From: Rhodohalobacter sulfatireducens
GTDB lineage: Bacteria > Bacteroidota > Rhodothermia > Balneolales > Balneolaceae
Direction: 5' to 3'
Assembly (NCBI RefSeq): GCF_022012475.1
Contig: NZ_JAKLWS010000027.1
Span: 1-64,000 of the forward strand
Length of the DNA stretch: 64,000 nt
The notes beneath the pieces are model-generated. The model searched no databases and was not told the origin of the DNA. It saw only the letters and a list, made by a program, of their open reading frames with translations. This document shows positions 1-64,000 of the stretch, piece after piece. Position 1 is the first letter of the stretch; every line of letters starts with the position of its first letter. The position numbers and the translations under genes are program-made.

Positions 1-19
1 CCCTCTCTCTTTTAATCGA

Positions 20-65
20 CGAAGCCTTGCGCGTAGTCGATCCGCTCAACTACGCTAAAGCTTCG
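20..65. repeat. Imperfect palindrome
   Basis: The outer arms CGAAGC (20-25) and GCTTCG (60-65) and the inner arms GCGTAG (31-36) and CTACGC (50-55) pair around a 13-base centre. Together they form an imperfect 46-bp palindrome. It could be a dispersed palindromic repeat or the 3' hairpin of a gene lying before the window. The sequence alone does not decide between these. Confidence 0.5.
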
Positions 66-201
66 TTGAGCAAGCTCGTATTTTTAAAAAGACTGCACGC
101 CTTTTTTTATATTTAGTAAGAGAACGCATTTACCAGTTAAGTTTTTAAGCAATAAAACCCTATAGTTATCTGAAATGAGTTTTTTTAGCTTTTGTCATCC
201 C

Positions 202-219
202 TCCCGACAGCGGTCGGGA
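202..219. repeat. Short GC hairpin
   Basis: TCCCGAC (202-208) pairs perfectly with GTCGGGA (213-219) around a four-base loop. It sits 17 bases before a second perfect palindrome at 237-252. Paired GC hairpins like these resemble the interspersed repeats common between genes in Bacteroidetes-type genomes. Confidence 0.5.
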
Positions 220-236
220 AAAAGCACCCGAATCTT

Positions 237-252
237 CCCCCTTCGAAGGGGG
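237..252. repeat. Perfect 16-bp palindrome, C-run/TTCGAA/G-run
   Basis: Five C, TTCGAA and five G make a perfect 16-bp palindrome, followed by CTCAGGGGGA. I recognise the C-run/TTCGAA/G-run followed by an AGGGGGAT-like tail as a dispersed motif in related genomes. Its function is unknown to me. Confidence 0.5.
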
Positions 253-371
253 GCTCAGGGGGATATTTAGCCTATAAAACATGCTTCATATAATGAATAC
301 GACTGTAGCTTTGTAAATTCAACTTGTATACGCGTTAAGAGAAATTTTCAATCCACTAAATAGGGAGTCTA

Positions 372-956
372 TTGTTTTCAATTTTTGAGCTCTTGCCTGC
401 TGCTTACGTACCGCTTTTTATCTTTTTAGCCCGAATTCTTGATGTAAGCCTCGGAACATTACGGATTATTTTTGTTTCGAAAGGCATGCGCGGGAAGGCA
501 ACAATTTTAGGTTTTATCGAGGTATTAATTTGGATCGTAATTGTAGCACAAATTTTTCAGAACCTTGATAACTGGATTAACTATGTAGCTTTTGCAGGTG
601 GTTTTGCCACAGGTACATACATCGGCATGTTTATTGAAGAGAGAATGAAAATGGGTGTTCAAATTTTCAGAATTATTGTAGGAGAGGAGAGTGAGAATCT
701 GGCCCAGAAATTAAATGAAGCTCATTTTAGAGTTACCGAGATCGACGGAAAAGGAAAATATGGTCCCGTAAAAATTTTATTTACAGTGGCAAAAAGAAAA
801 CGCTGGCATGATCTTGCAGAAGTTGTAAATCAACATGCACCTGAAGCATTCTACTCTGTGGAGGATGTTAAACATGTTTCCATGATAGATGAAGAGGCCT
901 ACACTCAAAAACAAGATTTAATATCAAGGATGCTGAAGTTGAAAAAAGGAATATAA
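372..956 (+). CDS. UPF0316 (DUF5698/DUF2179) membrane protein
   Basis: The 194-residue protein has three hydrophobic segments in its first ~90 residues: about 11-33, 44-62 and 70-88. A soluble alpha/beta domain follows that carries the DUF2179-like region (GKYGPVKILFTVAKRK). This two-part layout and the length match the UPF0316 family, which includes Bacillus YebE. The biochemical role of that family is not established, and DUF2179 domains are suspected ligand sensors. The start is TTG at 372 with AGGGAG a few bases upstream, and no ATG fits better. It appears to be a single-gene unit. A decayed VOC gene points at its 3' end from the other strand. Confidence 0.85.
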   Translation: MFSIFELLPAAYVPLFIFLARILDVSLGTLRIIFVSKGMRGKATILGFIEVLIWIVIVAQIFQNLDNWINYVAFAGGFATGTYIGMFIEERMKMGVQIFRIIVGEESENLAQKLNEAHFRVTEIDGKGKYGPVKILFTVAKRKRWHDLAEVVNQHAPEAFYSVEDVKHVSMIDEEAYTQKQDLISRMLKLKKGI

Positions 957-959
957 AGC

Positions 960-1168
960 TTAATAACCTGCGTTATCATCTGTTTGCCGAAGCCCATGTA
1001 TGTTTACATCTATATCAGTAAACATACAGAACCATTCCATATTTGGTACAGGCGATTTTAGAACTACAACTTTGTTACTCGCTTTACGATCTTTTTAAAG
1101 AATTCCATAGATTTTTTCGGGTGATGGGTAGGTATTTCAAAATGAACAACTCGATTGCTTCTTGCCAT
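960..1168 (-). pseudogene. VOC-family (glyoxalase-like) protein, broken by internal deletion
   Basis: On the minus strand an ATG at 1166-1168, preceded by a strong GGAGGGGG ribosome site (1173-1180), opens a reading frame beginning MARSNRVVHFEIPTHHPKKS and continuing MEFFKKIVKRVTKL before a stop. That is the usual N-terminus of short VOC/glyoxalase-fold proteins (VVHFEIP, then MEFF). The next ~100 bases, in another frame, read PVPNMEWFCMFTDIDVNIHG and end in a stop at 960-962. This resembles the family's C-terminal P-x-x-GWF...TD-x-x-GN-x-FG segment. The middle ~50 residues are missing, since about 69 codons remain against ~120 in the family. It is therefore a recent internal deletion with a frameshift. 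The intact ribosome site suggests the decay is young. Confidence 0.75.
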
Positions 1169-1332
1169 AGTACCCCCTCCATTTAAATATTTGATTTGTA
1201 AAATTATATCTGCATTAAATGTTTCTTATCTCCAGCTCATCGTATCTCTTGCTAGGAAAGTGAAGAAGAATACGCATAGATATAATAGAGCAGGCTGATA
1301 GTTTTATTTAATTTTTATTAAAGAATGAATTT

Positions 1333-2271
1333 ATGAGATTCTTCACTGTATATTTTATCATCGTTTTGCCGGTTTTAATTTTGGGTTGTGGTAATTCCGG
1401 GGATCAAAACGAATCACAGAATATGGAACAATCGTCACCTCCGGTTATTGAAGTATTGGCTGCTGATTACGCATTCCAGGCTCCTGATACTATTCAATCA
1501 GGTTGGACTACCTTGAGATTAATCAATGAACGAGGAATGGAGATTCATGAGTTGGGTTTGGCTAAATTGCCTAATGGTAAGCATCTCAATGATTACATGA
1601 ATGATATTATGCCGGCATGGGAAACGATCTTGCAACAGCTTCAGGACGGGGAAATTGAAGCATCTGAGATTGGATCATCAGCATACGAATTATTACCCGA
1701 TTGGAATTCAGATATTGCATACGTCAAATCAAGAGGGATGGTATCTCCCGGTCATACAACAGAAAATTCAATGTACCTTGAGCCGGGGACCTATATGATA
1801 GAGTGTTGGGTGAAAGATGCCAATGGCAGGATACATATCTCTAACGGGATGATTCGGGAAATTACGGTTTTAGAGGAACAAAACGGGTCATCTGCTCCCA
1901 CATCTGATTATTCAATTTCACTATCAGAACAGGGTATCCAAACTACTGAAGAGATTAGCGACGGGAAACAATTAATATCTGTCGATTTTGAACTGAATGA
2001 GGAGGGTCAGCTCTACTATGACGATGTACACCTGATTCGCGCAAACAATGAAACTGATTTTGCATCCATCAATGAATGGATGGGATGGTATCAAGTGGGA
2101 GGGTTACGTGCACCGGCACCGGCTGAATTTTTGGGCGGTGCCGATGTGTACGGCTCGCTTCCGTATGGTGGCGAGGCTTATTTTACAGTTGACATTGAAC
2201 CGGGGGAGTATGCCTGGGTAGTCCACTCACCAGCGGAAGAGCCGGTTTTTGAAAGGTTTACAATTGAATAA
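1333..2271 (+). CDS. Lipoprotein with tandem cupredoxin-like domains
   Basis: The protein starts with a lipoprotein signal peptide whose lipobox LILGC puts the lipidated cysteine at residue 19. The region from about 38 to 180 looks like a cupredoxin: a beta-rich domain with H72 (IHELG), then PGTYMIECWV with C158, H168 and M173. C-x9-H-x4-M plus an upstream His is the ligand order of a type 1 copper site. A second beta domain (about 195-312) has the EPGEYAWVV turn but lacks the Cys/His/Met set. I infer an envelope-anchored copper protein, possibly in electron transfer or copper handling, but no neighbour supports a pathway. It converges on the minus-strand gene that follows, with a hairpin between them. 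Confidence 0.65.
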   Translation: MRFFTVYFIIVLPVLILGCGNSGDQNESQNMEQSSPPVIEVLAADYAFQAPDTIQSGWTTLRLINERGMEIHELGLAKLPNGKHLNDYMNDIMPAWETILQQLQDGEIEASEIGSSAYELLPDWNSDIAYVKSRGMVSPGHTTENSMYLEPGTYMIECWVKDANGRIHISNGMIREITVLEEQNGSSAPTSDYSISLSEQGIQTTEEISDGKQLISVDFELNEEGQLYYDDVHLIRANNETDFASINEWMGWYQVGGLRAPAPAEFLGGADVYGSLPYGGEAYFTVDIEPGEYAWVVHSPAEEPVFERFTIE

Positions 2272-2310
2272 TTAGATTTCCTATTCAACCAGTTCTATCC
2301 TCGAAATTTT

Positions 2311-2335
2311 GGGGTATCCGTCATATGAATACCCC
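2311..2335. terminator. Hairpin between convergent genes
   Basis: GGGGTAT (2311-2317) and ATACCCC (2329-2335) form a perfect 7-bp stem between two genes that run toward each other. The uridine tract is weak on both strands, so this is a possible bidirectional terminator rather than a firm one. Confidence 0.45.
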
Positions 2336-2365
2336 ATTCACTTGTATTATCTTCAGGAACAGTTG

Positions 2366-4363
2366 CTAATAAAGTTCTTGTTTCTGAAAATGAACGCCAC
2401 GGGTTCGTCCGTTTGAAGCTTTAAATCCGGTTATGTCTCCAGTTTCACTTCTTTGGAATTCAATCGACCCCATCGGAAATCCGGCACTAAATTCATCAAT
2501 ATTGCCGGGGTTCATTTCCATATCATCCATTTGATAATTTTTTAGCACAAGACTGCTGTCTTCAACAGCAACATTATAAATGGTTTGTATCTCTTCACTG
2601 AAATACCTTCCTGTAAACTCATCAAGCTCGTTCATAGATGGGTTCCATTCCACTTTATGGGCTATATGTTGACCATTTTGGTGGAGAGTTAGGGAATCTG
2701 CAGATTGATCCTCATTCAAGTGAAATGTTATGGATGCATCAACTCCTGCCAGGGTAAATGTTGAATCGGAGGTTGCTGTAAGATCAATTTCCGGCTGATT
2801 GGTAGCTTGGGTATAAATTCGGTTACCGTCACGGTCGAATGTAAGTATGAATCCGGGTTGAATTTCCAATTCATATCGACCTGTCAGAGGTTCGAAATTT
2901 TCGGGATCGTATTCAAATGTCACGACATCTTCGCTTGATTCATCACCAGTTTCTTCAACATCTTCTTCCAAATATTCTTTAAAAAAGGTATCTGCTACAC
3001 TATTTGGGATATTTCCGTTAATTCCTGCATTATTGCTTTGAGTGATAACAGCAGCATTAATGTCGGGGAAAACCATAAGCATGGATCTATGCGCAACGTC
3101 GGCTCCTCCATGATGGAAATAATCAAGCCCTTTATACTCTCCAACAAATAATCCCAGTCCGTAGTTAGTGGTGTCGCCATCATTAAGTACGAATGGATTT
3201 GTCATCTCCTCAATCATCATTTTGTTTCCAATTTTTGGATCGATCAGGTGATTAACCCATTTCTGTAAATCATCCATGGTTGTGTATATACCACCTGCTC
3301 CCATGGCTCCTGCTATATCAGTTGCTGCTTCGTAGGTTCCTTCCTCAGACCTCCCATATCCGGTAGAACGATAATCAACAACCTGGCCCGGACTTGCTCT
3401 GACAACTGTTTGGTTCATCTCCAGAGGCTCAAACAGATTTTCTTTCATCCATTGCGGAAATGGAGTATCCGTTGTTCGTTTTACAACTTCTGACATCAGG
3501 GCAAAACCTGTGTTATTGTAATTCCACTCTTCCCCGGGTTTATTCTGAAGTTCTGGTTGGTTCTGGACAATTTCTATAATTTTGTCCATACCAAGTTGGC
3601 TGCTGATATCCTTTCCTGTCATTGACAATGTATTCAAATACTCGCGGTATCCGCTAGTATGGGAAAGCAGGTGTTTAATCCTCACCGTATCTTCAAAAAC
3701 AGGTAATTCCGGGATATGATTCCGTATATCATCATCCAGAGAAAGTTTACCCTGTTCGGCGAGCAATAATATCGCAAACGCTGTGAACTGTTTGGAAGTG
3801 GAACCAATATTATGACGCGTGTTTTTTTGGAAGGGGATATCATAAGTCAGATTTGCCATCCCATATTCTTCCTGGAATATGACTTCTCCGTCTTTCATCA
3901 CCATGACTGATCCACCGGGAACGTCATCTGCGGTATATTCCATCATTAATTGATCAACTCTGGCAGCAGGTTCTTGAGCTACAGGCGCAACATGATCGAT
4001 GGATAGAGAATAAGTTCCTTCCTCTTCTTCAAATGGGGTGATTTCAATTCGATATGTCCCGGCTGACTCGGTATCGAACTGGAATGTATCTTTACTCCGG
4101 GCAGAAAAATCGAACCTGCCAAATCTTTCGTCTTGAGGACCAATAACAGAAATTACCACGTCCACAGTTTTTTGATCGGCATGGCCAAAAACGAACTGGG
4201 TTGAATCTAACTCAACAGTGTAGATATGTACACTTTTGCTAGTCAGCGAATCAGTTATCGCTTCACCAACAGTTAGGGGTGTAATTTTATCATAGTTGTT
4301 TTGTGAAAGAAGGAAACTAGGCAGAAGCAGGGACAGGATTATAAATTGGAATAAAGTTTTCAT
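2366..4363 (-). CDS. Secreted serine hydrolase, beta-lactamase class C fold
   Basis: The 665-residue protein has a signal peptide (about 1-20) and an N-terminal beta domain (about 25-120) that resembles a bacterial pre-peptidase C-terminal domain. The catalytic class C beta-lactamase/penicillin-binding-like domain spans roughly 135-465. The motifs are in place: SxxK at S188-K191 (STSK), YxN at Y282-N284, and HHGG at 417-420 in the position of the KTG triad. The final ~180 residues form a beta-rich lipocalin-like extension often fused to such enzymes. Family members hydrolyse D-amino peptides, esters or beta-lactams, and the substrate here cannot be told. It is transcribed alone on the minus strand. 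Confidence 0.85.
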   Translation of the reverse strand: MKTLFQFIILSLLLPSFLLSQNNYDKITPLTVGEAITDSLTSKSVHIYTVELDSTQFVFGHADQKTVDVVISVIGPQDERFGRFDFSARSKDTFQFDTESAGTYRIEITPFEEEEGTYSLSIDHVAPVAQEPAARVDQLMMEYTADDVPGGSVMVMKDGEVIFQEEYGMANLTYDIPFQKNTRHNIGSTSKQFTAFAILLLAEQGKLSLDDDIRNHIPELPVFEDTVRIKHLLSHTSGYREYLNTLSMTGKDISSQLGMDKIIEIVQNQPELQNKPGEEWNYNNTGFALMSEVVKRTTDTPFPQWMKENLFEPLEMNQTVVRASPGQVVDYRSTGYGRSEEGTYEAATDIAGAMGAGGIYTTMDDLQKWVNHLIDPKIGNKMMIEEMTNPFVLNDGDTTNYGLGLFVGEYKGLDYFHHGGADVAHRSMLMVFPDINAAVITQSNNAGINGNIPNSVADTFFKEYLEEDVEETGDESSEDVVTFEYDPENFEPLTGRYELEIQPGFILTFDRDGNRIYTQATNQPEIDLTATSDSTFTLAGVDASITFHLNEDQSADSLTLHQNGQHIAHKVEWNPSMNELDEFTGRYFSEEIQTIYNVAVEDSSLVLKNYQMDDMEMNPGNIDEFSAGFPMGSIEFQRSETGDITGFKASNGRTRGVHFQKQELY

Positions 4364-4677
4364 GTCAAAATGAATTCTATATTAAATGTGAATACTTACG
4401 AAAAAAATTGGTTAATTTATTGAAAGCCAATTGGTTATATACTTTATCGAGGAAATTATATGAACCTTAATAGTCTTCTACGTTAGCTTGAATTTGAAGA
4501 TTCATCGAAGTAACTAGTATTTTAAGAAAGGTTTTTCGGATTGAGAATCTCTCTTTTAATGGTTTACCATGACCTGAATTATTCTCGCCATTATGCAGGG
4601 AGAGGGACGAAATATTGCATTTAAAGTATTGAGAAGATAGAAATAGGGTAACCTTCTAAAAGGTCACCCTTTACATT
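4364..4677. other. Intergenic, promoter region and terminator only
   Basis: This AT-rich spacer lies between two minus-strand genes. It should hold the promoter of the serine hydrolase (starts at 4363) and, at 4645-4670, the hairpin ending the DUF3500 gene's side. A short palindrome ATGGTTTACCAT lies at 4559-4570. I see no coding frame with recognisable product. Confidence 0.5.
4645..4670 (-). terminator. Hairpin, probably downstream of nothing but the DUF3500 gene
   Basis: AGGGTAACCTT (4645-4655) pairs with AAGGTCACCCT (4660-4670), with one mismatch and a four-base loop. It begins 8 bases beyond the stop codon of the minus-strand gene at 4678. Reading on the minus strand the stem is followed by ATTTCTATCTTCT, a modest U-rich tail. 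A rho-independent terminator is likely. Confidence 0.6.
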
Positions 4678-5691
4678 TTAATGCTGATGATGAGGTGAGT
4701 TGTGGTAATGTTGTCTCAGTAGATCTTTGCCAAAATCACCATCAAAATCTCTCCAAACGGTGTGTATGTGATTGGCATCATCCTGGGTATTATCGAACTC
4801 AATAAGGAACGTTTCTCCCTGGACTCGATAGTAGTGAGCCTCGCCTAACTCGGTAGCACCGGCCCAGGCAAACTCAATATCGTTAAACTCCTCATTTTTT
4901 AGATTTTCATACCGTTGCTCGGCAAGTTCCTCCGGCATTGCAGAGAGATACTCGTTGATGATATCGAGTAGCAAGACTTGCTGATCTTCATTCAGTTCAC
5001 CCATCATAATCCCCTCAAAAGTCAGCGGTCCCGTTTCAGTGGCTACATTGGTTACAATCTCCCAAAATGCAGTTTCCAGGAAAATGGCTTTGTCGAGTTG
5101 TTCATCAGACATGGATTGAATAAGCTCAATTCCTAAATCTTCTTCTCTGTGCAAGGCTGTTTTCTCACCTTCTCTCGAACCTTCAGAAATCAGAGAGGGG
5201 CGGGCTCCTAAAAATCGTGGAACCATAGAAACTTCACCTTCAACTACTGTAAAATTTAAAGAGATATGATGCCCCTCAAATGACCATGCCCATTTATCGT
5301 CGTTGTTCGGTTCACCGTAAAAAGTGGCAAAATATAGATCAGGGTCTCTGAAATCCGGGTTGTTTTCGATCTCCGCCAAGACATTTTCCAATTCAATAAT
5401 AGAAAGCGTTTTATCGTAACCGGATTCACTTAGAAATTCTTGCAGAAGATCAAACAGAAGTTCTTTTTGATTTTCATTGAGTTCATGCAGGGGAATTCCC
5501 GGCCTGGGCCACATGGCTGCGGGGAGGAAATGCCAGGTATGACGGGTTAAATCATCGAATGATTTTTGAGCTTTTTCGTGTTGCTCTTCATTCAATGAGG
5601 CAAGAAATTCATTCGCCGAATCATCGGAAGGAATTTGAGTTGAAAAAAATGAGAGAGAAAATAGTGATATGGCTAATAACGTGTATTTCAT
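4678..5691 (-). CDS. DUF3500 domain protein, exported
   Basis: The protein has 337 residues with a short hydrophobic N-terminus (about 1-17) suggesting export. The body matches the DUF3500 pattern: HTWHFLPAAMWPRPGIPL near residue 50, the segment from WAWSFEGHHISLNFTVV near 135, and LGARPS shortly after. A second helical half ends in GATELGEAHYYRVQG and a histidine-rich tail (HYHNSPHHQH). No enzymatic role is established for DUF3500. The repeated aromatic and His residues could bind a ligand or metal, but that is inference. It is a single gene with its own terminator. Confidence 0.75.
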   Translation of the reverse strand: MKYTLLAISLFSLSFFSTQIPSDDSANEFLASLNEEQHEKAQKSFDDLTRHTWHFLPAAMWPRPGIPLHELNENQKELLFDLLQEFLSESGYDKTLSIIELENVLAEIENNPDFRDPDLYFATFYGEPNNDDKWAWSFEGHHISLNFTVVEGEVSMVPRFLGARPSLISEGSREGEKTALHREEDLGIELIQSMSDEQLDKAIFLETAFWEIVTNVATETGPLTFEGIMMGELNEDQQVLLLDIINEYLSAMPEELAEQRYENLKNEEFNDIEFAWAGATELGEAHYYRVQGETFLIEFDNTQDDANHIHTVWRDFDGDFGKDLLRQHYHNSPHHQH

Positions 5692-5812
5692 TGGTAGAAG
5701 TTAGTTTAGAACATCAAGCAATTTGCATGAATGTAAACTAAACTTTTCAAACAGCCCAATAAGATTTGTAATCAATATTTAATCTGCCAAATCTTTAGGG
5801 TTTTGAAGCTTT

Positions 5813-6232
5813 TTATTCTCCATGAAGAGTTACAACCAATCTTCGTGAACCACCCCTGTTTCGATGTTCACAAAGATAAACTCCCTGCCAGGTTCCCAGG
5901 TTTAGCCGTCCGTTTGAGACAGGAATGGTTACCGAGTGACCTAAAATCGAACTTTTCAGGTGAGAGGTCATATCATCAGCTCCCTCCAACGTGTGTTCAA
6001 ACATAGACATATCCTCGGGGACCATTCGATTGAAATGAGTCTCGAAATCGCGGCGGACGGATGGATCGGCATTTTCGTTGATCGTCAACCCGGCACTGGT
6101 GTGTTTGATGAAAATATGAGCGATCCCTGTTTGAATATCACTCAGTTTATCGAGTTTTGATGTGATCTCATTTGTAATCAAATGAAATCCTCTTGATTTA
6201 GGTGATAGCGTAATCTCTTTTTGATACCACAT
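5813..6232 (-). CDS. YjbQ family (UPF0047) protein
   Basis: This is a 139-residue single-domain protein. It matches the YjbQ/UPF0047 family, with [20 protein letters not shown] and the C-terminal [20 protein letters not shown] segment with its conserved His residues. Some members have weak thiamine phosphate synthase activity, but the physiological role is unsettled. I place the start at the ATG of MWYQKEITL (6232). The open frame extends six codons upstream to a TTG, but family members begin here. A heptamer-repeat array starts 11 bases upstream. Confidence 0.85.
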
Positions 6233-6242
6233 TTCAGTTGAA

Positions 6243-6359
6243 GTTAGCAATTAGCAGTGAACAGTTTTGGTGAATAAATTTTGAAATCGTGAATAACCCA
6301 TAACTTTTTATAGCTGATAGCTGATAGCTGATAGCTGATAGCTGATAGCTGATAGCTGA
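6243..6359. repeat. Heptamer array: degenerate arm plus seven TAGCTGA copies
   Basis: At 6311-6359 the heptamer TAGCTGA is repeated seven times without error, and the last copy runs into the stop codon of the SDR gene (6360-6362). On the other side, 6243-6270 reads as four degenerate heptamers: GTTAGCA, ATTAGCA, GTGAACA, GTTTTGG. The two sides are partly complementary, allowing G-U pairs. Transcripts crossing the gap could therefore fold into a long, imperfect hairpin. Confidence 0.85.
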
Positions 6360-7136
6360 TCAACCAAAAATACCTTTAATCACTCCACCTTCATGGCTGA
6401 TCGTTTGCCCGGTAATATATCCGCTATGCGGAGACAGCAACCATGCAGCCAATGAAGCCAATTCTTCAGCCTTACCCATTCGGCCGACCGGAATATTTTT
6501 TTCCATCTCTTTTTTTGCTTCATCATACGAAACTCCCTGAACGGTGCTGTTATTTTTTATGACGCGATCAATTGCAGGCGTTTCGTGGGCACCGGGGGCA
6601 ATAACATTCACTGTCACACCCTTTTTTGCAATTTCGAGTGCTAATGACTTTGCAAAACCAACTACTCCGGCTCGAAATGAATTGCTCAAGACCAAAGAGG
6701 GGAGTGGTTGTTTCACGGATTGACTCTCGATAAACAGAATTCGCCCATATTCCTTTTCAGTTAAAATTGGAGCAAGTCGTAATGCCAGATCAATTTTCCA
6801 TCGCATCACCAACTGCCAGGATGCATCCCAATCGTCCATATCAGTTTCGAGGGGTGTTCCTGTTGGAGGTCCCCCGGCATTGAAAAGAATTCCATGCAGA
6901 TCTCCAGACTTAGTAGTTTTTTCGATCTGATCTAACGTATCATCATAAATCAGGCTTCCCTCAATGATTTCGGTCTGATTTTTGAAGTGATCAAACTTGT
7001 CTCGAAGCATATCGCCCCGGCGTGCAACCAATACAACTTTCGCTCCTTCGATTAACAGTTGACGGGCAACAGCTTCACCAAAACCACTACTGGCTCCGCA
7101 TACGATAAATCGTTGTTGTTTAAGTTTTAAATCCAT
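6360..7136 (-). CDS. SDR-family oxidoreductase with non-canonical active site
   Basis: The 258-residue Rossmann protein has the cofactor motif GASSGFG (14-20), NAGG (86-89) and the late PG segment (APGAHETP near 190). At the catalytic position the usual YxxxK is replaced by S151-N-S-F-R155, while the catalytic Ser area (ESQS, 137-140) remains. A known subgroup of BKR-like SDRs lacks the canonical Tyr/Lys, so this is likely a conserved variant rather than a mutation. The substrate is unknown. The stop codon overlaps the end of the TAGCTGA array. It is a single-gene unit on the minus strand. Confidence 0.8.
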   Translation of the reverse strand: MDLKLKQQRFIVCGASSGFGEAVARQLLIEGAKVVLVARRGDMLRDKFDHFKNQTEIIEGSLIYDDTLDQIEKTTKSGDLHGILFNAGGPPTGTPLETDMDDWDASWQLVMRWKIDLALRLAPILTEKEYGRILFIESQSVKQPLPSLVLSNSFRAGVVGFAKSLALEIAKKGVTVNVIAPGAHETPAIDRVIKNNSTVQGVSYDEAKKEMEKNIPVGRMGKAEELASLAAWLLSPHSGYITGQTISHEGGVIKGIFG

Positions 7137-7334
7137 GATAAAAGTCTTTTTTTATGGTTTAATTGAAGGTAGCAAAGTTATAAAGTCTGAACAAAGATGA
7201 GTGTTCGTTAATTGGTTTCGGTCTCTTCAAGTAAAGAATTGTAAAGCTAAAGATATTCTGCTGATGGACTTTTATTATTAAAAGATTCAAAACCTTACCA
7301 ACAAATAAATCAAACATGAAAAATTGATGTCGCA

Positions 7335-9575
7335 TTGAAAGTTTATATCGAGGTATTAGTAAAATGGGTTGGATGGTTGTTAGTGTTTGTATTTGTAATC
7401 AATCAAACAGCTTCTGCTCAAACAGAGGAACCTTTCCATATCACTCGCATCAATCAACCGATTACGTTAGATGGATTTAGTGACGAAGCTGCCTGGCAAA
7501 ATGTAGACCCGTTACCAATGACGATGTATCAGCCGACTTTCGGTGGCTCACCTTCAGAAAAGACAGAGGTACGAGTCGCCTACGACGATACCTATATGTA
7601 CTTTTCGATGCGCGCGTACGACTCCAATCACGGTGGCATTCGAGGCAACATCTTGTTTAGAGATCGCTTCGGTAGTGATGACTACTTCGAAGTGATGATC
7701 GATACCTTCAACGACAATGAAAACTCTCTCGTCTTTACAACAAACCCGGCAGGAATTCGGCGGGATGTAGCAATTACGCAAGATGGAGTGGGCGAAGCCG
7801 GGTCTTGGGTTAATGCAGATTACAACACATTTTGGGATGTTGGAGTAGAAGTAACGGATAAAGGGTGGTTTGCAGAAACACGTGTTCCACTTTCAAGTTT
7901 ACGATTCCAGGATAAAGAAGGGCGCGTTGAGATGGGGTTATCGTTACACCGAATCATCGTTAGAAAGTCAGAACGAGCAGTATATCCGGCCATTGAGCCA
8001 AGTACAGATTTCGCTTATCTGAAACCTTCTCGAATGCAAACGATCGTTCTGGAGGGTGTGGAGAGTCAGCGTCCGGTGTATGTACGCCCTTATGTTTTGG
8101 GCGGGTTGGAACGAGCTGCCGTTTCAGAGGAGAGTTCTGATGGGTATCGACATATTCACGATCAAACAGCAGATTTCGGCCTCGATGTTAAATATGGTTT
8201 GACCAGTAATCTCACGATGGACCTTACGTTGAACACGGATTTTGCCCAGGTGGAGGTGGATGATCAACAAGTAAACCTGACTCGATTTTCGCTCTTTTTT
8301 CCGGAGAAACGACAATTTTTTCAAGAACGAGCAGGGTTATTTGAATTCAGAACCGGTGGATTGAGCCATTTATTTCACAGTAGAAGAATTGGGCTGACGG
8401 ATGATGGTGAGATGGTCCGAATTCTTGGAGGTGCAAGAATTGTAGGCAGAGCGGGTGATTGGGATGTTGGATTTGTGAATATGCAAACTGAGAAGATGGG
8501 AGATCTGCCATCGGAAAATTTCGGGGCTTTACGATTGAAACGGCAAATCTTTAATCCCTATTCCTATGCCGGCGGCATGATGACGAGTCGAATCGGTGCA
8601 GATGGAAATTACAATTTAGCCTATGGAGTGGATGGAACATTCAGACTCTACGGCGATGATTATCTGACTGTTCGATGGGCTCATACACTCGATGACAGAG
8701 AACAGTTCGACGCAGATTGGAGTCCGGGGAAAAGTGGCCGCTTTTTTGGCGTATTTGAGAAACGGTTACGTGATGGGTTTGGATATCGAACGGGTGTCAT
8801 CTGGTCGGGTGAGGATTACTCTCCTCAATTAGGATTTGTACAGCGATCCGATTTTACGCAACTCAGCCAGGATTTCTCTTACTCCTGGCGGCCCGGAGAT
8901 GATTCGTCACTCATTTATCATACGTTCTTGATTGGCGGCGAATCCTTTATTAGAAACATAGATGGAACGATTGAGACATTTGAAGCCGGTCCGGAGTGGA
9001 GTTTCCTGCTGAAATCCGGAGGCCGGGGAAGCATAGGTGCTAATTTGGTTTATGAGGATCTGTTAGTTCCTTTTACATTAGATCAAGATGCTTTTATCCC
9101 AGCCGGTGATTATACTTTTTATCGTGGAGTAATTGATTATACGATGTCTCGAAGCGGCCTATTTAGGTTAGGAACCAATTTGGAAGCGGGTGGTTTTTAC
9201 GATGGATATAGTTTCTCGATAAGCCTTCAGCCAACCTGGAATATCTCACCACACTTAGAACTGCAGGGAACCTATGGATTCGATCATGTTGAGTTTCCAG
9301 ATCGTAATCAAGCATTTAATTCTCATCTCGCCAGGCTTCGAGTTGGTGTGCCATTTAATACGGAAGTATCCACGAACATATTTTTGCAATACAACAGTAC
9401 AATCGATTCATTCTCCACAAATGCAAGATTTCGATATAATTTCAGCGAGGGTCATGATTTGTGGATTGTTTACAACGAGAATATGAATACCAATTTAAAT
9501 CGTCTGGGGCAGATGCTTCCAAGAAATCAATACAGATCTGTGATGGTAAAATACACATATACTTTTATCCTGTGA
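7335..9575 (+). CDS. DUF5916 outer membrane protein with CBM9-like N-terminus
   Basis: The 746-residue protein has a signal peptide ending ASA-Q (about 1-29). A family 9 carbohydrate-binding-like domain follows (about 35-230: ITLDGFSDEAAW, then VRVAYDDTYMYFSMRA). A DUF5916 region of amphipathic beta strands runs to the C-terminus and ends in an aromatic (YTYTFIL), as expected for an outer membrane barrel. The family's function is not known. The start is TTG at 7335. Two tiny reading frames directly before it (ATG 7316 and ATG 7327, each three codons long) end in stops that overlap the next start. No in-frame ATG exists upstream. Confidence 0.8.
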   Translation: MKVYIEVLVKWVGWLLVFVFVINQTASAQTEEPFHITRINQPITLDGFSDEAAWQNVDPLPMTMYQPTFGGSPSEKTEVRVAYDDTYMYFSMRAYDSNHGGIRGNILFRDRFGSDDYFEVMIDTFNDNENSLVFTTNPAGIRRDVAITQDGVGEAGSWVNADYNTFWDVGVEVTDKGWFAETRVPLSSLRFQDKEGRVEMGLSLHRIIVRKSERAVYPAIEPSTDFAYLKPSRMQTIVLEGVESQRPVYVRPYVLGGLERAAVSEESSDGYRHIHDQTADFGLDVKYGLTSNLTMDLTLNTDFAQVEVDDQQVNLTRFSLFFPEKRQFFQERAGLFEFRTGGLSHLFHSRRIGLTDDGEMVRILGGARIVGRAGDWDVGFVNMQTEKMGDLPSENFGALRLKRQIFNPYSYAGGMMTSRIGADGNYNLAYGVDGTFRLYGDDYLTVRWAHTLDDREQFDADWSPGKSGRFFGVFEKRLRDGFGYRTGVIWSGEDYSPQLGFVQRSDFTQLSQDFSYSWRPGDDSSLIYHTFLIGGESFIRNIDGTIETFEAGPEWSFLLKSGGRGSIGANLVYEDLLVPFTLDQDAFIPAGDYTFYRGVIDYTMSRSGLFRLGTNLEAGGFYDGYSFSISLQPTWNISPHLELQGTYGFDHVEFPDRNQAFNSHLARLRVGVPFNTEVSTNIFLQYNSTIDSFSTNARFRYNFSEGHDLWIVYNENMNTNLNRLGQMLPRNQYRSVMVKYTYTFIL

Positions 9576-9680
9576 TTATTTAGATATTTTTTTGTATCTC
9601 AGATTCTACCAAACAAATTTGAGAGTGCTTGTAAGAGAACTCTGGAAATAAAGAACCTTCAATTTCAACAAAATATCTGC

Positions 9681-10991
9681 ATGAGAAATCGATTAAAGTC
9701 TTTGTCAATACACACCTTATTAATAACTCTTCTCTTTTCTTCATTTTGCTACAGCCAGGCCAGTGAAAAGCCATTTGTATATGGAGATCTCCTACCGGAT
9801 GCTCCAGAGCTTGCCGAGCGTGGTGAATTTGAAGTTGGAGTCAGAACGATAGATCTGGTTCATAAAGATCAAATTGATATTCTCAATTATGATAAAGACA
9901 GTGAATCACTCTACGACCGACCACTGAAGCTAGAAGTATGGTATCCTGCTGAGTTAGAGAAAAATGTTGAACCACTCGTCCATTATGATGAAGTGATGGG
10001 GAATGCCAATACAGATGAACGCCCCCTTATTCCTTTTACTTTTTTAGGCAGAGCAGTCAGAGATGCTGAACCCTATACAAGTGAAGATTCTTATCCACTG
10101 ATTATTGTTTCACACGGCTATACAGGTTCACGATATCTCATGACCTACCTTACTGAAAATCTTGCCTCTAAAGGATATGTAGTTGCAGCGATTGATCATA
10201 CTGAATCGACATTTAAAGATGCTGCAGGGTTTAGCAGTACTCTCCTCAACCGGTCTCTCGATGTGCTTTTTGTGCTAGATGAAATTACTCGTCTTGATCA
10301 ACAAGATACTTCATTTCTACAAGGATTAGTTGATGTAGACCGCACATCACTTATAGGTTATTCAATGGGCGGATACGGCGTTTTAAATGTGGCCGGAGCC
10401 GGATATAGTCCGGAAGCATCAGAATTTTTTGGTTCTATAACCAATGGAAGCACAGCATTACAAAAGCGATCCGTAGGAAACCCGGAATATGAAGCATCGA
10501 TCGATCCGCGAATCAAGGCGGTTGTTGCTTTTGCTCCATGGGGAATGACAAGGGGAGTGTGGAATGCCGAAGGATTGGAAGGCTTAAAGATACCTTCAAT
10601 GTTTGTAGCTGGAAGTAAAGATGATATTTCAGGTTATGAAAATGGTGTCAGGGCAATGTTTGAAGGAGCTGTGAATTCAGAGAGATACCTGCTAACCTAT
10701 CAAAATGCACGTCACAATGTAGCACCTAATCCACCGCCAAAAGAATCTATGAATCCTGGTTTGCATCTTGACGAATATTTGCGATATGCAGATTCGGTTT
10801 GGGATATGCGCAGAATAAATAATATAAATCAGCACTTTGTGACGGCATTTCTAGATCTGTATATCAAGAAAAATGATAGATATGCTTCATATATAAATAT
10901 AGAGGGTATTGAGGAAGGCCAGGAATGGCCGGGATTTAAGCCAAGAACAACCGTAGGATTGCAACTTGAGCATTATCAGTTGACAGATTAG
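9681..10991 (+). CDS. Secreted alpha/beta hydrolase (PAF-acetylhydrolase/dienelactone hydrolase-like)
   Basis: The protein has 436 residues with a signal peptide (about 1-26). The alpha/beta hydrolase core has the oxyanion segment SHGYTGSR (144-151), the nucleophile elbow GYSMG with S228, an acid candidate at D314/D315 (GSKDD) and H345 (ARHNV). The LEVWYPA strand near residue 84 and the SHGYTGSR loop resemble platelet-activating-factor acetylhydrolase-like esterases. The substrate is not evident. It follows the DUF5916 gene on the same strand after 105 bases, so it could be cotranscribed. No clear terminator separates them. Confidence 0.8.
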   Translation: MRNRLKSLSIHTLLITLLFSSFCYSQASEKPFVYGDLLPDAPELAERGEFEVGVRTIDLVHKDQIDILNYDKDSESLYDRPLKLEVWYPAELEKNVEPLVHYDEVMGNANTDERPLIPFTFLGRAVRDAEPYTSEDSYPLIIVSHGYTGSRYLMTYLTENLASKGYVVAAIDHTESTFKDAAGFSSTLLNRSLDVLFVLDEITRLDQQDTSFLQGLVDVDRTSLIGYSMGGYGVLNVAGAGYSPEASEFFGSITNGSTALQKRSVGNPEYEASIDPRIKAVVAFAPWGMTRGVWNAEGLEGLKIPSMFVAGSKDDISGYENGVRAMFEGAVNSERYLLTYQNARHNVAPNPPPKESMNPGLHLDEYLRYADSVWDMRRINNINQHFVTAFLDLYIKKNDRYASYINIEGIEEGQEWPGFKPRTTVGLQLEHYQLTD

Positions 10992-11159
10992 ATAATTTAT
11001 CCGGGCGATTATAAGGAAAAGACAATTTGGCTATTTAAAAAGGGGTAAAATTCTTTCAGTTTTGATGCAAGATATAATTTGTAAAATGTAATAAGAATTG
11101 AAGTGAATTAACCGTATATTTAAGGCTTTCCCAATTTCAATGAGTTTAATAATATCAGA

Positions 11160-12986
11160 ATGTCACAACAATTAAGAAATATCGCCATTATTGCTCACGT
11201 AGATCACGGCAAAACAACGCTTGTCGATCAAATGCTGAGGCAGAGTGGTACATTCAGAGAGAATCAACAGGTTGCGGAACGTGTCATGGATTCCGGTGAT
11301 CTTGAGAAAGAGAAAGGAATCACCATTAGTTCGAAGAATACAGCTGTAAAGTGGAAAGACACGAAAATTAACATTATTGACACACCGGGCCACGCCGATT
11401 TTGGCGGCGAAGTGGAGAGGATCCTTAAAATGGTAAATGGCGTGATTCTGTTGGTTGACGCTGCAGAAGGCCCGCTACCACAAACAAAGTTTGTACTTCG
11501 AAAATCATTGGCTTTAAACTACCAGCCGATTGTTGTAATTAATAAAATTGACAGGAAAGATGCCCGTCCCGATGCGGTTCTGAATGAGATTTTTGATCTT
11601 TTTGTGTCACTTGACGCCACAAATGAGCAGCTTGATTTCCCTATTCTTTACGCTGTTGGCATTAATGGAATTGCAAAAACAGAACTTGAAGATGAAGGCA
11701 AGGATTTAGCTCCATTATTCGACTTGATTGTAAATCACATACCAGCTCCTGAACAGATCTCTGATGCACCCTTCAAAATGTTGGTTAGCAGTGTAGACTG
11801 GAATGATTACGTTGGACGTATTGCAATCGGAAGAGTGGAACAAGGGACCATCAAAACGAACCAGGAAATTGTGTTGATGGACCGAAAGGGAAATCAGAAG
11901 TCCAAAGCGAAAGCTACCAAACTTTATACATTTAATGGCTTGACCCGTGAACCTGTCGATGAAGCACATGCCGGTGATATTTTTGCACTTGCCGGGTATG
12001 ATGCCGTGGAGATCGGGGACACTCTTACCCACATTTCAGATCCAACCCCTATTGAATATTACGACATTGATCAGCCTACAATGGCGATGTACTTTCGGGT
12101 GAATAATTCTCCGTTTGCGGGCCGGGAAGGGGAGTATGTAACCTCCAATATGATTAAAGATCGACTAGAGAAAGAGATTCGAACAAACGTATCGATTCGG
12201 GTGATGCAAACAGAAAACCCGGATATTTTTAAAGTCTCCGGAAGAGGAGAACTACAATTAGCTATTCTTACTGAAACAATGCGTCGAGAAGGATACGAGT
12301 TTGCAGTATCAAGGCCGGAAGTACTCTTTAAAGAGATTGATGACGAACTTTATGAGCCTTTCGAAGAGGTGGTTGTAGACGTACACGCCGATTACAGCAA
12401 TAAAGTGATCGACAATCTACAGAAGCGTAAAGGGATTATGACATCCATGGTACAGGAGGGAGATAATCACAGGTTGGAGTTTAGTGTACCCTCAAGAGGG
12501 TTGATAGGATTTAGGGGGGAGATGTTGACTGAAACCCGCGGAACGGGCATCATGCACCAGCAGTTTTCCGAGTATAAAGAGTTTGCCGGTGAAATTCCGG
12601 GACGAAACCGGGGTACGCTCATTTCACTTGAAAGAGGAGAGGTTACTCCCTATGCATTGGAAGGGTTACAAGACCGCGGACAATTTTTGGTTGAACCCGG
12701 TGATCCTGTTTATGAAGGACAAGTTGTGGGAATTAACAACCGTGTAGACGACCTGGTAGTGAACGTAGTGAAGAAGAAAAATCTAACAAACCACCGTGCA
12801 ACCCAATCCGCCGACGCTGTGAAGATTTCACAAGCCAGGAAAATGTCTCTTGAACAGTGCATTGAATTTATAGATAATGACGAACTGCTTGAGGTAACCC
12901 CCAAAAGCCTTCGAATTCGAAAACTTCATTTAGACCATAATGAACGAAAAAGGGCTGAGAAAAAGAAAGAGGCTGTAGGTCAATAA
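11160..12986 (+). CDS. typA: Ribosome-associated GTPase TypA/BipA
   Basis: This is a 608-residue translational GTPase. It carries G1 AHVDHGKTT, the switch 2 motif DTPGHADFGGEVERIL and NKIDR, followed by EF-G-like domains II, III and V and the BipA-specific C-terminal domain (VPSRGLIGFRGE, then NRGTLISLERG). TypA binds 70S ribosomes and supports ribosome assembly and growth in cold or stress conditions. Length and motif order are normal. It starts at ATG 11160 and is followed by a clear terminator at 13016-13048, so it is a single-gene unit. Confidence 0.97.
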   Translation: MSQQLRNIAIIAHVDHGKTTLVDQMLRQSGTFRENQQVAERVMDSGDLEKEKGITISSKNTAVKWKDTKINIIDTPGHADFGGEVERILKMVNGVILLVDAAEGPLPQTKFVLRKSLALNYQPIVVINKIDRKDARPDAVLNEIFDLFVSLDATNEQLDFPILYAVGINGIAKTELEDEGKDLAPLFDLIVNHIPAPEQISDAPFKMLVSSVDWNDYVGRIAIGRVEQGTIKTNQEIVLMDRKGNQKSKAKATKLYTFNGLTREPVDEAHAGDIFALAGYDAVEIGDTLTHISDPTPIEYYDIDQPTMAMYFRVNNSPFAGREGEYVTSNMIKDRLEKEIRTNVSIRVMQTENPDIFKVSGRGELQLAILTETMRREGYEFAVSRPEVLFKEIDDELYEPFEEVVVDVHADYSNKVIDNLQKRKGIMTSMVQEGDNHRLEFSVPSRGLIGFRGEMLTETRGTGIMHQQFSEYKEFAGEIPGRNRGTLISLERGEVTPYALEGLQDRGQFLVEPGDPVYEGQVVGINNRVDDLVVNVVKKKNLTNHRATQSADAVKISQARKMSLEQCIEFIDNDELLEVTPKSLRIRKLHLDHNERKRAEKKKEAVGQ

Positions 12987-13015
12987 CTTACTGTATTCAA
13001 CTCAATTATATTTTA

Positions 13016-13048
13016 AGGTCCGGTTTTAGATAATCGGGCCTTTTTTAT
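13016..13048 (+). terminator. Rho-independent terminator of typA
   Basis: AAGGTCCG (13016-13023) pairs with CGGGCCTT (13036-13043) through one G-U pair and is followed by TTTTTATT. It lies 30 bases after the typA stop. Confidence 0.8.
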
Positions 13049-13120
13049 TTCGAAATTATATTTCAGGAATTGATCGCAAATCCCCTTTGTTGATGAGAGA
13101 AATGAAAAAAGGATTTAAAA

Positions 13121-14599
13121 ATGAATAACATAAACAGCTACAGGGTTTTTGAACAAAATGAAAAAGAGGTAAAAAACGAGAGAGATTACGTACTCTACTG
13201 GATGCAGAGTACTCGCAGGTTTCATTATAATTTTGCACTTGAATATGCAGTCAGCTGGGCAAATAAACTCAACAAACCGCTATTGATTTACGAGGCTTTT
13301 TCTTGCCAATACAGGTGGGCAACGGATCGCTCTCATACATTCATGATGCAGGGGATGAAAGAGCATCTTGATATTGCGGCAAAAAAAGACCTGAACTATA
13401 TTTCATTTTGTGAAAGAGAACCCGGTCAAATTGATGAGATGTTCATGAATCTGAGTGAACGGGCTTCTCTTGTTATATCTGATGAATATCCCATCTTTAT
13501 CATCAATAAAAGCAATCAAAAATATTCACAAAAGGTTGATGTTTCTTATATCACGGTAGATAGTAATGGAATCATTCCGCTGGGCATAACGGATAAAGAT
13601 CCCTACAGTGCATATTTCTTCAGGAAAACGATGCAGAAGCAGTTTGTGGAAGCTTATACTCATCCCCCGAGACAGAACCCCCTGGAAGATTTAGAAAACG
13701 ACAATGAGATTGAATCGCTCTCCGGTGTAGTGAATCAGTTTCCCGATGGAAAAAAAGCTTTAGAGGATATACCAACATTTATTAATACTCTTGATATCAA
13801 TCATTCAGTGCAACCGATTGAGTGGGAAGGTACAAGGCAGGCAGGTTTGGGGATGTTAGGGCAGTTCATACAATATGGTTTAATGGACTATAGTGAGAAA
13901 CGGAATGACCCCGATGAGAATAAGACGAGCCATTTAAGTCCATGGCTGCATTTTGGTAAAATCTCGCCATTTGAGATTGTTCGGGCCATATTTGAACATC
14001 AGCCTGAAGGTTGGAGCCTGGATAAGATTACTTACAACAAGGGATCAACCGGTGGATTTTTTAATGGAAATCCAGAAATTGCAGATTTCTTGGACGAACT
14101 AATAACCTGGAGAGAGGTGGGGTTTCATTTTGCGCACCATCGACCGGATTATGATAAGTTTGAAAGTTTACCCGACTGGGCATTGAAAACTATGAATGAA
14201 CATCGTGATGATCCAAGGGAATGGACCTATTCATACCAGGAGTTTGCCGAGGCTAAAACGCATGATGAATTATGGAATGCAGCACAAAGACAGCTGCGGC
14301 AGGAAGGAATTATACACAATTACCTGAGGATGTTATGGGGAAAGAAAGTTATTGAGTGGACACCGGATCCTGAAACTGCTTTAGAATATCTTATTGACCT
14401 GAATAATACGTATGCAATTGATGGTCGGGACCCAAACAGTTATTCGGGTATATTTTGGTGTTTTGGCCGATTTGACCGTGCCTGGCAGGAGAGACCGATA
14501 TTTGGAAAACTCCGGTACATGACGAGTAAAAGTACCCGGAAAAAAGTAAAACTCTCTCAATATTTAGATAAGTACGGTGACCAGAAATCCTTATTGTAA
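13121..14599 (+). CDS. phr: Class II CPD photolyase
   Basis: The 492-residue flavoprotein repairs cyclobutane pyrimidine dimers with light. The N-terminal alpha/beta domain opens VLYWMQSTRRFHYNFALEYA, typical of class II rather than class I enzymes. The FAD-binding helical domain ends with RMLWGKKVIEW, the segment from DPETALEYLIDLNNTYAIDG, DPNSYSG and WQERPIFGKLRYM, which are class II signatures. The Arg-Asp pair contacting FAD lies in DGRDPNSY. A classical FAD domain is complete and there is no truncation. It is followed by the SatD/DUF3307 pair on the same strand. Its stop codon lies inside the left arm of that pair's inverted-repeat promoter. Confidence 0.9.
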   Translation: MNNINSYRVFEQNEKEVKNERDYVLYWMQSTRRFHYNFALEYAVSWANKLNKPLLIYEAFSCQYRWATDRSHTFMMQGMKEHLDIAAKKDLNYISFCEREPGQIDEMFMNLSERASLVISDEYPIFIINKSNQKYSQKVDVSYITVDSNGIIPLGITDKDPYSAYFFRKTMQKQFVEAYTHPPRQNPLEDLENDNEIESLSGVVNQFPDGKKALEDIPTFINTLDINHSVQPIEWEGTRQAGLGMLGQFIQYGLMDYSEKRNDPDENKTSHLSPWLHFGKISPFEIVRAIFEHQPEGWSLDKITYNKGSTGGFFNGNPEIADFLDELITWREVGFHFAHHRPDYDKFESLPDWALKTMNEHRDDPREWTYSYQEFAEAKTHDELWNAAQRQLRQEGIIHNYLRMLWGKKVIEWTPDPETALEYLIDLNNTYAIDGRDPNSYSGIFWCFGRFDRAWQERPIFGKLRYMTSKSTRKKVKLSQYLDKYGDQKSLL

Positions 14600-14679
14600 T
14601 ATCGTCTTTATTACCGATAAATAATAAATATCGGTATAAAAATCGATAATTTGAAAATATCGGTAATAAAGGCGATATT
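14598..14679. promoter_or_regulatory. 22-bp inverted repeat with TATCGGTA sites, probable operator
   Basis: A 22-base arm at 14598-14619 and its reverse complement at 14658-14679 match at 21 of 22 positions, and the one mismatch is a G-T pair. The gap between them carries a further TATCGGTA (14629-14636) and ATCGAT (14642-14647). The TACCGATA/TATCGGTA cores are centred near 14615.5, 14632.5 and 14661.5, with ATCGAT centred near 14644.5. The steps are 17, 12 and 17 bp. The element covers all the space between the photolyase stop and the SatD start. It is probably an operator array for an autoregulator. SatD itself ends in a helix-turn-helix. A role as a photolyase terminator is also possible. 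Confidence 0.65.
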
Positions 14680-14685
14680 GAATAT

Positions 14686-15315
14686 ATGAAAACTACAATT
14701 ACAGGTGATATCGTCCATTCACAATCTGTAGAGGATCCCAAATTGTGGCTCGATCCTTTAAAAAATCTCTTTAATACCTTTGGGGATTCACCAAAAACCT
14801 GGGAAATCTACAGGGGAGACAGTTTTCAAATTTCTGTTCCTGCAGAAGATTCTCTGCGGGTTGCTATTCTAATTAAATCGGTTATCAAAAAGCAGAAGAA
14901 AAAAAAGCTTGATGTAAGGCTTGCACTGGGTATTGGCAAAGATGATACCTACGTAAACAGGGTAAGCGAAGCTGCCGGAGAAGCTTTTGTATATTCCGGT
15001 CAATTGTTAGATACTCTGAAAGAGAAAAAAGTACATCTTGGGGTAAAATCTCCCTGGGATGATTTTGATAAAGAGTTTAACATGATGTTTAAGTTAGCCC
15101 TTGTCATTATGAATTCATGGACAAGTAATTCAGCCGAAGTCGCAGAACTGTTGTTCAGCGAATCAGAAATTACCCAGGTAGAAATTGCAGAACATCTTGG
15201 AATTGTCCAATCATCCGTGAATGATAGAATAAAAAGAGGCGCTATTTATGAAATTATGGAGATGGAAAAATATTTTCGCGAAAGAATTCAAATCCAAATT
15301 TCCCGGAGCTTTTAA
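14686..15315 (+). CDS. SatD family protein with C-terminal helix-turn-helix
   Basis: The 209-residue protein opens with ITGDIVHSQ (D8), then carries WEIYRGDSFQI (G44-D45), DVRLALGIG (76-84) and RVSEAAGEAF (92-101). This is the SatD family pattern. The D-I, later G-D and the VR-x-x-x-G-x-G strand recall class III nucleotide cyclases, so a cyclase-like palm fold is a reasonable inference, not an established fact. The C-terminus has a helix-turn-helix (about 160-185: QVEIAEHLGIVQSSVNDRIK). SatD was named in streptococci for a role in acid tolerance and secretion. It starts at ATG 14686, directly after the inverted repeat, and its stop abuts the DUF3307 start with no gap, so the two are cotranscribed. 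Confidence 0.8.
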   Translation: MKTTITGDIVHSQSVEDPKLWLDPLKNLFNTFGDSPKTWEIYRGDSFQISVPAEDSLRVAILIKSVIKKQKKKKLDVRLALGIGKDDTYVNRVSEAAGEAFVYSGQLLDTLKEKKVHLGVKSPWDDFDKEFNMMFKLALVIMNSWTSNSAEVAELLFSESEITQVEIAEHLGIVQSSVNDRIKRGAIYEIMEMEKYFRERIQIQISRSF

Positions 15316-16017
15316 ATGATCTTGGTAAAGCTAATTTTAGCGCACATAATTGGCGATTTCTTTCTTCAAAGAGGCAAATGGATTGAGAGCAAAGAGAGAA
15401 AAAAATGGTCTTCACCCCACCTGTTCTTACATGTTTTTATACATTTTGCTTTAATGCTTCTCATTCTGTGGGATCTCAGCGTATTACCAATCATTCTACT
15501 GATTACATTTCTTCATTATATTATTGATGGATGTAAACTCACATTTCAAACAGAAAAAACCAGAGAACTGTGGTTTGCAGTTGATCAGGTTGCACATTTC
15601 CTGGTACTGGTTGCTGCATGGTTTTTTTATTGGGGTGGTGGAGATATCAGCGGTTTCAGCGATCAGTTTTGGATTATGCTGACCGGCCTACTGTTTTTAA
15701 CCTACCCGGCGTCCTATTTCATGCAGCATTTGATGGCCTCATGGAGCGAACAGATTGATTCCGGTGAAAAAGAATCGCTTCAAGGAGCGGGAAAATATAT
15801 AGGAATGTTGGAGAGGATATTTGTTTACTTGTCTTTGATAACAGGAAACGCGCAGGTGATAGGTTTTTTATTGGCCGCAAAGTCTGTTTTCCGGTTTGGG
15901 GATCTAACACGATCTAAAGACAGGAAATTGACCGAATATATTTTGATAGGAACTCTTTTTAGTTTTTTGATGGCAATAATCGTCGGTCTGCTGACGACCA
16001 GACTTTCCTTTTTCTGA
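15316..16017 (+). CDS. DUF3307 membrane protein, partner of SatD
   Basis: This is a 233-residue polytopic membrane protein. The N-terminal LAHIIGDFFLQRGKWIESKE and then LHYIIDGCKLTFQ match DUF3307. Hydrophobic segments lie at about 1-15, 36-66, 88-108, 119-138, 170-190 and 208-230. The acidic and His residues in the first helices (H9, D13, and the later HYIID) are conserved in the family as I know it, but no activity has been assigned. ATG follows the SatD stop codon without a spacer, indicating translational coupling. It converges on the minus-strand purine nucleoside phosphorylase gene with only 5 bases between stops. Confidence 0.8.
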   Translation: MILVKLILAHIIGDFFLQRGKWIESKERKKWSSPHLFLHVFIHFALMLLILWDLSVLPIILLITFLHYIIDGCKLTFQTEKTRELWFAVDQVAHFLVLVAAWFFYWGGGDISGFSDQFWIMLTGLLFLTYPASYFMQHLMASWSEQIDSGEKESLQGAGKYIGMLERIFVYLSLITGNAQVIGFLLAAKSVFRFGDLTRSKDRKLTEYILIGTLFSFLMAIIVGLLTTRLSFF

Positions 16018-16022
16018 TCTGA

Positions 16023-16814
16023 TTATAACTGTTTGATCAACTCAATTACCAGTTTTGCAAAATCATCTTTTCGACTATTTGCGGCTTCTTTTACTTCGGA
16101 ATGAACCAGTTTTGAGGAGCTTAGCCCCGCTGCCATATTTGTGACGAGTGTTATTGCGGTTGCGGGGATATTTAATCGTGAAGCTTCCATCAATTCCGGA
16201 GCCGTACTCATACCTACTACATCGATCCCAAGCCTCTGAAAGGCCCTTATTTCAGCCTTTGTCTCGTAATTGGGGCCTTTTACATACAAGTACGTTCCAT
16301 TTTGTACATTCAACCCGATACCGGCAGCAATTTTCTTCGCTTTTTCAGCAAATGGATACAAGTTATAAGTAAAAGATTGAGATGGCTCAGACGATATTTT
16401 TTGAAACAATCGGAATACATCATTTATCACCATCAAATCGCCGATTTTAAAATTAGAATTCACAGCTCCGGCTGCATTCGATATTATGATCTTATTTGTG
16501 GAAAAGAGTTTTGCCACATAAATAGGCAAAACAGTTGTGTCAAACGGGTGCCCTTCGTAATGATGGAAACGGCCTGAAAAAACCATCACATTGTGATTTT
16601 CAATAGTGCCGTAAATCAGTTTGCCATCATGGCCCTGGACCGACGTTACAGGAAAGTTTGGAATATTTTGATAGGGGATCTCAATGGAATTCCCAATAAA
16701 GTCTGTAAACCCACTTAAACCTGAGCCAAGGATTACTACGGCTTCCACATTGCCAGAAATCCCGTTCTCTTCGAGATATTTTTTAGTTGCTGTAAGTTTT
16801 TCTGTGTTTTTCAT
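16023..16814 (-). CDS. punA: Purine nucleoside phosphorylase (PNP-I)
   Basis: This 263-residue enzyme cleaves purine nucleosides with phosphate to free base and ribose 1-phosphate in salvage. It has VVILGSGLSGFTD with the phosphate loop, then SVQGHDGKLIYG, SNAAGAVNSNFKIGDLMVI, and YVKGPNYETKAEIRAFQRLG with the segment from DVVGMSTAPELM. These are the trimeric (PunA-type) PNP signatures. Length is normal. Its ATG overlaps the stop of the upstream MBL gene by four bases (ATGA). It is the last gene of the long minus-strand operon. Confidence 0.93.
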   Translation of the reverse strand: MKNTEKLTATKKYLEENGISGNVEAVVILGSGLSGFTDFIGNSIEIPYQNIPNFPVTSVQGHDGKLIYGTIENHNVMVFSGRFHHYEGHPFDTTVLPIYVAKLFSTNKIIISNAAGAVNSNFKIGDLMVINDVFRLFQKISSEPSQSFTYNLYPFAEKAKKIAAGIGLNVQNGTYLYVKGPNYETKAEIRAFQRLGIDVVGMSTAPELMEASRLNIPATAITLVTNMAAGLSSSKLVHSEVKEAANSRKDDFAKLVIELIKQL

Positions 16815-17608
16815 CCCGACACATTATCAATCTTGTACCCTTTAGTCTCATCATATGAAACCAAATTAAACAGCGGTGAATTTGTTTCATGGTAAGCCAT
16901 AATGGTATAGCCTTCTTCAAAGGCTAATTTTTGGAGCTCTTCACGTTTTTCCATGCTCTGGTCAGGGAATTCATCATATTTGGCTTTATATGATCGATTA
17001 ACGGCGCCTTTGGATCCCAATACATCACCGGCCATCATATATTTATGATCACCATTTTCATAGAAAAGTGCGTAGTGAAATTTTGTGTGTCCTCCAATTT
17101 GCTCAACTCGAATATTGGGTATGGGTTTTTCTTTTTCTGACAAGAATTTTAAATCTGCTTTGGAATCCAAAAAATGAAACAGATCGATCTCATCTTCACT
17201 GTTTTGGTCAATATTTTCCCGAAGTCGATTCCATCCGCCTTCAGATACCCAAACGGAAGCTCCCGGGAAGGTTATCTCCCAAAAGCCATGTTCACGATTA
17301 GCAAGACCTGCAATATGATCAAAATGAAGATGACTGATGAAAATGTCGGTAATATCATGTTCTGAGAGAGAGTGCTTCTCTAAATTCTCAAACATTATTT
17401 GGATTGAGGTTTCTTTACCAAAAAGGTCGCCTATCCCGGCATCAAACAAAATGTTGTGTTTACCATCTTGAATCATAAATGGATTGATAGATAGTTTTAA
17501 AGCACCTTTATTTGGAGAGTCTGATTTTTCAATTCTGTGAAAAAGTTTGTCTTTGCCAACTGAAAATGTTCCCTCATATAAAGCCGAAACACGGGGTTGA
17601 TTACTCAT
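16811..17608 (-). CDS. MBL-fold metallo-hydrolase
   Basis: The 265-residue metallo-beta-lactamase-fold protein has the metal motif HLHFDH (H93, H95, D97, H98), GGHTKFHYALFYENG with the next His, AGDVLG with the bridging Asp, and AYHETNSP near the C-terminus. The closest general type is the lactonase/quorum-quenching-like branch (HLHxDHxxG...). The substrate is unknown. It lies between phoH (23-base gap) and punA (4-base overlap), suggesting coexpression rather than a shared pathway. Confidence 0.8.
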   Translation of the reverse strand: MSNQPRVSALYEGTFSVGKDKLFHRIEKSDSPNKGALKLSINPFMIQDGKHNILFDAGIGDLFGKETSIQIMFENLEKHSLSEHDITDIFISHLHFDHIAGLANREHGFWEITFPGASVWVSEGGWNRLRENIDQNSEDEIDLFHFLDSKADLKFLSEKEKPIPNIRVEQIGGHTKFHYALFYENGDHKYMMAGDVLGSKGAVNRSYKAKYDEFPDQSMEKREELQKLAFEEGYTIMAYHETNSPLFNLVSYDETKGYKIDNVSG

Positions 17609-17631
17609 AAATAGAATACTGCGCGGTGAGC

Positions 17632-18585
17632 TTAATTGTCTTCTTTATTTTCAAATTTTTCATATGCATCAATGATATCGCGTACCAGCTTATGGCGAAC
17701 AACGTCATTTTGATCGAGATATGTAAAGGAGATTCCTTTTATATCCTGAAGGATTTTTTGGATAGAGACTAAGCCCGATTGATGTCTTTTAGGGAGATCC
17801 GTTTGAGTAACGTCTCCTGTAATGATTGCTCGGCTGTTAAAGCCAATACGAGTTAAAAACATCTTCATTTGCGTGTTGGTTGCATTTTGGGCTTCATCCA
17901 AAATCACAAATGCATTATTTAAAGTGCGCCCCCTCATGTAAGCGAGTGGGGCAATTTCGATGATATTTTTAGCGAGCTGAAATTCAAGTTTATCGAACTC
18001 AATCATCTCTTCTAATGCATCATAAAGAGGCCGGAGGTAGGGGTCGATCTTTTCCTTCAAATCACCGGGTAGAAAACCAAGATTTTCACCGGCTTCAACA
18101 GCAGGCCGTGCCAGAATAATTTTTTTTACTTTCCGCTCTTTCAGTGCCCGAACGGCCAGTGCAACGGATGTATACGTTTTGCCAGTACCGGCCGGACCTA
18201 TAGCAAAAAGTATGTCATTCTGTTCCGATGCTTTTACAATAGCTCGCTGCCCAGGGGTCTTGGCTGTAATTGCTTCACCGGTAAACGTATGAAGAATTGT
18301 GTCTCCAATATCGGGATCTTCAGGGGGTGACCAAATTGCCGAATCGTTTCCCTCAGTTTTATTTGCAAGTGCAAGCAGGGTGGAAAGATCACTCTGCTGG
18401 ATTTGGCCATTTCTTTTGGCGAGGCCAATCATCTCTTCGAGGATTTCTTTTACGGCATCGACCTCGGATTCCGGCCCCAGAATCTTCACCCTGTTTCCGC
18501 GAGCTGTAATTTTGGTTGCAGGAAAGGCACGATCCAGTTGGTTGAGGTGCTCATCAGAAAAACCCAAAAGTACAACGGGTTCCAC
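17632..18585 (-). CDS. phoH: PhoH family ATPase
   Basis: The 317-residue protein has an N-terminal KH-like/PhoH-N segment (about 1-55) and a P-loop ATPase with Walker A GPAGTGKTYTS, LGFLPGDLKEKIDPYLRPLY, Walker B FVILDEAQNAT and the sensor GDVTQTDLP. PhoH proteins are implicated in RNA metabolism and ribosome maturation. The only standard start is GTG at 18585. GAGG is just 2 bases before it, and homology-like sequence (ETLFIED) continues in frame upstream to a stop near 18650. The true start may therefore be a rare codon such as ATT. It lies in the operon after rpe. Confidence 0.9.
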   Translation of the reverse strand: MEPVVLLGFSDEHLNQLDRAFPATKITARGNRVKILGPESEVDAVKEILEEMIGLAKRNGQIQQSDLSTLLALANKTEGNDSAIWSPPEDPDIGDTILHTFTGEAITAKTPGQRAIVKASEQNDILFAIGPAGTGKTYTSVALAVRALKERKVKKIILARPAVEAGENLGFLPGDLKEKIDPYLRPLYDALEEMIEFDKLEFQLAKNIIEIAPLAYMRGRTLNNAFVILDEAQNATNTQMKMFLTRIGFNSRAIITGDVTQTDLPKRHQSGLVSIQKILQDIKGISFTYLDQNDVVRHKLVRDIIDAYEKFENKEDN

Positions 18586-18688
18586 ATCCTCAATAAAGAG
18601 AGTTTCTTCAGAAATTTGTTGTGATGTATCGATAAATGTAGATCTTTAGATTAACAATACTGAAAGATAAGAAAGTTTACAGAATTGG

Positions 18689-19378
18689 TTAAACAACTCT
18701 GTTTGAACCCGCACGGGCAGCTTTCAGCAGTGATGCAATGCTTTTTGAGATGTCGTCGGTTTTGAACACTTTACTGCCCGCTACCAACACATCCACACCA
18801 TTTGAAACAAGTTCCCCGGCATTTTGTGTTCCCACTCCACCATCAACTTCTATTAAAAAAGACAAGCCTGATTCCTCTCTTAATTGGTACAATTTTCTAA
18901 TTTTCTGATAACTGCTTCGAATAAATGATTGTCCACCAAATCCGGGATTTACACTCATGATCAGAGTTAAATCAATTTCCGGCAGGATAGGTTCGAGCAA
19001 ATGAACGGGTGTAGCGGGATTTATAACCACACCGGCCATGCACCCGTTATTCTTAATATTTTCAACTGTTCGATGCAGATGGGGACAAGTTTCATAGTGT
19101 ACAGAGATCAGATCAGCACCGGCATCTGCAAAATCATCAATAAAATTGTTTGGGTTTTCTATCATCAGGTGTACATCAAGAAACGCTTCGGGTGCTATAT
19201 CTCTCACCGTTCCCACAATGCCGGGGCCAAAACTGATGTTAGGTACAAAATGCCCGTCCATTATGTCGCAGTGTATCCACTGAATTTCTTCATCAGTACA
19301 AGATTTTATCTGTTCTCCCAGCCGGGAAAAATCAGCTGCAAGAATGGATGGAGCTAACACCGGAAGATTTACATTCAT
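18689..19378 (-). CDS. rpe: Ribulose-phosphate 3-epimerase
   Basis: The 229-residue TIM barrel interconverts ribulose 5-phosphate and xylulose 5-phosphate in the pentose phosphate pathway. Signatures are LAPSILAADFSRL, HCDIMDGHFVPNISFG with the metal-binding His and Asp, DVHLMIENP, MSVNPGFGGQSFI and EVDGGV. Length is normal. The ATG overlaps the last base of the PASTA gene, so the two are translationally coupled. Confidence 0.95.
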   Translation of the reverse strand: MNVNLPVLAPSILAADFSRLGEQIKSCTDEEIQWIHCDIMDGHFVPNISFGPGIVGTVRDIAPEAFLDVHLMIENPNNFIDDFADAGADLISVHYETCPHLHRTVENIKNNGCMAGVVINPATPVHLLEPILPEIDLTLIMSVNPGFGGQSFIRSSYQKIRKLYQLREESGLSFLIEVDGGVGTQNAGELVSNGVDVLVAGSKVFKTDDISKSIASLLKAARAGSNRVV

Positions 19379-20220
19379 TATTCCTGGTTTTCGGGATTTT
19401 GATTTTGTTGATTTACAGATGTAGAATCGTCAATTATTGCCCCGGATTCAACTGCTTCTCGTGCATCAAAACGCTCGGCTACAATTAAGAAAAGTGATTC
19501 ACCCTCTGTAAGCTCCTCCTCATCAGGACTGTAGGAAATAACAGTGTTTGGGGTAAACTCACGACTGGGCTGAAAACGAACTTCACCAACTCTTAAACCA
19601 GCTTTTGTAATAGTTTGCTGAGCCTCAGAGAGTCTTAATCCAACTACATCAGGCACTTCAACGATACGTGAACCCAGGCCATCACTAACTGCAAGATTTA
19701 CAACTGTACCACGCGAAACCGTATCACCTGCAGCCACGGACTGGCGCAATATTGTATTTCTAAATCTGGATGACTCATAACTTTTGGTTCCTACTGTTAA
19801 TCCATGATTTTCGAGCTGAATCTCTGCATTTCTCAGAGACATGTTCACAACATCGGGAACAACTGTTTGAGGAGTTGTTGCTGTATTTACCGTTAAATAA
19901 ACTTTCCTGTTTGGTTTTACAATTTGTTGAGCAGAAGGAGCTTGATCAATTATATAATCTGCTGGATAAGCGGAGTTGGCCCTGCGGTCGAGAACTTCGT
20001 GCCGGAGGCCGTACTCATCCAACAGAGAGGTAGCCTCATCAAGTGAAACCTTTGTGACATCAGGAACCGTTATGCCCTCATTGTAATTTGTGTAAGATGG
20101 CATAATGAGAAAATCGAGAAGGAATGCCACTACAATTCCTGCCCCAATAATTGAAGCCAAAGTGATAAATAACCTTCGGTCTGTAAAAATTGATATAAAA
20201 ATATTTTTGATGCGATTCAT
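19378..20220 (-). CDS. Membrane-anchored protein with three PASTA domains
   Basis: A single transmembrane segment (about 14-36) is followed by three PASTA domains at roughly 45-112, 117-182 and 186-249, each opening with a VPDV motif. The tail after that is low-complexity (Ser/Asn/Gln). PASTA domains bind uncrosslinked peptidoglycan. Here they are not attached to a kinase or a penicillin-binding protein, so the protein is probably a cell-wall-sensing or scaffold component facing the periplasm. It sits in the operon with envelope proteins upstream and rpe downstream (1-base overlap). Confidence 0.85.
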   Translation of the reverse strand: MNRIKNIFISIFTDRRLFITLASIIGAGIVVAFLLDFLIMPSYTNYNEGITVPDVTKVSLDEATSLLDEYGLRHEVLDRRANSAYPADYIIDQAPSAQQIVKPNRKVYLTVNTATTPQTVVPDVVNMSLRNAEIQLENHGLTVGTKSYESSRFRNTILRQSVAAGDTVSRGTVVNLAVSDGLGSRIVEVPDVVGLRLSEAQQTITKAGLRVGEVRFQPSREFTPNTVISYSPDEEELTEGESLFLIVAERFDAREAVESGAIIDDSTSVNQQNQNPENQE

Positions 20221-20230
20221 TCCGGCTGGA

Positions 20231-21208
20231 TTAGAATCTGTATGTTAGTTGGATCTGCTTACCCGGCATAACACTTGAAGTAGCTTCAAGACGGTTTTGT
20301 TTCAACCTAAATGTAAAATAGGCATCAAAAGCGGAAAGGAGATGATTGGCGATCAAAATGGATAAAAAGGTGTTACTTGTTCTGTAATCTGTGTTAAATT
20401 GATCGGCCATTCTTGCAGCATCATAGAAAAAGGGACTCGCGTAAGAACCACCTCTGTCAATTACAAATCGTTCATCATAGAATGTTCCAGTATGACCGAT
20501 GTTATTGTGAAATTCATTGTAATCTCGCCAACCGGCCTGGTATTGGTAATATTTTGAAATTAGTTCGAAATACTGCTGACTTCCATATTCAGGCAAAGTA
20601 TGAGAAAAATTATTTGAACTGTTTTGGTCAGTGGTTATGTAGGGGGTATCGCGTTCCACCTGCCGTAATAATTCAATGTCTACAATATCCCAATCCTTAT
20701 TTACATTAAATGATGCTTCTGAACTTCCGATCATCTGTCGTAAATCATCAATATGGGGATTATCCAGTCCATTTATTTCGTGATATTGAACAAGCCAGTT
20801 GGAGTATTGAACCACGCTCCAATTATTATTTGTAAACTGTTTGAAATCTCTTTCGCCAATTACAGCATCATTCCTGTTATCAACAAACAAGTAAACCGAG
20901 GTAGCTTCAATAGCAAAAAATAATCCTGCTTTCCACCAGGTTCTATTTCTCATCTGCCCTGAACCGGGAATAAATAAAGAACTCATAAAAGATTGAAACT
21001 TACTCCCGCTGCGGATTGCAGACTCTTCCTGTTCGCTAAGAATGGGTGATTCTCGCAAAAGAACTGGAGTAATTAAATGAAAGTTTTCTGGTTCTGCCGT
21101 GGAATTAATGATAACCGGCGAAGATAGATTGTTTGATACTTTTTGATCCTGACCTAGAACACAAAGTGGAATCAGGAAAAATAATGCACTAAAGAATGAA
21201 AATTTCAC
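20231..21208 (-). CDS. DUF5683-like envelope protein
   Basis: The 325-residue protein has a signal peptide (about 1-19). A central segment, SLFIPGSGQMRNRTWWKAGL, is followed by a hydrophobic stretch (FFAIEATSVYLFV), which is the DUF5683 pattern. A second hydrophobic stretch lies near 285-300 (FLSILIANHLLSAFDAYFTF). The role is unknown. The middle part is rich in polar residues with no recognised motif. Its ATG overlaps the upstream barrel protein gene by four bases and it is 10 bases from the PASTA gene. Confidence 0.65.
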   Translation of the reverse strand: MKFSFFSALFFLIPLCVLGQDQKVSNNLSSPVIINSTAEPENFHLITPVLLRESPILSEQEESAIRSGSKFQSFMSSLFIPGSGQMRNRTWWKAGLFFAIEATSVYLFVDNRNDAVIGERDFKQFTNNNWSVVQYSNWLVQYHEINGLDNPHIDDLRQMIGSSEASFNVNKDWDIVDIELLRQVERDTPYITTDQNSSNNFSHTLPEYGSQQYFELISKYYQYQAGWRDYNEFHNNIGHTGTFYDERFVIDRGGSYASPFFYDAARMADQFNTDYRTSNTFLSILIANHLLSAFDAYFTFRLKQNRLEATSSVMPGKQIQLTYRF

Positions 21209-24200
21209 AACTGATTGAAATCAAAAGTTAAACCAAAGTAAAAGAGTAACTCTTTCCCGTAAGTAATGGAGTTCTCAGGTGAAGTAGAAATAAATTGGCT
21301 CGGTAATGTAACGTTAAATTGATTGAAACCATATGTTGTAGTAACGAAAAATTTTAGAGGAAAAATATAGTAACTATTTAAAGCAAACCTTAATTCTGTT
21401 CCAATTCCTGTTTTTAAATCGTCACCGATGTTTAGAGGGCCGCCCCAACCATTTCCGGCTTCAACGAAAAGATTGGCGTATAACTTATCGAGTGTATAGC
21501 TACCCATTTGCACATTAATATCTCTTTTAATGGGTGCGAGCAGTGAAAAACGCCCCCAGATAGTCCGCTGTCCGCCAATTGCAAAATAAGGATAGGATCT
21601 CATTCCGGTAAGTCCACCTGTGTAATCGAGGTAAAAGTAATCTTCTGGATTGGTTAAATACCCGAAAATTCTGGATGTAAGCAATCCATGAATATCGCCT
21701 GCAATTTCGCCGCCAAGCTGACTCTGTAATTCAAGTGAATAGTTGGTTGTCTGTTCGTAAACGGGAGATAGAGAACCTTCATCAAGCTCAAACTCTTGTA
21801 ATAAACGTCCGTTTTCTAAACGGAATGTTGCGTTCGCTCGTGCTCCTTCCGGGGTTATATCTGAATGGCGGGATGGCACAATGGTATTGGCAATGTAGGA
21901 AGCGGAATACGATGTTCCTTTGAAATATTCTGTGGTTGATCCCGGGATAAATTGGTTGATCTCTTCAGAAAAGAAACCATCCGTAGCTACACTATAGGGC
22001 GAATATGAGGCTCCCAATTCCAACAGGCTCCAGCGGTTTAATTTACTTCTGAGATATAAATTAGCTTCCCAGACATTATAACGGATATCAATCGATTTTT
22101 GACTTGGCAGACAGGAAGTACAAGGAAACTCTTCGATGGAAGCACCGTCTCGTACATTCCGTTTTAGATTATAGAGCTCTACACTAATTGTAGGTGACCA
22201 ACTTCGCTTGATAAAAGGAATTCCCCGGTGATCGATAATCAAAAACAGGTCGCGATCCAGGTTATTGAGCCTGTTTGGTGAGAAAAAATCGCTAAAACTA
22301 TCAGCCTCTGTAGATCCCCACCCAAACAAAGCTCCAGCAAAAATATTCAACCGCTCGGTAACATCCCGTGATGTGAAGTAAGCCCCTGCTTTGAGATCAC
22401 GAACCAGGTTTTTCCCGAGATTTCCAAATTTTCCATTAGCGACTAATCTGGAGTTATTTCCTTTGAGTTTCGTGTAATTATCGAACCTTATGACAGGTAT
22501 AACACTTAAACCCGTTGTAGTTTGATTATAGGGACGCCATAAAAAAGTTTCATCACTCAATGCGATTTCCTCTTCCTCATTTCCTCGCGATGTTAAAGAA
22601 TCATGGATCATTGAGAAATATTGGAAATCACCGGAAATAGTACTGTTTTCGACCTTGTTTTCAGTAATTTTAACTTGTAGATGCTTTGAGTTGCCTGAAA
22701 GTTCATTTGCAACCTGAGTATTTTTGAATTCAGGCAGTTTCATCGCAGAAATTTTGTATCCATCCGCCTCGTAATTGGAAAAGATGAGCGAATCCGTAGT
22801 AGCAAACGGCATAAATGCTCCCCCTTTTACATCCGTAATTTTTTGAATGGATTGCCCGTCTAATTTTGATCGATAAATATTAAAAATACCGTCTGAGTCA
22901 GCCGAGAAATATAAATATTCGTTGTTTGTATCTACCCAGGGATCTCTGAAATCGATAATTTTGTCTTCAAACAAAGTCTCAAGCTGTTTTGTTTCAATAT
23001 TATATCGATACAAGTTACGGCTGTTGACAGCTGCCGATGCAAAGTAAATTGAACTCCCGTCAGGTGACCAAACAGGTGTATACACAGTTTCACCATTCGA
23101 AAAATTTGTGAGTTTGGTCTCCTCTTTTGATTCAGGATCAATCAGAACGAGGTTTTGAGTTCCCTTTTGAAGATTAACGGCTGCTATTATTTCTTCTGAT
23201 GGATGCCAGGCCGGATCCTGTATACGTCCATCGGTTGTAATTTTGTTCTCCTCAATATTCTTAATATCAAATATGAAAAGGTCCTGGTACTCCTCGCCAA
23301 AGTGATTTCGGTCAGCTTTACTGTAGGTTATTTTCATTCCGTCAGGAGAAAATGAAAAACGATTTCCTATGTAATCAAGCGCAATGTTTTTAGAGTTAAA
23401 ATGCTGAAAAGAGTTCGAATTCTTCGGCTCATCTCCGGGATTTTTGAGTTCATCCAAGACCCATGAGGAATCGGGCATTTCGAGAACTAGAAAGGTTGTA
23501 GCATAATCTCTATCACGATTTGTCAGGTAAGCAAACGTAGTGCCCTGAGGATCATACTGTGGATAGAAATTAAAAAATCCATTTTCTACAACTGGTTCGA
23601 TCTCATGATTGGCCAGATCTTGTACTTGGTCGTTGTATTTCTTTTTACGGTCTTCAATCCAGCGGTCATACAGATCCTGTCCATCGTTGCCGGTTACGGA
23701 CTTCATTACATTGCCAAAGTTATTTGAGCCATTCGCTGACTCCCACGATAATTCGCCAATAACCTTTTCACCGTACTGCTCTGTCAGGTACCGGGTAAAA
23801 TCGAATCCATGATTGTAAACCATCTCGCGTTCGAGGCTGTTTTTTGAACTGAAATCACCCATCTCCTCAAAACTCAGAGTCTTATCTTCAAGAATATTCA
23901 TTCGAAGTATCATATCTCTGTGGGTGTCCCAGTAATCATAAAATATGTTCTCTCGCATAAATTGAGCCGTCCCTTCCGAAAACCAGGCCGGAATACTCAC
24001 AGTAGAGAATGGATGTGTAATGATTCCCTTTGGAGATCCATACAGAACATCTGGGCGGCGAACATCCTCGTACGAGAGCCACTGAAAATAGATTGATTGA
24101 ATCGTCGGAGATCGTTTCATGGAGGCGCCCATCTGTACGATATGAGTAAATTCATGCGTGATGACATTTCGAAGCCACTGGTGAGTTCCTCGAAGTGGTG

Positions 24201-24549
24201 TATCGAGAGGAGGGATCCATATCTCAATTTTATCATCAAAAAAATAGGCTGCACCATTGGCATAATCTTCACGGTCACGCAAAATAATGCTCACTTTTCG
24301 ATCCGGTTCATAGTCATAAAGATCTGTTATCGGTCCATATATTTGATTGGCGATGACAGAGGCTTCTGCAGCTGTCTTTTCACTTCCTTCCTGGTAATGG
24401 ATATAGAAGTGTTCACCCTCAAGGGTATACCAGGGTAGATGATTGTAGGGAAAACCAACAGATGAAGGTGAAGCCTGTGCCATCAAACCGGCAGGAAAGA
24501 GCATCATCAGCAGGATGATCAAGAAACGATATTTGAAGACCGGTCTCAT
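21205..24549 (-). CDS. PD40/TolB-like protein with gluzincin domain and C-terminal barrel
   Basis: The 1114-residue exported protein (signal peptide about 1-24) has three parts. The first (about 40-290) has HEFTH at 132-136 and WFSEGTAQ at 189-196, the zinc motif and third ligand of an MA-clan (gluzincin) peptidase. Next come TolB-type PD40 beta-propeller repeats (about 300-640: FSPDGMKITYSKAD, AWHPSEEIIAAV, PVWSPDGSSIYFASA). The last ~450 residues look like an outer membrane beta barrel ending FDFNQL. It may be a surface or periplasmic peptidase held at the outer membrane. It overlaps both neighbours by 1 and 4 bases. Confidence 0.75.
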   Translation of the reverse strand: MRPVFKYRFLIILLMMLFPAGLMAQASPSSVGFPYNHLPWYTLEGEHFYIHYQEGSEKTAAEASVIANQIYGPITDLYDYEPDRKVSIILRDREDYANGAAYFFDDKIEIWIPPLDTPLRGTHQWLRNVITHEFTHIVQMGASMKRSPTIQSIYFQWLSYEDVRRPDVLYGSPKGIITHPFSTVSIPAWFSEGTAQFMRENIFYDYWDTHRDMILRMNILEDKTLSFEEMGDFSSKNSLEREMVYNHGFDFTRYLTEQYGEKVIGELSWESANGSNNFGNVMKSVTGNDGQDLYDRWIEDRKKKYNDQVQDLANHEIEPVVENGFFNFYPQYDPQGTTFAYLTNRDRDYATTFLVLEMPDSSWVLDELKNPGDEPKNSNSFQHFNSKNIALDYIGNRFSFSPDGMKITYSKADRNHFGEEYQDLFIFDIKNIEENKITTDGRIQDPAWHPSEEIIAAVNLQKGTQNLVLIDPESKEETKLTNFSNGETVYTPVWSPDGSSIYFASAAVNSRNLYRYNIETKQLETLFEDKIIDFRDPWVDTNNEYLYFSADSDGIFNIYRSKLDGQSIQKITDVKGGAFMPFATTDSLIFSNYEADGYKISAMKLPEFKNTQVANELSGNSKHLQVKITENKVENSTISGDFQYFSMIHDSLTSRGNEEEEIALSDETFLWRPYNQTTTGLSVIPVIRFDNYTKLKGNNSRLVANGKFGNLGKNLVRDLKAGAYFTSRDVTERLNIFAGALFGWGSTEADSFSDFFSPNRLNNLDRDLFLIIDHRGIPFIKRSWSPTISVELYNLKRNVRDGASIEEFPCTSCLPSQKSIDIRYNVWEANLYLRSKLNRWSLLELGASYSPYSVATDGFFSEEINQFIPGSTTEYFKGTSYSASYIANTIVPSRHSDITPEGARANATFRLENGRLLQEFELDEGSLSPVYEQTTNYSLELQSQLGGEIAGDIHGLLTSRIFGYLTNPEDYFYLDYTGGLTGMRSYPYFAIGGQRTIWGRFSLLAPIKRDINVQMGSYTLDKLYANLFVEAGNGWGGPLNIGDDLKTGIGTELRFALNSYYIFPLKFFVTTTYGFNQFNVTLPSQFISTSPENSITYGKELLFYFGLTFDFNQL

Positions 24550-27500
24550 TATCTTGCAATGGCTATTTTTACAATTTTCTTTTCTTTCACTCCACTGGCC
24601 CTGGCCTCAATAAGTGCAAAGTATCCGCCACTGGCCCAGCTAGAGGTATCCAGTGAGATCTCTTCTGAAACCGTTCCTTTACTCTGAACTGTTTGATCTG
24701 AAATCACGCGCCCGCTCATCGTTAATACTTTGATTCGAACTTCTGCGGGCTCCTTGGTTTGAAAACGGATTTGGGTTTGATCCCTTGCCGGGTTCGGCCA
24801 GTTATAGGTCTCTTTACTATTTAATAATGAGAGCTGAGGATCGACGGGCACATCAAATTCAATAAATGCAGAAACTTTATTATTAGTTTGATTACCATAT
24901 TTTGATCTCCACAGAGCATTTTGAAGTTCCTTAAACTCCCAAACTTTGAGTTCTCCGGTGTGGCTGACCGCAAACAATTTATCTTCGGAAATCAGAGGGT
25001 GAACAAGTTGGCCCGCACTGTCTGACAGTCCACCAACCAGCAGAGGAAAACCCTCAATTGACTCGCCCTTTTCGTTATAAGCGTAGAGATTCATGGAGGA
25101 TTGATCGTACCCGGTTATAATCAAATCGTTCAGCTGATCACTATTCAAATCAGCGATGAGTGGAGTTCCGACAAAGGTTACATCTTTTGGCTCAGGAAGT
25201 GGAAATGAAGAAAGAACTGCTCCGTTCACATTTTTTGCAATGAGTTGATTGGCAGAATAATCAATGAATAAAAAATCCGGACCTCCATCTCGATCAAAAT
25301 CTGCAATTGCCGGCCAATCGACCTCTTCAGAATCGTGGATTATATGTTGGGTTTGATAATTATCATCCGATGAAAAAATTGAGAGTTTTCCATCTTCAAG
25401 AAGATAGAAAAGAATACTTTTTTGCGAAGAATTTACAATACCGGTGTATAGACGTGAATCTTCATTCTTCTGACTGATTACATGTGTTACTGATCCTCCG
25501 GGATATTCAAGGATCAGCGAACCATTTTCAATTTTAGCCTGATAGTCTCCAATTCGGCCGGAATATTGAACTGCCAGATTATTTTGGATGATTTCACCAT
25601 TGGTCAAATCAATTTGAGAAGAGGTGCCGTCGATATCCAACGTATTATTTTGATGGGAACTGATAAATGCCTTATTCGGCTGAACATTATAATCAGATAT
25701 CTTACTCATCTCTCCCTGGTCAAACTCGTATGTTGAAATAGTGAGTAAATCTTCAGTTGAAGAAGGGTTTTCAGCGATTGCAATCAGATTGTGTTTTAAA
25801 TATGGTTGCTGGAGTGATGCTATTTCGATTTTTGAATCTGAGAGTTTTCTTTGAGTGGGATTATAGAAACGAATTCCATCGTAACCGGGAATCATGATCC
25901 ATCCATTTGAGATCGGTTGCGAGGCTAATGGATATTGCTGCCAAAAAGTATCATACGAAAGTGAGGTTGTATTTATTTGAAGGTTTGATTGAGTATCCCA
26001 AAGATCATAAAGATCAGAGAAGGGATTTACAGGACGAATGTTGAAGCTTGCAACGGGCAGGTTAGATGAAAAATCAAAAAGTTCAAAGTTTGATGATGCC
26101 CCCGAATTGCTTTTATTATTGGGCCGGGTATCTGGGCCAAATCGGTTTTCATAAAACAGGATGGTATCGGCCTGCGCAATGACTCGAGCATCATTTCCGG
26201 ACCACCAAAAATCAAAAGTAGAACCATTCACTTCATTTTGAGATAAACCAATAGACGTGGGAAGTCCGATATCTTGAGCACCATCGGCTTCTTCAAGGTC
26301 TACGCCTTTCCGATCAGGATTGTTGTTAATGCTTCCCCGATTTATCTCAGATTGAATTACTCTTTCATCGATATGCCATATTAAAATTCCACCATTTAAT
26401 TCTCTCTCAGTACCGTCATTTTGTGAGATGACTCCACCGGGAAGTGAAAAATCGTAATGACTAACATCAACGACTACACCGGGTTCAAGTAACTCATCGA
26501 AGCCCGTTGATTGGTTGACAAATCCCAAGTCTTGGTTTGTAAATGTCTGATTGACATAGGATCCATCACTTTTTTTGATTGTGAGAGTCACGCCGTTGCC
26601 TTCAGGATCACGATGGCGATTTTCAATAAGGAAATACTCGCTTTTTGATAGCGGAATTTTTGCTACGGAATTATCTTGCTTATCGGATGAGGAGGGAAGG
26701 GTAATATTAGATTCGGAGTTTGTATCAACTAAAAATGGCGTTTCCCAACCCAGGTAAGTTTTTTCCCAGGCTGATAATTCAGGAGGAAATAGGCCATTGT
26801 AGGAAAAAATTCCAGCGCCGTCCATCAAACCAAACCGCCCAATTCCGGATTGCCCGGTTTCCGTGTTAAACAGATCGGGTAAGCCCAAATGACTGCCAAT
26901 TTGAGCCGTTAATAGCCCATTGACAGAGAGCGGCAAGACAAATTGATTTCCCACGGCATCGGTGCCGGAACGGGTTAATGTGCGCGGAACAATCAATGAG
27001 TTATCGACCAACAGGTCTCCATTATTGATCGGAAAACCACTGAAGGAAGGGGCATCTAAAAAATCGGCCAAAGTTTGTTTATTTAAATAGAAGGAGGGAA
27101 GGTCTTGGGGAGTTTTGTCGAGGCTAGTACCGGAGAGTTCCACATCTCTTCCGACACCGGCATGGAAAATAACGAAAGCAATGTTATCACCATTTTTAAA
27201 ATCTGTTGTTAGATCTTCCGACTCACTCACTCGTGTCCAAACGTCAGTGATAAACGTAATCATCTCAGATAGATCCGGGTTTTCTCCAATTGGAGAATAT
27301 TTCGCCATTTTCTGAGGAAGCTCATAAATGTCGGGCAGTACTTCAAAATCAACAGATATTTGATTTCGGGAAACTTTCTCGTAGTAATTCTTTACGAATT
27401 CAAGATGTGCTTCAAAATAATTTTGGTCGTGTGGAAGTGCATCAATATTTGTACCGGGGTCTTCGAGATAGGGAATACTGCCAGTATCAAATGTACCGTT

Positions 27501-27716
27501 TCCGGATGTAAATCGATTGGTGTCGGGTTGGAACTCGACCATTACTCCAAGAATCTTGAGGTTTTGATTCAGTGAGGATGAAGATGAAGTTTTAGAAGAG
27601 GAGAGAATGTCCGGTCTTACCCGGTGCTGACTTAATGCATCAACAGATGAAAGGTGAATCAAAAAAAGCAGTGATAAAATATATATACCACTGCTTCTTG
27701 AAGTTAAATATGTCAT
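24549..27716 (-). CDS. M6-like pseudopeptidase with T9SS type A sorting domain
   Basis: The 1055-residue protein begins with a signal peptide (about 1-30). The region up to ~340 aligns to immune-inhibitor-A/M6 metalloproteases, including LGLPDLF (277-283), GRFGLMD and the ELSAWEKTYLGW segment. The zinc motif expected as HEFGH reads AQIGS at 271-275, so the fold lacks its catalytic Glu and both His ligands and should be inactive. The middle contains FG-GAP/VCBS-like repeats (DFDRDGGPDFLFIDY, DLNSDQLNDLIITGY). The C-terminal ~90 residues (NWPNPARDQTQIRF onward) form a T9SS type A sorting domain. It follows the porV-like gene, consistent with T9SS cargo. Confidence 0.8.
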   Translation of the reverse strand: MTYLTSRSSGIYILSLLFLIHLSSVDALSQHRVRPDILSSSKTSSSSSLNQNLKILGVMVEFQPDTNRFTSGNGTFDTGSIPYLEDPGTNIDALPHDQNYFEAHLEFVKNYYEKVSRNQISVDFEVLPDIYELPQKMAKYSPIGENPDLSEMITFITDVWTRVSESEDLTTDFKNGDNIAFVIFHAGVGRDVELSGTSLDKTPQDLPSFYLNKQTLADFLDAPSFSGFPINNGDLLVDNSLIVPRTLTRSGTDAVGNQFVLPLSVNGLLTAQIGSHLGLPDLFNTETGQSGIGRFGLMDGAGIFSYNGLFPPELSAWEKTYLGWETPFLVDTNSESNITLPSSSDKQDNSVAKIPLSKSEYFLIENRHRDPEGNGVTLTIKKSDGSYVNQTFTNQDLGFVNQSTGFDELLEPGVVVDVSHYDFSLPGGVISQNDGTERELNGGILIWHIDERVIQSEINRGSINNNPDRKGVDLEEADGAQDIGLPTSIGLSQNEVNGSTFDFWWSGNDARVIAQADTILFYENRFGPDTRPNNKSNSGASSNFELFDFSSNLPVASFNIRPVNPFSDLYDLWDTQSNLQINTTSLSYDTFWQQYPLASQPISNGWIMIPGYDGIRFYNPTQRKLSDSKIEIASLQQPYLKHNLIAIAENPSSTEDLLTISTYEFDQGEMSKISDYNVQPNKAFISSHQNNTLDIDGTSSQIDLTNGEIIQNNLAVQYSGRIGDYQAKIENGSLILEYPGGSVTHVISQKNEDSRLYTGIVNSSQKSILFYLLEDGKLSIFSSDDNYQTQHIIHDSEEVDWPAIADFDRDGGPDFLFIDYSANQLIAKNVNGAVLSSFPLPEPKDVTFVGTPLIADLNSDQLNDLIITGYDQSSMNLYAYNEKGESIEGFPLLVGGLSDSAGQLVHPLISEDKLFAVSHTGELKVWEFKELQNALWRSKYGNQTNNKVSAFIEFDVPVDPQLSLLNSKETYNWPNPARDQTQIRFQTKEPAEVRIKVLTMSGRVISDQTVQSKGTVSEEISLDTSSWASGGYFALIEARASGVKEKKIVKIAIAR

Positions 27717-27731
27717 TCAAAAGAATAGTTC

Positions 27732-28859
27732 TTACCTGAAATTCATCAGAACACTCAATCGGATTGTGTTTGCGAGTGGGTGGTCATCTTCAAGTGTGTA
27801 AATGTAGCTGAAGTCCACACCAAAAATGTTGTAACGAAGCCCAGCTCCCAAGGTGATGAATTCCCGGTTCCCATTTTCCGGGTGCTCGTAGTAGTAACCG
27901 GATCGGAGTGCAAAAAGCTCATCGTACCAGTATTCAAGTCCAAAGCCGTACATAAGTTGCTGGCCAAGGCTTACATCAACGGTCTCTGTTCCATTAAATC
28001 GTTCGTAAGAACCCCAGGAATTAAAGAGTGCCTCCATAACGCCCATTGTTTCATATTCAGGGCTGTCAGGATCAGTACCGACTCTTTCATTTCGAGCCAT
28101 AATTTTTGAGATGTCATTGGAAAGTGTCAGAGTATTGATACCGTTGGCGTCAATGTCCATGGTATATGCCCATCCCAATCTCATAATAGTGGGGAGGGGA
28201 TCCTTCTGAGCGTTGTCGGTATACTGTATTCCGGGGCCGATGTTTGAGAGGTTGAAACCGGCATTAAATGATGCCTGACGGTTTCCTAATTGGAATGGGT
28301 TGGTTTTGTAAAGTCCGGCCAAATCAATACCCACACTTGAACCGGGGCTAATTTCCTGGCCGCTTACACTTCCATCAGCCAATGAGCTGTAGATATATCG
28401 AAGGCCTGTTCCTAATGAAAAATTGTCTGAAATTTGAAATCCGTAAGAAAGACCTGCAGAAATTTCAAAACTGTTAAATCTGCCGAGTTCAAGACCGGTT
28501 TCATCCGTACGGATCTGCTCACCGAGGTTCAAAAATGTAATGTGTCCGCCAATAGTACCAATTCCATCTACATAATAGGTACCTACGAGATAGTCATAAA
28601 ATAGATCGGCATTAAAAGCAGGTAACCAGTTTGCATGTGTTACACTGATCTGGTTTTGATTTTGAAATGCAAGTCCTGCCGGATTCCAGAAAATTGCTGA
28701 TGCGTTATCTGCAACCGCTACTCCGGTATTTCCCATTCCTGTTGCTCTTGAATCGGGTTCAATCTGAAGGAAAGGAACAGCCGTGATACCAACCTGTGCT
28801 TGGACAGAAAGGATTGGTAATAGCATTATCGCTGCGAGAGTAATGAAAATCTTTTTCAT
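27732..28859 (-). CDS. PorV/PorQ-like outer membrane protein
   Basis: After a signal peptide (MKKIFITLAAIMLLPILSVQ) comes the FadL/PorV-like opening with SRATGMGNTGVAVADNASA and IFWNPAGLA. A beta barrel follows, ending in LSVLMNFR. In Bacteroidetes PorV is the T9SS shuttle that carries cargo to the attachment complex. Family members outside Bacteroidetes often keep the fold. The neighbour downstream is a T9SS-tagged protein, which supports a secretion role. I use the ATG at 28859 (375 residues), although the frame stays open 14 codons upstream. It is the first gene of the nine-gene minus-strand operon. Confidence 0.8.
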   Translation of the reverse strand: MKKIFITLAAIMLLPILSVQAQVGITAVPFLQIEPDSRATGMGNTGVAVADNASAIFWNPAGLAFQNQNQISVTHANWLPAFNADLFYDYLVGTYYVDGIGTIGGHITFLNLGEQIRTDETGLELGRFNSFEISAGLSYGFQISDNFSLGTGLRYIYSSLADGSVSGQEISPGSSVGIDLAGLYKTNPFQLGNRQASFNAGFNLSNIGPGIQYTDNAQKDPLPTIMRLGWAYTMDIDANGINTLTLSNDISKIMARNERVGTDPDSPEYETMGVMEALFNSWGSYERFNGTETVDVSLGQQLMYGFGLEYWYDELFALRSGYYYEHPENGNREFITLGAGLRYNIFGVDFSYIYTLEDDHPLANTIRLSVLMNFR

Positions 28860-29155
28860 GACGTAAAAACTAATTGTTGAATGAATCTGAAACTCTACCA
28901 AAGTATAAGAATAACTCAGGTAATATTTATCTATTGTTTGTTTGCCAACTGAAAGATTGAAAACTGCTGTGATAAACGTAATTAGAATATTCTTAAGAAC
29001 CTTGTGACTGATTCCTTTGCAGCAAGTAATCTTTCTATGAGTATTGTAAAACTGTAGCTTTTTGCAATAGGCTATTGTAGAGTTTATTTAGATTTGATGA
29101 AACGAATAGCTGTATAGAATTTGATCTTTGAACACCAGATAATACACTCACCCCT

Positions 29156-29183
29156 AAAAAAAGTCAAGTACTGCCGGTACTGA
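29156..29183 (-). terminator. Terminator after the thiolase operon
   Basis: On the minus strand, TCAGTAC and GTACTTGA form a stem with one bulge and a CGGCA loop, followed by CTTTTTTTAG. It lies directly after the thiolase stop at 29189. It ends the operon of TPR lipoproteins, metB-like gene and thiolase. Confidence 0.75.
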
Positions 29184-29188
29184 ACCTC

Positions 29189-30367
29189 TTATATCATTTC
29201 TACTACCAGAGCAGATGCACCGCCACCGCCGTTACAAATCCCTGCGCATCCAAGCGTTCCATTCACTCTTTTCAGAGCGTGTAAAAGTGTAACTACAATC
29301 CGGGCACCCGAGCATCCAATTGGGTGGCCAATACTAACGGCTCCACCGTGGATATTAACTTTACCGGGATCAAGTTCCAGGATCTGGTTATTCGCCAGTG
29401 AAACAACTGAGAATGCTTCATTAATTTCAAAAAGGTCCACATCATGTATTGCAATACCCGCTCGTTTCAGTGCAATAGGAATTGCATCTGATGGTGCGGT
29501 TGTAAACCATTCGGGAGCTTTCGCTGCGCTAGCCGAACTTTTAATCCTGGCAATAGGCTTGAGGCTTAACTCTTTTGCTTTTTCCTCACTCATCAACAGT
29601 ACAGCAGCTGCACCATCATTTATACTGCTTGCATTGGCTGCCGTAATGGTTCCTTCTTTGTCAAAAACAGGTTTCAAATGAGGAATTTTATCGAAGTTGA
29701 CGCGCTCCAGTTCCTCATCCATAGATACTTTGATGACATCACCTTTGCGCCCTGTTACTTTAATCTCTACAATTTCATCTTTGAAATATCCATTTTCATG
29801 CGCATTAATAGCCCTCTTGTAAGATTCTATGGCAAATTCATCTTGCTGTTCTCTTGAGATATTACACTCTTTAGCACAAATTTCACCAGCATTGCCCATG
29901 TGAAAATCGTTGTATACATCCCACAGGCCATCAATTAAAATACCATCTTCTGTTTTACCGTGACCCAGTTTTGATCCAAACCGGTGTTTTTTGAGGTAGT
30001 AGGGCACGTTGCTCATACTCTCCATCCCGCCTGCGACCATAATTTCGTTTTGCCCCAAAGTGATTTGATCGGCGGCTATCATGATAGCTTTTGTACCTGA
30101 TGCACAAACTTTATTTACAGTGGTTGATGGAGTTTTTTCAGATAGGCCGGCTTTCATAGCAGCCTGGCGGGCCGGGGCCTGACCAATTCCGGCTGTGAGC
30201 ACATTTCCCATCACAACTTCCTGTACATCATTGGGTTTTATCCCCGCAGATTTGATTACCTCGTAAATTACAGAGGCGCCAAGTTCAGGTGCTGTGAGTG
30301 ATGATAAACTCCCGCCAAAAGATCCGACCGGAGTACGTTTTGCCTCAACAATGACTACATCAGACAT
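29189..30367 (-). CDS. Acetyl-CoA C-acetyltransferase (thiolase)
   Basis: The 392-residue thiolase has the acylated cysteine C88 (NKVCASG), the catalytic GHPIGCSGAR and the CAGICNGGGGAS segment with the second cysteine. Such enzymes condense two acetyl-CoA to acetoacetyl-CoA or run the reverse step in fatty acid oxidation and ketone metabolism. Which direction dominates is not shown by the sequence. It is the last gene of its operon, 12 bases after the PLP enzyme gene. It may serve the beta-oxidation genes elsewhere in the window. Confidence 0.93.
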   Translation of the reverse strand: MSDVVIVEAKRTPVGSFGGSLSSLTAPELGASVIYEVIKSAGIKPNDVQEVVMGNVLTAGIGQAPARQAAMKAGLSEKTPSTTVNKVCASGTKAIMIAADQITLGQNEIMVAGGMESMSNVPYYLKKHRFGSKLGHGKTEDGILIDGLWDVYNDFHMGNAGEICAKECNISREQQDEFAIESYKRAINAHENGYFKDEIVEIKVTGRKGDVIKVSMDEELERVNFDKIPHLKPVFDKEGTITAANASSINDGAAAVLLMSEEKAKELSLKPIARIKSSASAAKAPEWFTTAPSDAIPIALKRAGIAIHDVDLFEINEAFSVVSLANNQILELDPGKVNIHGGAVSIGHPIGCSGARIVVTLLHALKRVNGTLGCAGICNGGGGASALVVEMI

Positions 30368-30379
30368 GAGTTTATTGAT

Positions 30380-31522
30380 TTATGATTCAATAGCTTGTTT
30401 TAAATCACTAATCAAATCTTCAGCATCCTCAACTCCAAGAGATAATCGAATCAGGGAGTCTGTTAAACCGGCTTTAAGACGAACTTCTCTCGGGATGGAC
30501 CCGTGTGTCATAGATGCGGGATGACTGATTAATGACTCTACACCTCCTAAACTCTCTGCTAAGGTAAATATTTCAGTATTCGACATCACTTCATTTGCCT
30601 TTTCAATGGTGTCGTCCTTTAAAGTGAAGGAAACCATCGCTCCAAAATCATTCATCTGTTTTGCCGCAATATGGTGCTGGGCATGTGATTTCAAGCCCGG
30701 ATAATAAACCTTCTCAACTTTGGGATGAGATTCGAGCAGATCCACAACCTGTTTCGCATTTTCAACAGATCGTTGAACTCGAAGATGCAGTGTTTTAATT
30801 CCTCTCAACACCAGGTAACAATCCATGGGACCGGGTACGGCCCCGGATGTTTTCACCTGGAAGCGGATTTTCTCCATGAACTCTTCATTAGAAGAAGCCA
30901 CCGCTCCGCCGATAATATCTGAATGACCGCCGAGATATTTTGTGGTTGAATGCATGGTTACATCCGCACCGAGCAAGAGAGGTTGCTGTAGATAGGGAGA
31001 TGCAAACGTATTATCCACTACTGAAAGTGCACCTGCATCAGATGAAATTTTCGCAACTTTTGCGATATCAATAACTCGCAGCAAGGGATTTGTAGGCGTT
31101 TCAATCCAAACGAGTTTGGTTGAATCTTTGATAGCAGATTTCACCTCGTCAATATCTGTCATGTCAATGAATGAAAACTCAATTCCATAGGGTTCAAAGA
31201 CCTGACGAAAAAGCCTGTACGTACCACCATAAAGGTCATTGGTTGATACTACATGATCCCCGGGCCTGAGAGTTTTAAGAATCGCATCTATAGCAGCCAC
31301 ACCGCTTGCAAAACATGAACAAGAATCGGCTTCCTCAAGTCCTGCAATCATCTTTTCGAGAGCAGTTCTCGTTGGATTTCCTACCCGGGCGTAATCGTAT
31401 CCCTGGTGTACGTTTGGTGCTTTCTGTGCATAGGTTGAAGTTTGAAAGATTGGCGGCATTACGGCCCCTGATGTTTTTTCAGGTTCCTGGCCGGCGTGAA
31501 TCGCTTTTGTATTAAATTTCAT
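30380..31522 (-). CDS. metB: Cystathionine gamma-synthase/lyase-type PLP enzyme
   Basis: The 380-residue Cys/Met-metabolism PLP enzyme has SGVAAIDA (substrate/cofactor loop), the tyrosine of YDYARVGNPTR, ETPTNPLLRV, DNTFASPYL and the lysine K195 in HSTTKYLGGHSD. Cystathionine gamma-synthases, gamma-lyases and related O-acylhomoserine enzymes share these. The gene symbol is a best guess among them. It is 8 bases downstream of a TPR lipoprotein gene and 12 bases upstream of the thiolase, so it belongs to that operon. Confidence 0.85.
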   Translation of the reverse strand: MKFNTKAIHAGQEPEKTSGAVMPPIFQTSTYAQKAPNVHQGYDYARVGNPTRTALEKMIAGLEEADSCSCFASGVAAIDAILKTLRPGDHVVSTNDLYGGTYRLFRQVFEPYGIEFSFIDMTDIDEVKSAIKDSTKLVWIETPTNPLLRVIDIAKVAKISSDAGALSVVDNTFASPYLQQPLLLGADVTMHSTTKYLGGHSDIIGGAVASSNEEFMEKIRFQVKTSGAVPGPMDCYLVLRGIKTLHLRVQRSVENAKQVVDLLESHPKVEKVYYPGLKSHAQHHIAAKQMNDFGAMVSFTLKDDTIEKANEVMSNTEIFTLAESLGGVESLISHPASMTHGSIPREVRLKAGLTDSLIRLSLGVEDAEDLISDLKQAIES

Positions 31523-31530
31523 AAAAAGGT

Positions 31531-32730
31531 TTAGAAATTATATGATCGTTCAATCGACTCTGCTTCTTCCTGCATATCCAACTCAAGATAAACCTGGTAG
31601 AGATTATTGATGTAACCAAGATTATCAGAGTTAATTTCAGCAAGTCGTTCCCAAAGTGGAAGTGCATACTCCATAAAACTCTGTTCCATTTCCTCGAGTT
31701 CGGAATTAGTTTCGGGAAGTTGGCTTAGCCTTGAAGAAGCATTTTTGTAGAAAGAGGCCATCCTGTGAAGGTTCTCTTCTGTGGTTGGAAATGACTCCTG
31801 TATAGTCTCAAAAATTGTATGCACTGAACGAAGCAGGCGGGTTAATTCGTCCTGCTCTTCCTCAGATAACTCACTATTCGTTGATAAAGATGCAATCGAT
31901 TCTGTTTTAGTTTTGAACAGATAATAGAGTTCCGTAGCAAGTGATTCCTGGTAGGCATACCGTGTTGGATATTCCCCGGAGAGTTGTTCCAGCATCTCAA
32001 CCGCCTGTTCGTGTTTATCACTTAAAATTAACACGTTTATCAGGCCATGCTGATAAATTATTTTATCAGGATCGTAATCAACGAGATCTCTGTATCTTCG
32101 TTCTGCTTCAGATAAATCACCGGATTCGAGATATAAATAAGCCAACTTTTCACTGATTGCCGGTTCATAGGAATCATTCTGATCTTCAGCCTGCTCCAAA
32201 GTGGCGATAGCCTGGTTTAAATTTCCATGCTGGTAGTAAGAAGTAGCCAGCAAACTGTAGGTTTGTAAACTATCGGGAATGAGTGTAATTGCATTTTGAA
32301 AATGAGATACAATCGTTGAAAAACTCTCAGATTGGGCAGCCTCATTTTCTTGAAGAAGACTCATTCCTGTCTGTTTTTCAAGATGCCAGGCTTTTGAAAG
32401 AACTTCGTCCAATTGATTTGTAATATTAGGATTCGAAGAATAACCATCTGCAATATCCCTGATATTTTGATAAATAGGATTACGATTCTCGACTTGAGAC
32501 ATCTTTTGAGATCGTTGATAAAGAAGATTTGCCTTCCTTACCTGTAATTGAGCATTATTCGGATTTGCTGAAATTTCCTGGTTTACTTCATTGATTCTTT
32601 CCTGGAGAGTAGCTGCATCATCACCCGATGAGCTTGTTGACTCCGTATTCTGGATGGTACTACACGAAAGGGTAAAAAAAATCCCGAATGCCAGCGCTAA
32701 ACTTAGCATTCGGGGAATTTGGTATATCAT
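31531..32730 (-). CDS. TPR lipoprotein (paralogue 1)
   Basis: The 399-residue protein has a lipobox (FFTLSC, lipidated Cys about residue 23) and tetratricopeptide repeats from about 140 to 270 (LLATSYYQHGNLNQAIATLE, KLAYLYLESGDLSEAERRYR). The repeats and surrounding order (NPIYQN..., SLQTYSLLATSYYQHG) parallel the neighbouring 32739-34067 product, so the two genes look like a tandem duplication. The role is unknown, with envelope scaffolding likely. It is 8 bases from the metB-like gene. Confidence 0.8.
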   Translation of the reverse strand: MIYQIPRMLSLALAFGIFFTLSCSTIQNTESTSSSGDDAATLQERINEVNQEISANPNNAQLQVRKANLLYQRSQKMSQVENRNPIYQNIRDIADGYSSNPNITNQLDEVLSKAWHLEKQTGMSLLQENEAAQSESFSTIVSHFQNAITLIPDSLQTYSLLATSYYQHGNLNQAIATLEQAEDQNDSYEPAISEKLAYLYLESGDLSEAERRYRDLVDYDPDKIIYQHGLINVLILSDKHEQAVEMLEQLSGEYPTRYAYQESLATELYYLFKTKTESIASLSTNSELSEEEQDELTRLLRSVHTIFETIQESFPTTEENLHRMASFYKNASSRLSQLPETNSELEEMEQSFMEYALPLWERLAEINSDNLGYINNLYQVYLELDMQEEAESIERSYNF

Positions 32731-32738
32731 AAATTTAT

Positions 32739-34067
32739 TTAATTCGAGGAATTATTCATTCCGGCTTTTTCCATTGCGTCCTCAGCTTCTTCTTCCATAC
32801 CAAGAGCTGTATAAACCTGGAAGAGTGATCGCCAGTTTTCTGGATTTTCCGGATCTATTTCTGCTGCACGTTCGTAGTATTGTCGGGCCTTTTCTAAATT
32901 TTCTTTAGCCCGTCGATCGTAATCAGCAGCTTCTTCATTATCCATGGTGTTATTGCGTCGCTCAAACAAATTCGCTGCTCGGTTTTGATAAATAACCCCG
33001 AGAATAAAATTAGCTTCTTCATCTTCAGGAACCAGTTCAACGACTTGTTCCATTTCCCGTATAGAGATCGCAGAAAGTTCGTCGATCTCTTGTTCCATAC
33101 TTTCAATTTCCGATTCAAGAGATTCAATTTCAGATTGAGTTTGTTCTAACTCCTGTCCACGTTGATTTCTAGCCGCCTGTCGAAGTTCAAAAAGCTCTTC
33201 ATAAAGATCAGATACCTGGTTAGATATTCTTTCTACACTTTGATAGACCTGGGTACCCAAAACACGCCTGTATTGAGGATTGTTAGGTTCGCTGTCAATC
33301 AGTTCTTCAACAAGGCTTATGGCCCGATCTCTGTCTCCAGCCTGGATATATGCATCGGCAAGAAACTGAACAAACATTGTTTCTTCAGGATAGACCTCAC
33401 GTCCTTCTTCAGAAAGCTCAATAGCCTCTTCATAGTTATTATTATAAAGATATAAACTGACCAGGTATTCATAATCTTCAGGTGCAGGTTGTTCCAACAA
33501 CTCCATAGCATTCTCGTAGCTCTCAATAGCTTGATCAACCTGGTCTAATTGGTAGTATGTTGAAGAAAGTACCTGGTAGGTCATGGCACTGTCTGGGTTG
33601 ATAGTTACTGCGTTTTCCAGATGAGCCAGTGAAGTTTCATATGGGTTTTCAGTGGCATTGAAAAGGCTGTCATCATTCTGGATGTTTACTGCCATGTTAT
33701 ACTCGTCAGCCCAAAACGACACAACTGAATTGGTAAGCTGTTCAAGTTCTTCCGGTTCTTCAGGTTGAGCCTCCATTAAATCTTTTGCAGAATCAAAAGA
33801 TGTTCTCGCATTTTCATAAACAGGTTGCCGGGTACTTGGCGGCTCCATCTCCCAGGCTTGAGAGGCTAAAACAATCCCCTTGTAATAGTGAGCAACATAG
33901 TTTGATGAATCTTGTTCAAGTGCAGTGTTGACCGTTTCAAGAGCTGACTCAAAATTGCCGGTAACCAAGTCTACCTGCACATCATTTACCAGTGGATCTG
34001 TAGTTTCGCATGCCCAGAATAGCAACATGGGAGCGATTATCAGTAAGATTAGTTTGGATCTTTTCAT
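32739..34067 (-). CDS. TPR lipoprotein (paralogue 2)
   Basis: The lipobox is LLFWAC. I start the protein at the ATG at 34067 (442 residues) because an upstream TTG in the same frame only adds a non-signal-like stretch. TPRs cover about 130-240 (VLSSTYYQLDQVDQAIESYE, LADAYIQAGDRDRAISLVEE), then comes a coiled coil (about 270-310: ELEQTQSEIESLESEIESME) and a final TPR pair near the C-terminus (QYYERAAEIDPENPENW). It is the first gene of the four-gene operon. The coiled coil is missing from its paralogue. Confidence 0.8.
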   Translation of the reverse strand: MKRSKLILLIIAPMLLFWACETTDPLVNDVQVDLVTGNFESALETVNTALEQDSSNYVAHYYKGIVLASQAWEMEPPSTRQPVYENARTSFDSAKDLMEAQPEEPEELEQLTNSVVSFWADEYNMAVNIQNDDSLFNATENPYETSLAHLENAVTINPDSAMTYQVLSSTYYQLDQVDQAIESYENAMELLEQPAPEDYEYLVSLYLYNNNYEEAIELSEEGREVYPEETMFVQFLADAYIQAGDRDRAISLVEELIDSEPNNPQYRRVLGTQVYQSVERISNQVSDLYEELFELRQAARNQRGQELEQTQSEIESLESEIESMEQEIDELSAISIREMEQVVELVPEDEEANFILGVIYQNRAANLFERRNNTMDNEEAADYDRRAKENLEKARQYYERAAEIDPENPENWRSLFQVYTALGMEEEAEDAMEKAGMNNSSN

Positions 34068-34242
34068 TTTTATATACGTGATGTTTTTCAAATTTATTTA
34101 ATACTTAGAAAGTAACTATATATAGAGGATTCCGCAATATCAGGTTCCTCCATAACAAGTTGGAGTAGGTTGATTTACTATAGGAATAAATTTTTCTTTA
34201 AAATTGAAGTATCTCAAAAACTTTAAGAATGAATTTAGCGAT

Positions 34243-34623
34243 ATGTTAAAAAAAATTGTAAAGACAAAAAAAGCACCCGCAGCAATTGGACCCTACAGCC
34301 AGGCTGTTGTTCATCAGAATACGCTATACTGCTCCGGGCAAATTGCTCTTGATCCCGAATCGATGGAAATCATCAGTGATGATGTAGGCGAACAAACCCG
34401 ACAGGTGATGAAAAATCTTGAACAGGTTTTGCTTGAAGCCGGCAGCAGCTTCGGGAAAGTGCTAAAGTGTTCAATATTTTTGGCAAACATGGATGATTTT
34501 GCTGATATAAATGAAATCTATGGAAGTTACTTCCCTGAAAATCCACCGGCAAGAGAAACGGTTGAAGTGAGTCGCTTGCCGAAAGATGTAAAAATTGAGA
34601 TTAGTTGTGTGGCGTATATCTAA
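34243..34623 (+). CDS. ridA: RidA family protein (YjgF/YER057c/UK114)
   Basis: RidA enzymes hydrolyse reactive enamine/imine intermediates such as 2-aminoacrylate. IGPYSQAVVHQNTLYCSGQI, the GxxxGxV-like turn and the C-terminal PARETVEVSRLPKDVKIEI with the conserved Arg (R in PARE) and Glu are present. I take the ATG at 34243, which gives 126 residues as usual for the family. A longer frame from TTG 34204 would add 13 atypical residues. It converges with the M23 peptidase gene with 2 bases between stops. Confidence 0.92.
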   Translation: MLKKIVKTKKAPAAIGPYSQAVVHQNTLYCSGQIALDPESMEIISDDVGEQTRQVMKNLEQVLLEAGSSFGKVLKCSIFLANMDDFADINEIYGSYFPENPPARETVEVSRLPKDVKIEISCVAYI

Positions 34624-34625
34624 CT

Positions 34626-36506
34626 TCAGAAAGTAAAAGATTCAGTTTTTGATGTACGATTTCCCATTCCATCAAAGACTTCAATCTCTACTTGGTTCTG
34701 GTTTTCAGGAACATACCCTGGAATGTAATAGAAAAGAGAATTTCTGTCGGGATCGTATTCAATAATGCCGCGTTTTCCATTTACAGTAATATTTGAAGCC
34801 TGGTAATCTATCCCGGTGTCGCGATCTACTGCCGGTACCCTGATGACGTAATTCCCTGCAAGATTTTTTTCTAAGTGGGGCTTACCTACCCATGGAGAAG
34901 TTTTATCTTCCATAATTACCAAACTGCTGATCTCCCGTAAAGGTGACCGGATCATCCCGTCTTTATTAGTAGCCCACATGAAGTAGGTTCGATTTCGGAA
35001 TTTATCGACTGAGAATAACCCAAGGTGCTCATTATCTTTTAATTCATCCGGGAGGATGTAGTTAAAATAGACCTCTCCCTCGATGGGCAGGCGATCAGGT
35101 GAAAAGTTGAAATGAATCTCATCTCCAATCCTTGAAATATCCAGATGCAGATTGAGCGAATCGTAAAGGGCTTCTTTGGGAAATTCAATCCACAACTGTT
35201 GATTCGGAGTGCTAAAAACCTGTTTTATGCCGGGAGATAGTCTTTTTTCTATGGAGGAGTTAGATCTGAACCGAATCTCATCCGAAATTCGCGATATGCT
35301 GAAAGAAATTGGTTCCGAACTTGCAAGCATGGGCACACTATTGTCAAACAGAACCTCTTTTTGGTTTAGAGTAAATGGTTTTGAAATTTCACCCGGAGCG
35401 GGATAAGTGGGTACATCAGTAATGTTATCGATCTTGTTTGAACCATTCACATTGAGTGTTACTGCAGCTTTAGTCTCGTTTCCAAAAATATCTGAAGCGA
35501 TAATTTGAAGAGGATATTTACCCTCATCCAGTGCCAGCACGCCCCTGTTTTTTAGTTTTCTATAGATTGGAAGTTTATTCCCGTTAACTTTATAAAGCCG
35601 CTGAAAAGCTCTTCGGGTTTCTGCCAGAATTTGGTAAGAACGGTCCAGAAACATATGCCTGCCTTCAGCATATGAAAACTGATCTACGCTCGAATGATAG
35701 AGTGTATCTGATTGATGAACCAATGTTAGGGTGTATACAGCGTACGCGTTTGGCGTATTATTAGCCCTGTCATGTAGATTTACTGAAAGGCCCACCGGTT
35801 GATTAACGGTAATCTCCCCGAATTCGTAATTTCTGCCATCTCTTCGGGCATTTTTAATTTCAAATCCTTCGTTTTTGAGATTTATGGGATTTAGAAATTC
35901 TATACCCAGTTGACGAAAAACAGGGGGTAGATTATCTCGGACAGTTAAATTGGTTAATAGAGGATTGACAGGTTCATTATCCTTATTTCTTATTTCAAAA
36001 TGCAAATGAGGTGGGCCAACACCGGACGACCCCGTAAAGGCTATTACTTCACCCTTTTCATAAAAAAGTGAATCCTCTTCTATAACTTCATTCATAACAA
36101 AGGAGTAATCCTGTATTCTAATGGAGTCCGTATATGCCTGTAAGTTTGGCTCAAACCGGTTTAAGTGGGCGTAGACAGAATAGGAACCGTCATTATGCTT
36201 CATGTATAATACGTTTCCATAACCGTGGGGGCCTGTTCCAATTCGGTATATGATTCCATCGCGAGTGGCAAAAACTTTGTAGCCTTCCTGCCCCCAGGTA
36301 CGAATATCTAAGCCGGCGTGCAGGTGGGCAGACCGTGTCTCGCCAAATGTTGATGAGATCTGGTTCGTTGCATCTGTAGGCCAAACATACTCAACACTGT
36401 CAACCAGAAAGGAGAGAGGCTGAGCATTTATAGGATGAACGTGGATCAATCCCAGGGTGATCAAACAGATCAAAAAAAGTATGTTATGAAAATTATGTAC
36501 GGACAT
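34626..36506 (-). CDS. M23 family metallopeptidase
   Basis: The 626-residue exported protein (signal peptide about 1-28) has an M23 peptidase domain at about 45-185. It contains HLHAGLDIRTWGQEGYKV, YGNVLYMKHNDGSYSVYAHL and the zinc motif HLHFEIR (GPPHLHFEIR). M23 enzymes are lysostaphin-type endopeptidases cutting peptidoglycan cross-bridges. The remaining two-thirds is beta-rich with no recognised domain and may anchor or regulate the enzyme. Its ATG overlaps the end of the FAH-like gene by 14 bases. Confidence 0.85.
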   Translation of the reverse strand: MSVHNFHNILFLICLITLGLIHVHPINAQPLSFLVDSVEYVWPTDATNQISSTFGETRSAHLHAGLDIRTWGQEGYKVFATRDGIIYRIGTGPHGYGNVLYMKHNDGSYSVYAHLNRFEPNLQAYTDSIRIQDYSFVMNEVIEEDSLFYEKGEVIAFTGSSGVGPPHLHFEIRNKDNEPVNPLLTNLTVRDNLPPVFRQLGIEFLNPINLKNEGFEIKNARRDGRNYEFGEITVNQPVGLSVNLHDRANNTPNAYAVYTLTLVHQSDTLYHSSVDQFSYAEGRHMFLDRSYQILAETRRAFQRLYKVNGNKLPIYRKLKNRGVLALDEGKYPLQIIASDIFGNETKAAVTLNVNGSNKIDNITDVPTYPAPGEISKPFTLNQKEVLFDNSVPMLASSEPISFSISRISDEIRFRSNSSIEKRLSPGIKQVFSTPNQQLWIEFPKEALYDSLNLHLDISRIGDEIHFNFSPDRLPIEGEVYFNYILPDELKDNEHLGLFSVDKFRNRTYFMWATNKDGMIRSPLREISSLVIMEDKTSPWVGKPHLEKNLAGNYVIRVPAVDRDTGIDYQASNITVNGKRGIIEYDPDRNSLFYYIPGYVPENQNQVEIEVFDGMGNRTSKTESFTF

Positions 36507-37149
36507 AAACTTTTAGCGTAGAAAGTTGATCGCCTATCGATGCATCAATAATATCTCCATCAGTAATTGGACTCACACCTTCCGGAGTCCCGGTAAAAAT
36601 CAAATCGCCCGGGTTAAGAGTAAATTGATGAGACAAATAGGAGATAAGCTCACTTACCGAAAATAGCATTTTAGAAGTGTTGCCAAGCTGACGAAGTTCG
36701 CCATTTACACGCACCTGGATGTCGAGATTTTGAATATCACTCAATGAATCCAATTCAACAAAGTTTCCTATAGGTGCAAAAGTGTCAAATCCCTTTGAGA
36801 GAGTCCAGGGTAAACCATTTTTCTTTGCTTGAGATTGAATGTCGCGGGCAGTTACATCAATACCAACGGCAACGGCCTGAACAGTTTGAAGAGCTTCTTT
36901 GACGGAACAATTTTTTACAGCGCGGCCGATCAATAGAACAAGTTCAACTTCATGATGAACAGTGGATGACTGCTGAGGTAGGTGAATCGTTTGATCATTA
37001 AAGATCAGGCTGCTTCTTGGCTTCAGGAAAACAACGGGATCGTCCGTTTTCTTACTCTTCATCTCTTCGATATGCTTGGCGTAATTACGGCCAATGCAGT
37101 AGATAGATCCGAATTGCAGATGGGGATATTCATTGATTGTATAATCCAT
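36493..37149 (-). CDS. Fumarylacetoacetate hydrolase family protein
   Basis: The protein belongs to the FAH family: IYCIGRNYAKHIEEMK, FLKPRSSL, then HHEVELVLLIGRA with the metal-binding Glu residues, VGIDVTARDIQ, and a late FTGTPEGVSPI. Members hydrolyse acylpyruvates or decarboxylate oxaloacetate. The specificity here is unknown. The start is the ATG at 37149 (219 residues). Frame continuation upstream lies inside the rpmA terminator hairpin, so it cannot be the start. Confidence 0.88.
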   Translation of the reverse strand: MDYTINEYPHLQFGSIYCIGRNYAKHIEEMKSKKTDDPVVFLKPRSSLIFNDQTIHLPQQSSTVHHEVELVLLIGRAVKNCSVKEALQTVQAVAVGIDVTARDIQSQAKKNGLPWTLSKGFDTFAPIGNFVELDSLSDIQNLDIQVRVNGELRQLGNTSKMLFSVSELISYLSHQFTLNPGDLIFTGTPEGVSPITDGDIIDASIGDQLSTLKVYVRT

Positions 37150-37159
37150 GCCCCAAAAT

Positions 37160-37192
37160 AAAAAAAGCCCTGACAACATTGTTATCAGGGCT
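37160..37192 (-). terminator. Rho-independent terminator after rpmA
   Basis: AGCCCTGATAAC and GTTGTCAGGGCT on the minus strand pair with one mismatch around a three-base loop and are followed by TTTTTTATTTTG. It lies 19 bases after the rpmA stop. Confidence 0.9.
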
Positions 37193-37210
37193 TAAAAAAT
37201 TTAAAAAAAT

Positions 37211-37465
37211 TTAGACTTCCTCTACAGAAACATATTTGCGTCCATTGCCTCTGGTTCGGAAAGTAACCTGACCGTCGATCAGGGCGAAGAGAGTATCATC
37301 GCCGCCGCGGCCTACGTTTTCACCGGGGTGGAATTTAGTACCTCGCTGACGTACAATAATATTTCCTGCACGTACAACTTCACCACCATATTTCTTCACA
37401 CCCAGTCGTTTCGATTCTGAATCTCGTCCGTTTCTTGTCGAACCTTGACCTTTCTTATGCGCCAT
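37211..37465 (-). CDS. rpmA: 50S ribosomal protein L27
   Basis: This is the complete 84-residue L27. It begins [20 protein letters not shown] and carries the typical [19 protein letters not shown] segment. The N-terminus lines the peptidyl transferase centre. It is cotranscribed behind rplU with a 13-base gap and ends at a clear terminator. No leader peptide for N-terminal cleavage is present, unlike in Firmicutes. Confidence 0.98.
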
Positions 37466-37478
37466 AATTTACCTCGTA

Positions 37479-37787
37479 TTAAGAAATTTTTTCGATTTGA
37501 AGTTGAGTGATAGGCTGTCGGTGCCCGTTCTTAACTCGATATCCTTTCCTTCGCTTCTTTTTGAAAACCATTACTTTATCGGCTTTCAAGTGTTCTACGA
37601 TTTTAGCTTCAACTTTAGCACCTTTTACAGTCGGTTTGCCAATCTTAACTTTTCCTTTCTCATCCTTCACCAGAAGAACTTCATCCAGTGTGATATTTTC
37701 ATCGTCGGAAGAAAGTCTGTTAACAAAAATAGTTTGGTCTTCAGCAACCTTATATTGATGCCCGCCAATTTTTACGATAGCGTACAT
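37479..37787 (-). CDS. rplU: 50S ribosomal protein L21
   Basis: This is the complete 102-residue L21, starting MYAIVKIGGHQYKVAED and with KKRRKGYRVKNGHRQP near the end. It is the first gene of the rplU-rpmA pair, the common bacterial order. Confidence 0.98.
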   Translation of the reverse strand: MYAIVKIGGHQYKVAEDQTIFVNRLSSDDENITLDEVLLVKDEKGKVKIGKPTVKGAKVEAKIVEHLKADKVMVFKKKRRKGYRVKNGHRQPITQLQIEKIS

Positions 37788-37984
37788 GAGTGTTAATTTC
37801 TTATTGTTAAATTCTTAATTTTTGATAGACTCCAAAGATAGTGTTTTTTAAAATGAATCAAAACCACTTTTCAGATGTTTTTTCCAGTGAGAGTATATGG
37901 ATAAATTTTAATTGAGAGTCATGTCATATGCATGTAATTTCCACTTTGAAAATTGAATGACATTTTTAAGTAATACAAACAGTG
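37788..37984. other. rplU promoter side of the rplU/small-ORF gap
   Basis: This AT-rich stretch directly upstream of rplU should hold its promoter and leader. It leads into a small plus-strand reading frame at 37985. I see no further coding sequence in it. Confidence 0.4.
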
Positions 37985-38161
37985 ATGAGCAAACTTCCGG
38001 ACCTTCATAAGCAGGCATTTAAATACAAAAATACCAAAAAACTCCAGCATGACGGTGGCCGTGCATGGATTAAAGATTCTCAACTTTTTGAATCCAGAAA
38101 AGATGCCAACGGCCGGCTCATCACAAAAAAAGAGAAGCAAAGTCAGGAGAATAAAGGCTGA
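37985..38161 (+). CDS. Small basic hypothetical protein, 58 residues
   Basis: An ATG at 37985 opens a 58-codon frame ending in TGA at 38161. It begins MSKLPDLHKQAFKYKNTKKL, has the DGGRAWIKDSQLFES segment in the middle and ends in lysine- and glutamine-rich residues. The pattern is orderly and ribosomal-gene-like in codon use, although no ribosome site stands out. I do not recognise the family. It points away from rplU into a gap followed by an inverted repeat and the lexA gene on the other strand. A frame on the opposite strand covers the same bases and looks like a shadow. Confidence 0.5.
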   Translation: MSKLPDLHKQAFKYKNTKKLQHDGGRAWIKDSQLFESRKDANGRLITKKEKQSQENKG

Positions 38162-38170
38162 AATTGATCA

Positions 38171-38231
38171 GCGCCGGCAAAAGCGTCTTGCTTGTTCCTG
38201 ATGCAAGGAGCACGAGCTGGGCCCTCAAGCT
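38171..38231. repeat. Decayed GC-rich inverted repeat, same family as 53875-53927
   Basis: GGCAAAAGCGTCTTGCTTGT and, further on, GGAGCACGAGCTGGGCCCTC resemble the two arms of the hairpin at 53875-53927. The match is loose and the stem is no longer continuous. It lies just after the lexA stop and may end that transcript. Confidence 0.45.
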
Positions 38232-38246
38232 AGTTCAATACACGGT

Positions 38247-38906
38247 TTAGCTTGCCTTCTTTGTAGGAATTCCTTTGTGAATCCCCGTACGGTTCACATG
38301 CCCGATATATTTACCGATTACCCGTACCTCTTCAAATATATCCGGTTCAATCACAATGTCATCATACTCTTCATTGGCGGGTTCTAATCTTAGGCCGTCT
38401 TTATCGGAATAAATTCGTTTTAAGCTGGTTTCACCGTTATATAACACTGCACCGATATCGCCGTCTTTTACATCGCTATCCATAAGCAGAACAAAATCGC
38501 CGTCGTAAATTCCGGCATCTTTCATACTCATTCCGGAGACCCGAAGTGCAAACATATCATCCATATTGGGGAACAACGTTTCAAGTGTAATTCTTCCAAG
38601 GTCGGCTTCTACAGCTTCCTGAAGATAACCAGCTGCAATTAAACCTCTTACGGGAATTCCGGCAGTTTTCTTCAGACCTAGGTTCCCCTCATAATCCGGA
38701 TGGATATCATATTCATCATCATCCGTTTTAACCAGGTATCCTTTTTTGAGTAATGCCTGTATATTTTGTGTCACACTGTTAGGGGATTTATAGTTGAATG
38801 CGTCAGCTATTTCCCTGTAAGTGGGCCAAACATCGTGGTCTTTTTTATAATCAATAATGAAATCAAAAAAATCTTTCTGTTTTCGGGTAAGTTGGGCGTT
38901 GTCCAT
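38247..38906 (-). CDS. lexA: LexA repressor
   Basis: The 219-residue SOS repressor has an N-terminal winged helix (about 1-70, with YREIADAFNYKSPNSVTQNI) and the S24 self-cleavage domain. The scissile Ala92-Gly93 bond lies in IAAGYL, the catalytic S127 in SGMSMKD and K163 in SLKRIY. RecA-stimulated autocleavage would release SOS genes. Start ATG 38906 follows an 11-bp-period direct repeat that could be its own operator. It is divergent to the PPIase lipoprotein gene. Confidence 0.95.
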   Translation of the reverse strand: MDNAQLTRKQKDFFDFIIDYKKDHDVWPTYREIADAFNYKSPNSVTQNIQALLKKGYLVKTDDDEYDIHPDYEGNLGLKKTAGIPVRGLIAAGYLQEAVEADLGRITLETLFPNMDDMFALRVSGMSMKDAGIYDGDFVLLMDSDVKDGDIGAVLYNGETSLKRIYSDKDGLRLEPANEEYDDIVIEPDIFEEVRVIGKYIGHVNRTGIHKGIPTKKAS

Positions 38907-38971
38907 AATGATTATTGATTTATGTGTAATATATGTGCAATAAACAAAGAACTTTTATCAAAAACAATTCA
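38907..38971. promoter_or_regulatory. Divergent lexA/PPIase promoter with tandem 11-mer
   Basis: TATGTGTAATA (38921-38931) is followed directly by TATGTGCAATA (38932-38942). This is a perfect 11-bp-period repeat with one difference, 15 bases upstream of the lexA start. Alphaproteobacterial LexA binds GTTC-N7-GTTC, which also has an 11-bp period, so a same-face direct-repeat operator for LexA here is a reasonable inference. The repeat also lies 30 bases upstream of the start of the divergent gene. Confidence 0.5.
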
Positions 38972-40924
38972 ATGAATTTCTTTTTTCATCAGAGGTACAA
39001 GGGATTCTTTTTTCTGCTGTTTTTAGTGCCATTTTTTTCATGTACAAAACAAGCAGAACAGGATCGTAAACCCATAATCTTAACAGAATATCCAAACCTG
39101 GCAAATGAAACTTTAGAAAGAGATTATGATGGATTGCGGGCGTTTGCGAATTATGAAAATGAGCAGATAAGATCTCTAGCGTGGAATGGGATTAGAAAAA
39201 GTGAAGCTAAAGATCTACAGTCATTTGTAAATTATGCTGTTCAGCAAGATGATTCACTTATATGGTACTCCATAAGTTCACATCTTTTAAATAAAGCACA
39301 GGTTGATTCTATTGGCCAACATTTTGAAAATGGTTGGATTAAATCGGAAGCGGTTTGTGAAGTATTCTTCAAACATGGAACCATAAATACGTTAGATATT
39401 CTGCTGGGAAAACCTGAACTACTATTACAAAATGAAGTTTGCGCAAAATCTGTTGGTGGAATTGTAGCCGGAGTTCAAGTAGAGGATTCCTCGAAAAAAA
39501 AGATTATCGAACTAGCTTTTCATTCAGAAGATGAAACCATTTGGCGGAATTTGCTTTATGGATTTTATCGTTCAGAACTGAATCGTCCAAACCCGGAATC
39601 TGAACTCCACGTCTATTTCAACGAATTGCTCGATGAGAGGGATGGTTTCTTTAGTTATGAAATGGACCAGTACGTTACAAGAATTTTAGGAAAAGTTGGT
39701 TTTCTACATGTGATGGAAAGGCGGTCAGATCGTGAACTGAATCAAGCGGTTCAACTATCAAATGAATTAGCAAGAAATATTGCAAAATTTGAACATAGCG
39801 CGTTGAACCATAGGCATATAAAAAGATTACTAAACCATACTATTGATAATGTTGTAGCCCAATCACTTCAAGCTTTCCAGGAATTTGATTCTATTCCGGA
39901 ACAACTACTTGATATGATTGAATTTGAGATCGCTCCAATTACTCGTGACGCAGAAGTTTTTGCCGAAGCGTTGACCGTGCTAGTAACAAATGAAAGAGAT
40001 ATCGAGGGGTATCGAAACAAGCTGGATTTTATGGACAGTGAAAATGAATATCTGAAGCAAAAGATATTGCCGTTGTACGCAGAAATTGAATCGGATGAAC
40101 AGTACTTGGACAGGCTTCAATCTGAAATCAGAGATGGCGGTATCGGTGGACTCCGAGCTACAGAGGCATTGATGAACTATTTTACTGAGCACTCTCAAAA
40201 TCAGGATGCTGCTGATGAGGTTCGATCTTTAACTCTACACGCATTGGAAGAGGGAGATCGAAGTGTAATATCTACAATTGGACCGCTTTTGAATAGTACT
40301 GTTCTTTTTGATGAGGACAGTTTTGAATGGATGTTTAATCAATATCAAGATTTTGTTGAGATGTCTGAGTGGGAAAATGAAGAGGTCTTAGAGGAGGTGC
40401 TTTCCAATCGGTTTCCCGATCAATTCGAAGCTTTGGAAATTTCTGAAAAGCCATTCAGAATACCGAATTGGGAACGACTTTATGAGATGGGCACAAATCC
40501 TTTTTGGGTTTTGGAAACCGAAAAAGGAACCATCGAAATTCAGCTTGATCCTCTGGCCGCACCATTTACGGTTTCATCGATTGACAGCTTAACTCGCACA
40601 GGTGTCTATGATGGAGTACCATTTCATAGGGTGGTTCGCAATTTTGTGATCCAGGGAGGAGATATCGAACGCAAAGATGGTTATGGCGGACTGGAGTATA
40701 GAATTCCAACTGAACCTTCATTTAAATCATTTGAGCGAGGCATGGTCGGTATTGCAAGTGCGGGGACGGATACTGAAGGGAGTCAGTTTTTCATCATGCT
40801 AAACTGGTCGCCGCATTTGGATGGGAATTATACTATTTTCGGTAAAGTAACCAAGGGGACGGATGTGGCAGATCGGATACAGATGGGGGATAAGTTGATT
40901 GAGGCGAGTATATATTCGAGATAG
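38972..40924 (+). CDS. Lipoprotein with C-terminal cyclophilin-type peptidyl-prolyl isomerase
   Basis: I place the start at ATG 38972 (650 residues), where a lipobox reads FFSC. About 500 residues of alpha-helical sequence follow, with no recognised domain and a repeated amphipathic helix pattern that could be HEAT/armadillo-like. The last ~155 residues are a cyclophilin domain: FHRVVRNFVIQGGDIERKDG, GMVGIASAGTDTEGSQFFI and HLDGNYTIFGKV. Such proteins assist folding in the periplasm. It is divergent to lexA and may share an operator with it, although I see no functional link to SOS. Confidence 0.8.
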   Translation: MNFFFHQRYKGFFFLLFLVPFFSCTKQAEQDRKPIILTEYPNLANETLERDYDGLRAFANYENEQIRSLAWNGIRKSEAKDLQSFVNYAVQQDDSLIWYSISSHLLNKAQVDSIGQHFENGWIKSEAVCEVFFKHGTINTLDILLGKPELLLQNEVCAKSVGGIVAGVQVEDSSKKKIIELAFHSEDETIWRNLLYGFYRSELNRPNPESELHVYFNELLDERDGFFSYEMDQYVTRILGKVGFLHVMERRSDRELNQAVQLSNELARNIAKFEHSALNHRHIKRLLNHTIDNVVAQSLQAFQEFDSIPEQLLDMIEFEIAPITRDAEVFAEALTVLVTNERDIEGYRNKLDFMDSENEYLKQKILPLYAEIESDEQYLDRLQSEIRDGGIGGLRATEALMNYFTEHSQNQDAADEVRSLTLHALEEGDRSVISTIGPLLNSTVLFDEDSFEWMFNQYQDFVEMSEWENEEVLEEVLSNRFPDQFEALEISEKPFRIPNWERLYEMGTNPFWVLETEKGTIEIQLDPLAAPFTVSSIDSLTRTGVYDGVPFHRVVRNFVIQGGDIERKDGYGGLEYRIPTEPSFKSFERGMVGIASAGTDTEGSQFFIMLNWSPHLDGNYTIFGKVTKGTDVADRIQMGDKLIEASIYSR

Positions 40925-40956
40925 GTCTAAGAAATTCTATAATTTATATGAAACAA

Positions 40957-41008
40957 GTAGGCAGTTGACAGTAGGCAAAATGATTATTGCCTACTGCCTA
41001 CTGTCAAC
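40957..41008. repeat. Heptamer-repeat hairpin
   Basis: The left arm is GTAGGCA GTTGACA GTAGGCA (40957-40977). The right arm at 40987-41008 reads, on the minus strand, GTTGACA GTAGGCA GTAGGCA plus A. The inner 10 bases of the two arms are perfectly complementary. The order of the heptamers in the two arms is permuted. It lies between two convergent genes (PPIase and acyl-CoA dehydrogenase), where it could stop transcription, with TTTT following on the plus strand. Confidence 0.85.
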
Positions 41009-41057
41009 TTTTTCCCAGCAATAATGTTACTTTTACTAAATTAAACCTTTTGGAATT

Positions 41058-42266
41058 TCAACCATTCCCCTTCGGCGTAAAAGCCTGAATTCCTGTAATC
41101 TCACGGCCAAGGATTAATCCGTGTATATCGTAGGTACCTTCGTAGGTGTTTACGGATTCAAGATTCATCATGTGGTGTATAACTCGATATTCTCCTGAGA
41201 TTCCATTACCGCCATGCATATCTCTTGAGACGCGAGCGATTTCCAAAGCCTTGCCCACATTATTTCGTTTGGCGAGCGAAACCATGCTCGGGTGGAGTCT
41301 GCCGGAATCCTTCAATTGTCCCAACCGCCATGCCAGCATCTGCATGGACGTGATGTCAGTCAGCATGTTTGCCAGTTTGGTCTGAGGCAACTGGTTGGCT
41401 GCTATCGGTTTTCCGAATTGTGTTCGGTCTGATACATATTGACGAGCTTTATGATAGCAAAACTCAGCCGCACCAACAGCCCCCCAAGCAATGCCATATC
41501 GGGCACTGTTCAGGCACATAAACGGGCCTTTCAATCCGCGAATCTCCGGGAAAACATTTTCATCCGGAACAAAAACATCTTCAAAAACCAATTCTCCGGT
41601 GGATGATGCTCTCAAACTCATTTTGTGTTTCGTTGCCGGAGCTGAAAATCCGTTCATTTCTTTTTCAACCAAAAATCCACGAATAACCGGTTCGTCGTCT
41701 TTGTCCTCTTTTGCCTTTGCCCAAACAACGGCCACATCAGCAATGGGTGAGTTGGTGATCCACATCTTGGCACCATTCAGCGTCCAACCTCCCTCGGTTT
41801 TGACTGCCGTTGTACTCATGGATGCGGGATCTGAACCGTGATCGGGTTCTGTTAATCCAAAACACCCGATGATCTCGCCGGTTGCTAACTGAGGCAAAAA
41901 TCGTTCTTTCTGTTCTTCTGTACCAAAAATTGAAATGGGATACATCACCAATGACGATTGCACGGACATAAACGATCGATACCCGGAATCAACCCGCTCA
42001 ACTTCACGGGCGATTAAACCATACGCTGTATCACTCACGCCGGCTCCGCCATATTTTGGATCAATCGTTGAACCGAGAAGACCAATTTCACCCATCTCTT
42101 TGGCGATTGATAGATCAAAAACCTCATCTTGGTTACCCTCAAGTGCTCGCGGTTCCAGCTTGGATTGAGCATAGTCGCGGGCGGTCTCCATTACCATTCG
42201 GTCATCTTCAGAAAGTTCAGATTCGAAGAGATATGCATCGTCGATGTTGAATTTGTTTTTTGGCAT
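41058..42266 (-). CDS. gcdH: Acyl-CoA dehydrogenase, glutaryl-CoA dehydrogenase-like
   Basis: The 402-residue flavoenzyme has the acyl-CoA dehydrogenase flavin segment ending [16 protein letters not shown] and [17 protein letters not shown]. The catalytic Glu sits in [17 protein letters not shown], and [16 protein letters not shown] is close to the glutaryl-CoA dehydrogenase version (YRSAMSVQSS). It would oxidise and decarboxylate glutaryl-CoA to crotonyl-CoA in lysine or aromatic degradation. The ETF needed as electron acceptor is encoded at 53970-55751. The start is the ATG at 42266. Confidence 0.85.
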
Positions 42267-42303
42267 ATAAATATTTAGATGGTTTTGTGATTTTATATGA
42301 TAA

Positions 42304-42366
42304 AGCTGTCAGCATTCGGCTATCAGCCGTCAGCATTTTACTGATAGCTGAGGTTCGATAGCTAAA
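42304..42366. repeat. Heptamer array, inverted halves
   Basis: The left half is AGCTGTC AGCATTC GGCTATC AGCCGTC AGCATTT (42304-42338). The right half (42341-42366) is its inverted partner: CTGATAG, CTGAGG, TTCGATAGC. It lies just upstream of the acyl-CoA dehydrogenase gene start (minus strand) and next to a small reading frame. Confidence 0.75.
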
Positions 42367-42368
42367 AT

Positions 42369-42506
42369 CTAATTCTTTTTGATTTTTAACCGGAATTTCT
42401 TTGCAGACTTCACAATGGCTTCTTCTAATTTGTTTTCGGAGGAAATCCAACCATCTCTTTTATAAGACTCGATGATTTCTTTCTCATCATTGTCAATATA
42501 TTTCAT
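42369..42506 (-). CDS. Small antitoxin-like protein (45 residues), possibly a remnant
   Basis: A minus-strand frame starts at ATG 42506 and ends at TAG 42369. Its first part, MKYIDNDEKEIIESYKRDGW, is close to the N-terminus of CopG/BrnA-type antitoxins (MKYLDxEEKEIIEs...). It stops after KSAKKFRLKIKKN instead of entering the family's RINIRIS ribbon-helix-helix strand. It is therefore probably truncated or a variant. There is no toxin gene beside it, and it is bracketed by heptamer-repeat arrays. The gap 42267-42613 has no other gene. Confidence 0.55.
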   Translation of the reverse strand: MKYIDNDEKEIIESYKRDGWISSENKLEEAIVKSAKKFRLKIKKN

Positions 42507-42547
42507 GATGTGTATCGCTTATTTTTAAAAAATTTTGATGGAACTCT

Positions 42548-42612
42548 CTGTTAGTTATGCTTGCCTACAAGCTAACAGTTCGATTACTGATAGCTGAAAG
42601 CCGACAGCAAAA
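42548..42612. repeat. Heptamer array with hairpin CTGTTAG/CTAACAG
   Basis: CTGTTAG (42548-42554) pairs with CTAACAG (42572-42578). Heptamers follow: AGCTGAA AGCCGAC AGCAAAA (42592-42612). The family resembles the array at 42304-42366 on the other side of the small antitoxin-like frame. It reaches the stop of the amidohydrolase gene (42614). Confidence 0.65.
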
Positions 42613-42613
42613 C

Positions 42614-45600
42614 CTAATGCTTCGTTTGACAGCTGCACTGAATGATGTTATCCGATTCAATAATAGCATGCCAGTCGAATTGTTCATCATAATCGAGCTG
42701 TTCCCACCAGAATGGGAGACGCTCATCGGGATGATTTCCAACCTCATTCATGGTTGAGGCATCGTAAAGCCGGCCGTTAACCATTGTATAGACAACGTTT
42801 TCGGTATCACGTAAATTTTCGAGTGGATTCCCGTCAATCACAATTAAGTCAGCAAGTTTGCCTTCCTCTAATGTACCGAGATGGTCACCTACTCCTATAT
42901 AATTTGCCCCATTAATTGTTGCTACTTTAAGTGCTTCATGATTACTCATTCCGCCTTGCTCAAACATCCAGGTTTCCCAATGGGCTCCGAGTCCCTGTAG
43001 CTGTCCGTGAGCGCCAATATTGACTGTGACACCAAGATCATGCAGGTCATCAGCAGAGGCGGCGCTTAACATATGTCCCATTTCATATTCCGCTTCAGGA
43101 ACCTTCGTTCTATGACGAGATCTGGAGTCAATAATTGGTCGGGGAGTAAAGTTCAGCAATCGTTCTTTTTCCCAGACATTGGTGTGCTGGTACCAATAAT
43201 ATTCACCGCTCATACTACCGTAATTCACAACTAGAGTTGGTGTGTATCCAACATCCGTATTCGACCAAAGCGTCAAAACATCATTATATAGCGGATAGAT
43301 CGGGACATTATGTTCAATTCCGGTGTGGCCGTCAATAATCATGCTCATGTTATGGGTAAACGTTGATCCGCCTTCAGGCATCACATTAATACCAATTTCT
43401 CGAGCAGCCTGGAGCACTTGCTGACGCTGATCCCGTCGCGGCTGGTTATAACTTTTAACAGATGTAGCCCCAAACGCTTTTGTCCGTCGAACTGCCGATC
43501 GTGCATCTTCAAGGTTGTTGACTATAGCTTTGAATTCAGCTTCAGCTCCATACAAAATTCGCCCGGTTGAAAAAATACGTGGCCCCACCATATTTCCGGC
43601 CTTTACCATTTCGGATTGTGAGAAAATCATCTCTGTATCTGAGGATGGATCATGGGCTGTAGTTACGCCATATGCAAGATTCGCAAAATATTCCCACTGC
43701 TGATTCGGACTCAAACCCTGTCGGAAATTTCCAATATGAGCGTGTGCATCCACCAGTCCCGGCATGATGGTTTTTCCTTCTACATCCACGATATCTGCTT
43801 CGGATGGAATTTCTATCTCATCAGCAGACCCAACGGCTTGAATTCTATTTTGATTTAAAACGATAGTCCCGTTTTCAATCACTTCATCCTCATTCATAGT
43901 GATGATATGAGCATTTGTGAAAGCAATGGTTCCCGACGGAATATCCAACTCCAGTTCAAGTCCGATATCAATTCCCTCATTGGTTCCAAGAGGAAGTTCA
44001 TCGTCGTGATTATTCTCACCGCTCAGAAAATTGAAGGCTTCCTGTAGCTTAACCGAAAAGTATTTTTCACCGAGCGTCCAGTGAAGTTGATTGCCATCAT
44101 CCGACCAGTTCAGGCTGATTCCCGCATCTTTTGCCACATGGGTTACCGGAATGGCTTTTGTATCAGCATTTAGTTCTATTCCACTGCCAACTGCCGGCAT
44201 TGGGGCGATATACACTTTGAAAAGCTCATTAAATGCGACCCATTGATTATCCGGACTGGGCACAAAATTGTTCGCATATTTTGATGTAAAATGAGTTTTG
44301 TGATCCTCTCCGTTTAGGTTCATCGATTTAAACTCATTACCAAGATAGGAGCCACCGAGATAAAAAATGCGTGATCCGTCGGCATTAAATATTGGGTTTT
44401 CGCCGTCATCAAGAATGAGCGTTTGTTCGCCACCGGTTGCCGGTATCGTATAAATCCCGGGATTAACGGTATAGGCATGTCCCTGGTGATTATTTCCACC
44501 TTCTCTTCTGAATAGAATGGTTTCTCCATCAGGAGAAAAGGAAGGTTCGCGATAGATTCCTTTTCGATCTGTGATAGTTTCAGGAGTTGCATTTTCCTGA
44601 GTTATATCCAAAACCTTAATGTTCCCCATATCCACATCATGCCAGGTTACATAGACAAGTTTGTTTCCGTCAGAAGAAAATGAGGGTTCAAATTCAAGGT
44701 TTGATTCGTCGGTCAACCGTTCAGGAGTTCCCCTCGGCAGTTCCTTTTTCCATAGGTAACCGGCTGCGTTGAAGATTAGTGTTTCTCCATCAGGTGAGGT
44801 AACAGCATGTCGAATGGCTTTGGCCGTAAACGTTTCAGGGGCAGGATCAAATTCATATTGAACTGCCTCAGCTACTTCATAATTGATTTCAGCTTCAAAC
44901 GGAATTTGTTCAACCGCTAAAGTCTCAACATTTAGTTTGTTGATTTTTCCGTTTGCCCAAAACACAAGATTGTTGCCATCCGGCGTCCAGTCGATATTTG
45001 TGTATGGTCCGAAAATAGCCCAAGCTTGCTGCTGATCGGGACTCATATTGTCATAAACCGGCTTTTCAATTCCGGTTTCTAAATCCCGGACGTAGAGCAC
45101 TGATTTAGTTCTTACTCGTTTAACGAAAGCCAACTTTGTGCCATCCGGAGAGATGGTAGGAGAGATCGCACCGCCCGGTCCGCCGGTTACTCTTTCAATG
45201 TCACCTTCCTCGCGGTCATATCGATTGATGGCATAGATCTGGCTGTTCGGATCCTTGTTATACTGAAAATATCCGCCCGGGTAGACGTCCTGGCTGTAGT
45301 AAACGTAGCGACCATCTGGTGATACGACCGGCTGACCCACATCCTGTTGATCATTAGGACGCTCGGTTAGCTGAATTCCTGATCCCCCAGTAACATGAAA
45401 CATCCATATTTCACCGGCTCCCAAAGACCTTGTTGAGGTAAAATGTTTTCGAGCAACCAGGTAATTACCGTCGGGAGTCCAATCGGCGTTATTTAAAAGT
45501 CTGAAATCTTCTTCAGTAATTTGCCGGGCATTTGATCCGTCTCGGTTCATCACCCAGATATTATCACCACCGCCTGCATCGCTCGTAAAAGAGATTTTTG

Positions 45601-45898
45601 ATCCATCCGGACTAAACCTTGGCTGAACTTCATAGGCAATGCTTTCTCTGACTACATTTGCTTCGCCGCCCTCGATTGGCATCACATAGATATTCCCCAA
45701 AAGGTCAAATACGACCTCTTCGCCATCCGGGCTTACGTCGAGGTTCATCCATGTACCTTCGGTCGTCTCAAAACTGACTTGTTTTGTTTCAGCTAGATGT
45801 TCGGTGACATCCCATTCGTCTTCGCCATTGTCATCCTGAGCGAATAGGAGAGAAGAACAAATAACGAATAGGGTTAATAATAGGACCGGGCGTTTCAT
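42614..45898 (-). CDS. PD40 beta-propeller/amidohydrolase fusion, exported
   Basis: This is a 1094-residue secreted protein (signal peptide about 1-20). Residues ~40-650 contain TolB-type PD40 propeller repeats (DVSPDGEEVVFDLLG, PRFSPDGSKISFTS, DWTPDGNYLVAR, PTISPDGTKLAFVK). An amidohydrolase domain starts near residue 680 with the metal motif GLVDAHAHIG near 720, a candidate carboxylated lysine (TSVKSYNQ), HNMSMIIDGHTGIEH and GVTVNIGAHGQLQ. Such enzymes hydrolyse amide or C-N bonds, possibly a dipeptide or imidazolone, with the propeller recognising the substrate or cell surface. Its promoter region (45899-46090) contains a perfect 15-bp inverted repeat. Confidence 0.85.
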   Translation of the reverse strand: MKRPVLLLTLFVICSSLLFAQDDNGEDEWDVTEHLAETKQVSFETTEGTWMNLDVSPDGEEVVFDLLGNIYVMPIEGGEANVVRESIAYEVQPRFSPDGSKISFTSDAGGGDNIWVMNRDGSNARQITEEDFRLLNNADWTPDGNYLVARKHFTSTRSLGAGEIWMFHVTGGSGIQLTERPNDQQDVGQPVVSPDGRYVYYSQDVYPGGYFQYNKDPNSQIYAINRYDREEGDIERVTGGPGGAISPTISPDGTKLAFVKRVRTKSVLYVRDLETGIEKPVYDNMSPDQQQAWAIFGPYTNIDWTPDGNNLVFWANGKINKLNVETLAVEQIPFEAEINYEVAEAVQYEFDPAPETFTAKAIRHAVTSPDGETLIFNAAGYLWKKELPRGTPERLTDESNLEFEPSFSSDGNKLVYVTWHDVDMGNIKVLDITQENATPETITDRKGIYREPSFSPDGETILFRREGGNNHQGHAYTVNPGIYTIPATGGEQTLILDDGENPIFNADGSRIFYLGGSYLGNEFKSMNLNGEDHKTHFTSKYANNFVPSPDNQWVAFNELFKVYIAPMPAVGSGIELNADTKAIPVTHVAKDAGISLNWSDDGNQLHWTLGEKYFSVKLQEAFNFLSGENNHDDELPLGTNEGIDIGLELELDIPSGTIAFTNAHIITMNEDEVIENGTIVLNQNRIQAVGSADEIEIPSEADIVDVEGKTIMPGLVDAHAHIGNFRQGLSPNQQWEYFANLAYGVTTAHDPSSDTEMIFSQSEMVKAGNMVGPRIFSTGRILYGAEAEFKAIVNNLEDARSAVRRTKAFGATSVKSYNQPRRDQRQQVLQAAREIGINVMPEGGSTFTHNMSMIIDGHTGIEHNVPIYPLYNDVLTLWSNTDVGYTPTLVVNYGSMSGEYYWYQHTNVWEKERLLNFTPRPIIDSRSRHRTKVPEAEYEMGHMLSAASADDLHDLGVTVNIGAHGQLQGLGAHWETWMFEQGGMSNHEALKVATINGANYIGVGDHLGTLEEGKLADLIVIDGNPLENLRDTENVVYTMVNGRLYDASTMNEVGNHPDERLPFWWEQLDYDEQFDWHAIIESDNIIQCSCQTKH

Positions 45899-45990
45899 AA
45901 TAACAGACTTTTCTTTTTTGATTAGTTTTGCTTGATGTTAATAAAAGTTAAGGAGAAACGAAGAATAGACATTGTATTTTTTAGTTGAGC

Positions 45991-46088
45991 AAACATGGTA
46001 TTTTTCGAATAAAAATTGATGTCTGAAAGATTTACTATTCATCGAAAATTTCTAAGCAACTGTATTTGCAAGAAAAAATACCATGTTT
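45991..46088. repeat. 98-bp element with perfect 15-bp terminal inverted repeats
   Basis: AAACATGGTATTTTT (45991-46005) and its perfect complement AAAAATACCATGTTT (46074-46088) bound a 98-bp element. It lies about 93 bases upstream of the amidohydrolase start. A similar element with the same CATGGTAT core is at 56030-56124. Confidence 0.75.
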
Positions 46089-46097
46089 TACCAGTAG

Positions 46098-46132
46098 AAA
46101 AAAAAATGGCGACTTTTTCTAAGCCGCCATTT
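46098..46132 (-). terminator. Terminator after the collagen-like lipoprotein gene
   Basis: On the minus strand AAATGGCG and CGCCATTT form an 8-bp stem with a 13-base loop, followed by nine T. It lies 147 bases beyond the stop at 46279. Confidence 0.75.
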
Positions 46133-46164
46133 AGGATGTATAAATGGGATTATAAGATTGTAAA

Positions 46165-46264
46165 TCATCGGATGAGTATTTTACTCAAACTTTAAATTTA
46201 AGCTTTGACACCCATCCGATGAATGTCTGAAATACCCGTCTGACCGCTTCAAGCGGTCTGACGG
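46165..46264. repeat. Nested inverted repeats
   Basis: TCATCGGATG (46165-46174) and CATCCGATGA (46213-46222) are a perfect 10-bp inverted pair. Inside the downstream part lies CCGTCTGACCGCTT (46236-46249), which matches the reverse complement of 46251-46264 at 13 of 14 positions. The TCATCGGATG motif recurs at 52023-52033. Confidence 0.6.
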
Positions 46265-46278
46265 CTTATAAGTTTTTA

Positions 46279-46809
46279 TCATAGCTTCTGAATCTCAACT
46301 CCCAAATATTGCTGTAATTCATCCGGTGTTTGGATTGCTTTCAAAGATTCGGGTTTCATCTTCGCGGCGAAGTTAGCCGGAATGTGAACAGCCCGTATCA
46401 GCATATCCTCGTAGCCGTCTGAAGCAGTAAGGAGATAATTTGCATCGAGGAAAACCCGCACATCAACCATTGTGAAATCAAAATCAATAAGCACAGTGCC
46501 TTTTGAATTGAACTCAGTGAGTGGAAGTTGACGCCATACTTCCAGGTCATCCTCCTCAATGTAGTCTTCAAAAACAAATGCGATGACTACATCTGAATCA
46601 AACACTTCGACATCACCGGGAATTTCGTTAAAAAATTCAAAGTTATTGCCGGGTGTTAACGATGCATTAAACTCAAAGGAGGTAGGCAGTATTTCAGGTC
46701 CCGGAGGCCCTGGAGGTCCCTCGGGTCCAACAGGCCCCCGTTCGCCACAAGAAATTAAAACAACCGTCATAAATAAGAGAGCCGTGATAGTCTTCATTAT
46801 TTTTTTCAT
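46279..46809 (-). CDS. Lipoprotein with collagen-like repeat
   Basis: The 176-residue lipoprotein (lipobox LISC, Cys about 21) begins after the cysteine with GERGPVGPEGPPGPPGPE, a run of Gly-X-Y triplets rich in proline. About 140 residues without a recognised fold follow. Collagen-like stretches like this could form a short triple helix and hold the protein as a trimer at the surface. The role is unknown. It appears to be a single gene with its own terminator. Confidence 0.75.
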   Translation of the reverse strand: MKKIMKTITALLFMTVVLISCGERGPVGPEGPPGPPGPEILPTSFEFNASLTPGNNFEFFNEIPGDVEVFDSDVVIAFVFEDYIEEDDLEVWRQLPLTEFNSKGTVLIDFDFTMVDVRVFLDANYLLTASDGYEDMLIRAVHIPANFAAKMKPESLKAIQTPDELQQYLGVEIQKL

Positions 46810-47043
46810 ATGTCTAATGATTTATATTCAGGTTATATGATATTTAACGTACTCCCGTGATTTAGTTGCATATGATAACTGGAATAAAAATAGATCTTAT
46901 ATTACTGATTATAAATAACTTAAAGTATCACGTCTGTTATCACATATTCATGTGAGAAGCAGGTATTTCTGAGAGAATAAAGAGGAGATGGTGGAAAGAA
47001 ACTCGTTAATTTTTCGAATCGAGGGAAAATTTAAACTGAACAA

Positions 47044-47364
47044 CTATAGCCGCTTATAAAGATCATCAAGGATAGATCTCTTTCGATAAACACTAAAGAT
47101 GGCAGCGATCCAAATGACACCATGAATAAGAGGAGCCACCCAGTTAATATTGATGTCCAAAAATCCAATGGCGATACCAAAATTAAACATGAATACCCAA
47201 TGCGCTAAATAGAACAAAAAATAGAGTGGACCAAGCGTCCCAAAAAAGATGATAGCTGCTTCAGCATACTTATTGTAATTCTCTCCAAAATGTCTGTTTA
47301 AAGCTCTTTTTCTTTCTTCCTCCTGCAGCTTCTCCCGCAATTCTCGTTCAGTATTCTTATCCAT
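47044..47364 (-). CDS. 2TM domain-containing membrane protein
   Basis: This 106-residue protein has a charged N-terminus (KNTERELREKLQEEERKRA), two hydrophobic segments (about 36-60 and 68-92) and a short basic tail (VYRKRSILDDLYKRL). Small two-helix proteins of this kind match the 2TM domain family in Bacteroidetes-type genomes. In some relatives it is attached to a sensor kinase. Here it stands alone. The function is unknown. Confidence 0.65.
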   Translation of the reverse strand: MDKNTERELREKLQEEERKRALNRHFGENYNKYAEAAIIFFGTLGPLYFLFYLAHWVFMFNFGIAIGFLDININWVAPLIHGVIWIAAIFSVYRKRSILDDLYKRL

Positions 47365-47435
47365 TTTGTAAGATTAGTGAAGGTATATTGTAACGATTAA
47401 TAAATGAGGAAACTATTCAGAACCTTATAAAGTGA

Positions 47436-47489
47436 GCCGCCAAAGCACAAAAAATACAAAATCATTTGGTGTTTTCGTGTTTTGTGGCC
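47436..47489. repeat. Long imperfect hairpin of CACAAA-type repeat
   Basis: Left sequence GCCGCCAAAGCACAAAAAAT and right sequence TTTGGTGTTTTCGTGTTTTG, plus TGGCC, pair imperfectly over about 20 bases. It lies 30 bases beyond the stop of the 47520 gene and may terminate it. Similar 'CACAAAACACGAA' repeats occur between genes in related genomes. Confidence 0.55.
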
Positions 47490-47519
47490 ATTCTAGGGTA
47501 TCTAATATTAAAAATTGTC

Positions 47520-50450
47520 TTATTTTATCAACGTCATCTGTCGGTTAAATATCACACCGCCTGCCCTGAGACTGTAATAATAGATTCCACTTGCCATATC
47601 CCGTGCATCCCAGGCGATTTCATACGTACCGGGAGCTTTCACCTCATTCACCAGCGTGGCTACGCGCTGACCCATTACGTTGTAAACATTCAGCATAACA
47701 TCACTGGTTTCTGCAATTTCAAACTTGATGTTGGTTGTCGGGTTGAATGGATTCGGGTAGTTTTGCTCAAGAGTAAACTGATCCGGATTATTATCGTCGA
47801 TCAGGCCATCCGGCACATTCGGGTTGATGGTGATCAGAAACCGGGCGTCACTCACAGCTTTCTCTTTTTGTAAGGGTTTAGGATTGAATGGACTGAAAGG
47901 CTCTTTGTTGGCAATTTTCGCCTGACTCCCTTCCGCTTCAAACAGATAATTGCTTGCACTTTTTAGATCAACTGTTCTGTTCAGTTTTGTGTCGGTTAAT
48001 GAAATTTTCCATTCAGATGGAATATTGTTCATCTCCGGCCAGGAAAGCGTAACTTCACCGCCCATCAGTGACCAACCTGACTCCACAGCTTCAAAAGCCT
48101 GAACGTGCAGCGGAATCTCAACAGGATTATACAATTCCACCGGCAAATTATTGATATCCATTTGGGTACCCTCGACTTCTGTAGAGAGGCTCATATAATT
48201 TCGAAAATCAAGAGGTGAGAGTTTTAGACCATCATTCTTATCATCACCCAACTGTCCGTTTTCAGTAAAAGACAGAAACGCTTCACTGTACATATTTTCC
48301 ATTTCACTTCTAATGCGGAGAGAGATTACATTATCGTTCTCTTTAGTATAAAATGTGCCACCGGTTGATTGAGATGATTCTTCAAATGTAAGAGTGGGAC
48401 TGGGTACACTGCTTTCAACCCAAAATCCCTGAAATGGTGCAATAACTCCACCCGATAACGAACCTGTACCACTTTCATTCCAAGTTCGATATCCACCACC
48501 AACATTATTCCTTGTTTCAGCTTCATCATCGCCACCTCCACTAATCGAACCATAAGTATGATCATATACGTAAATGGTTCCATCAAAATCTGAAGTCCCT
48601 AAATCGCCCCAATCAATGGGTTCATTGTATGGATTACCTACTAAACTGAATGTTCCACTTCCGGAATTTACAGGTGCATTGATTGATCCGTCATTTAAAG
48701 ATCCAAAAATGTCAAGTGTTTTTGGAAAACCCGCATCGGCAGCTGATTTGTCGTAATCATCATCGCTATAAACATAAACTATAAATCCTTCTCCGGGGGT
48801 CATGCTATTGTTGCCAGCATCATCTAAATCCCCTGCATTTACGAAATCTGTACCATCATAGGTTAGTACATTGGGCTCTGTATTTGGGTCAGAACTGCAC
48901 AAAGAGCCATTGTAATCTGCATTAGTGGAACACTGAGTCCAAATATCAAACAGTAAATCTTGATATGAATTTCCTGTTGTAGGGGACGAGATCATTCTCC
49001 AACCCTCTCCATTATCAAAAGTAACAGAAGGTTGAAATGTGGAGCCATCTACTCTTGTACCGGGCGAGAATTCTGAATTATCTTCGATATCAGCTGTGGT
49101 ATGATCTTCGAAAGTGCCTGTTAGATCGGGGTTGAGCGTAACTGATTGATCATTATCAGCCTCTAAACTACCAGAGCCATAAGATTGATTTATTATTTCA
49201 AATCCATCTTCATTTTTTAAGATTACATTTCCGCCGCTATTAGAAAGGTTTAAACTTGTTGTTGTTTGAACAATTGAATTTCCAAAATCTCCGCTAGGTG
49301 TACCACCTCCGAAAACTAAAACTGCCTGTTTAGGGTTTAAAGTTGTTCCGGTTGGAAAAGTATGACGAGGAGAAGAGCCATCATCAATTACCCAGTTACT
49401 AATATTTAATTCATTATTACTTGTATTAACAAATTCGACAAATTCGTCATCGTCACTGCTAACTACTCCATCTCCATTTGAATCTCCTGTTGATGCATCT
49501 GGATCAGCTAAAAATTCATTTAAAACAATATTAACCTCAGAAAATGTTAAACTACTGCTGTTTCCTGAGTTCAAATTGGATGCATCATCACTAACCTGAA
49601 TAACTACTCCTGATTCAGCAGTATTATAAAGAACATTGGAAATGGTTGTTTGATTACTTCCAGAAGGAACAGTTCCTGTTAAAGTACCACTTAAAGCTCC
49701 TGTACCTGAATCTAGGCTCAGTATTATGTTAACATTTGAACTAACATTACTTGGATTACCTGAAGCATCTTGTGATTGAATGGTTATATCAAAAGGAACT
49801 TCATTATACAGAGTATTTCCATTGTTAACTTCAGTGATAACCAATTGAGTAGCATTTGTTGCAGCAGATACTTCTAAATTATCAAACCTGTAGAGTTCAG
49901 ATCCTGCATTATTATTGACAGTTATTCGAATTTCGGCATTTGTACCTGTACCAGTAATTGAAGTATTGAAAGATTGAAGTGAATTTGAAAGCTGAGTACT
50001 TCCAAAAAACATTGGATCACCTTGAAGATTTTCATCAACAGTAGCATTAAAAAGTGTTTCTGGAGTTCCACCATCAACTATAATTTCAACATTAAATACA
50101 TCCTCACCAGATTCAAAATCTCCATCAGCACCTGCATCAAATGAAAAATCTAGAGAGCTATAGCTGCTAATATCAAATGTTTCACTTGTCCAAGTAATTG
50201 TACCATCAACATCTTGAGCTTCAAAAACCCCAGATTGAACTGCAAAGAAATCACTTGAGGCTGTGAAATCTCCATCAGATACATCAACACTCCAATCAAC
50301 TCCACTGAAATCAACTGGATCTGTACCAATCTTACCTTTACCATTTTCTCCTGTAAAACTATCTGAATAAATAGTAGTCTGCCCCTCCACAGTCCCATAA
50401 AAAGTGAATACCAATAGAAATGAGAAAAAAATCGTAGCGATCTGTTTCAT
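47520..50450 (-). CDS. Lamin-tail domain protein with T9SS type A sorting domain
   Basis: This is a 976-residue secreted protein with a signal peptide (about 1-23). A lamin tail domain lies around residues 310-390, running from IVLNEFLADPDAS through a low-complexity Asp/Ser stretch to DEFVEFVNTSNNELNISNW. Beta-sandwich segments follow, some rich in Asn, Ser and Gly. The C-terminal sorting domain (~85 residues) contains EQNYPNPFNPTTNIKFEIAE, then VYNVMGQRVATLVNE and MASGIYYYSLRAGG. T9SS moves such proteins to the surface. No enzymatic role is evident. Confidence 0.85.
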   Translation of the reverse strand: MKQIATIFFSFLLVFTFYGTVEGQTTIYSDSFTGENGKGKIGTDPVDFSGVDWSVDVSDGDFTASSDFFAVQSGVFEAQDVDGTITWTSETFDISSYSSLDFSFDAGADGDFESGEDVFNVEIIVDGGTPETLFNATVDENLQGDPMFFGSTQLSNSLQSFNTSITGTGTNAEIRITVNNNAGSELYRFDNLEVSAATNATQLVITEVNNGNTLYNEVPFDITIQSQDASGNPSNVSSNVNIILSLDSGTGALSGTLTGTVPSGSNQTTISNVLYNTAESGVVIQVSDDASNLNSGNSSSLTFSEVNIVLNEFLADPDASTGDSNGDGVVSSDDDEFVEFVNTSNNELNISNWVIDDGSSPRHTFPTGTTLNPKQAVLVFGGGTPSGDFGNSIVQTTTSLNLSNSGGNVILKNEDGFEIINQSYGSGSLEADNDQSVTLNPDLTGTFEDHTTADIEDNSEFSPGTRVDGSTFQPSVTFDNGEGWRMISSPTTGNSYQDLLFDIWTQCSTNADYNGSLCSSDPNTEPNVLTYDGTDFVNAGDLDDAGNNSMTPGEGFIVYVYSDDDYDKSAADAGFPKTLDIFGSLNDGSINAPVNSGSGTFSLVGNPYNEPIDWGDLGTSDFDGTIYVYDHTYGSISGGGDDEAETRNNVGGGYRTWNESGTGSLSGGVIAPFQGFWVESSVPSPTLTFEESSQSTGGTFYTKENDNVISLRIRSEMENMYSEAFLSFTENGQLGDDKNDGLKLSPLDFRNYMSLSTEVEGTQMDINNLPVELYNPVEIPLHVQAFEAVESGWSLMGGEVTLSWPEMNNIPSEWKISLTDTKLNRTVDLKSASNYLFEAEGSQAKIANKEPFSPFNPKPLQKEKAVSDARFLITINPNVPDGLIDDNNPDQFTLEQNYPNPFNPTTNIKFEIAETSDVMLNVYNVMGQRVATLVNEVKAPGTYEIAWDARDMASGIYYYSLRAGGVIFNRQMTLIK

Positions 50451-50636
50451 TTTGTCCCCGGTTTTAAATTAGCTGTACCCCTTGATGAGTGGGGATTCAT
50501 GCATGATGATATACACCTAGAAATGCATGGAATGATGAATTTTCTTAGTCAAATTAAAGGTCAACTATAATTCTACGCTCAAAATAAGTCAAATAAAATG
50601 CTCGAAAATCCCTAAATATTAAGAGATTTTAACGGT

Positions 50637-51827
50637 CTATTGGTAGTAACCCATCTCTTTTTTGATCTCTCTCGCCAGGATTAAACGCTGAATCTCTGAA
50701 GTTCCTTCACCAATTGTCATCAATTTTACATCTCTCAGGAATCGCTCTACATGATACTCTTTTGTATATCCGTAACCACCGTGGATTTGAACCGCTTCAA
50801 GCGCAGCGCGTTCAGCCATTTCAGATGCAAACAGTTTTGCCATGGAGGCTTCTTTGGTAAATGGTTTCTCGAGATCTTTACTCTTGGCCGCGCGGTGGAC
50901 CAGTAATCTTGCTGCGTCAATTTCGGTAGCCATATTTACAATTTTATGCTCAATGGCCTGGAAATCACCAATCGGTTTTCCAAACTGCTTTCTCTCTTTG
51001 GCGTATTTCATGGATTCCTCCAGCGCTCCACGGGCGATACCAACGGAGATCGCACCGATACCAATTCGTCCGCCGTCCAGCACTTTCATGGTATCCACAA
51101 AGCCTTGGTTTAGCTCACCAAGCAGATTTTTTTCCGGAACTTTTACGTTATCAAAGATAATTTCTGCTGTATCAGAGGTATTCATTCCCAATTTATGGAT
51201 CGGCTTTCCGGGCTTAACTCCATCCCATTCTCGTTCAACGATAAAAGCACTAATCCCTTTTGTTCCTTTTTCGGGATCGGTCTTTGCAAGGACAACATAA
51301 ATTTGACCTACAGAGCCCTGCGTAATGAATGTTTTGGATCCATTCAGAATCCAGTGATCACCCTCTTTTGTAGCCATAGTTGAGAGATTAGAAGAATCGC
51401 TACCGGATCCGGGTTCAGTCAGGCACCATCCTCCCAGTTTTTCTCCTTTTGCAAGAGGAGTGAGGTACTTCTTTTTCTGTTGATGATTTCCCGCTAATGC
51501 AATATGTCCGCTTGCAAGGGATGTGTGAGAGGCAACGGTCAGGGCGACGGATGCATCCCAACGGGCAATCTCTTCCAGTGCTAAACAAAAACTGACAGTA
51601 TCAAATCCAGATCCCCCGTATTCCTCGCTGTGATAAATACCGAGGAGTCCCTGGTCGGCCAGCATCTGAATAATCTGATGTGGGAACTCTTTTTTTTGAT
51701 CTCGCTCAATGGCATCCGGGGCTATATGACGCTCTGCAAAATCGCGGACAGAATCGCGAATCATTTGGTGGTCTTCAGATAGTTCGAATGACAAATCGTT
51801 CTTTTTTTCTAACAAATTTAAATTCAT
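50637..51827 (-). CDS. Acyl-CoA dehydrogenase (short/medium-chain type)
   Basis: The 396-residue flavoenzyme has [38 protein letters not shown], and the catalytic Glu in [17 protein letters not shown] with the [17 protein letters not shown] segment. These fit butyryl/acyl-CoA dehydrogenases that pass electrons to ETF. It is downstream of fixX on the same strand (221-base gap), so it probably feeds the FixABCX complex. The exact chain length cannot be told. The start is ATG at 51827. Confidence 0.9.
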
Positions 51828-52048
51828 GAATAGTGTTTATTGAAGTTCATGGAACCGCTTCCAAAAGATAACGGTTTATAAGTGGAATTCATTTAAAAAA
51901 ACAGTTAAAAATTTTACTTTATTCAGGAATAAAAGAGATAATAGTACACTGTCGAAAGTTCATTCAAATAAAGTAATCCGGTGAGTGATGGAACTATAAA
52001 AGTGAAATTTTGATGAGCATATTCATCGGATGACTGCATAATGTGCAA

Positions 52049-52351
52049 TTACCCAAAATTCCAGTTCACACCGCGTCCAATCTCCGGATCCGGATATTCC
52101 CAACTCACCGCTCCCTGATCGCAAGCATACATGCACGTTCCACACTCAATACAATCTTCTACCTGGAAGTGAACGACGCCTTCGTCATCAACTGTATAAC
52201 AATTAGCCGGACATGTATAGGTCGTAGCCTTATGCGGGCAGGTAGAGTTACAGATATCCGTTTCTACACTTATATGTGCTTTGATATCAGATTTAGATTG
52301 GTTCCGATAGTTTACTAGACCGAGACGTTCGGGGAGCTTAAGTAATTTCAT
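52049..52351 (-). CDS. fixX: Ferredoxin-like protein FixX
   Basis: A 100-residue ferredoxin-type protein with cysteines at 34, 38, 47, 51, 67, 70, 73 and 77. CIECGTCMYACDQG and the C-terminal WEYPDPEIGRGVNWNFG are FixX signatures. FixX carries the iron-sulfur cluster that links FixC to the quinone or ferredoxin. The gene is downstream of fixC on the same strand, separated by a 106-base gap that holds a heptamer repeat. Confidence 0.85.
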   Translation of the reverse strand: MKLLKLPERLGLVNYRNQSKSDIKAHISVETDICNSTCPHKATTYTCPANCYTVDDEGVVHFQVEDCIECGTCMYACDQGAVSWEYPDPEIGRGVNWNFG

Positions 52352-52393
52352 TAGTGCTATAATTTTAATGTAAGCTGTAATTGTCCGTAGTAT

Positions 52394-52449
52394 GTGGTTA
52401 GTTGTTAGTTGTGAATTTTGAAAACTACTAAAAACTGACTACTAACTAC
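52394..52449. repeat. Heptamer-repeat hairpin in the fixC-fixX gap
   Basis: The left arm has GTTAGTT twice, then GTGAATT (52397-52417). The right arm on the minus strand reads GTAGTTA GTAGTCA GTTTTTA GTAGTTT. The arms pair at 14 of the first 18 positions, with several G-U pairs. It lies within the gap between fixC and fixX. Confidence 0.8.
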
Positions 52450-52457
52450 ATCCATTC

Positions 52458-53780
52458 TCAAAGTGCTTTCCCACCTTTAATTCCCACTTTAATCAAATCC
52501 CAATAAGATGCATGCTTTTTCACTGATTCATTCAATATAGTTCGAGCTTTCTTTGTGGGTTGATTTTTGATGGTGAAGAAGTTCCGGCCGAAATCGCAGA
52601 TCAAATTGGGCATTTTCTGAGTCATAACGGGATCATGGAGCAGATGAACTGCATCCTGGAAATTGTTGATGTCTTTCATCACATAGCTGTCATTCAGTGC
52701 TTTCTCGTATTCTTGTAACGAATGTTCACTAAAATCATTCTTTTCTTTGGAGTCTACAATCGTTTCAGCAGCCAGAATTCCCGATCTCATGGCATAATCC
52801 ATTCCCTGGATCGCTTTACCGGCATTCATCAACAGGTTAGCCGCTTCACCACAGATCAGGAGTCCGTCTTTGTACAATTTTTTCGGCATGACCTGTTTAT
52901 CACCCGAAGAAACCACGTGCGCGGAATACTCCACAACTTCTCCATCTTTAATGATATCTTTGATCACCGGATGGGTTTTGAATTTGTTAAGAATGTCATG
53001 CGGCTTCTTTTCTTTTTCTCTGAGATCTTTCACGCCCAGAACCAGTCCCAGTGAAATTGTTTCTCTATTTGTGTACAAAAATCCGCCACCTTCAACACCA
53101 TCCGATGCAAAACCGACAAACTCATTACTCAATCCACTCTTACCACTCAACTGGAATCGATCTTCAAGCTTCTTTTGATCGAACTGAATAATTTCTTTAA
53201 TCCCTGTCAGCATGTGATCAGCGGGAACGTAATCATCCTGAAGCCCGACCTGACGGGTTAATAAATTATTGACTCCCTCCGCAATAATCACCGAATCAGC
53301 ATAAAATTTCTCATCACCGGTTCGAATTCCGACGGCTTTATCATCTTCCATCAAAATCTCTTCTACCAAAATGTTTGTGGCGATGAAAGACTCCATGGCA
53401 AAATCACTCTCATCAATTGTTTCCTGGACTTTATCTGCCAGCCATCGGTCAAATTTGGATCGCAGCACCACAACACCACTGTAGGGAGGTTCATTAAAAT
53501 GAGAGGATTTAAAATCAACGGTAAAACAGGATTCTTCATCCATAAAACTCAATCGTCTGTGATTGATAAATCTATCCCAGCCGGCATCTTCTTTCCAATA
53601 CTCGGGAACCAGTTTGGCAAGATCATTCCCCCACAACACGCCACCGGATACATTTTTTGCACCTGCAAACTCACCACGTTCAATGAGTAAGAATTTCATG
53701 TTGTTTCGGGCTAACGTCATTGCTGCGGCCAATCCGGCAACACCGGCACCAACAATTATGCAATCAAACTTTTCGTCCAT
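52458..53780 (-). CDS. fixC: FixC-type FAD-dependent dehydrogenase (ETF:quinone oxidoreductase-like)
   Basis: The 440-residue flavoprotein has an FAD-binding Rossmann motif, IIVGAGVAGLAAAMTLARN, near residue 6. GIKEIIQFD and the late CGEAANLLMNAGKAIQGMDY segment fit FixC/ETF-QO. The C-terminal half lacks the fused 4Fe-4S domain of ETF-QO. That function is supplied by the separate FixX gene. The gap between this gene and etfA (53781-53969) carries heptamer and GC-rich repeats. Confidence 0.88.
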   Translation of the reverse strand: MDEKFDCIIVGAGVAGLAAAMTLARNNMKFLLIERGEFAGAKNVSGGVLWGNDLAKLVPEYWKEDAGWDRFINHRRLSFMDEESCFTVDFKSSHFNEPPYSGVVVLRSKFDRWLADKVQETIDESDFAMESFIATNILVEEILMEDDKAVGIRTGDEKFYADSVIIAEGVNNLLTRQVGLQDDYVPADHMLTGIKEIIQFDQKKLEDRFQLSGKSGLSNEFVGFASDGVEGGGFLYTNRETISLGLVLGVKDLREKEKKPHDILNKFKTHPVIKDIIKDGEVVEYSAHVVSSGDKQVMPKKLYKDGLLICGEAANLLMNAGKAIQGMDYAMRSGILAAETIVDSKEKNDFSEHSLQEYEKALNDSYVMKDINNFQDAVHLLHDPVMTQKMPNLICDFGRNFFTIKNQPTKKARTILNESVKKHASYWDLIKVGIKGGKAL

Positions 53781-53794
53781 AGGATTTTGGTATT

Positions 53795-53981
53795 GAGTAT
53801 CGAGTAGTGAGTATTGAGAAAGTACGACGGGCAGCTTGCCCGTCCACGGTAGTTCAAATTAAAGAATCGTAATAGCGCGAGCGTCTCGCTCGTGCTTGTA
53901 TTAAAGGCACAAGCGGGACGCTTGCGCCATCATATGATGAACCTTGAAACTCACAAACTCAAAAACTCACTAACTATTAAC
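53795..53981. repeat. Composite repeat: heptamer arms flanking two GC-rich hairpins
   Basis: The gap holds heptamers GAGTATC GAGTAGT GAGTATT GAGAAAG (53795-53822), a 7-bp stem GACGGGC/GCCCGTC (53826-53844), then a 21-bp imperfect hairpin of GCGCGAGCGTCTCGCTCGTGC and its partner (53875-53895 with 53907-53927). An inverted heptamer-type arm follows (53946-53981), overlapping the etfA 3' end. The nesting of a heptamer element around a REP-like unit is unusual. Confidence 0.75.
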
Positions 53982-54947
53982 AATTTTCTTCAACTCTTCA
54001 ATAAACGGAGGCAGAACTTCATATAAATCTCCCACCATTCCGTAATCGGCGATATCAAAAATAGGGGCATCGGGGTCTTTATTTATGGCAACGATAACCT
54101 TGCTGTTTGCCATTCCTGCAACGTGCTGAATTGCACCGGAAATTCCCACGGCAATGTACAGTTGAGGAGAAACCACTTTACCGGTCTGTCCAATTTGTAG
54201 GCTTGGATCATACACACCGGCTTCAGTCAATGCCCTTGAAGCACCGATCGCACCATTCAGGAGGGAGGCTAATTCTTCAACCAGTTTCTGACCTTCTTCA
54301 TCTTTTGCTCCTCGCCCCGCAGCTACAACCGTTTCTGCTTCGGAGAGATCAATTTTATCTCCGGTTGCGCCGATGATCTCTTTCAGTGTGATTTTCAGAT
54401 CACTTTCATCAAATGAAAAAGCAATCTCTTTGACCTCAGAATCGACGGATTTTTCGATGAGGTCATACGAACCGGATCGTACGGTCAATATGGTTGGGTA
54501 GCTCGTCGATTCAACGGATGAGATAATTTTTGCAGCCATCACCGGTCGTTTGGCTTTTACGCCGGTATTCGTCAGATCAAACTCAGAGACATCAGCTAGA
54601 GCTGCTGCATCCCGGTTTGCTGCCAATGCACCCAAAATATCTTTTGAACTTTCAGTCGAGGCAAAAGCCAGTACGTTAGGGTTGATCTGATCCAAAGCCG
54701 TGGCCATTGCTTTCAATAGGGGAGTATTCAGGTGATTCTTAAAGATCGGATCTTCAACCGTGTAGATGGTTGATGGCCCATAAGCCTTTACTTTCACGGC
54801 AACTTCGTTTGCTTTTGGATCAATAATTAGTGCGTCTGACTGTAAACCGTTTTCCTCAGCAAGCTGATTACAGCGGGACAAAACTTCCAGTGAGGATCGT
54901 TTCACTTTTCCGTCGCTTACGGAGATATATGTTAAAAGTGTACTCAT
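53970..54947 (-). CDS. etfA: Electron transfer flavoprotein subunit alpha
   Basis: This 325-residue subunit has the C-terminal FAD-binding ETF-alpha domain with GASRALTEAGVYDPSLQIGQ, the GKVVSPQLYIAVGISGAIQH segment and ADYGMVGDLYEVLP. The N-terminal part (about 1-190) is the alpha/beta domain. With etfB it forms FixAB, passing electrons from acyl-CoA dehydrogenases or other donors to FixCX. It is 30 bases downstream of etfB. Confidence 0.93.
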   Translation of the reverse strand: MSTLLTYISVSDGKVKRSSLEVLSRCNQLAEENGLQSDALIIDPKANEVAVKVKAYGPSTIYTVEDPIFKNHLNTPLLKAMATALDQINPNVLAFASTESSKDILGALAANRDAAALADVSEFDLTNTGVKAKRPVMAAKIISSVESTSYPTILTVRSGSYDLIEKSVDSEVKEIAFSFDESDLKITLKEIIGATGDKIDLSEAETVVAAGRGAKDEEGQKLVEELASLLNGAIGASRALTEAGVYDPSLQIGQTGKVVSPQLYIAVGISGAIQHVAGMANSKVIVAINKDPDAPIFDIADYGMVGDLYEVLPPFIEELKKIVNS

Positions 54948-54977
54948 TCTTAATTCTTTTAAATTCTTTGAATCTGT

Positions 54978-55751
54978 TTAGATAACGTTCGCTTCAGTAT
55001 CGAGGAGTTGGGCAACTTTTCGAGCGATCTCTTCGGGTTCCCCTTCAAATTTTTCTCCGGCTTTTCTCTCTGGTTTTTCCTCGTAAGAGTTTATTATTGT
55101 TTTAGTTGATTCTTCTGAAAGATCAACTCCTAAATCAGTAACCGAAATAGTATCTACCGGTTTTCTCTTGGACTGCATAATTCCTTTCAGACTAGGAATT
55201 CGAGGATCGTTCATATCATTCGAACAGGTGACGACTCCCGGCGAGGGAAGTTCAATTATTTCCTGCCCGGAATCTCCCTGACGCTTAGCAGTTAAGTCCC
55301 CGTCAGCCATTTCAAGTCCGACTGCGTTTGTTGTATAGGGTAGTCCCAGAAATTCAGCCAGCATCGAGCCGGTTAGGCCAGAATCTGTATCTTGAGACTG
55401 TTTTCCGCAGAAGATATAATCGTACTCACGATCCTTAAAAAAGCCTGCCAAGAGTTGAGCATAAGCAAATGAGTCGAATGAATTTTCTTCTTCTGTGATG
55501 ATATGAATGCCTTTGTCAGCACCCATTGCCAATGCTTTTCGAATCGTCTCTTTGGCTTTTTCGGGGCCAATCAAAACCACTTCAACTTGATCAATTCCGT
55601 GATCTTCTTGCAGAACCAGGGCAGCCTCTACAGCAGAGGCATCATAGGCGTTTAAAATTTTGCGATTAGAGTCCTGGATCAGTTGTCCGTCTTTGATTTG
55701 AATGGGAGCATTAACGTCGGGTACCTGCTTAATACAAACCGTTATTTTCAT
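54978..55751 (-). CDS. etfB: Electron transfer flavoprotein subunit beta
   Basis: The 257-residue subunit opens MKITVCIKQVPDVNAPIQI and shows the NAYDASAVEAAL and DYIFCGKQSQDTDSGLTG segments of ETF-beta/FixA. FixA in bifurcating ETFs carries a second FAD rather than AMP. I cannot settle which type this is from the sequence alone. It is the first gene of the etfB-etfA-fixC-fixX series. Its upstream region carries inverted repeats. Confidence 0.9.
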   Translation of the reverse strand: MKITVCIKQVPDVNAPIQIKDGQLIQDSNRKILNAYDASAVEAALVLQEDHGIDQVEVVLIGPEKAKETIRKALAMGADKGIHIITEEENSFDSFAYAQLLAGFFKDREYDYIFCGKQSQDTDSGLTGSMLAEFLGLPYTTNAVGLEMADGDLTAKRQGDSGQEIIELPSPGVVTCSNDMNDPRIPSLKGIMQSKRKPVDTISVTDLGVDLSEESTKTIINSYEEKPERKAGEKFEGEPEEIARKVAQLLDTEANVI

Positions 55752-56178
55752 ACTTGATGGTTCATTTCAAAATTCTTGTGGAAACGCTTTTTTGGCGCCT
55801 CAGGAAATATACAAAACAGTATTCAAAATATTTTAGTTTGGGTGGAGATTCTATTCAGTCTTCTCGGCTGACGATAGCTTTTTTTCCAAAGGGATCCCTT
55901 TTGGGCGCCTGCCGAGTTATTTGCTTAAAACATGGAAAGTCGGCAGCCGAGGGAGGACTTGAAAGCCGACCGGAGGCTTTACAAAATGCCTTTGTCTTAA
56001 GCCATGAGATTCGATCATAGAACTATTCAAGACATGGTATGTCTGAAAAAGTCTCAAGTTATATTTCGAGCTTGGTCGCATGTAAAGTTCATCGATCGGT
56101 TATGAAATAAGACATACCATGTCTATTTCAACTCAAATATTTAACCCAGACACTGTTATATTACCTGCCAAATTTTAA
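55752..56178. other. Divergent promoter region with several inverted repeats
   Basis: Between etfB (minus) and the membrane protein gene at 56179 (plus) I see no gene. The region holds CTCGGCTG (55863-55870) pairing with CAGCCGAG (55944-55951), a palindrome around GGGATCCC (55886-55904), and the 95-bp inverted-repeat element at 56030-56124. A frame covering 55754-56020 has no recognisable product and runs through these palindromes. Confidence 0.55.
56030..56124. repeat. 95-bp element with 15-bp inverted repeats, CATGGTAT core
   Basis: AGACATGGTATGTCT (56030-56044) and AGACATACCATGTCT (56110-56124) are perfect reverse complements, and each is nearly palindromic on its own (AGACAT-N3-ATGTCT). 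The pair lies in a divergent promoter region, beside the start of the membrane protein gene. It resembles the element at 45991-46088. Confidence 0.7.
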
Positions 56179-57432
56179 TTGAGTTATCAAACATCTGCAG
56201 TGAAGAACATTTCCATTGAAAAGGGACTTTCCAAAACTTGGCTGTTTATTCTCATCATAGTAACAATCTTTCTGGCATTGTTTTGGACCGGAACCAGTGG
56301 ATTGGATGAGCGGGTTGTCACCAATCGTTTTTTCTTGTTCTCACTAACAGCTTTAGTAGCATTTCTGACGCCATATATTCTTTTCCCGGATAATAATCTT
56401 GCAGTTATCCAATTGGGAAATTTCTCAGCTGAATCAATCCGGAACTATTTTCTTAAGAAAATTTTGAGGCTCGTTTGGCCGGTCTATTTATTGATATTTT
56501 TGATCTTCTTTGGTGATCTCCAAACACCATTCTCTTTTCTGTTCGAAAAACTCATTCTTTTCACCGGAAGTGTGTTTCTGTTGAGTGGCGTTATTTTGGT
56601 TGCAATTGTCCGGTATTCAAAGAGCGGAAAATCATCACAGTATTGGAAGGAATCGGCAAAAGGGGAGAGACAGAAACTGTTTTCCGAATACCTGAAATAT
56701 CAGCAAGTTGATCCCAGCTCATTACCGAGTTTGATTAATACTATCATCGTTTTTTCTTTGGGTTCTATCTCAATTGTAATTGGCGCAGTAATACAGCAAA
56801 GCTTCACCCTCTACTTCGAGCTGATCTTTTTTCTCATCATTTTTATTTATGGAATCTATCTTTTGAGAAAATACTCCTATTCACTCGACCAAAATTTTTA
56901 TGCATCAGATTCCTTTTTCCGTGAGTTTTTTGGAGATACCGCCGGTGGTGAGATGGCAACCAGTAAACGGGAAGTTGATCAACTTTGGTGGGTACCTGCT
57001 CGTTTAAAGATGCACGTGTGGCAGTTTCTCTTGCAGATCGATCGTAAAATACCTGCGGGAAGAGCCGTTGCTGCGGGACATGCAGCAGTTTGGTTCATCG
57101 CTTATCAACGCCCGGATCCACAATTTTTAACGATCATTTGGGTGTTATTTGCAATTGCCCATCAGCTATTTACCGTTATGAGTATTCAGCAGGAGGTATC
57201 ACCCTTTTGGATGCTAAGGTGGATTGATAAAAACTCCATTTGGACCCTCAGCCGGTTCTGGATGCAACTTCGCTGGCTCGTGCCACTGCTTTTAAGTATG
57301 AATGTTCAATATTTCCTGTTTGGCGTGCCGGGATTTGAAGAACAATCTTACATACTTTTGATCTTTATCCTCAGTGCACTTTTTACTTCAATCGTTGGAA
57401 CCGTAAAATTAAAGCAAGACTTCAAAACGTAA
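56179..57432 (+). CDS. Polytopic membrane protein, likely ABC permease
   Basis: The 417-residue protein has about nine or ten hydrophobic segments (for example ~21-40, 50-70, 92-112, 120-140, 185-205, 210-230, 300-316, 325-345, 372-390, 395-412). It has no recognised family motif. It is followed by an ABC ATPase gene 3 bases downstream, so it is probably its permease. The frame begins with TTG at 56179 and no ribosome site is obvious. A GTG seven codons in (56200) is a weaker alternative. The substrate is unknown. Confidence 0.55.
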   Translation: MSYQTSAVKNISIEKGLSKTWLFILIIVTIFLALFWTGTSGLDERVVTNRFFLFSLTALVAFLTPYILFPDNNLAVIQLGNFSAESIRNYFLKKILRLVWPVYLLIFLIFFGDLQTPFSFLFEKLILFTGSVFLLSGVILVAIVRYSKSGKSSQYWKESAKGERQKLFSEYLKYQQVDPSSLPSLINTIIVFSLGSISIVIGAVIQQSFTLYFELIFFLIIFIYGIYLLRKYSYSLDQNFYASDSFFREFFGDTAGGEMATSKREVDQLWWVPARLKMHVWQFLLQIDRKIPAGRAVAAGHAAVWFIAYQRPDPQFLTIIWVLFAIAHQLFTVMSIQQEVSPFWMLRWIDKNSIWTLSRFWMQLRWLVPLLLSMNVQYFLFGVPGFEEQSYILLIFILSALFTSIVGTVKLKQDFKT

Positions 57433-57435
57433 CGA

Positions 57436-58068
57436 ATGCTTGAGCTCAAGAAATTAACAAAACAGTATAAACCGGGTCAGCCAATTTTTTCTGGGATCTC
57501 CAGGGAGTTTTCTACAAAGAAGATTATTGGGTTGATCGGGCCAAACGGGTCCGGAAAAACCACCTTTTTGAGATTACTATCCGTGAACTCTTTTCCTACA
57601 TCAGGCGAGGTTTTATTTGACGGGCTGAATATTCATCAAAAACCCCACGAGTATTTAAAAAACGTTGGCTTGGTTCACGATGAGGAATCCCTGCCAAGAC
57701 ATCTCACTGCGAAGGAACTACTGGAATGGATTCTGAGAAGCCGCTCTGTCTGGGATGAAAATTCGGTAAATGAAATTGACCAGGTTTTGGATAAACTGGC
57801 ATTGAATGACCGTGATGAACCGATCGGTACCTATTCTACGGGTATGAAAAAGAAAACCCAGATAGCTGCTGCATTCATCGTAAAACCCAAGGTTTTGATT
57901 TTGGACGAACCTCTGCGTGGCTTGGATGCGTCAACCCGGGAAATTGTGTTTGGTTTGTTAAATGATGAAAGAGAAAAAGGGACTTTGATTCTAATGTCTT
58001 CTCATTCGATGGGATCGGATCCGGATTTTTTTGATGAGATTATTGAGTTTCCTTTGAGAACTGAATGA
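57436..58068 (+). CDS. ABC transporter ATP-binding protein
   Basis: The 210-residue ATPase has Walker A GPNGSGKTT, the Q-loop area, the signature-like STGMKKK (shorter than LSGGQ) and Walker B VLILDEPLRGLD, with the switch histidine in SSHSMG. The signature sequence STGM is used by some exporter and ABC-2 type ATPases. It follows the membrane protein gene by 3 bases. The next gene is on the other strand. Confidence 0.88.
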   Translation: MLELKKLTKQYKPGQPIFSGISREFSTKKIIGLIGPNGSGKTTFLRLLSVNSFPTSGEVLFDGLNIHQKPHEYLKNVGLVHDEESLPRHLTAKELLEWILRSRSVWDENSVNEIDQVLDKLALNDRDEPIGTYSTGMKKKTQIAAAFIVKPKVLILDEPLRGLDASTREIVFGLLNDEREKGTLILMSSHSMGSDPDFFDEIIEFPLRTE

Positions 58069-58218
58069 GTCTAACAACCAGGATAGTCATTGTAAGTTTG
58101 ATTCAGAATCACCCTAACTTTTCGTTTGACTTGGAATCATATAAATCAGGCCTGTTCCAGAATCGTAAAGATTCACGATAACGAAATAATGTAACTGCTA
58201 AAGCTGAATTCAGAACTA

Positions 58219-59127
58219 CTAATCCCGATTTTCAATGTTGGGTATTTTTTTAAGAGAGGAAAATCGATAAGGTAGTATTCTCTCGCCATAACGTTCAGTG
58301 TACACTTGTGTAAAAACAGCACCAATTAACACAACGAGAATGTTATAGTATACCCAAATGATAAAGATAATGAGCGATCCCGCCGCTTTGTAAGCTGCAG
58401 TAATTCCGGTTGAAGTGAAGTAATAGGAAATCAGGAATTTACCGATTAAAAATAATAGGGTGGTTACCAGTCCACCCACGGCAACGTCTTTCAACCTCGC
58501 CTGGATATCGGGCAGAATACTGAAGATCAGGGTAAAAGCTACTGTTGCGATGATGATCGTACCGATCTGTATCAGCAGTTGATAATAATCCAGCCCAAAA
58601 TCAGGCAGGAAATTGACCAGCCAGGTCCCTATAGTTCCAAGTGCAGCTTCGGCGACAAGTGACAGAATTAACAGCGTACCCAGAATAATGATCATTCCAA
58701 AAGAGAGAAGTCGGTTAAACAGGAAGTTCCAGACAGAATTCATTTTTACTTCCTTTACATTCCAAATTCTGTTGAGTGCAATTTTTAACTCTCCTACAAC
58801 AGTAGTGGCACCAAAAACAACAGCAACGATGGCCAGAATTGTGGTAGTTAAACTACCTTCCCCAAGATTCAGTTGAGCGAGATATTGGTTCATGTTATTT
58901 AGAACAGATTCATCAAGAAAATTACCGGCTACATTCTGAATTTGGTCGATGATGGTTTGTTCACTCAAAAAAATACCACCGAGATAGAGAAGTAAAATCA
59001 AGATTGGGGCAAATGAAAATATGGTATAAAAAGCTATGGCGGCACTAAATGTGAATATCTCGTCCTCAATAGCTTTATTCACAGTTGTTACCAGTAACCG
59101 CCAGATATCTCTCAGGAATACTTTCAT
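58219..59127 (-). CDS. YihY/BrkB family membrane protein
   Basis: The 302-residue protein has an N-terminal FTFSAAIAFYTIFSFAPILI with the segment of hydrophobic helices typical of YihY/virulence factor BrkB. About six hydrophobic segments follow, together with the central region containing NRIWNVKE. The role is uncertain; BrkB was linked to serum resistance, and these proteins are often called YihY. It is the last gene of a DUF502-aminotransferase-YihY operon, 3 bases after the aminotransferase. Confidence 0.85.
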   Translation of the reverse strand: MKVFLRDIWRLLVTTVNKAIEDEIFTFSAAIAFYTIFSFAPILILLLYLGGIFLSEQTIIDQIQNVAGNFLDESVLNNMNQYLAQLNLGEGSLTTTILAIVAVVFGATTVVGELKIALNRIWNVKEVKMNSVWNFLFNRLLSFGMIIILGTLLILSLVAEAALGTIGTWLVNFLPDFGLDYYQLLIQIGTIIIATVAFTLIFSILPDIQARLKDVAVGGLVTTLLFLIGKFLISYYFTSTGITAAYKAAGSLIIFIIWVYYNILVVLIGAVFTQVYTERYGERILPYRFSSLKKIPNIENRD

Positions 59128-59130
59128 AAG

Positions 59131-60267
59131 TTAAAAGATAGCTTCTAATGCCGTTTGTAACTCCTCTTCTGTATTATAATAATGCGGTGATATTCTGATG
59201 AACCCTTTGCGAGCAGAGATTGTAATCTTTCTTGATATTAAATCATTCACAATTTTTTCTGCAGATTTTTCTCCCTTACGCTTAAATGTAACTATGCCCG
59301 CATGTTCATGGGGTGAGTTTGGTGTTAACAATACTACATCCTCTTTATTTGATAGCTTGCTTATCAGAAAGTTTGAGTGTTTCAAGATTTCAAATTGCAC
59401 AGCTTCAATCCCGATCTCCAGCAGGTATTTCAACGAGGCATGAAGTCCAACAATTCCCAACAAGTTATATGTACCCGTCTCCAGGTGTTGTGAGACAGGC
59501 AACCAGGCCTTGTTGAATTCAGACATTTCCCAGGGTTCCTCAACAGAAAGCCAACCTGTTTTATAAGGTTTCATGTTGTTGGACAGTTTTTCAGAAAGGT
59601 ATAAAAAACTGATCCCCATAGGGCTCATCAGCCATTTATGGCAACCGCTTGCAAGGGCATCAATATTGCAATCCTGTACACTCAGCGGCATAGCCCCCAA
59701 TCCCTGGATTCCGTCTACAACGAAATAGATGCCGTTCGCTTTGCAAATTTCGCCAATCGATTTCAGATCTGCCCGAAAGCCATTTAAATATTGCACAAAA
59801 CTTATTGATACCATTTTTGTTTTCGAAGTGATGGCATTCTCAATTATTTCCGGTGTAATACGTCCGGCTTCATCAGGTTCCAGGTAAACCATTTTCACAC
59901 CGAGATTTTCGAGAATACGAAAGGGCTGAATGTTTGAAGGAAATTCCATCGTATTCAGAATAATTTCATCACCCTTATTCCAATCGATTCCTTTAGCCAC
60001 TGCCGAAAGTGCATCGGATGTATTTCCCATAAATGTGATGTGGTCTGAGTTCTGGGTACCAATCAGTTCAGAAATCAAGTCCCTGGTTTCTTGTGTCAAT
60101 TCCATCCATTTCTCGAAATTATCGATGTTACCACTGTTTCGGTCAGCCAAAAATTGTTCGATTGCGTGTTTGACCCGATCAGACATCGGAGAAATGGCGG
60201 CGTGGTTCAAATAGATGTGTTCTTTAGAAGTATGCGGAAATATCGTTCGAATCTCGGTTTTATTCAT
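59131..60267 (-). CDS. Class V aminotransferase-fold PLP enzyme
   Basis: The 378-residue enzyme has the N-terminal YLNHAAISPMSDRV, the FMGNTSDALSAVAKG cofactor loop, VDGIQGLGAMPL with the Asp and Gln of the class V fold, and the lysine of SGCHKWLMSPMG. These fit aminotransferase class V, near isopenicillin-N epimerase or cysteine desulfurase-like proteins. The exact reaction is unknown. It is 8 bases after the DUF502 gene and 3 bases before the YihY gene. Confidence 0.82.
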   Translation of the reverse strand: MNKTEIRTIFPHTSKEHIYLNHAAISPMSDRVKHAIEQFLADRNSGNIDNFEKWMELTQETRDLISELIGTQNSDHITFMGNTSDALSAVAKGIDWNKGDEIILNTMEFPSNIQPFRILENLGVKMVYLEPDEAGRITPEIIENAITSKTKMVSISFVQYLNGFRADLKSIGEICKANGIYFVVDGIQGLGAMPLSVQDCNIDALASGCHKWLMSPMGISFLYLSEKLSNNMKPYKTGWLSVEEPWEMSEFNKAWLPVSQHLETGTYNLLGIVGLHASLKYLLEIGIEAVQFEILKHSNFLISKLSNKEDVVLLTPNSPHEHAGIVTFKRKGEKSAEKIVNDLISRKITISARKGFIRISPHYYNTEEELQTALEAIF

Positions 60268-60275
60268 AATTCAAC

Positions 60276-60842
60276 TTATTGTTCAATTTGAGTAACACCC
60301 GCACTTACGGCAAATTTCATCGCTTCGGCAGGATTGATATTAATTGGTGTAACTTTCGCCGGATCAACAAAAAAGAGATTCCCGGAAAAGGTATAGGAGT
60401 GAGGAAAATAGACGGCAACGCGGTTTTCTAAGTTAAAGAGATCTAGGTTCGATTCTGTGATGAAGCCGATTCGATCCACGCCATCAACAAGACTTACAAC
60501 GACCGGTTTATTGAATTTTTTCTTGTTTCCAACAAAAGCTTCTGTAAAATCTTTGAACGCTGTATAAATGATTTTGACAAATGGAGTTTTAGAGATCAAT
60601 TTTTCAACATATGAAAAAATAGGGCGTGAAATCGTCCAGGAAACGGCCAAACCCAAAAGCACGATTAGAATGAAAGCACTTAAAATTCCTAATCCCGGAA
60701 TTTGAAATGGCAGCCACGAGAATAGGAGGGAATTTAGAGTGGCATTAGTCCAATCTACTATCACAATAATTACATAAAATGTTGCGAATGTAGGCAGTAC
60801 AAAAAGTAAACCGCGAAAGAAGTAGTTAAATATCTGTTTCAT
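60276..60842 (-). CDS. DUF502 family membrane protein
   Basis: The protein has 188 residues with two hydrophobic segments (about 6-28 and 50-70). A soluble segment follows, ending with VAVYFPHSYTFSGNLFFVD, which is the DUF502 pattern (a P-x-SYT-x-SGx-L-like motif). The function is not established. It is the first gene of a three-gene operon with a PLP enzyme and a YihY protein. Confidence 0.85.
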   Translation of the reverse strand: MKQIFNYFFRGLLFVLPTFATFYVIIVIVDWTNATLNSLLFSWLPFQIPGLGILSAFILIVLLGLAVSWTISRPIFSYVEKLISKTPFVKIIYTAFKDFTEAFVGNKKKFNKPVVVSLVDGVDRIGFITESNLDLFNLENRVAVYFPHSYTFSGNLFFVDPAKVTPININPAEAMKFAVSAGVTQIEQ

Positions 60843-61153
60843 AGATCATTTTATTATGAATGAATTCTTTAAAGATACGGAACGATAGAAAGCTTTGAGA
60901 GAGGAAACTGATAGGCTAATGAATCTTAGAATTCAGATGTATCAAGTAAGCTCTTTGTATTCTTATAAATCAAATAGTAAAAAAACACATTGATCTTTAG
61001 CCAAAGGGCTACCTAACCTTGGAAGCTATCCAAGATTCAGGTTCATTCAACGGGTTTTCCATAAAATTTGGAGCAAATCGGGTGAGGTTAAGTCCAAAAT
61101 TTTCTATTTTATGAAGCTTTAGCATAAATCTGTACGACCTTTATAATATTTAT
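60843..61153 (+). promoter_or_regulatory. alaS upstream region with weak hairpin
   Basis: This spacer sits between divergent genes (DUF502 on minus, alaS on plus). A hairpin with CTTGGA (61018-61023) and TCCAAG (61029-61034), extended by ACCT/AGGT, lies about 110 bases before alaS. I see no T-box specifier structure or other known riboswitch. I have no strong promoter call. Confidence 0.35.
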
Positions 61154-63820
61154 ATGTCCACAAAGTCATCCACAGAAATTAGAAACGAGTTTTTTGAATT
61201 CTTTAAGGAGAAGGAACATCTCATTGTAAACAGTGCCCCGGTGGTTCCTAATGACGACCCGACGTTACTGTTTACGAATGCAGGCATGAACCAATTTAAA
61301 TCAATCTTCCTGGACGAAGAAAAAGGGCTTGAAGAGAAAGGAAAACTCTGGAAGCGTGCAGCAAATACCCAGCGCTGTATTCGTGTGAGTGGAAAGCATA
61401 ATGATCTCGAAGAAGTAGGGCATGATACGTATCATCACACGCTTTTTGAAATGCTGGGCAACTGGTCATTTGGCGATTATTTTAAAGAAGAAGCGATTGA
61501 GTGGGCATGGGAACTCCTTGTAGATCGCTGGGGAATGGAACCGGACCGATTGTACGCAACTGTTTTTGGTGGTGATGAGGAAGACGGCCTTCCTGTTGAT
61601 GATGAATCGATCGAACTTTGGAAATCAAAAACATCGATTGATCCCAGTCATATTTTGAAGTTCGGTAAAAAGGACAATTTTTGGGAGATGGGTGAGACAG
61701 GTCCCTGTGGACCCTGCTCGGAAGTTCATATCGATCTACGACCCGATGAAGAGCGGAAAAAGAAACCGGGAGCTGAGATCGTCAATATGGACGATCCTCG
61801 CGTTATGGAGATATGGAATTTGGTTTTTATCCAGTTCAATCGGCAACAAGACAGTTCGCTTGAAAAGCTGCCGGCTCAGCATGTTGATACAGGGATGGGT
61901 TTTGAGCGGCTTTGTGCGGTGTTACAAGGCAAGCGATCCAATTACGACACGGATATATTCACGCCGATCCTGGATAAAATCAGCGAGTTATCAGGTAAAA
62001 AGTATGGCGATGACGAGGAGGTAGATATCGCCATGCGGGTGATTGCCGATCATATTCGGGCGGTCAGTTTTTCGATTGCTGATGGTGCTTCGCCATCGAA
62101 TGAAGGAAGAGGATATGTTGTCAGAAGAATTTTACGTCGGGCTGTACGCTATGGCTGGGACCGGCTTGGATTTGATGCCACGTTTATGGGGAAATTAGTA
62201 CCGGTATTAGCTAAAGAATTTGAGAATGTATTCCCGGAACTACATGCACAGCAAGAATATGTGCAGAATGTAGTTGTCGCTGAAGAACGAAGTTTCCTGA
62301 ATACACTCGGACAGGGAATTCAACTCTTTAATGAGATGATTGAGGGAACCGACACCCTCTCGGGCGAAGATGCCTTTAAACTTCACGATACCTACGGGTT
62401 TCCGATTGACCTTACTCAATTAATGGCACGTGAAAAGGGAATTGATGTTGATGAGGAGGGTTTTACCCGGCTCATGGATGAACAGAAAAAACGGGCTCGA
62501 GCAGCCGGTAAATTCTCTTCAAACAATGGCGATGTTAATAACTGGCACACTTTAAAGGATTTTGATAAAGATTCAGTGTTTGTTGGGTACGACTCGTTAG
62601 AAACTGAAGTTGAGCTCTTAGCTGATAAACGTGAAGGTGATCGCGTTGCATTATTGTTAGACAGAACTCCTTTTTATGCCGAAAGTGGTGGGCAAATTGC
62701 GGATACCGGTATTTTAAAAAAAGATGGTTTAGAAATTAAAGTACTTGATGTGCAAAAAAGCAGTGGTCAATACATCCATTATGTAGATCATCTTCCTGAA
62801 GATGTGAGTGGAACCTGGACTGCAATAGTTGATGCAGATCGTCGAAAGGAAACGGAAAAACATCATACCGCAACACACCTGATGCATGCTGCACTACGTC
62901 AGAAACTCGGCAAACATGTTGCCCAGAAAGGATCACTGGTTGAGCCGAACAGGCTCCGGTTCGACTTTTCCCATTTTGAAGCCGTCACAAAAGATGAACT
63001 CAATGAGATCGAAGAGCGGATCAATCAAAAAATCCAGGAAAATATCCCTCTGAAGGAGGAACGAACCGTACCGATTGATGAAGCCAAACAACGCGGTGCC
63101 ATGATGCTCTTCGGTGAGAAGTATGGTGAAGAAGTCAGAGTAATTACCTTTGATCCGGACTACTCAGTTGAACTTTGTGGTGGAACTCATGTCGATGCCA
63201 CAGGAAGAATTGGTTATTTCCGGTTTACAAATGAAACATCTGTTGCTGCAGGAATTCGCAGGGTTGAAGCTGTTGTAGGCCGAAGTGCAGATAAACTTCT
63301 GCGCGAAGAACATTCACTGGTTGAAAGCCTGAAAGGACTTTTGGGGGATCAAACCGATCCGAAAAAAAGTATTCAGGAGCTACTTGAAGAGAAAAAACAT
63401 TTGGAAAAGGAACTCAAAAAGCTTCAGCATCAGAAAGCGGCCGGCCGTTTAGATGAAATCCTAGAAGACGGAGAGGATGTAAATGGCATCAAGTTATTTA
63501 CAGGTAAGCTGGATGGCGGTTCAATGGATCGGCTTAAGCAATCCGGTTATGATGCATTGAACAAGCAAGAAAAGGAAAGCGTGATCGTGTTGGCAACCGT
63601 GAACGAGGAAGAAAATAAGGTTTACCTGCTTGCTGCAATCACCGAAGATTTGGTCAGCAAGGGAATGAAAGCTGGCGATTTGGTGTCTGTTTTAGGCAGA
63701 ACAGTAGGTGGCGGTGGTGGCGGGCAACCCAATCTTGCCACTGCCGGGGGACGATTTCCGGAGAAAATATCAGATGCTTTTCAAGCAGCGAAAGAATGGA
63801 TAGAAGGTCAGAATTTGTAA
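61154..63820 (+). CDS. alaS: Alanine-tRNA ligase
   Basis: The 888-residue synthetase attaches alanine to tRNA-Ala. The class II catalytic core starts near the N-terminus (LLFTNAGMNQFKSIFLDEEK, TQRCIRVSGKHNDLEEVG). The editing domain has HHTATHLMHAALRQ and CGGTHVDATG with the zinc-binding residues. The C-terminal coiled coil and C-Ala domain end GGGGGGQPNLATAGG. Length is normal. It starts at ATG 61154. Confidence 0.97.
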   Translation: MSTKSSTEIRNEFFEFFKEKEHLIVNSAPVVPNDDPTLLFTNAGMNQFKSIFLDEEKGLEEKGKLWKRAANTQRCIRVSGKHNDLEEVGHDTYHHTLFEMLGNWSFGDYFKEEAIEWAWELLVDRWGMEPDRLYATVFGGDEEDGLPVDDESIELWKSKTSIDPSHILKFGKKDNFWEMGETGPCGPCSEVHIDLRPDEERKKKPGAEIVNMDDPRVMEIWNLVFIQFNRQQDSSLEKLPAQHVDTGMGFERLCAVLQGKRSNYDTDIFTPILDKISELSGKKYGDDEEVDIAMRVIADHIRAVSFSIADGASPSNEGRGYVVRRILRRAVRYGWDRLGFDATFMGKLVPVLAKEFENVFPELHAQQEYVQNVVVAEERSFLNTLGQGIQLFNEMIEGTDTLSGEDAFKLHDTYGFPIDLTQLMAREKGIDVDEEGFTRLMDEQKKRARAAGKFSSNNGDVNNWHTLKDFDKDSVFVGYDSLETEVELLADKREGDRVALLLDRTPFYAESGGQIADTGILKKDGLEIKVLDVQKSSGQYIHYVDHLPEDVSGTWTAIVDADRRKETEKHHTATHLMHAALRQKLGKHVAQKGSLVEPNRLRFDFSHFEAVTKDELNEIEERINQKIQENIPLKEERTVPIDEAKQRGAMMLFGEKYGEEVRVITFDPDYSVELCGGTHVDATGRIGYFRFTNETSVAAGIRRVEAVVGRSADKLLREEHSLVESLKGLLGDQTDPKKSIQELLEEKKHLEKELKKLQHQKAAGRLDEILEDGEDVNGIKLFTGKLDGGSMDRLKQSGYDALNKQEKESVIVLATVNEEENKVYLLAAITEDLVSKGMKAGDLVSVLGRTVGGGGGGQPNLATAGGRFPEKISDAFQAAKEWIEGQNL

Positions 63821-63829
63821 AAACCTTCA

Positions 63830-63858
63830 TCAGGAAGTCTGTAAACTTCTGAAATTTT
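63830..63858 (+). terminator. Possible alaS terminator
   Basis: TCAGGAAGT (63830-63838) and ACTTCTGA (63845-63852) form an 8-bp stem with one bulge, followed by AATTTTGGG. The tail is short, so the call is moderate. Confidence 0.45.
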
Positions 63859-63910
63859 GGGTATATTTTGCAACTAATCATAATTTGAACAGGACATTTT
63901 AGCGAACGTT

Positions 63911-64000
63911 ATGGCGAAGGAAAAAAAAGAAGCTATTTTTGCGCCAACAGGCCTGAAAAATAGTAATAACGGTAAAATAGACAAGTCAGTAGATCTGCCG
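63911..64000 (+). CDS. Partial CDS cut by the window edge
   Basis: ATG at 63911 opens a frame that starts MAKEKKEAIFAPTGLKNSNN and continues to the window end (30 codons). The charged start is followed by a short polar segment with no recognised motif. I do not recognise the family from this piece. It lies 90 bases after alaS on the same strand. Confidence 0.6.
   Translation, partial: MAKEKKEAIFAPTGLKNSNNGKIDKSVDLP

Follow-up and report, generated by a model that had tools for sequence, protein, structure and literature searches.

The window, i.e., the whole stretch of DNA that was analysed, comprises 64,000 nt of Rhodohalobacter sulfatireducens (assembly GCF_022012475.1, contig NZ_JAKLWS010000027.1, positions 1-64,000, forward strand). 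The locus described here consists of satD, the gene of a DUF3307 membrane protein, and three putative operator palindromes upstream of both:

14600..14619: putative operator palindrome 1, TATCG-N10-CGATA
14629..14648: putative operator palindrome 2, 29 bp further than palindrome 1
14658..14677: putative operator palindrome 3, another 29 bp further, with its end 8 bp short of the satD ATG
14686..15315, + strand: satD, ATG open reading frame of 209 aa, TAA stop codon at 15313-15315
14686..15060, + strand: palm (nucleotidyl-cyclase-like) domain of SatD, residues 1-125, assigned from the model and from structure and profile comparison
14707-14709 and 14818-14820, + strand: codons of D8 and D45 within the palm domain
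15163..15243, + strand: helix-turn-helix (HTH) of SatD, residues 160-186, with the recognition helix at 175-184, assigned from Pfam and the model
15316..16017, + strand: DUF3307 membrane partner gene, open reading frame of 233 aa
15319..15636, + strand: DUF3307 domain of the partner, its exchangeable N-terminal part, assigned from Pfam and alignments
15778..16014, + strand: conserved C-terminal membrane domain of the partner, with G163, E166, R167, K189, R193, Y208, G212 and S216

The TAA of satD directly abuts the ATG of the partner gene (15315/15316), and open reading frame calls and Pfam agree on the adjacency of SatD and DUF3307 noted in the initial annotation. SatD matches PF16264 with an E-value of 1.2e-8 and 35.3 bits (gathering cut-off, 29) and thus belongs to this family, which owes its name to the sat operon of Streptococcus mutans. 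The sequence match is shared with the family, albeit with the low Pfam scores of the window's subtype, of which nine relatives are missed by Pfam. The C-terminal HTH recognized earlier is supported by a match of residues 155-184 to HTH_24 (E 3.8e-5), and residues 2-107 of the partner match DUF3307 (PF11750; E 4.7e-28). Three types of partner occur downstream of SatD: DUF3307 proteins of about 235 aa (type A, as in the window), proteins of about 245 aa with no DUF3307 match (type B), and short proteins of about 106-111 aa (type C).

The initial annotation had based a cyclase-like reading of SatD on the motifs D8-I9, G44-D45 and DVRLALGIG, all of which were found in place. A model of SatD calculated with AlphaFold2 on 65 type-A rows (of 81 available, window protein included; pLDDT 96.0, pTM 0.92) has the palm-domain order of strands and helices up to about residue 121, followed by helices with the HTH; the same palm-plus-HTH outline recurs in 29 aligned SatD members. 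The top Foldseek matches of the model in the PDB were Cas10, GGDEF proteins, class III cyclases, cUMP synthase and GTP cyclohydrolase III, the best E-value being 2.1e-3 (probability 0.99) and none among the 50 matches listed falling below 0.001. These 50 also include a few other small proteins that are ferredoxin-like (Cas2 type, SP2199). In VIA comparisons, SatD gave Z values of 9.4 with GTP cyclohydrolase III (2.9 A, 109 residues), 9.3 with Rv1625c (2.6 A, 120 residues), 9.3 with Cmr2 (3ung; 2.7 A, 111 residues) and 8.8 with the GGDEF domain of DosC (3.2 A, 118 residues); such values are moderate, and a common fold does not establish function. Model, Foldseek and VIA thus agree on a palm fold of the cyclase type, one not unlike that of nucleotide cyclases, as had been supposed. 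A search of PDB sequences with SatD gave no match at E-values up to 1, and a search with the type-A SatD profile retrieved only HTH proteins and chance rows.

Comparison of the SatD profile with 30 class III cyclase domains taken from relatives resulted in a probability of 86-89% and a score of 39.0-40.0, while the controls scored at most 17.2 (60 column shuffles), 12.6 (reversed alignment) and 14.2 (unrelated partner alignment). In the profile alignment, D8 falls on the first metal aspartate, G44-D45 on the GD hairpin and DVR on the PIR strand, which bears out the earlier assignment of the metal aspartates. A profile search with no motif filter yielded 102 distinct SatD proteins, of which 98 contain both D8 and D45; the exceptions are L188, which has lost both, L197 with an odd N-terminus, L051, truncated at the edge of a contig, and the sigma-factor-like L207. 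G44, D45, F47 and Q48 are invariant in the set of 101 type-A proteins, but this invariance is partly built in because type-A loci were chosen by a GD-x-F type pattern, and the conservation of D8 and D45 therefore rests on the unfiltered count. The transition-state Asn/Arg pair of class III enzymes is absent from the window protein, where GEAFVYSG stands opposite GANVNIASR in the profile alignment; SatD proteins of types B and C have AR at about this place, the arginine being a putative equivalent. The resemblance to class III cyclases, including PycC of Pycsar, accordingly holds for the palm fold, profile homology and two metal aspartates and fails at the Asn/Arg pair, and a further difference is the fused HTH. 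As these two residues are not kept, the SatD of the window is not classed here among the class III cyclases, and catalytic activity is only putative.

One alternative is that SatD, as an active cyclase or polymerase, makes a nucleotide product that gates the partner, in the way that OptS keeps OptE off in Panoptes, with the HTH only setting the dose. PMC12657218 describes a palm protein whose product holds a membrane effector off; such restraint logic therefore exists, and the SatD pair resembles Panoptes (OptS, an mCpol protein, plus OptE) in its palm-fold first gene, its membrane second gene and the proposed restraint of the second by the first. An active synthase would fit this gene order, the fold in common with Cas10, GGDEF, class III cyclases and cUMP synthase, and the retention of the metal aspartates. 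We nevertheless regard this alternative as improbable, given that the window protein does not keep the Asn/Arg pair, and given the lack of any Pfam, PHROG or PADLOC cyclic-nucleotide sensor domain in the partner. The SatD pair, known here from its sequence, moreover differs from Panoptes in its HTH, which the passages on OptS in PMC12657218 do not mention, in its promoter array, and in a partner with no match to the beta-barrel sensor domain.

The satD promoter had been described as a 22-bp inverted repeat. The repeat is real (22-nt arms at 14598-14619 and 14658-14679, with one mismatch), but the description was incomplete, as the arms form the outer pair of an array of three exact 20-bp palindromes starting at 14600, 14629 and 14658 with a spacing of 29 bp. 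TATCG-N10-CGATA occurs 12 times in the whole genome of the strain, as compared to four occurrences of a control pattern, and only the three sites of the window and a single pair on contig 52 show the 29-bp spacing; the repeat clearly exceeds chance expectation. The survey of upstream regions suggested at the outset revealed 334 20-mers with 5/5 complementary end bases in 101 distinct type-A upstreams (shuffle mean, 46) and a pair spaced by 28-31 bp in 72 of these upstreams (shuffle mean 0.44, maximum 2 in 50 shuffles); 147 of the 155 pairs in the 26-33 bp range are 28 or 29 bp apart. Among 80 named loci, 53 had an array at satD, and a single pair lay outside this position in the 480,510 bp covered. 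In a search of 28 genomes of the genus with up to 2 mismatches, the 29-bp array was found in 14 genomes, all of which contain the type-A pair, and in none of the 13 genomes lacking it; in G022, the one other genome that contains the pair, the array is spaced by 28 bp. This recurrence at satD promoters across type-A relatives supports the built-in operator proposed initially.

Arrays also precede the satD genes of Vibrio, Pseudoalteromonas and Halorientalis. A generic array test on 57 loci, mostly of types B and C, was positive for nine (mean 0.63, maximum 2 in 30 pair-block shuffles), several of which are AT-rich and weak, and its rule overlooks AACC/GGTT palindromes visible in type-B upstreams. 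The half-sites vary by genus and include TATCG, TATTAC, TATTAG, TATCTG, TATCAC/T, TATAAG and others.

This variation was compared with the recognition helix. From 105 type-A SatD proteins, 82 were classable by half-sites, 78 remained after removal of identical proteins, and 67 at an 85% identity cut. In the set of 67, Q180 goes with half-sites ending in AG in 11 of 11 cases, from several families (Balneolales, Chryseobacterium, Algibacter-type), R180 with TATTAC/T in 8 of 9, and D/E180 with TATCG in 24 of 30. Among columns of entropy >1, adjusted mutual information with the half-site is highest for residues 176, 189, 180 and 177, followed by 119 and 24. In a partial Mantel test controlled for palm distance, helix 174-184 reached 0.286 against a permutation maximum of 0.121; residues 160-172 scored 0.013, the last helix 0.18, and a palm window from residue 15 up to 0.32. 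Because the latter outscores the helix, ancestry is incompletely removed from the test; its signal is not helix-specific, and the repeated Q180/AG pairing therefore carries more weight. Residue 180 of the predicted recognition helix tracks the letters of the putative half-sites, and binding of the SatD HTH to the array at its own promoter, with repression of the operon, is a well-supported prediction.

As for the membrane protein, 15 aligned partners, including alphaproteobacterial and haloarchaeal ones, share eight invariant residues past the start, namely those given above for the C-terminal domain, and all eight lie within the last 75 residues of the window protein. DUF3307 is for this reason regarded as an exchangeable head. 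Its naming as the membrane mate of SatD was right insofar as the pair is real, but the constant portion of SatD partners is the predicted C-terminal membrane domain rather than DUF3307, and this domain is new to Pfam, no model scoring above its cut-off. The invariant residues of DUF3307 (45 rows) include H10/D14, H39/H43, H67/D71 and D90/H94, and these paired His/Asp residues suggest a metal site. They also prompted the idea that DUF3307 is related to the YdjM (PF04307) membrane hydrolases, which was rejected, since the profile score of 13.0 lies below the shuffle maximum of 18.7. The structure model of the partner (pLDDT 90.7) gave a best Foldseek E-value of 0.86 and a best VIA Z of 7.2, which is the chance level for helical bundles.

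The co-occurrence survey that had likewise been suggested indicates close coupling in Bacteroidota. A partner with DUF3307 and the C-terminal motif lies directly downstream of satD at 79 of 80 named loci, the remaining locus being at a contig edge. In a sample of 247 Bacteroidota genomes, 60 of 64 DUF3307 rows have a same-strand SatD directly upstream, so that DUF3307 is not usually SatD-less there; the remaining four rows are G309, G182, G135 (different contigs) and G020 (decayed). Conversely, 88 of 97 SatD rows in this sample have a partner (60 with DUF3307, 28 others with the C-terminal domain), and the other nine are four with an absent or broken partner, two at contig ends, two pieces of one broken SatD, and the sigma-factor-like G248. 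Among 98 close relatives (own genome included), 30 contain DUF3307, located beside a Pfam-detected SatD in 18, beside a Pfam-missed SatD in nine, near a contig end in G089, in a decayed locus in G020, and with no SatD in sight in G077. Partner-like proteins with no detected SatD occur in G182, G309 and L063, and SatD with no partner in sight in G281 and G300 (C122); among partner-less SatD proteins, L188 is devoid of D8 and D45, while L190 and L193 retain both.

The coupling does not hold everywhere: the control genomes of Synechococcus elongatus and Bacteroides ihuae contain DUF3307 with no Pfam SatD match, and a jumbo phage gene table names a DUF3307 gene. Inspection of the neighbours of six plasmid matches revealed the pair in Vibrio, Segatella, Pseudoalteromonas and the haloarchaeon Halorientalis, and SatD with a short partner on plasmids of Agrobacterium and Sphingomonas. 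As phyla other than Bacteroidota are represented only by such plasmid-type records and two Kangiella loci, the 60/64 ratio cannot be extended to them. One viral contig carries the pair; neither type-A nor type-B SatD nor the DUF3307 partner had a match in phage records.

We propose, at a probability of roughly 45%, that SatD and the DUF3307 protein form a self-regulated two-gene switch in which SatD, resembling an antitoxin, acts as an autorepressor responsive to a nucleotide and exerts restraint on its membrane partner. The HTH would bind the three-palindrome array and repress the operon, while the palm domain would bind a metal-nucleotide at D8/D45 and function chiefly in sensing, not as a class III cyclase of the classical kind. 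The output would be the membrane partner, whose constant C-terminal domain goes with SatD and whose N-terminal part, here DUF3307, may be exchanged; SatD would hold it low or off at the promoter, perhaps also by contact. Loss of SatD would be harmful as long as the output gene remains, and a change in the sensed nucleotide would release the output. Autorepression and nucleotide sensing are what we infer from promoter and palm domain; restraint of the partner is suggested because satD is essential yet accessory in Streptococcus pyogenes and because at two loci (L199, L030) SatD is intact and the adjacent partner gene is broken. A broken SatD beside an intact partner was not seen among the loci examined, though the numbers are tiny. 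According to PMC11323703, only one accessory gene of S. pyogenes ranks in the top quarter of essentiality scores, and it is annotated satD; this gene is present in 178 of 249 genomes and strongly essential, and its use as support for restraint assumes a partner at that locus. We counted against the switch the partner-like proteins without SatD, the SatD proteins without partner, the lack of helix specificity in the Mantel test, and the lack of Foldseek E-values <0.001.

Autoregulated toxin-antitoxin operons are among the closest comparisons and share several features with the pair: the regulator gene comes first, the second gene abuts or overlaps it, the promoter contains palindromes that would constitute an operator tied to the regulator, and essentiality is combined with accessory status (S. 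pyogenes satD; PMC11323703). In contrast to such operons, the regulator has a palm domain, and the partner is a membrane protein of putative toxicity.

SatD could instead be a regulator of the ordinary kind that responds to nucleotides or stress and controls a useful membrane transporter or enzyme, with nothing toxic or defensive about the pair. The stable chromosomal place of the pair in the genus, between photolyase and nucleoside phosphorylase genes and unlike an island, would suit such a role, as would the invariant His/Asp pairs of DUF3307, which are compatible with an enzyme, and the connection of the sat genes of S. mutans to acid tolerance, which PMC11323703 cites. However, the patchy occurrence of the type-A pair (15 of 28 genus genomes) and the essential-yet-accessory satD described there fit a restrained harmful partner better, and we consider an ordinary regulator somewhat unlikely. 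A bolder variant of the proposed switch would make SatD-partner pairs a guard system widespread in bacteria and archaea, in which the palm protein makes or holds a nucleotide that silences the membrane effector, and stripping of the nucleotide or lift-off of SatD from the array would free the effector; although we think this doubtful, it would combine a Panoptes-like logic with DNA binding by the first protein, an operator code that drifts and a membrane domain that is new. A defence-system search with SatD and its partner gave no PADLOC model at E-values up to 1, and no GGDEF domain was found in 21 relatives at E-values up to 1e-10.

The anatomy of the pair, as predicted from sequence, is clear, and the pair has the appearance of a two-gene switch that is widespread and little described, whose operator code drifts and whose partner domain is new. 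Among the literature matches listed, SatD and DUF3307 are named families with no mechanism described, and neither the palm/cyclase relation nor the operator array nor the partner domain is mentioned; a paper on Fusobacterium annotation is one of these matches. Treating SatD and DUF3307 as one module would turn two unknowns into a testable switch and may offer a reason for the essentiality of the accessory satD of S. pyogenes. The SatD partners would define a membrane domain outside any Pfam model, and the operator arrays with their matching recognition helices provide a natural series.

A link to DNA damage, hinted at in the initial annotation on account of the neighbouring photolyase gene, did not survive the comparison of loci. 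The gene order photolyase - satD - DUF3307 - nucleoside phosphorylase in the genus might suggest that the pair and the photolyase act together in a DNA-damage response. Within flanks of about 1-3 kb, however, photolyase genes occur at 25 loci, all from the genus itself or one other genus of the same family, and at none of the loci of other families; an extra array located elsewhere in each of three genus genomes lies 3' of lipoprotein genes and not at repair genes. A joint damage response is thus extremely improbable, and what connects the photolyase with the pair is synteny confined to a single family.

The gene upstream of satD in the window was examined by profile search and is listed here by its position.

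Window 13121-14599: photolyase-like gene, with Pfam scores slightly below the cut-offs

The product scored 25.9 bits against FAD_binding_7 (cut-off 27) and 15.6 bits against DNA_photolyase (cut-off 26.6); since these scores lie slightly below the cut-offs, the gene is a divergent member.

Three genomes of the genus, that of R. sulfatireducens included, contain a second, solitary palindrome array which has no satD beside it.

L151:2488-2536, corresponding to C52:59487-59535: solitary array, R. sulfatireducens
L254:1984-2032: solitary array, second genome of the genus
L255:2054-2102: solitary array, third genome of the genus

All three arrays are located 3' of lipoprotein genes with a similar start, and a gene coding for an ECF-type sigma factor is also within view at two of them. 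SatD may bind the solitary arrays as additional targets, or they may be decoys or remnants. Among the 80 named loci, the sole palindrome pair not situated at a satD promoter is L086:4943-4990, which follows the DUF3307 gene at a distance of about 600 bp on the downstream side.

A second SatD pair of the R. sulfatireducens genome (L001:1480-2447) is encoded on contig C50; its partner, a minimal membrane protein of 106 aa, overlaps satD by 4 nt, and the genes following the pair presumably resemble Phd- and RelE-type toxin-antitoxin genes. The SatD relative encoded by L188:650-1276 (minus strand) has no partner gene and has lost both D8 and D45. At locus L064 of another genome of the genus (G020), the corresponding site between photolyase and phosphorylase holds only a decayed DUF3307 remnant, and SatD is absent.

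On the Agrobacterium plasmid pAt (L152), SatD is accompanied by a short reading frame for a partner, and both are located next to DUF4365, antitoxin, and nucleotidyltransferase-HEPN genes, a neighbourhood which is defence-like. A SatD-DUF3307 pair (L286:4983-6373) also occurs on a contig from a viral collection, flanked, as judged by eye, by phage-structural-like reading frames and a SusD-like gene.
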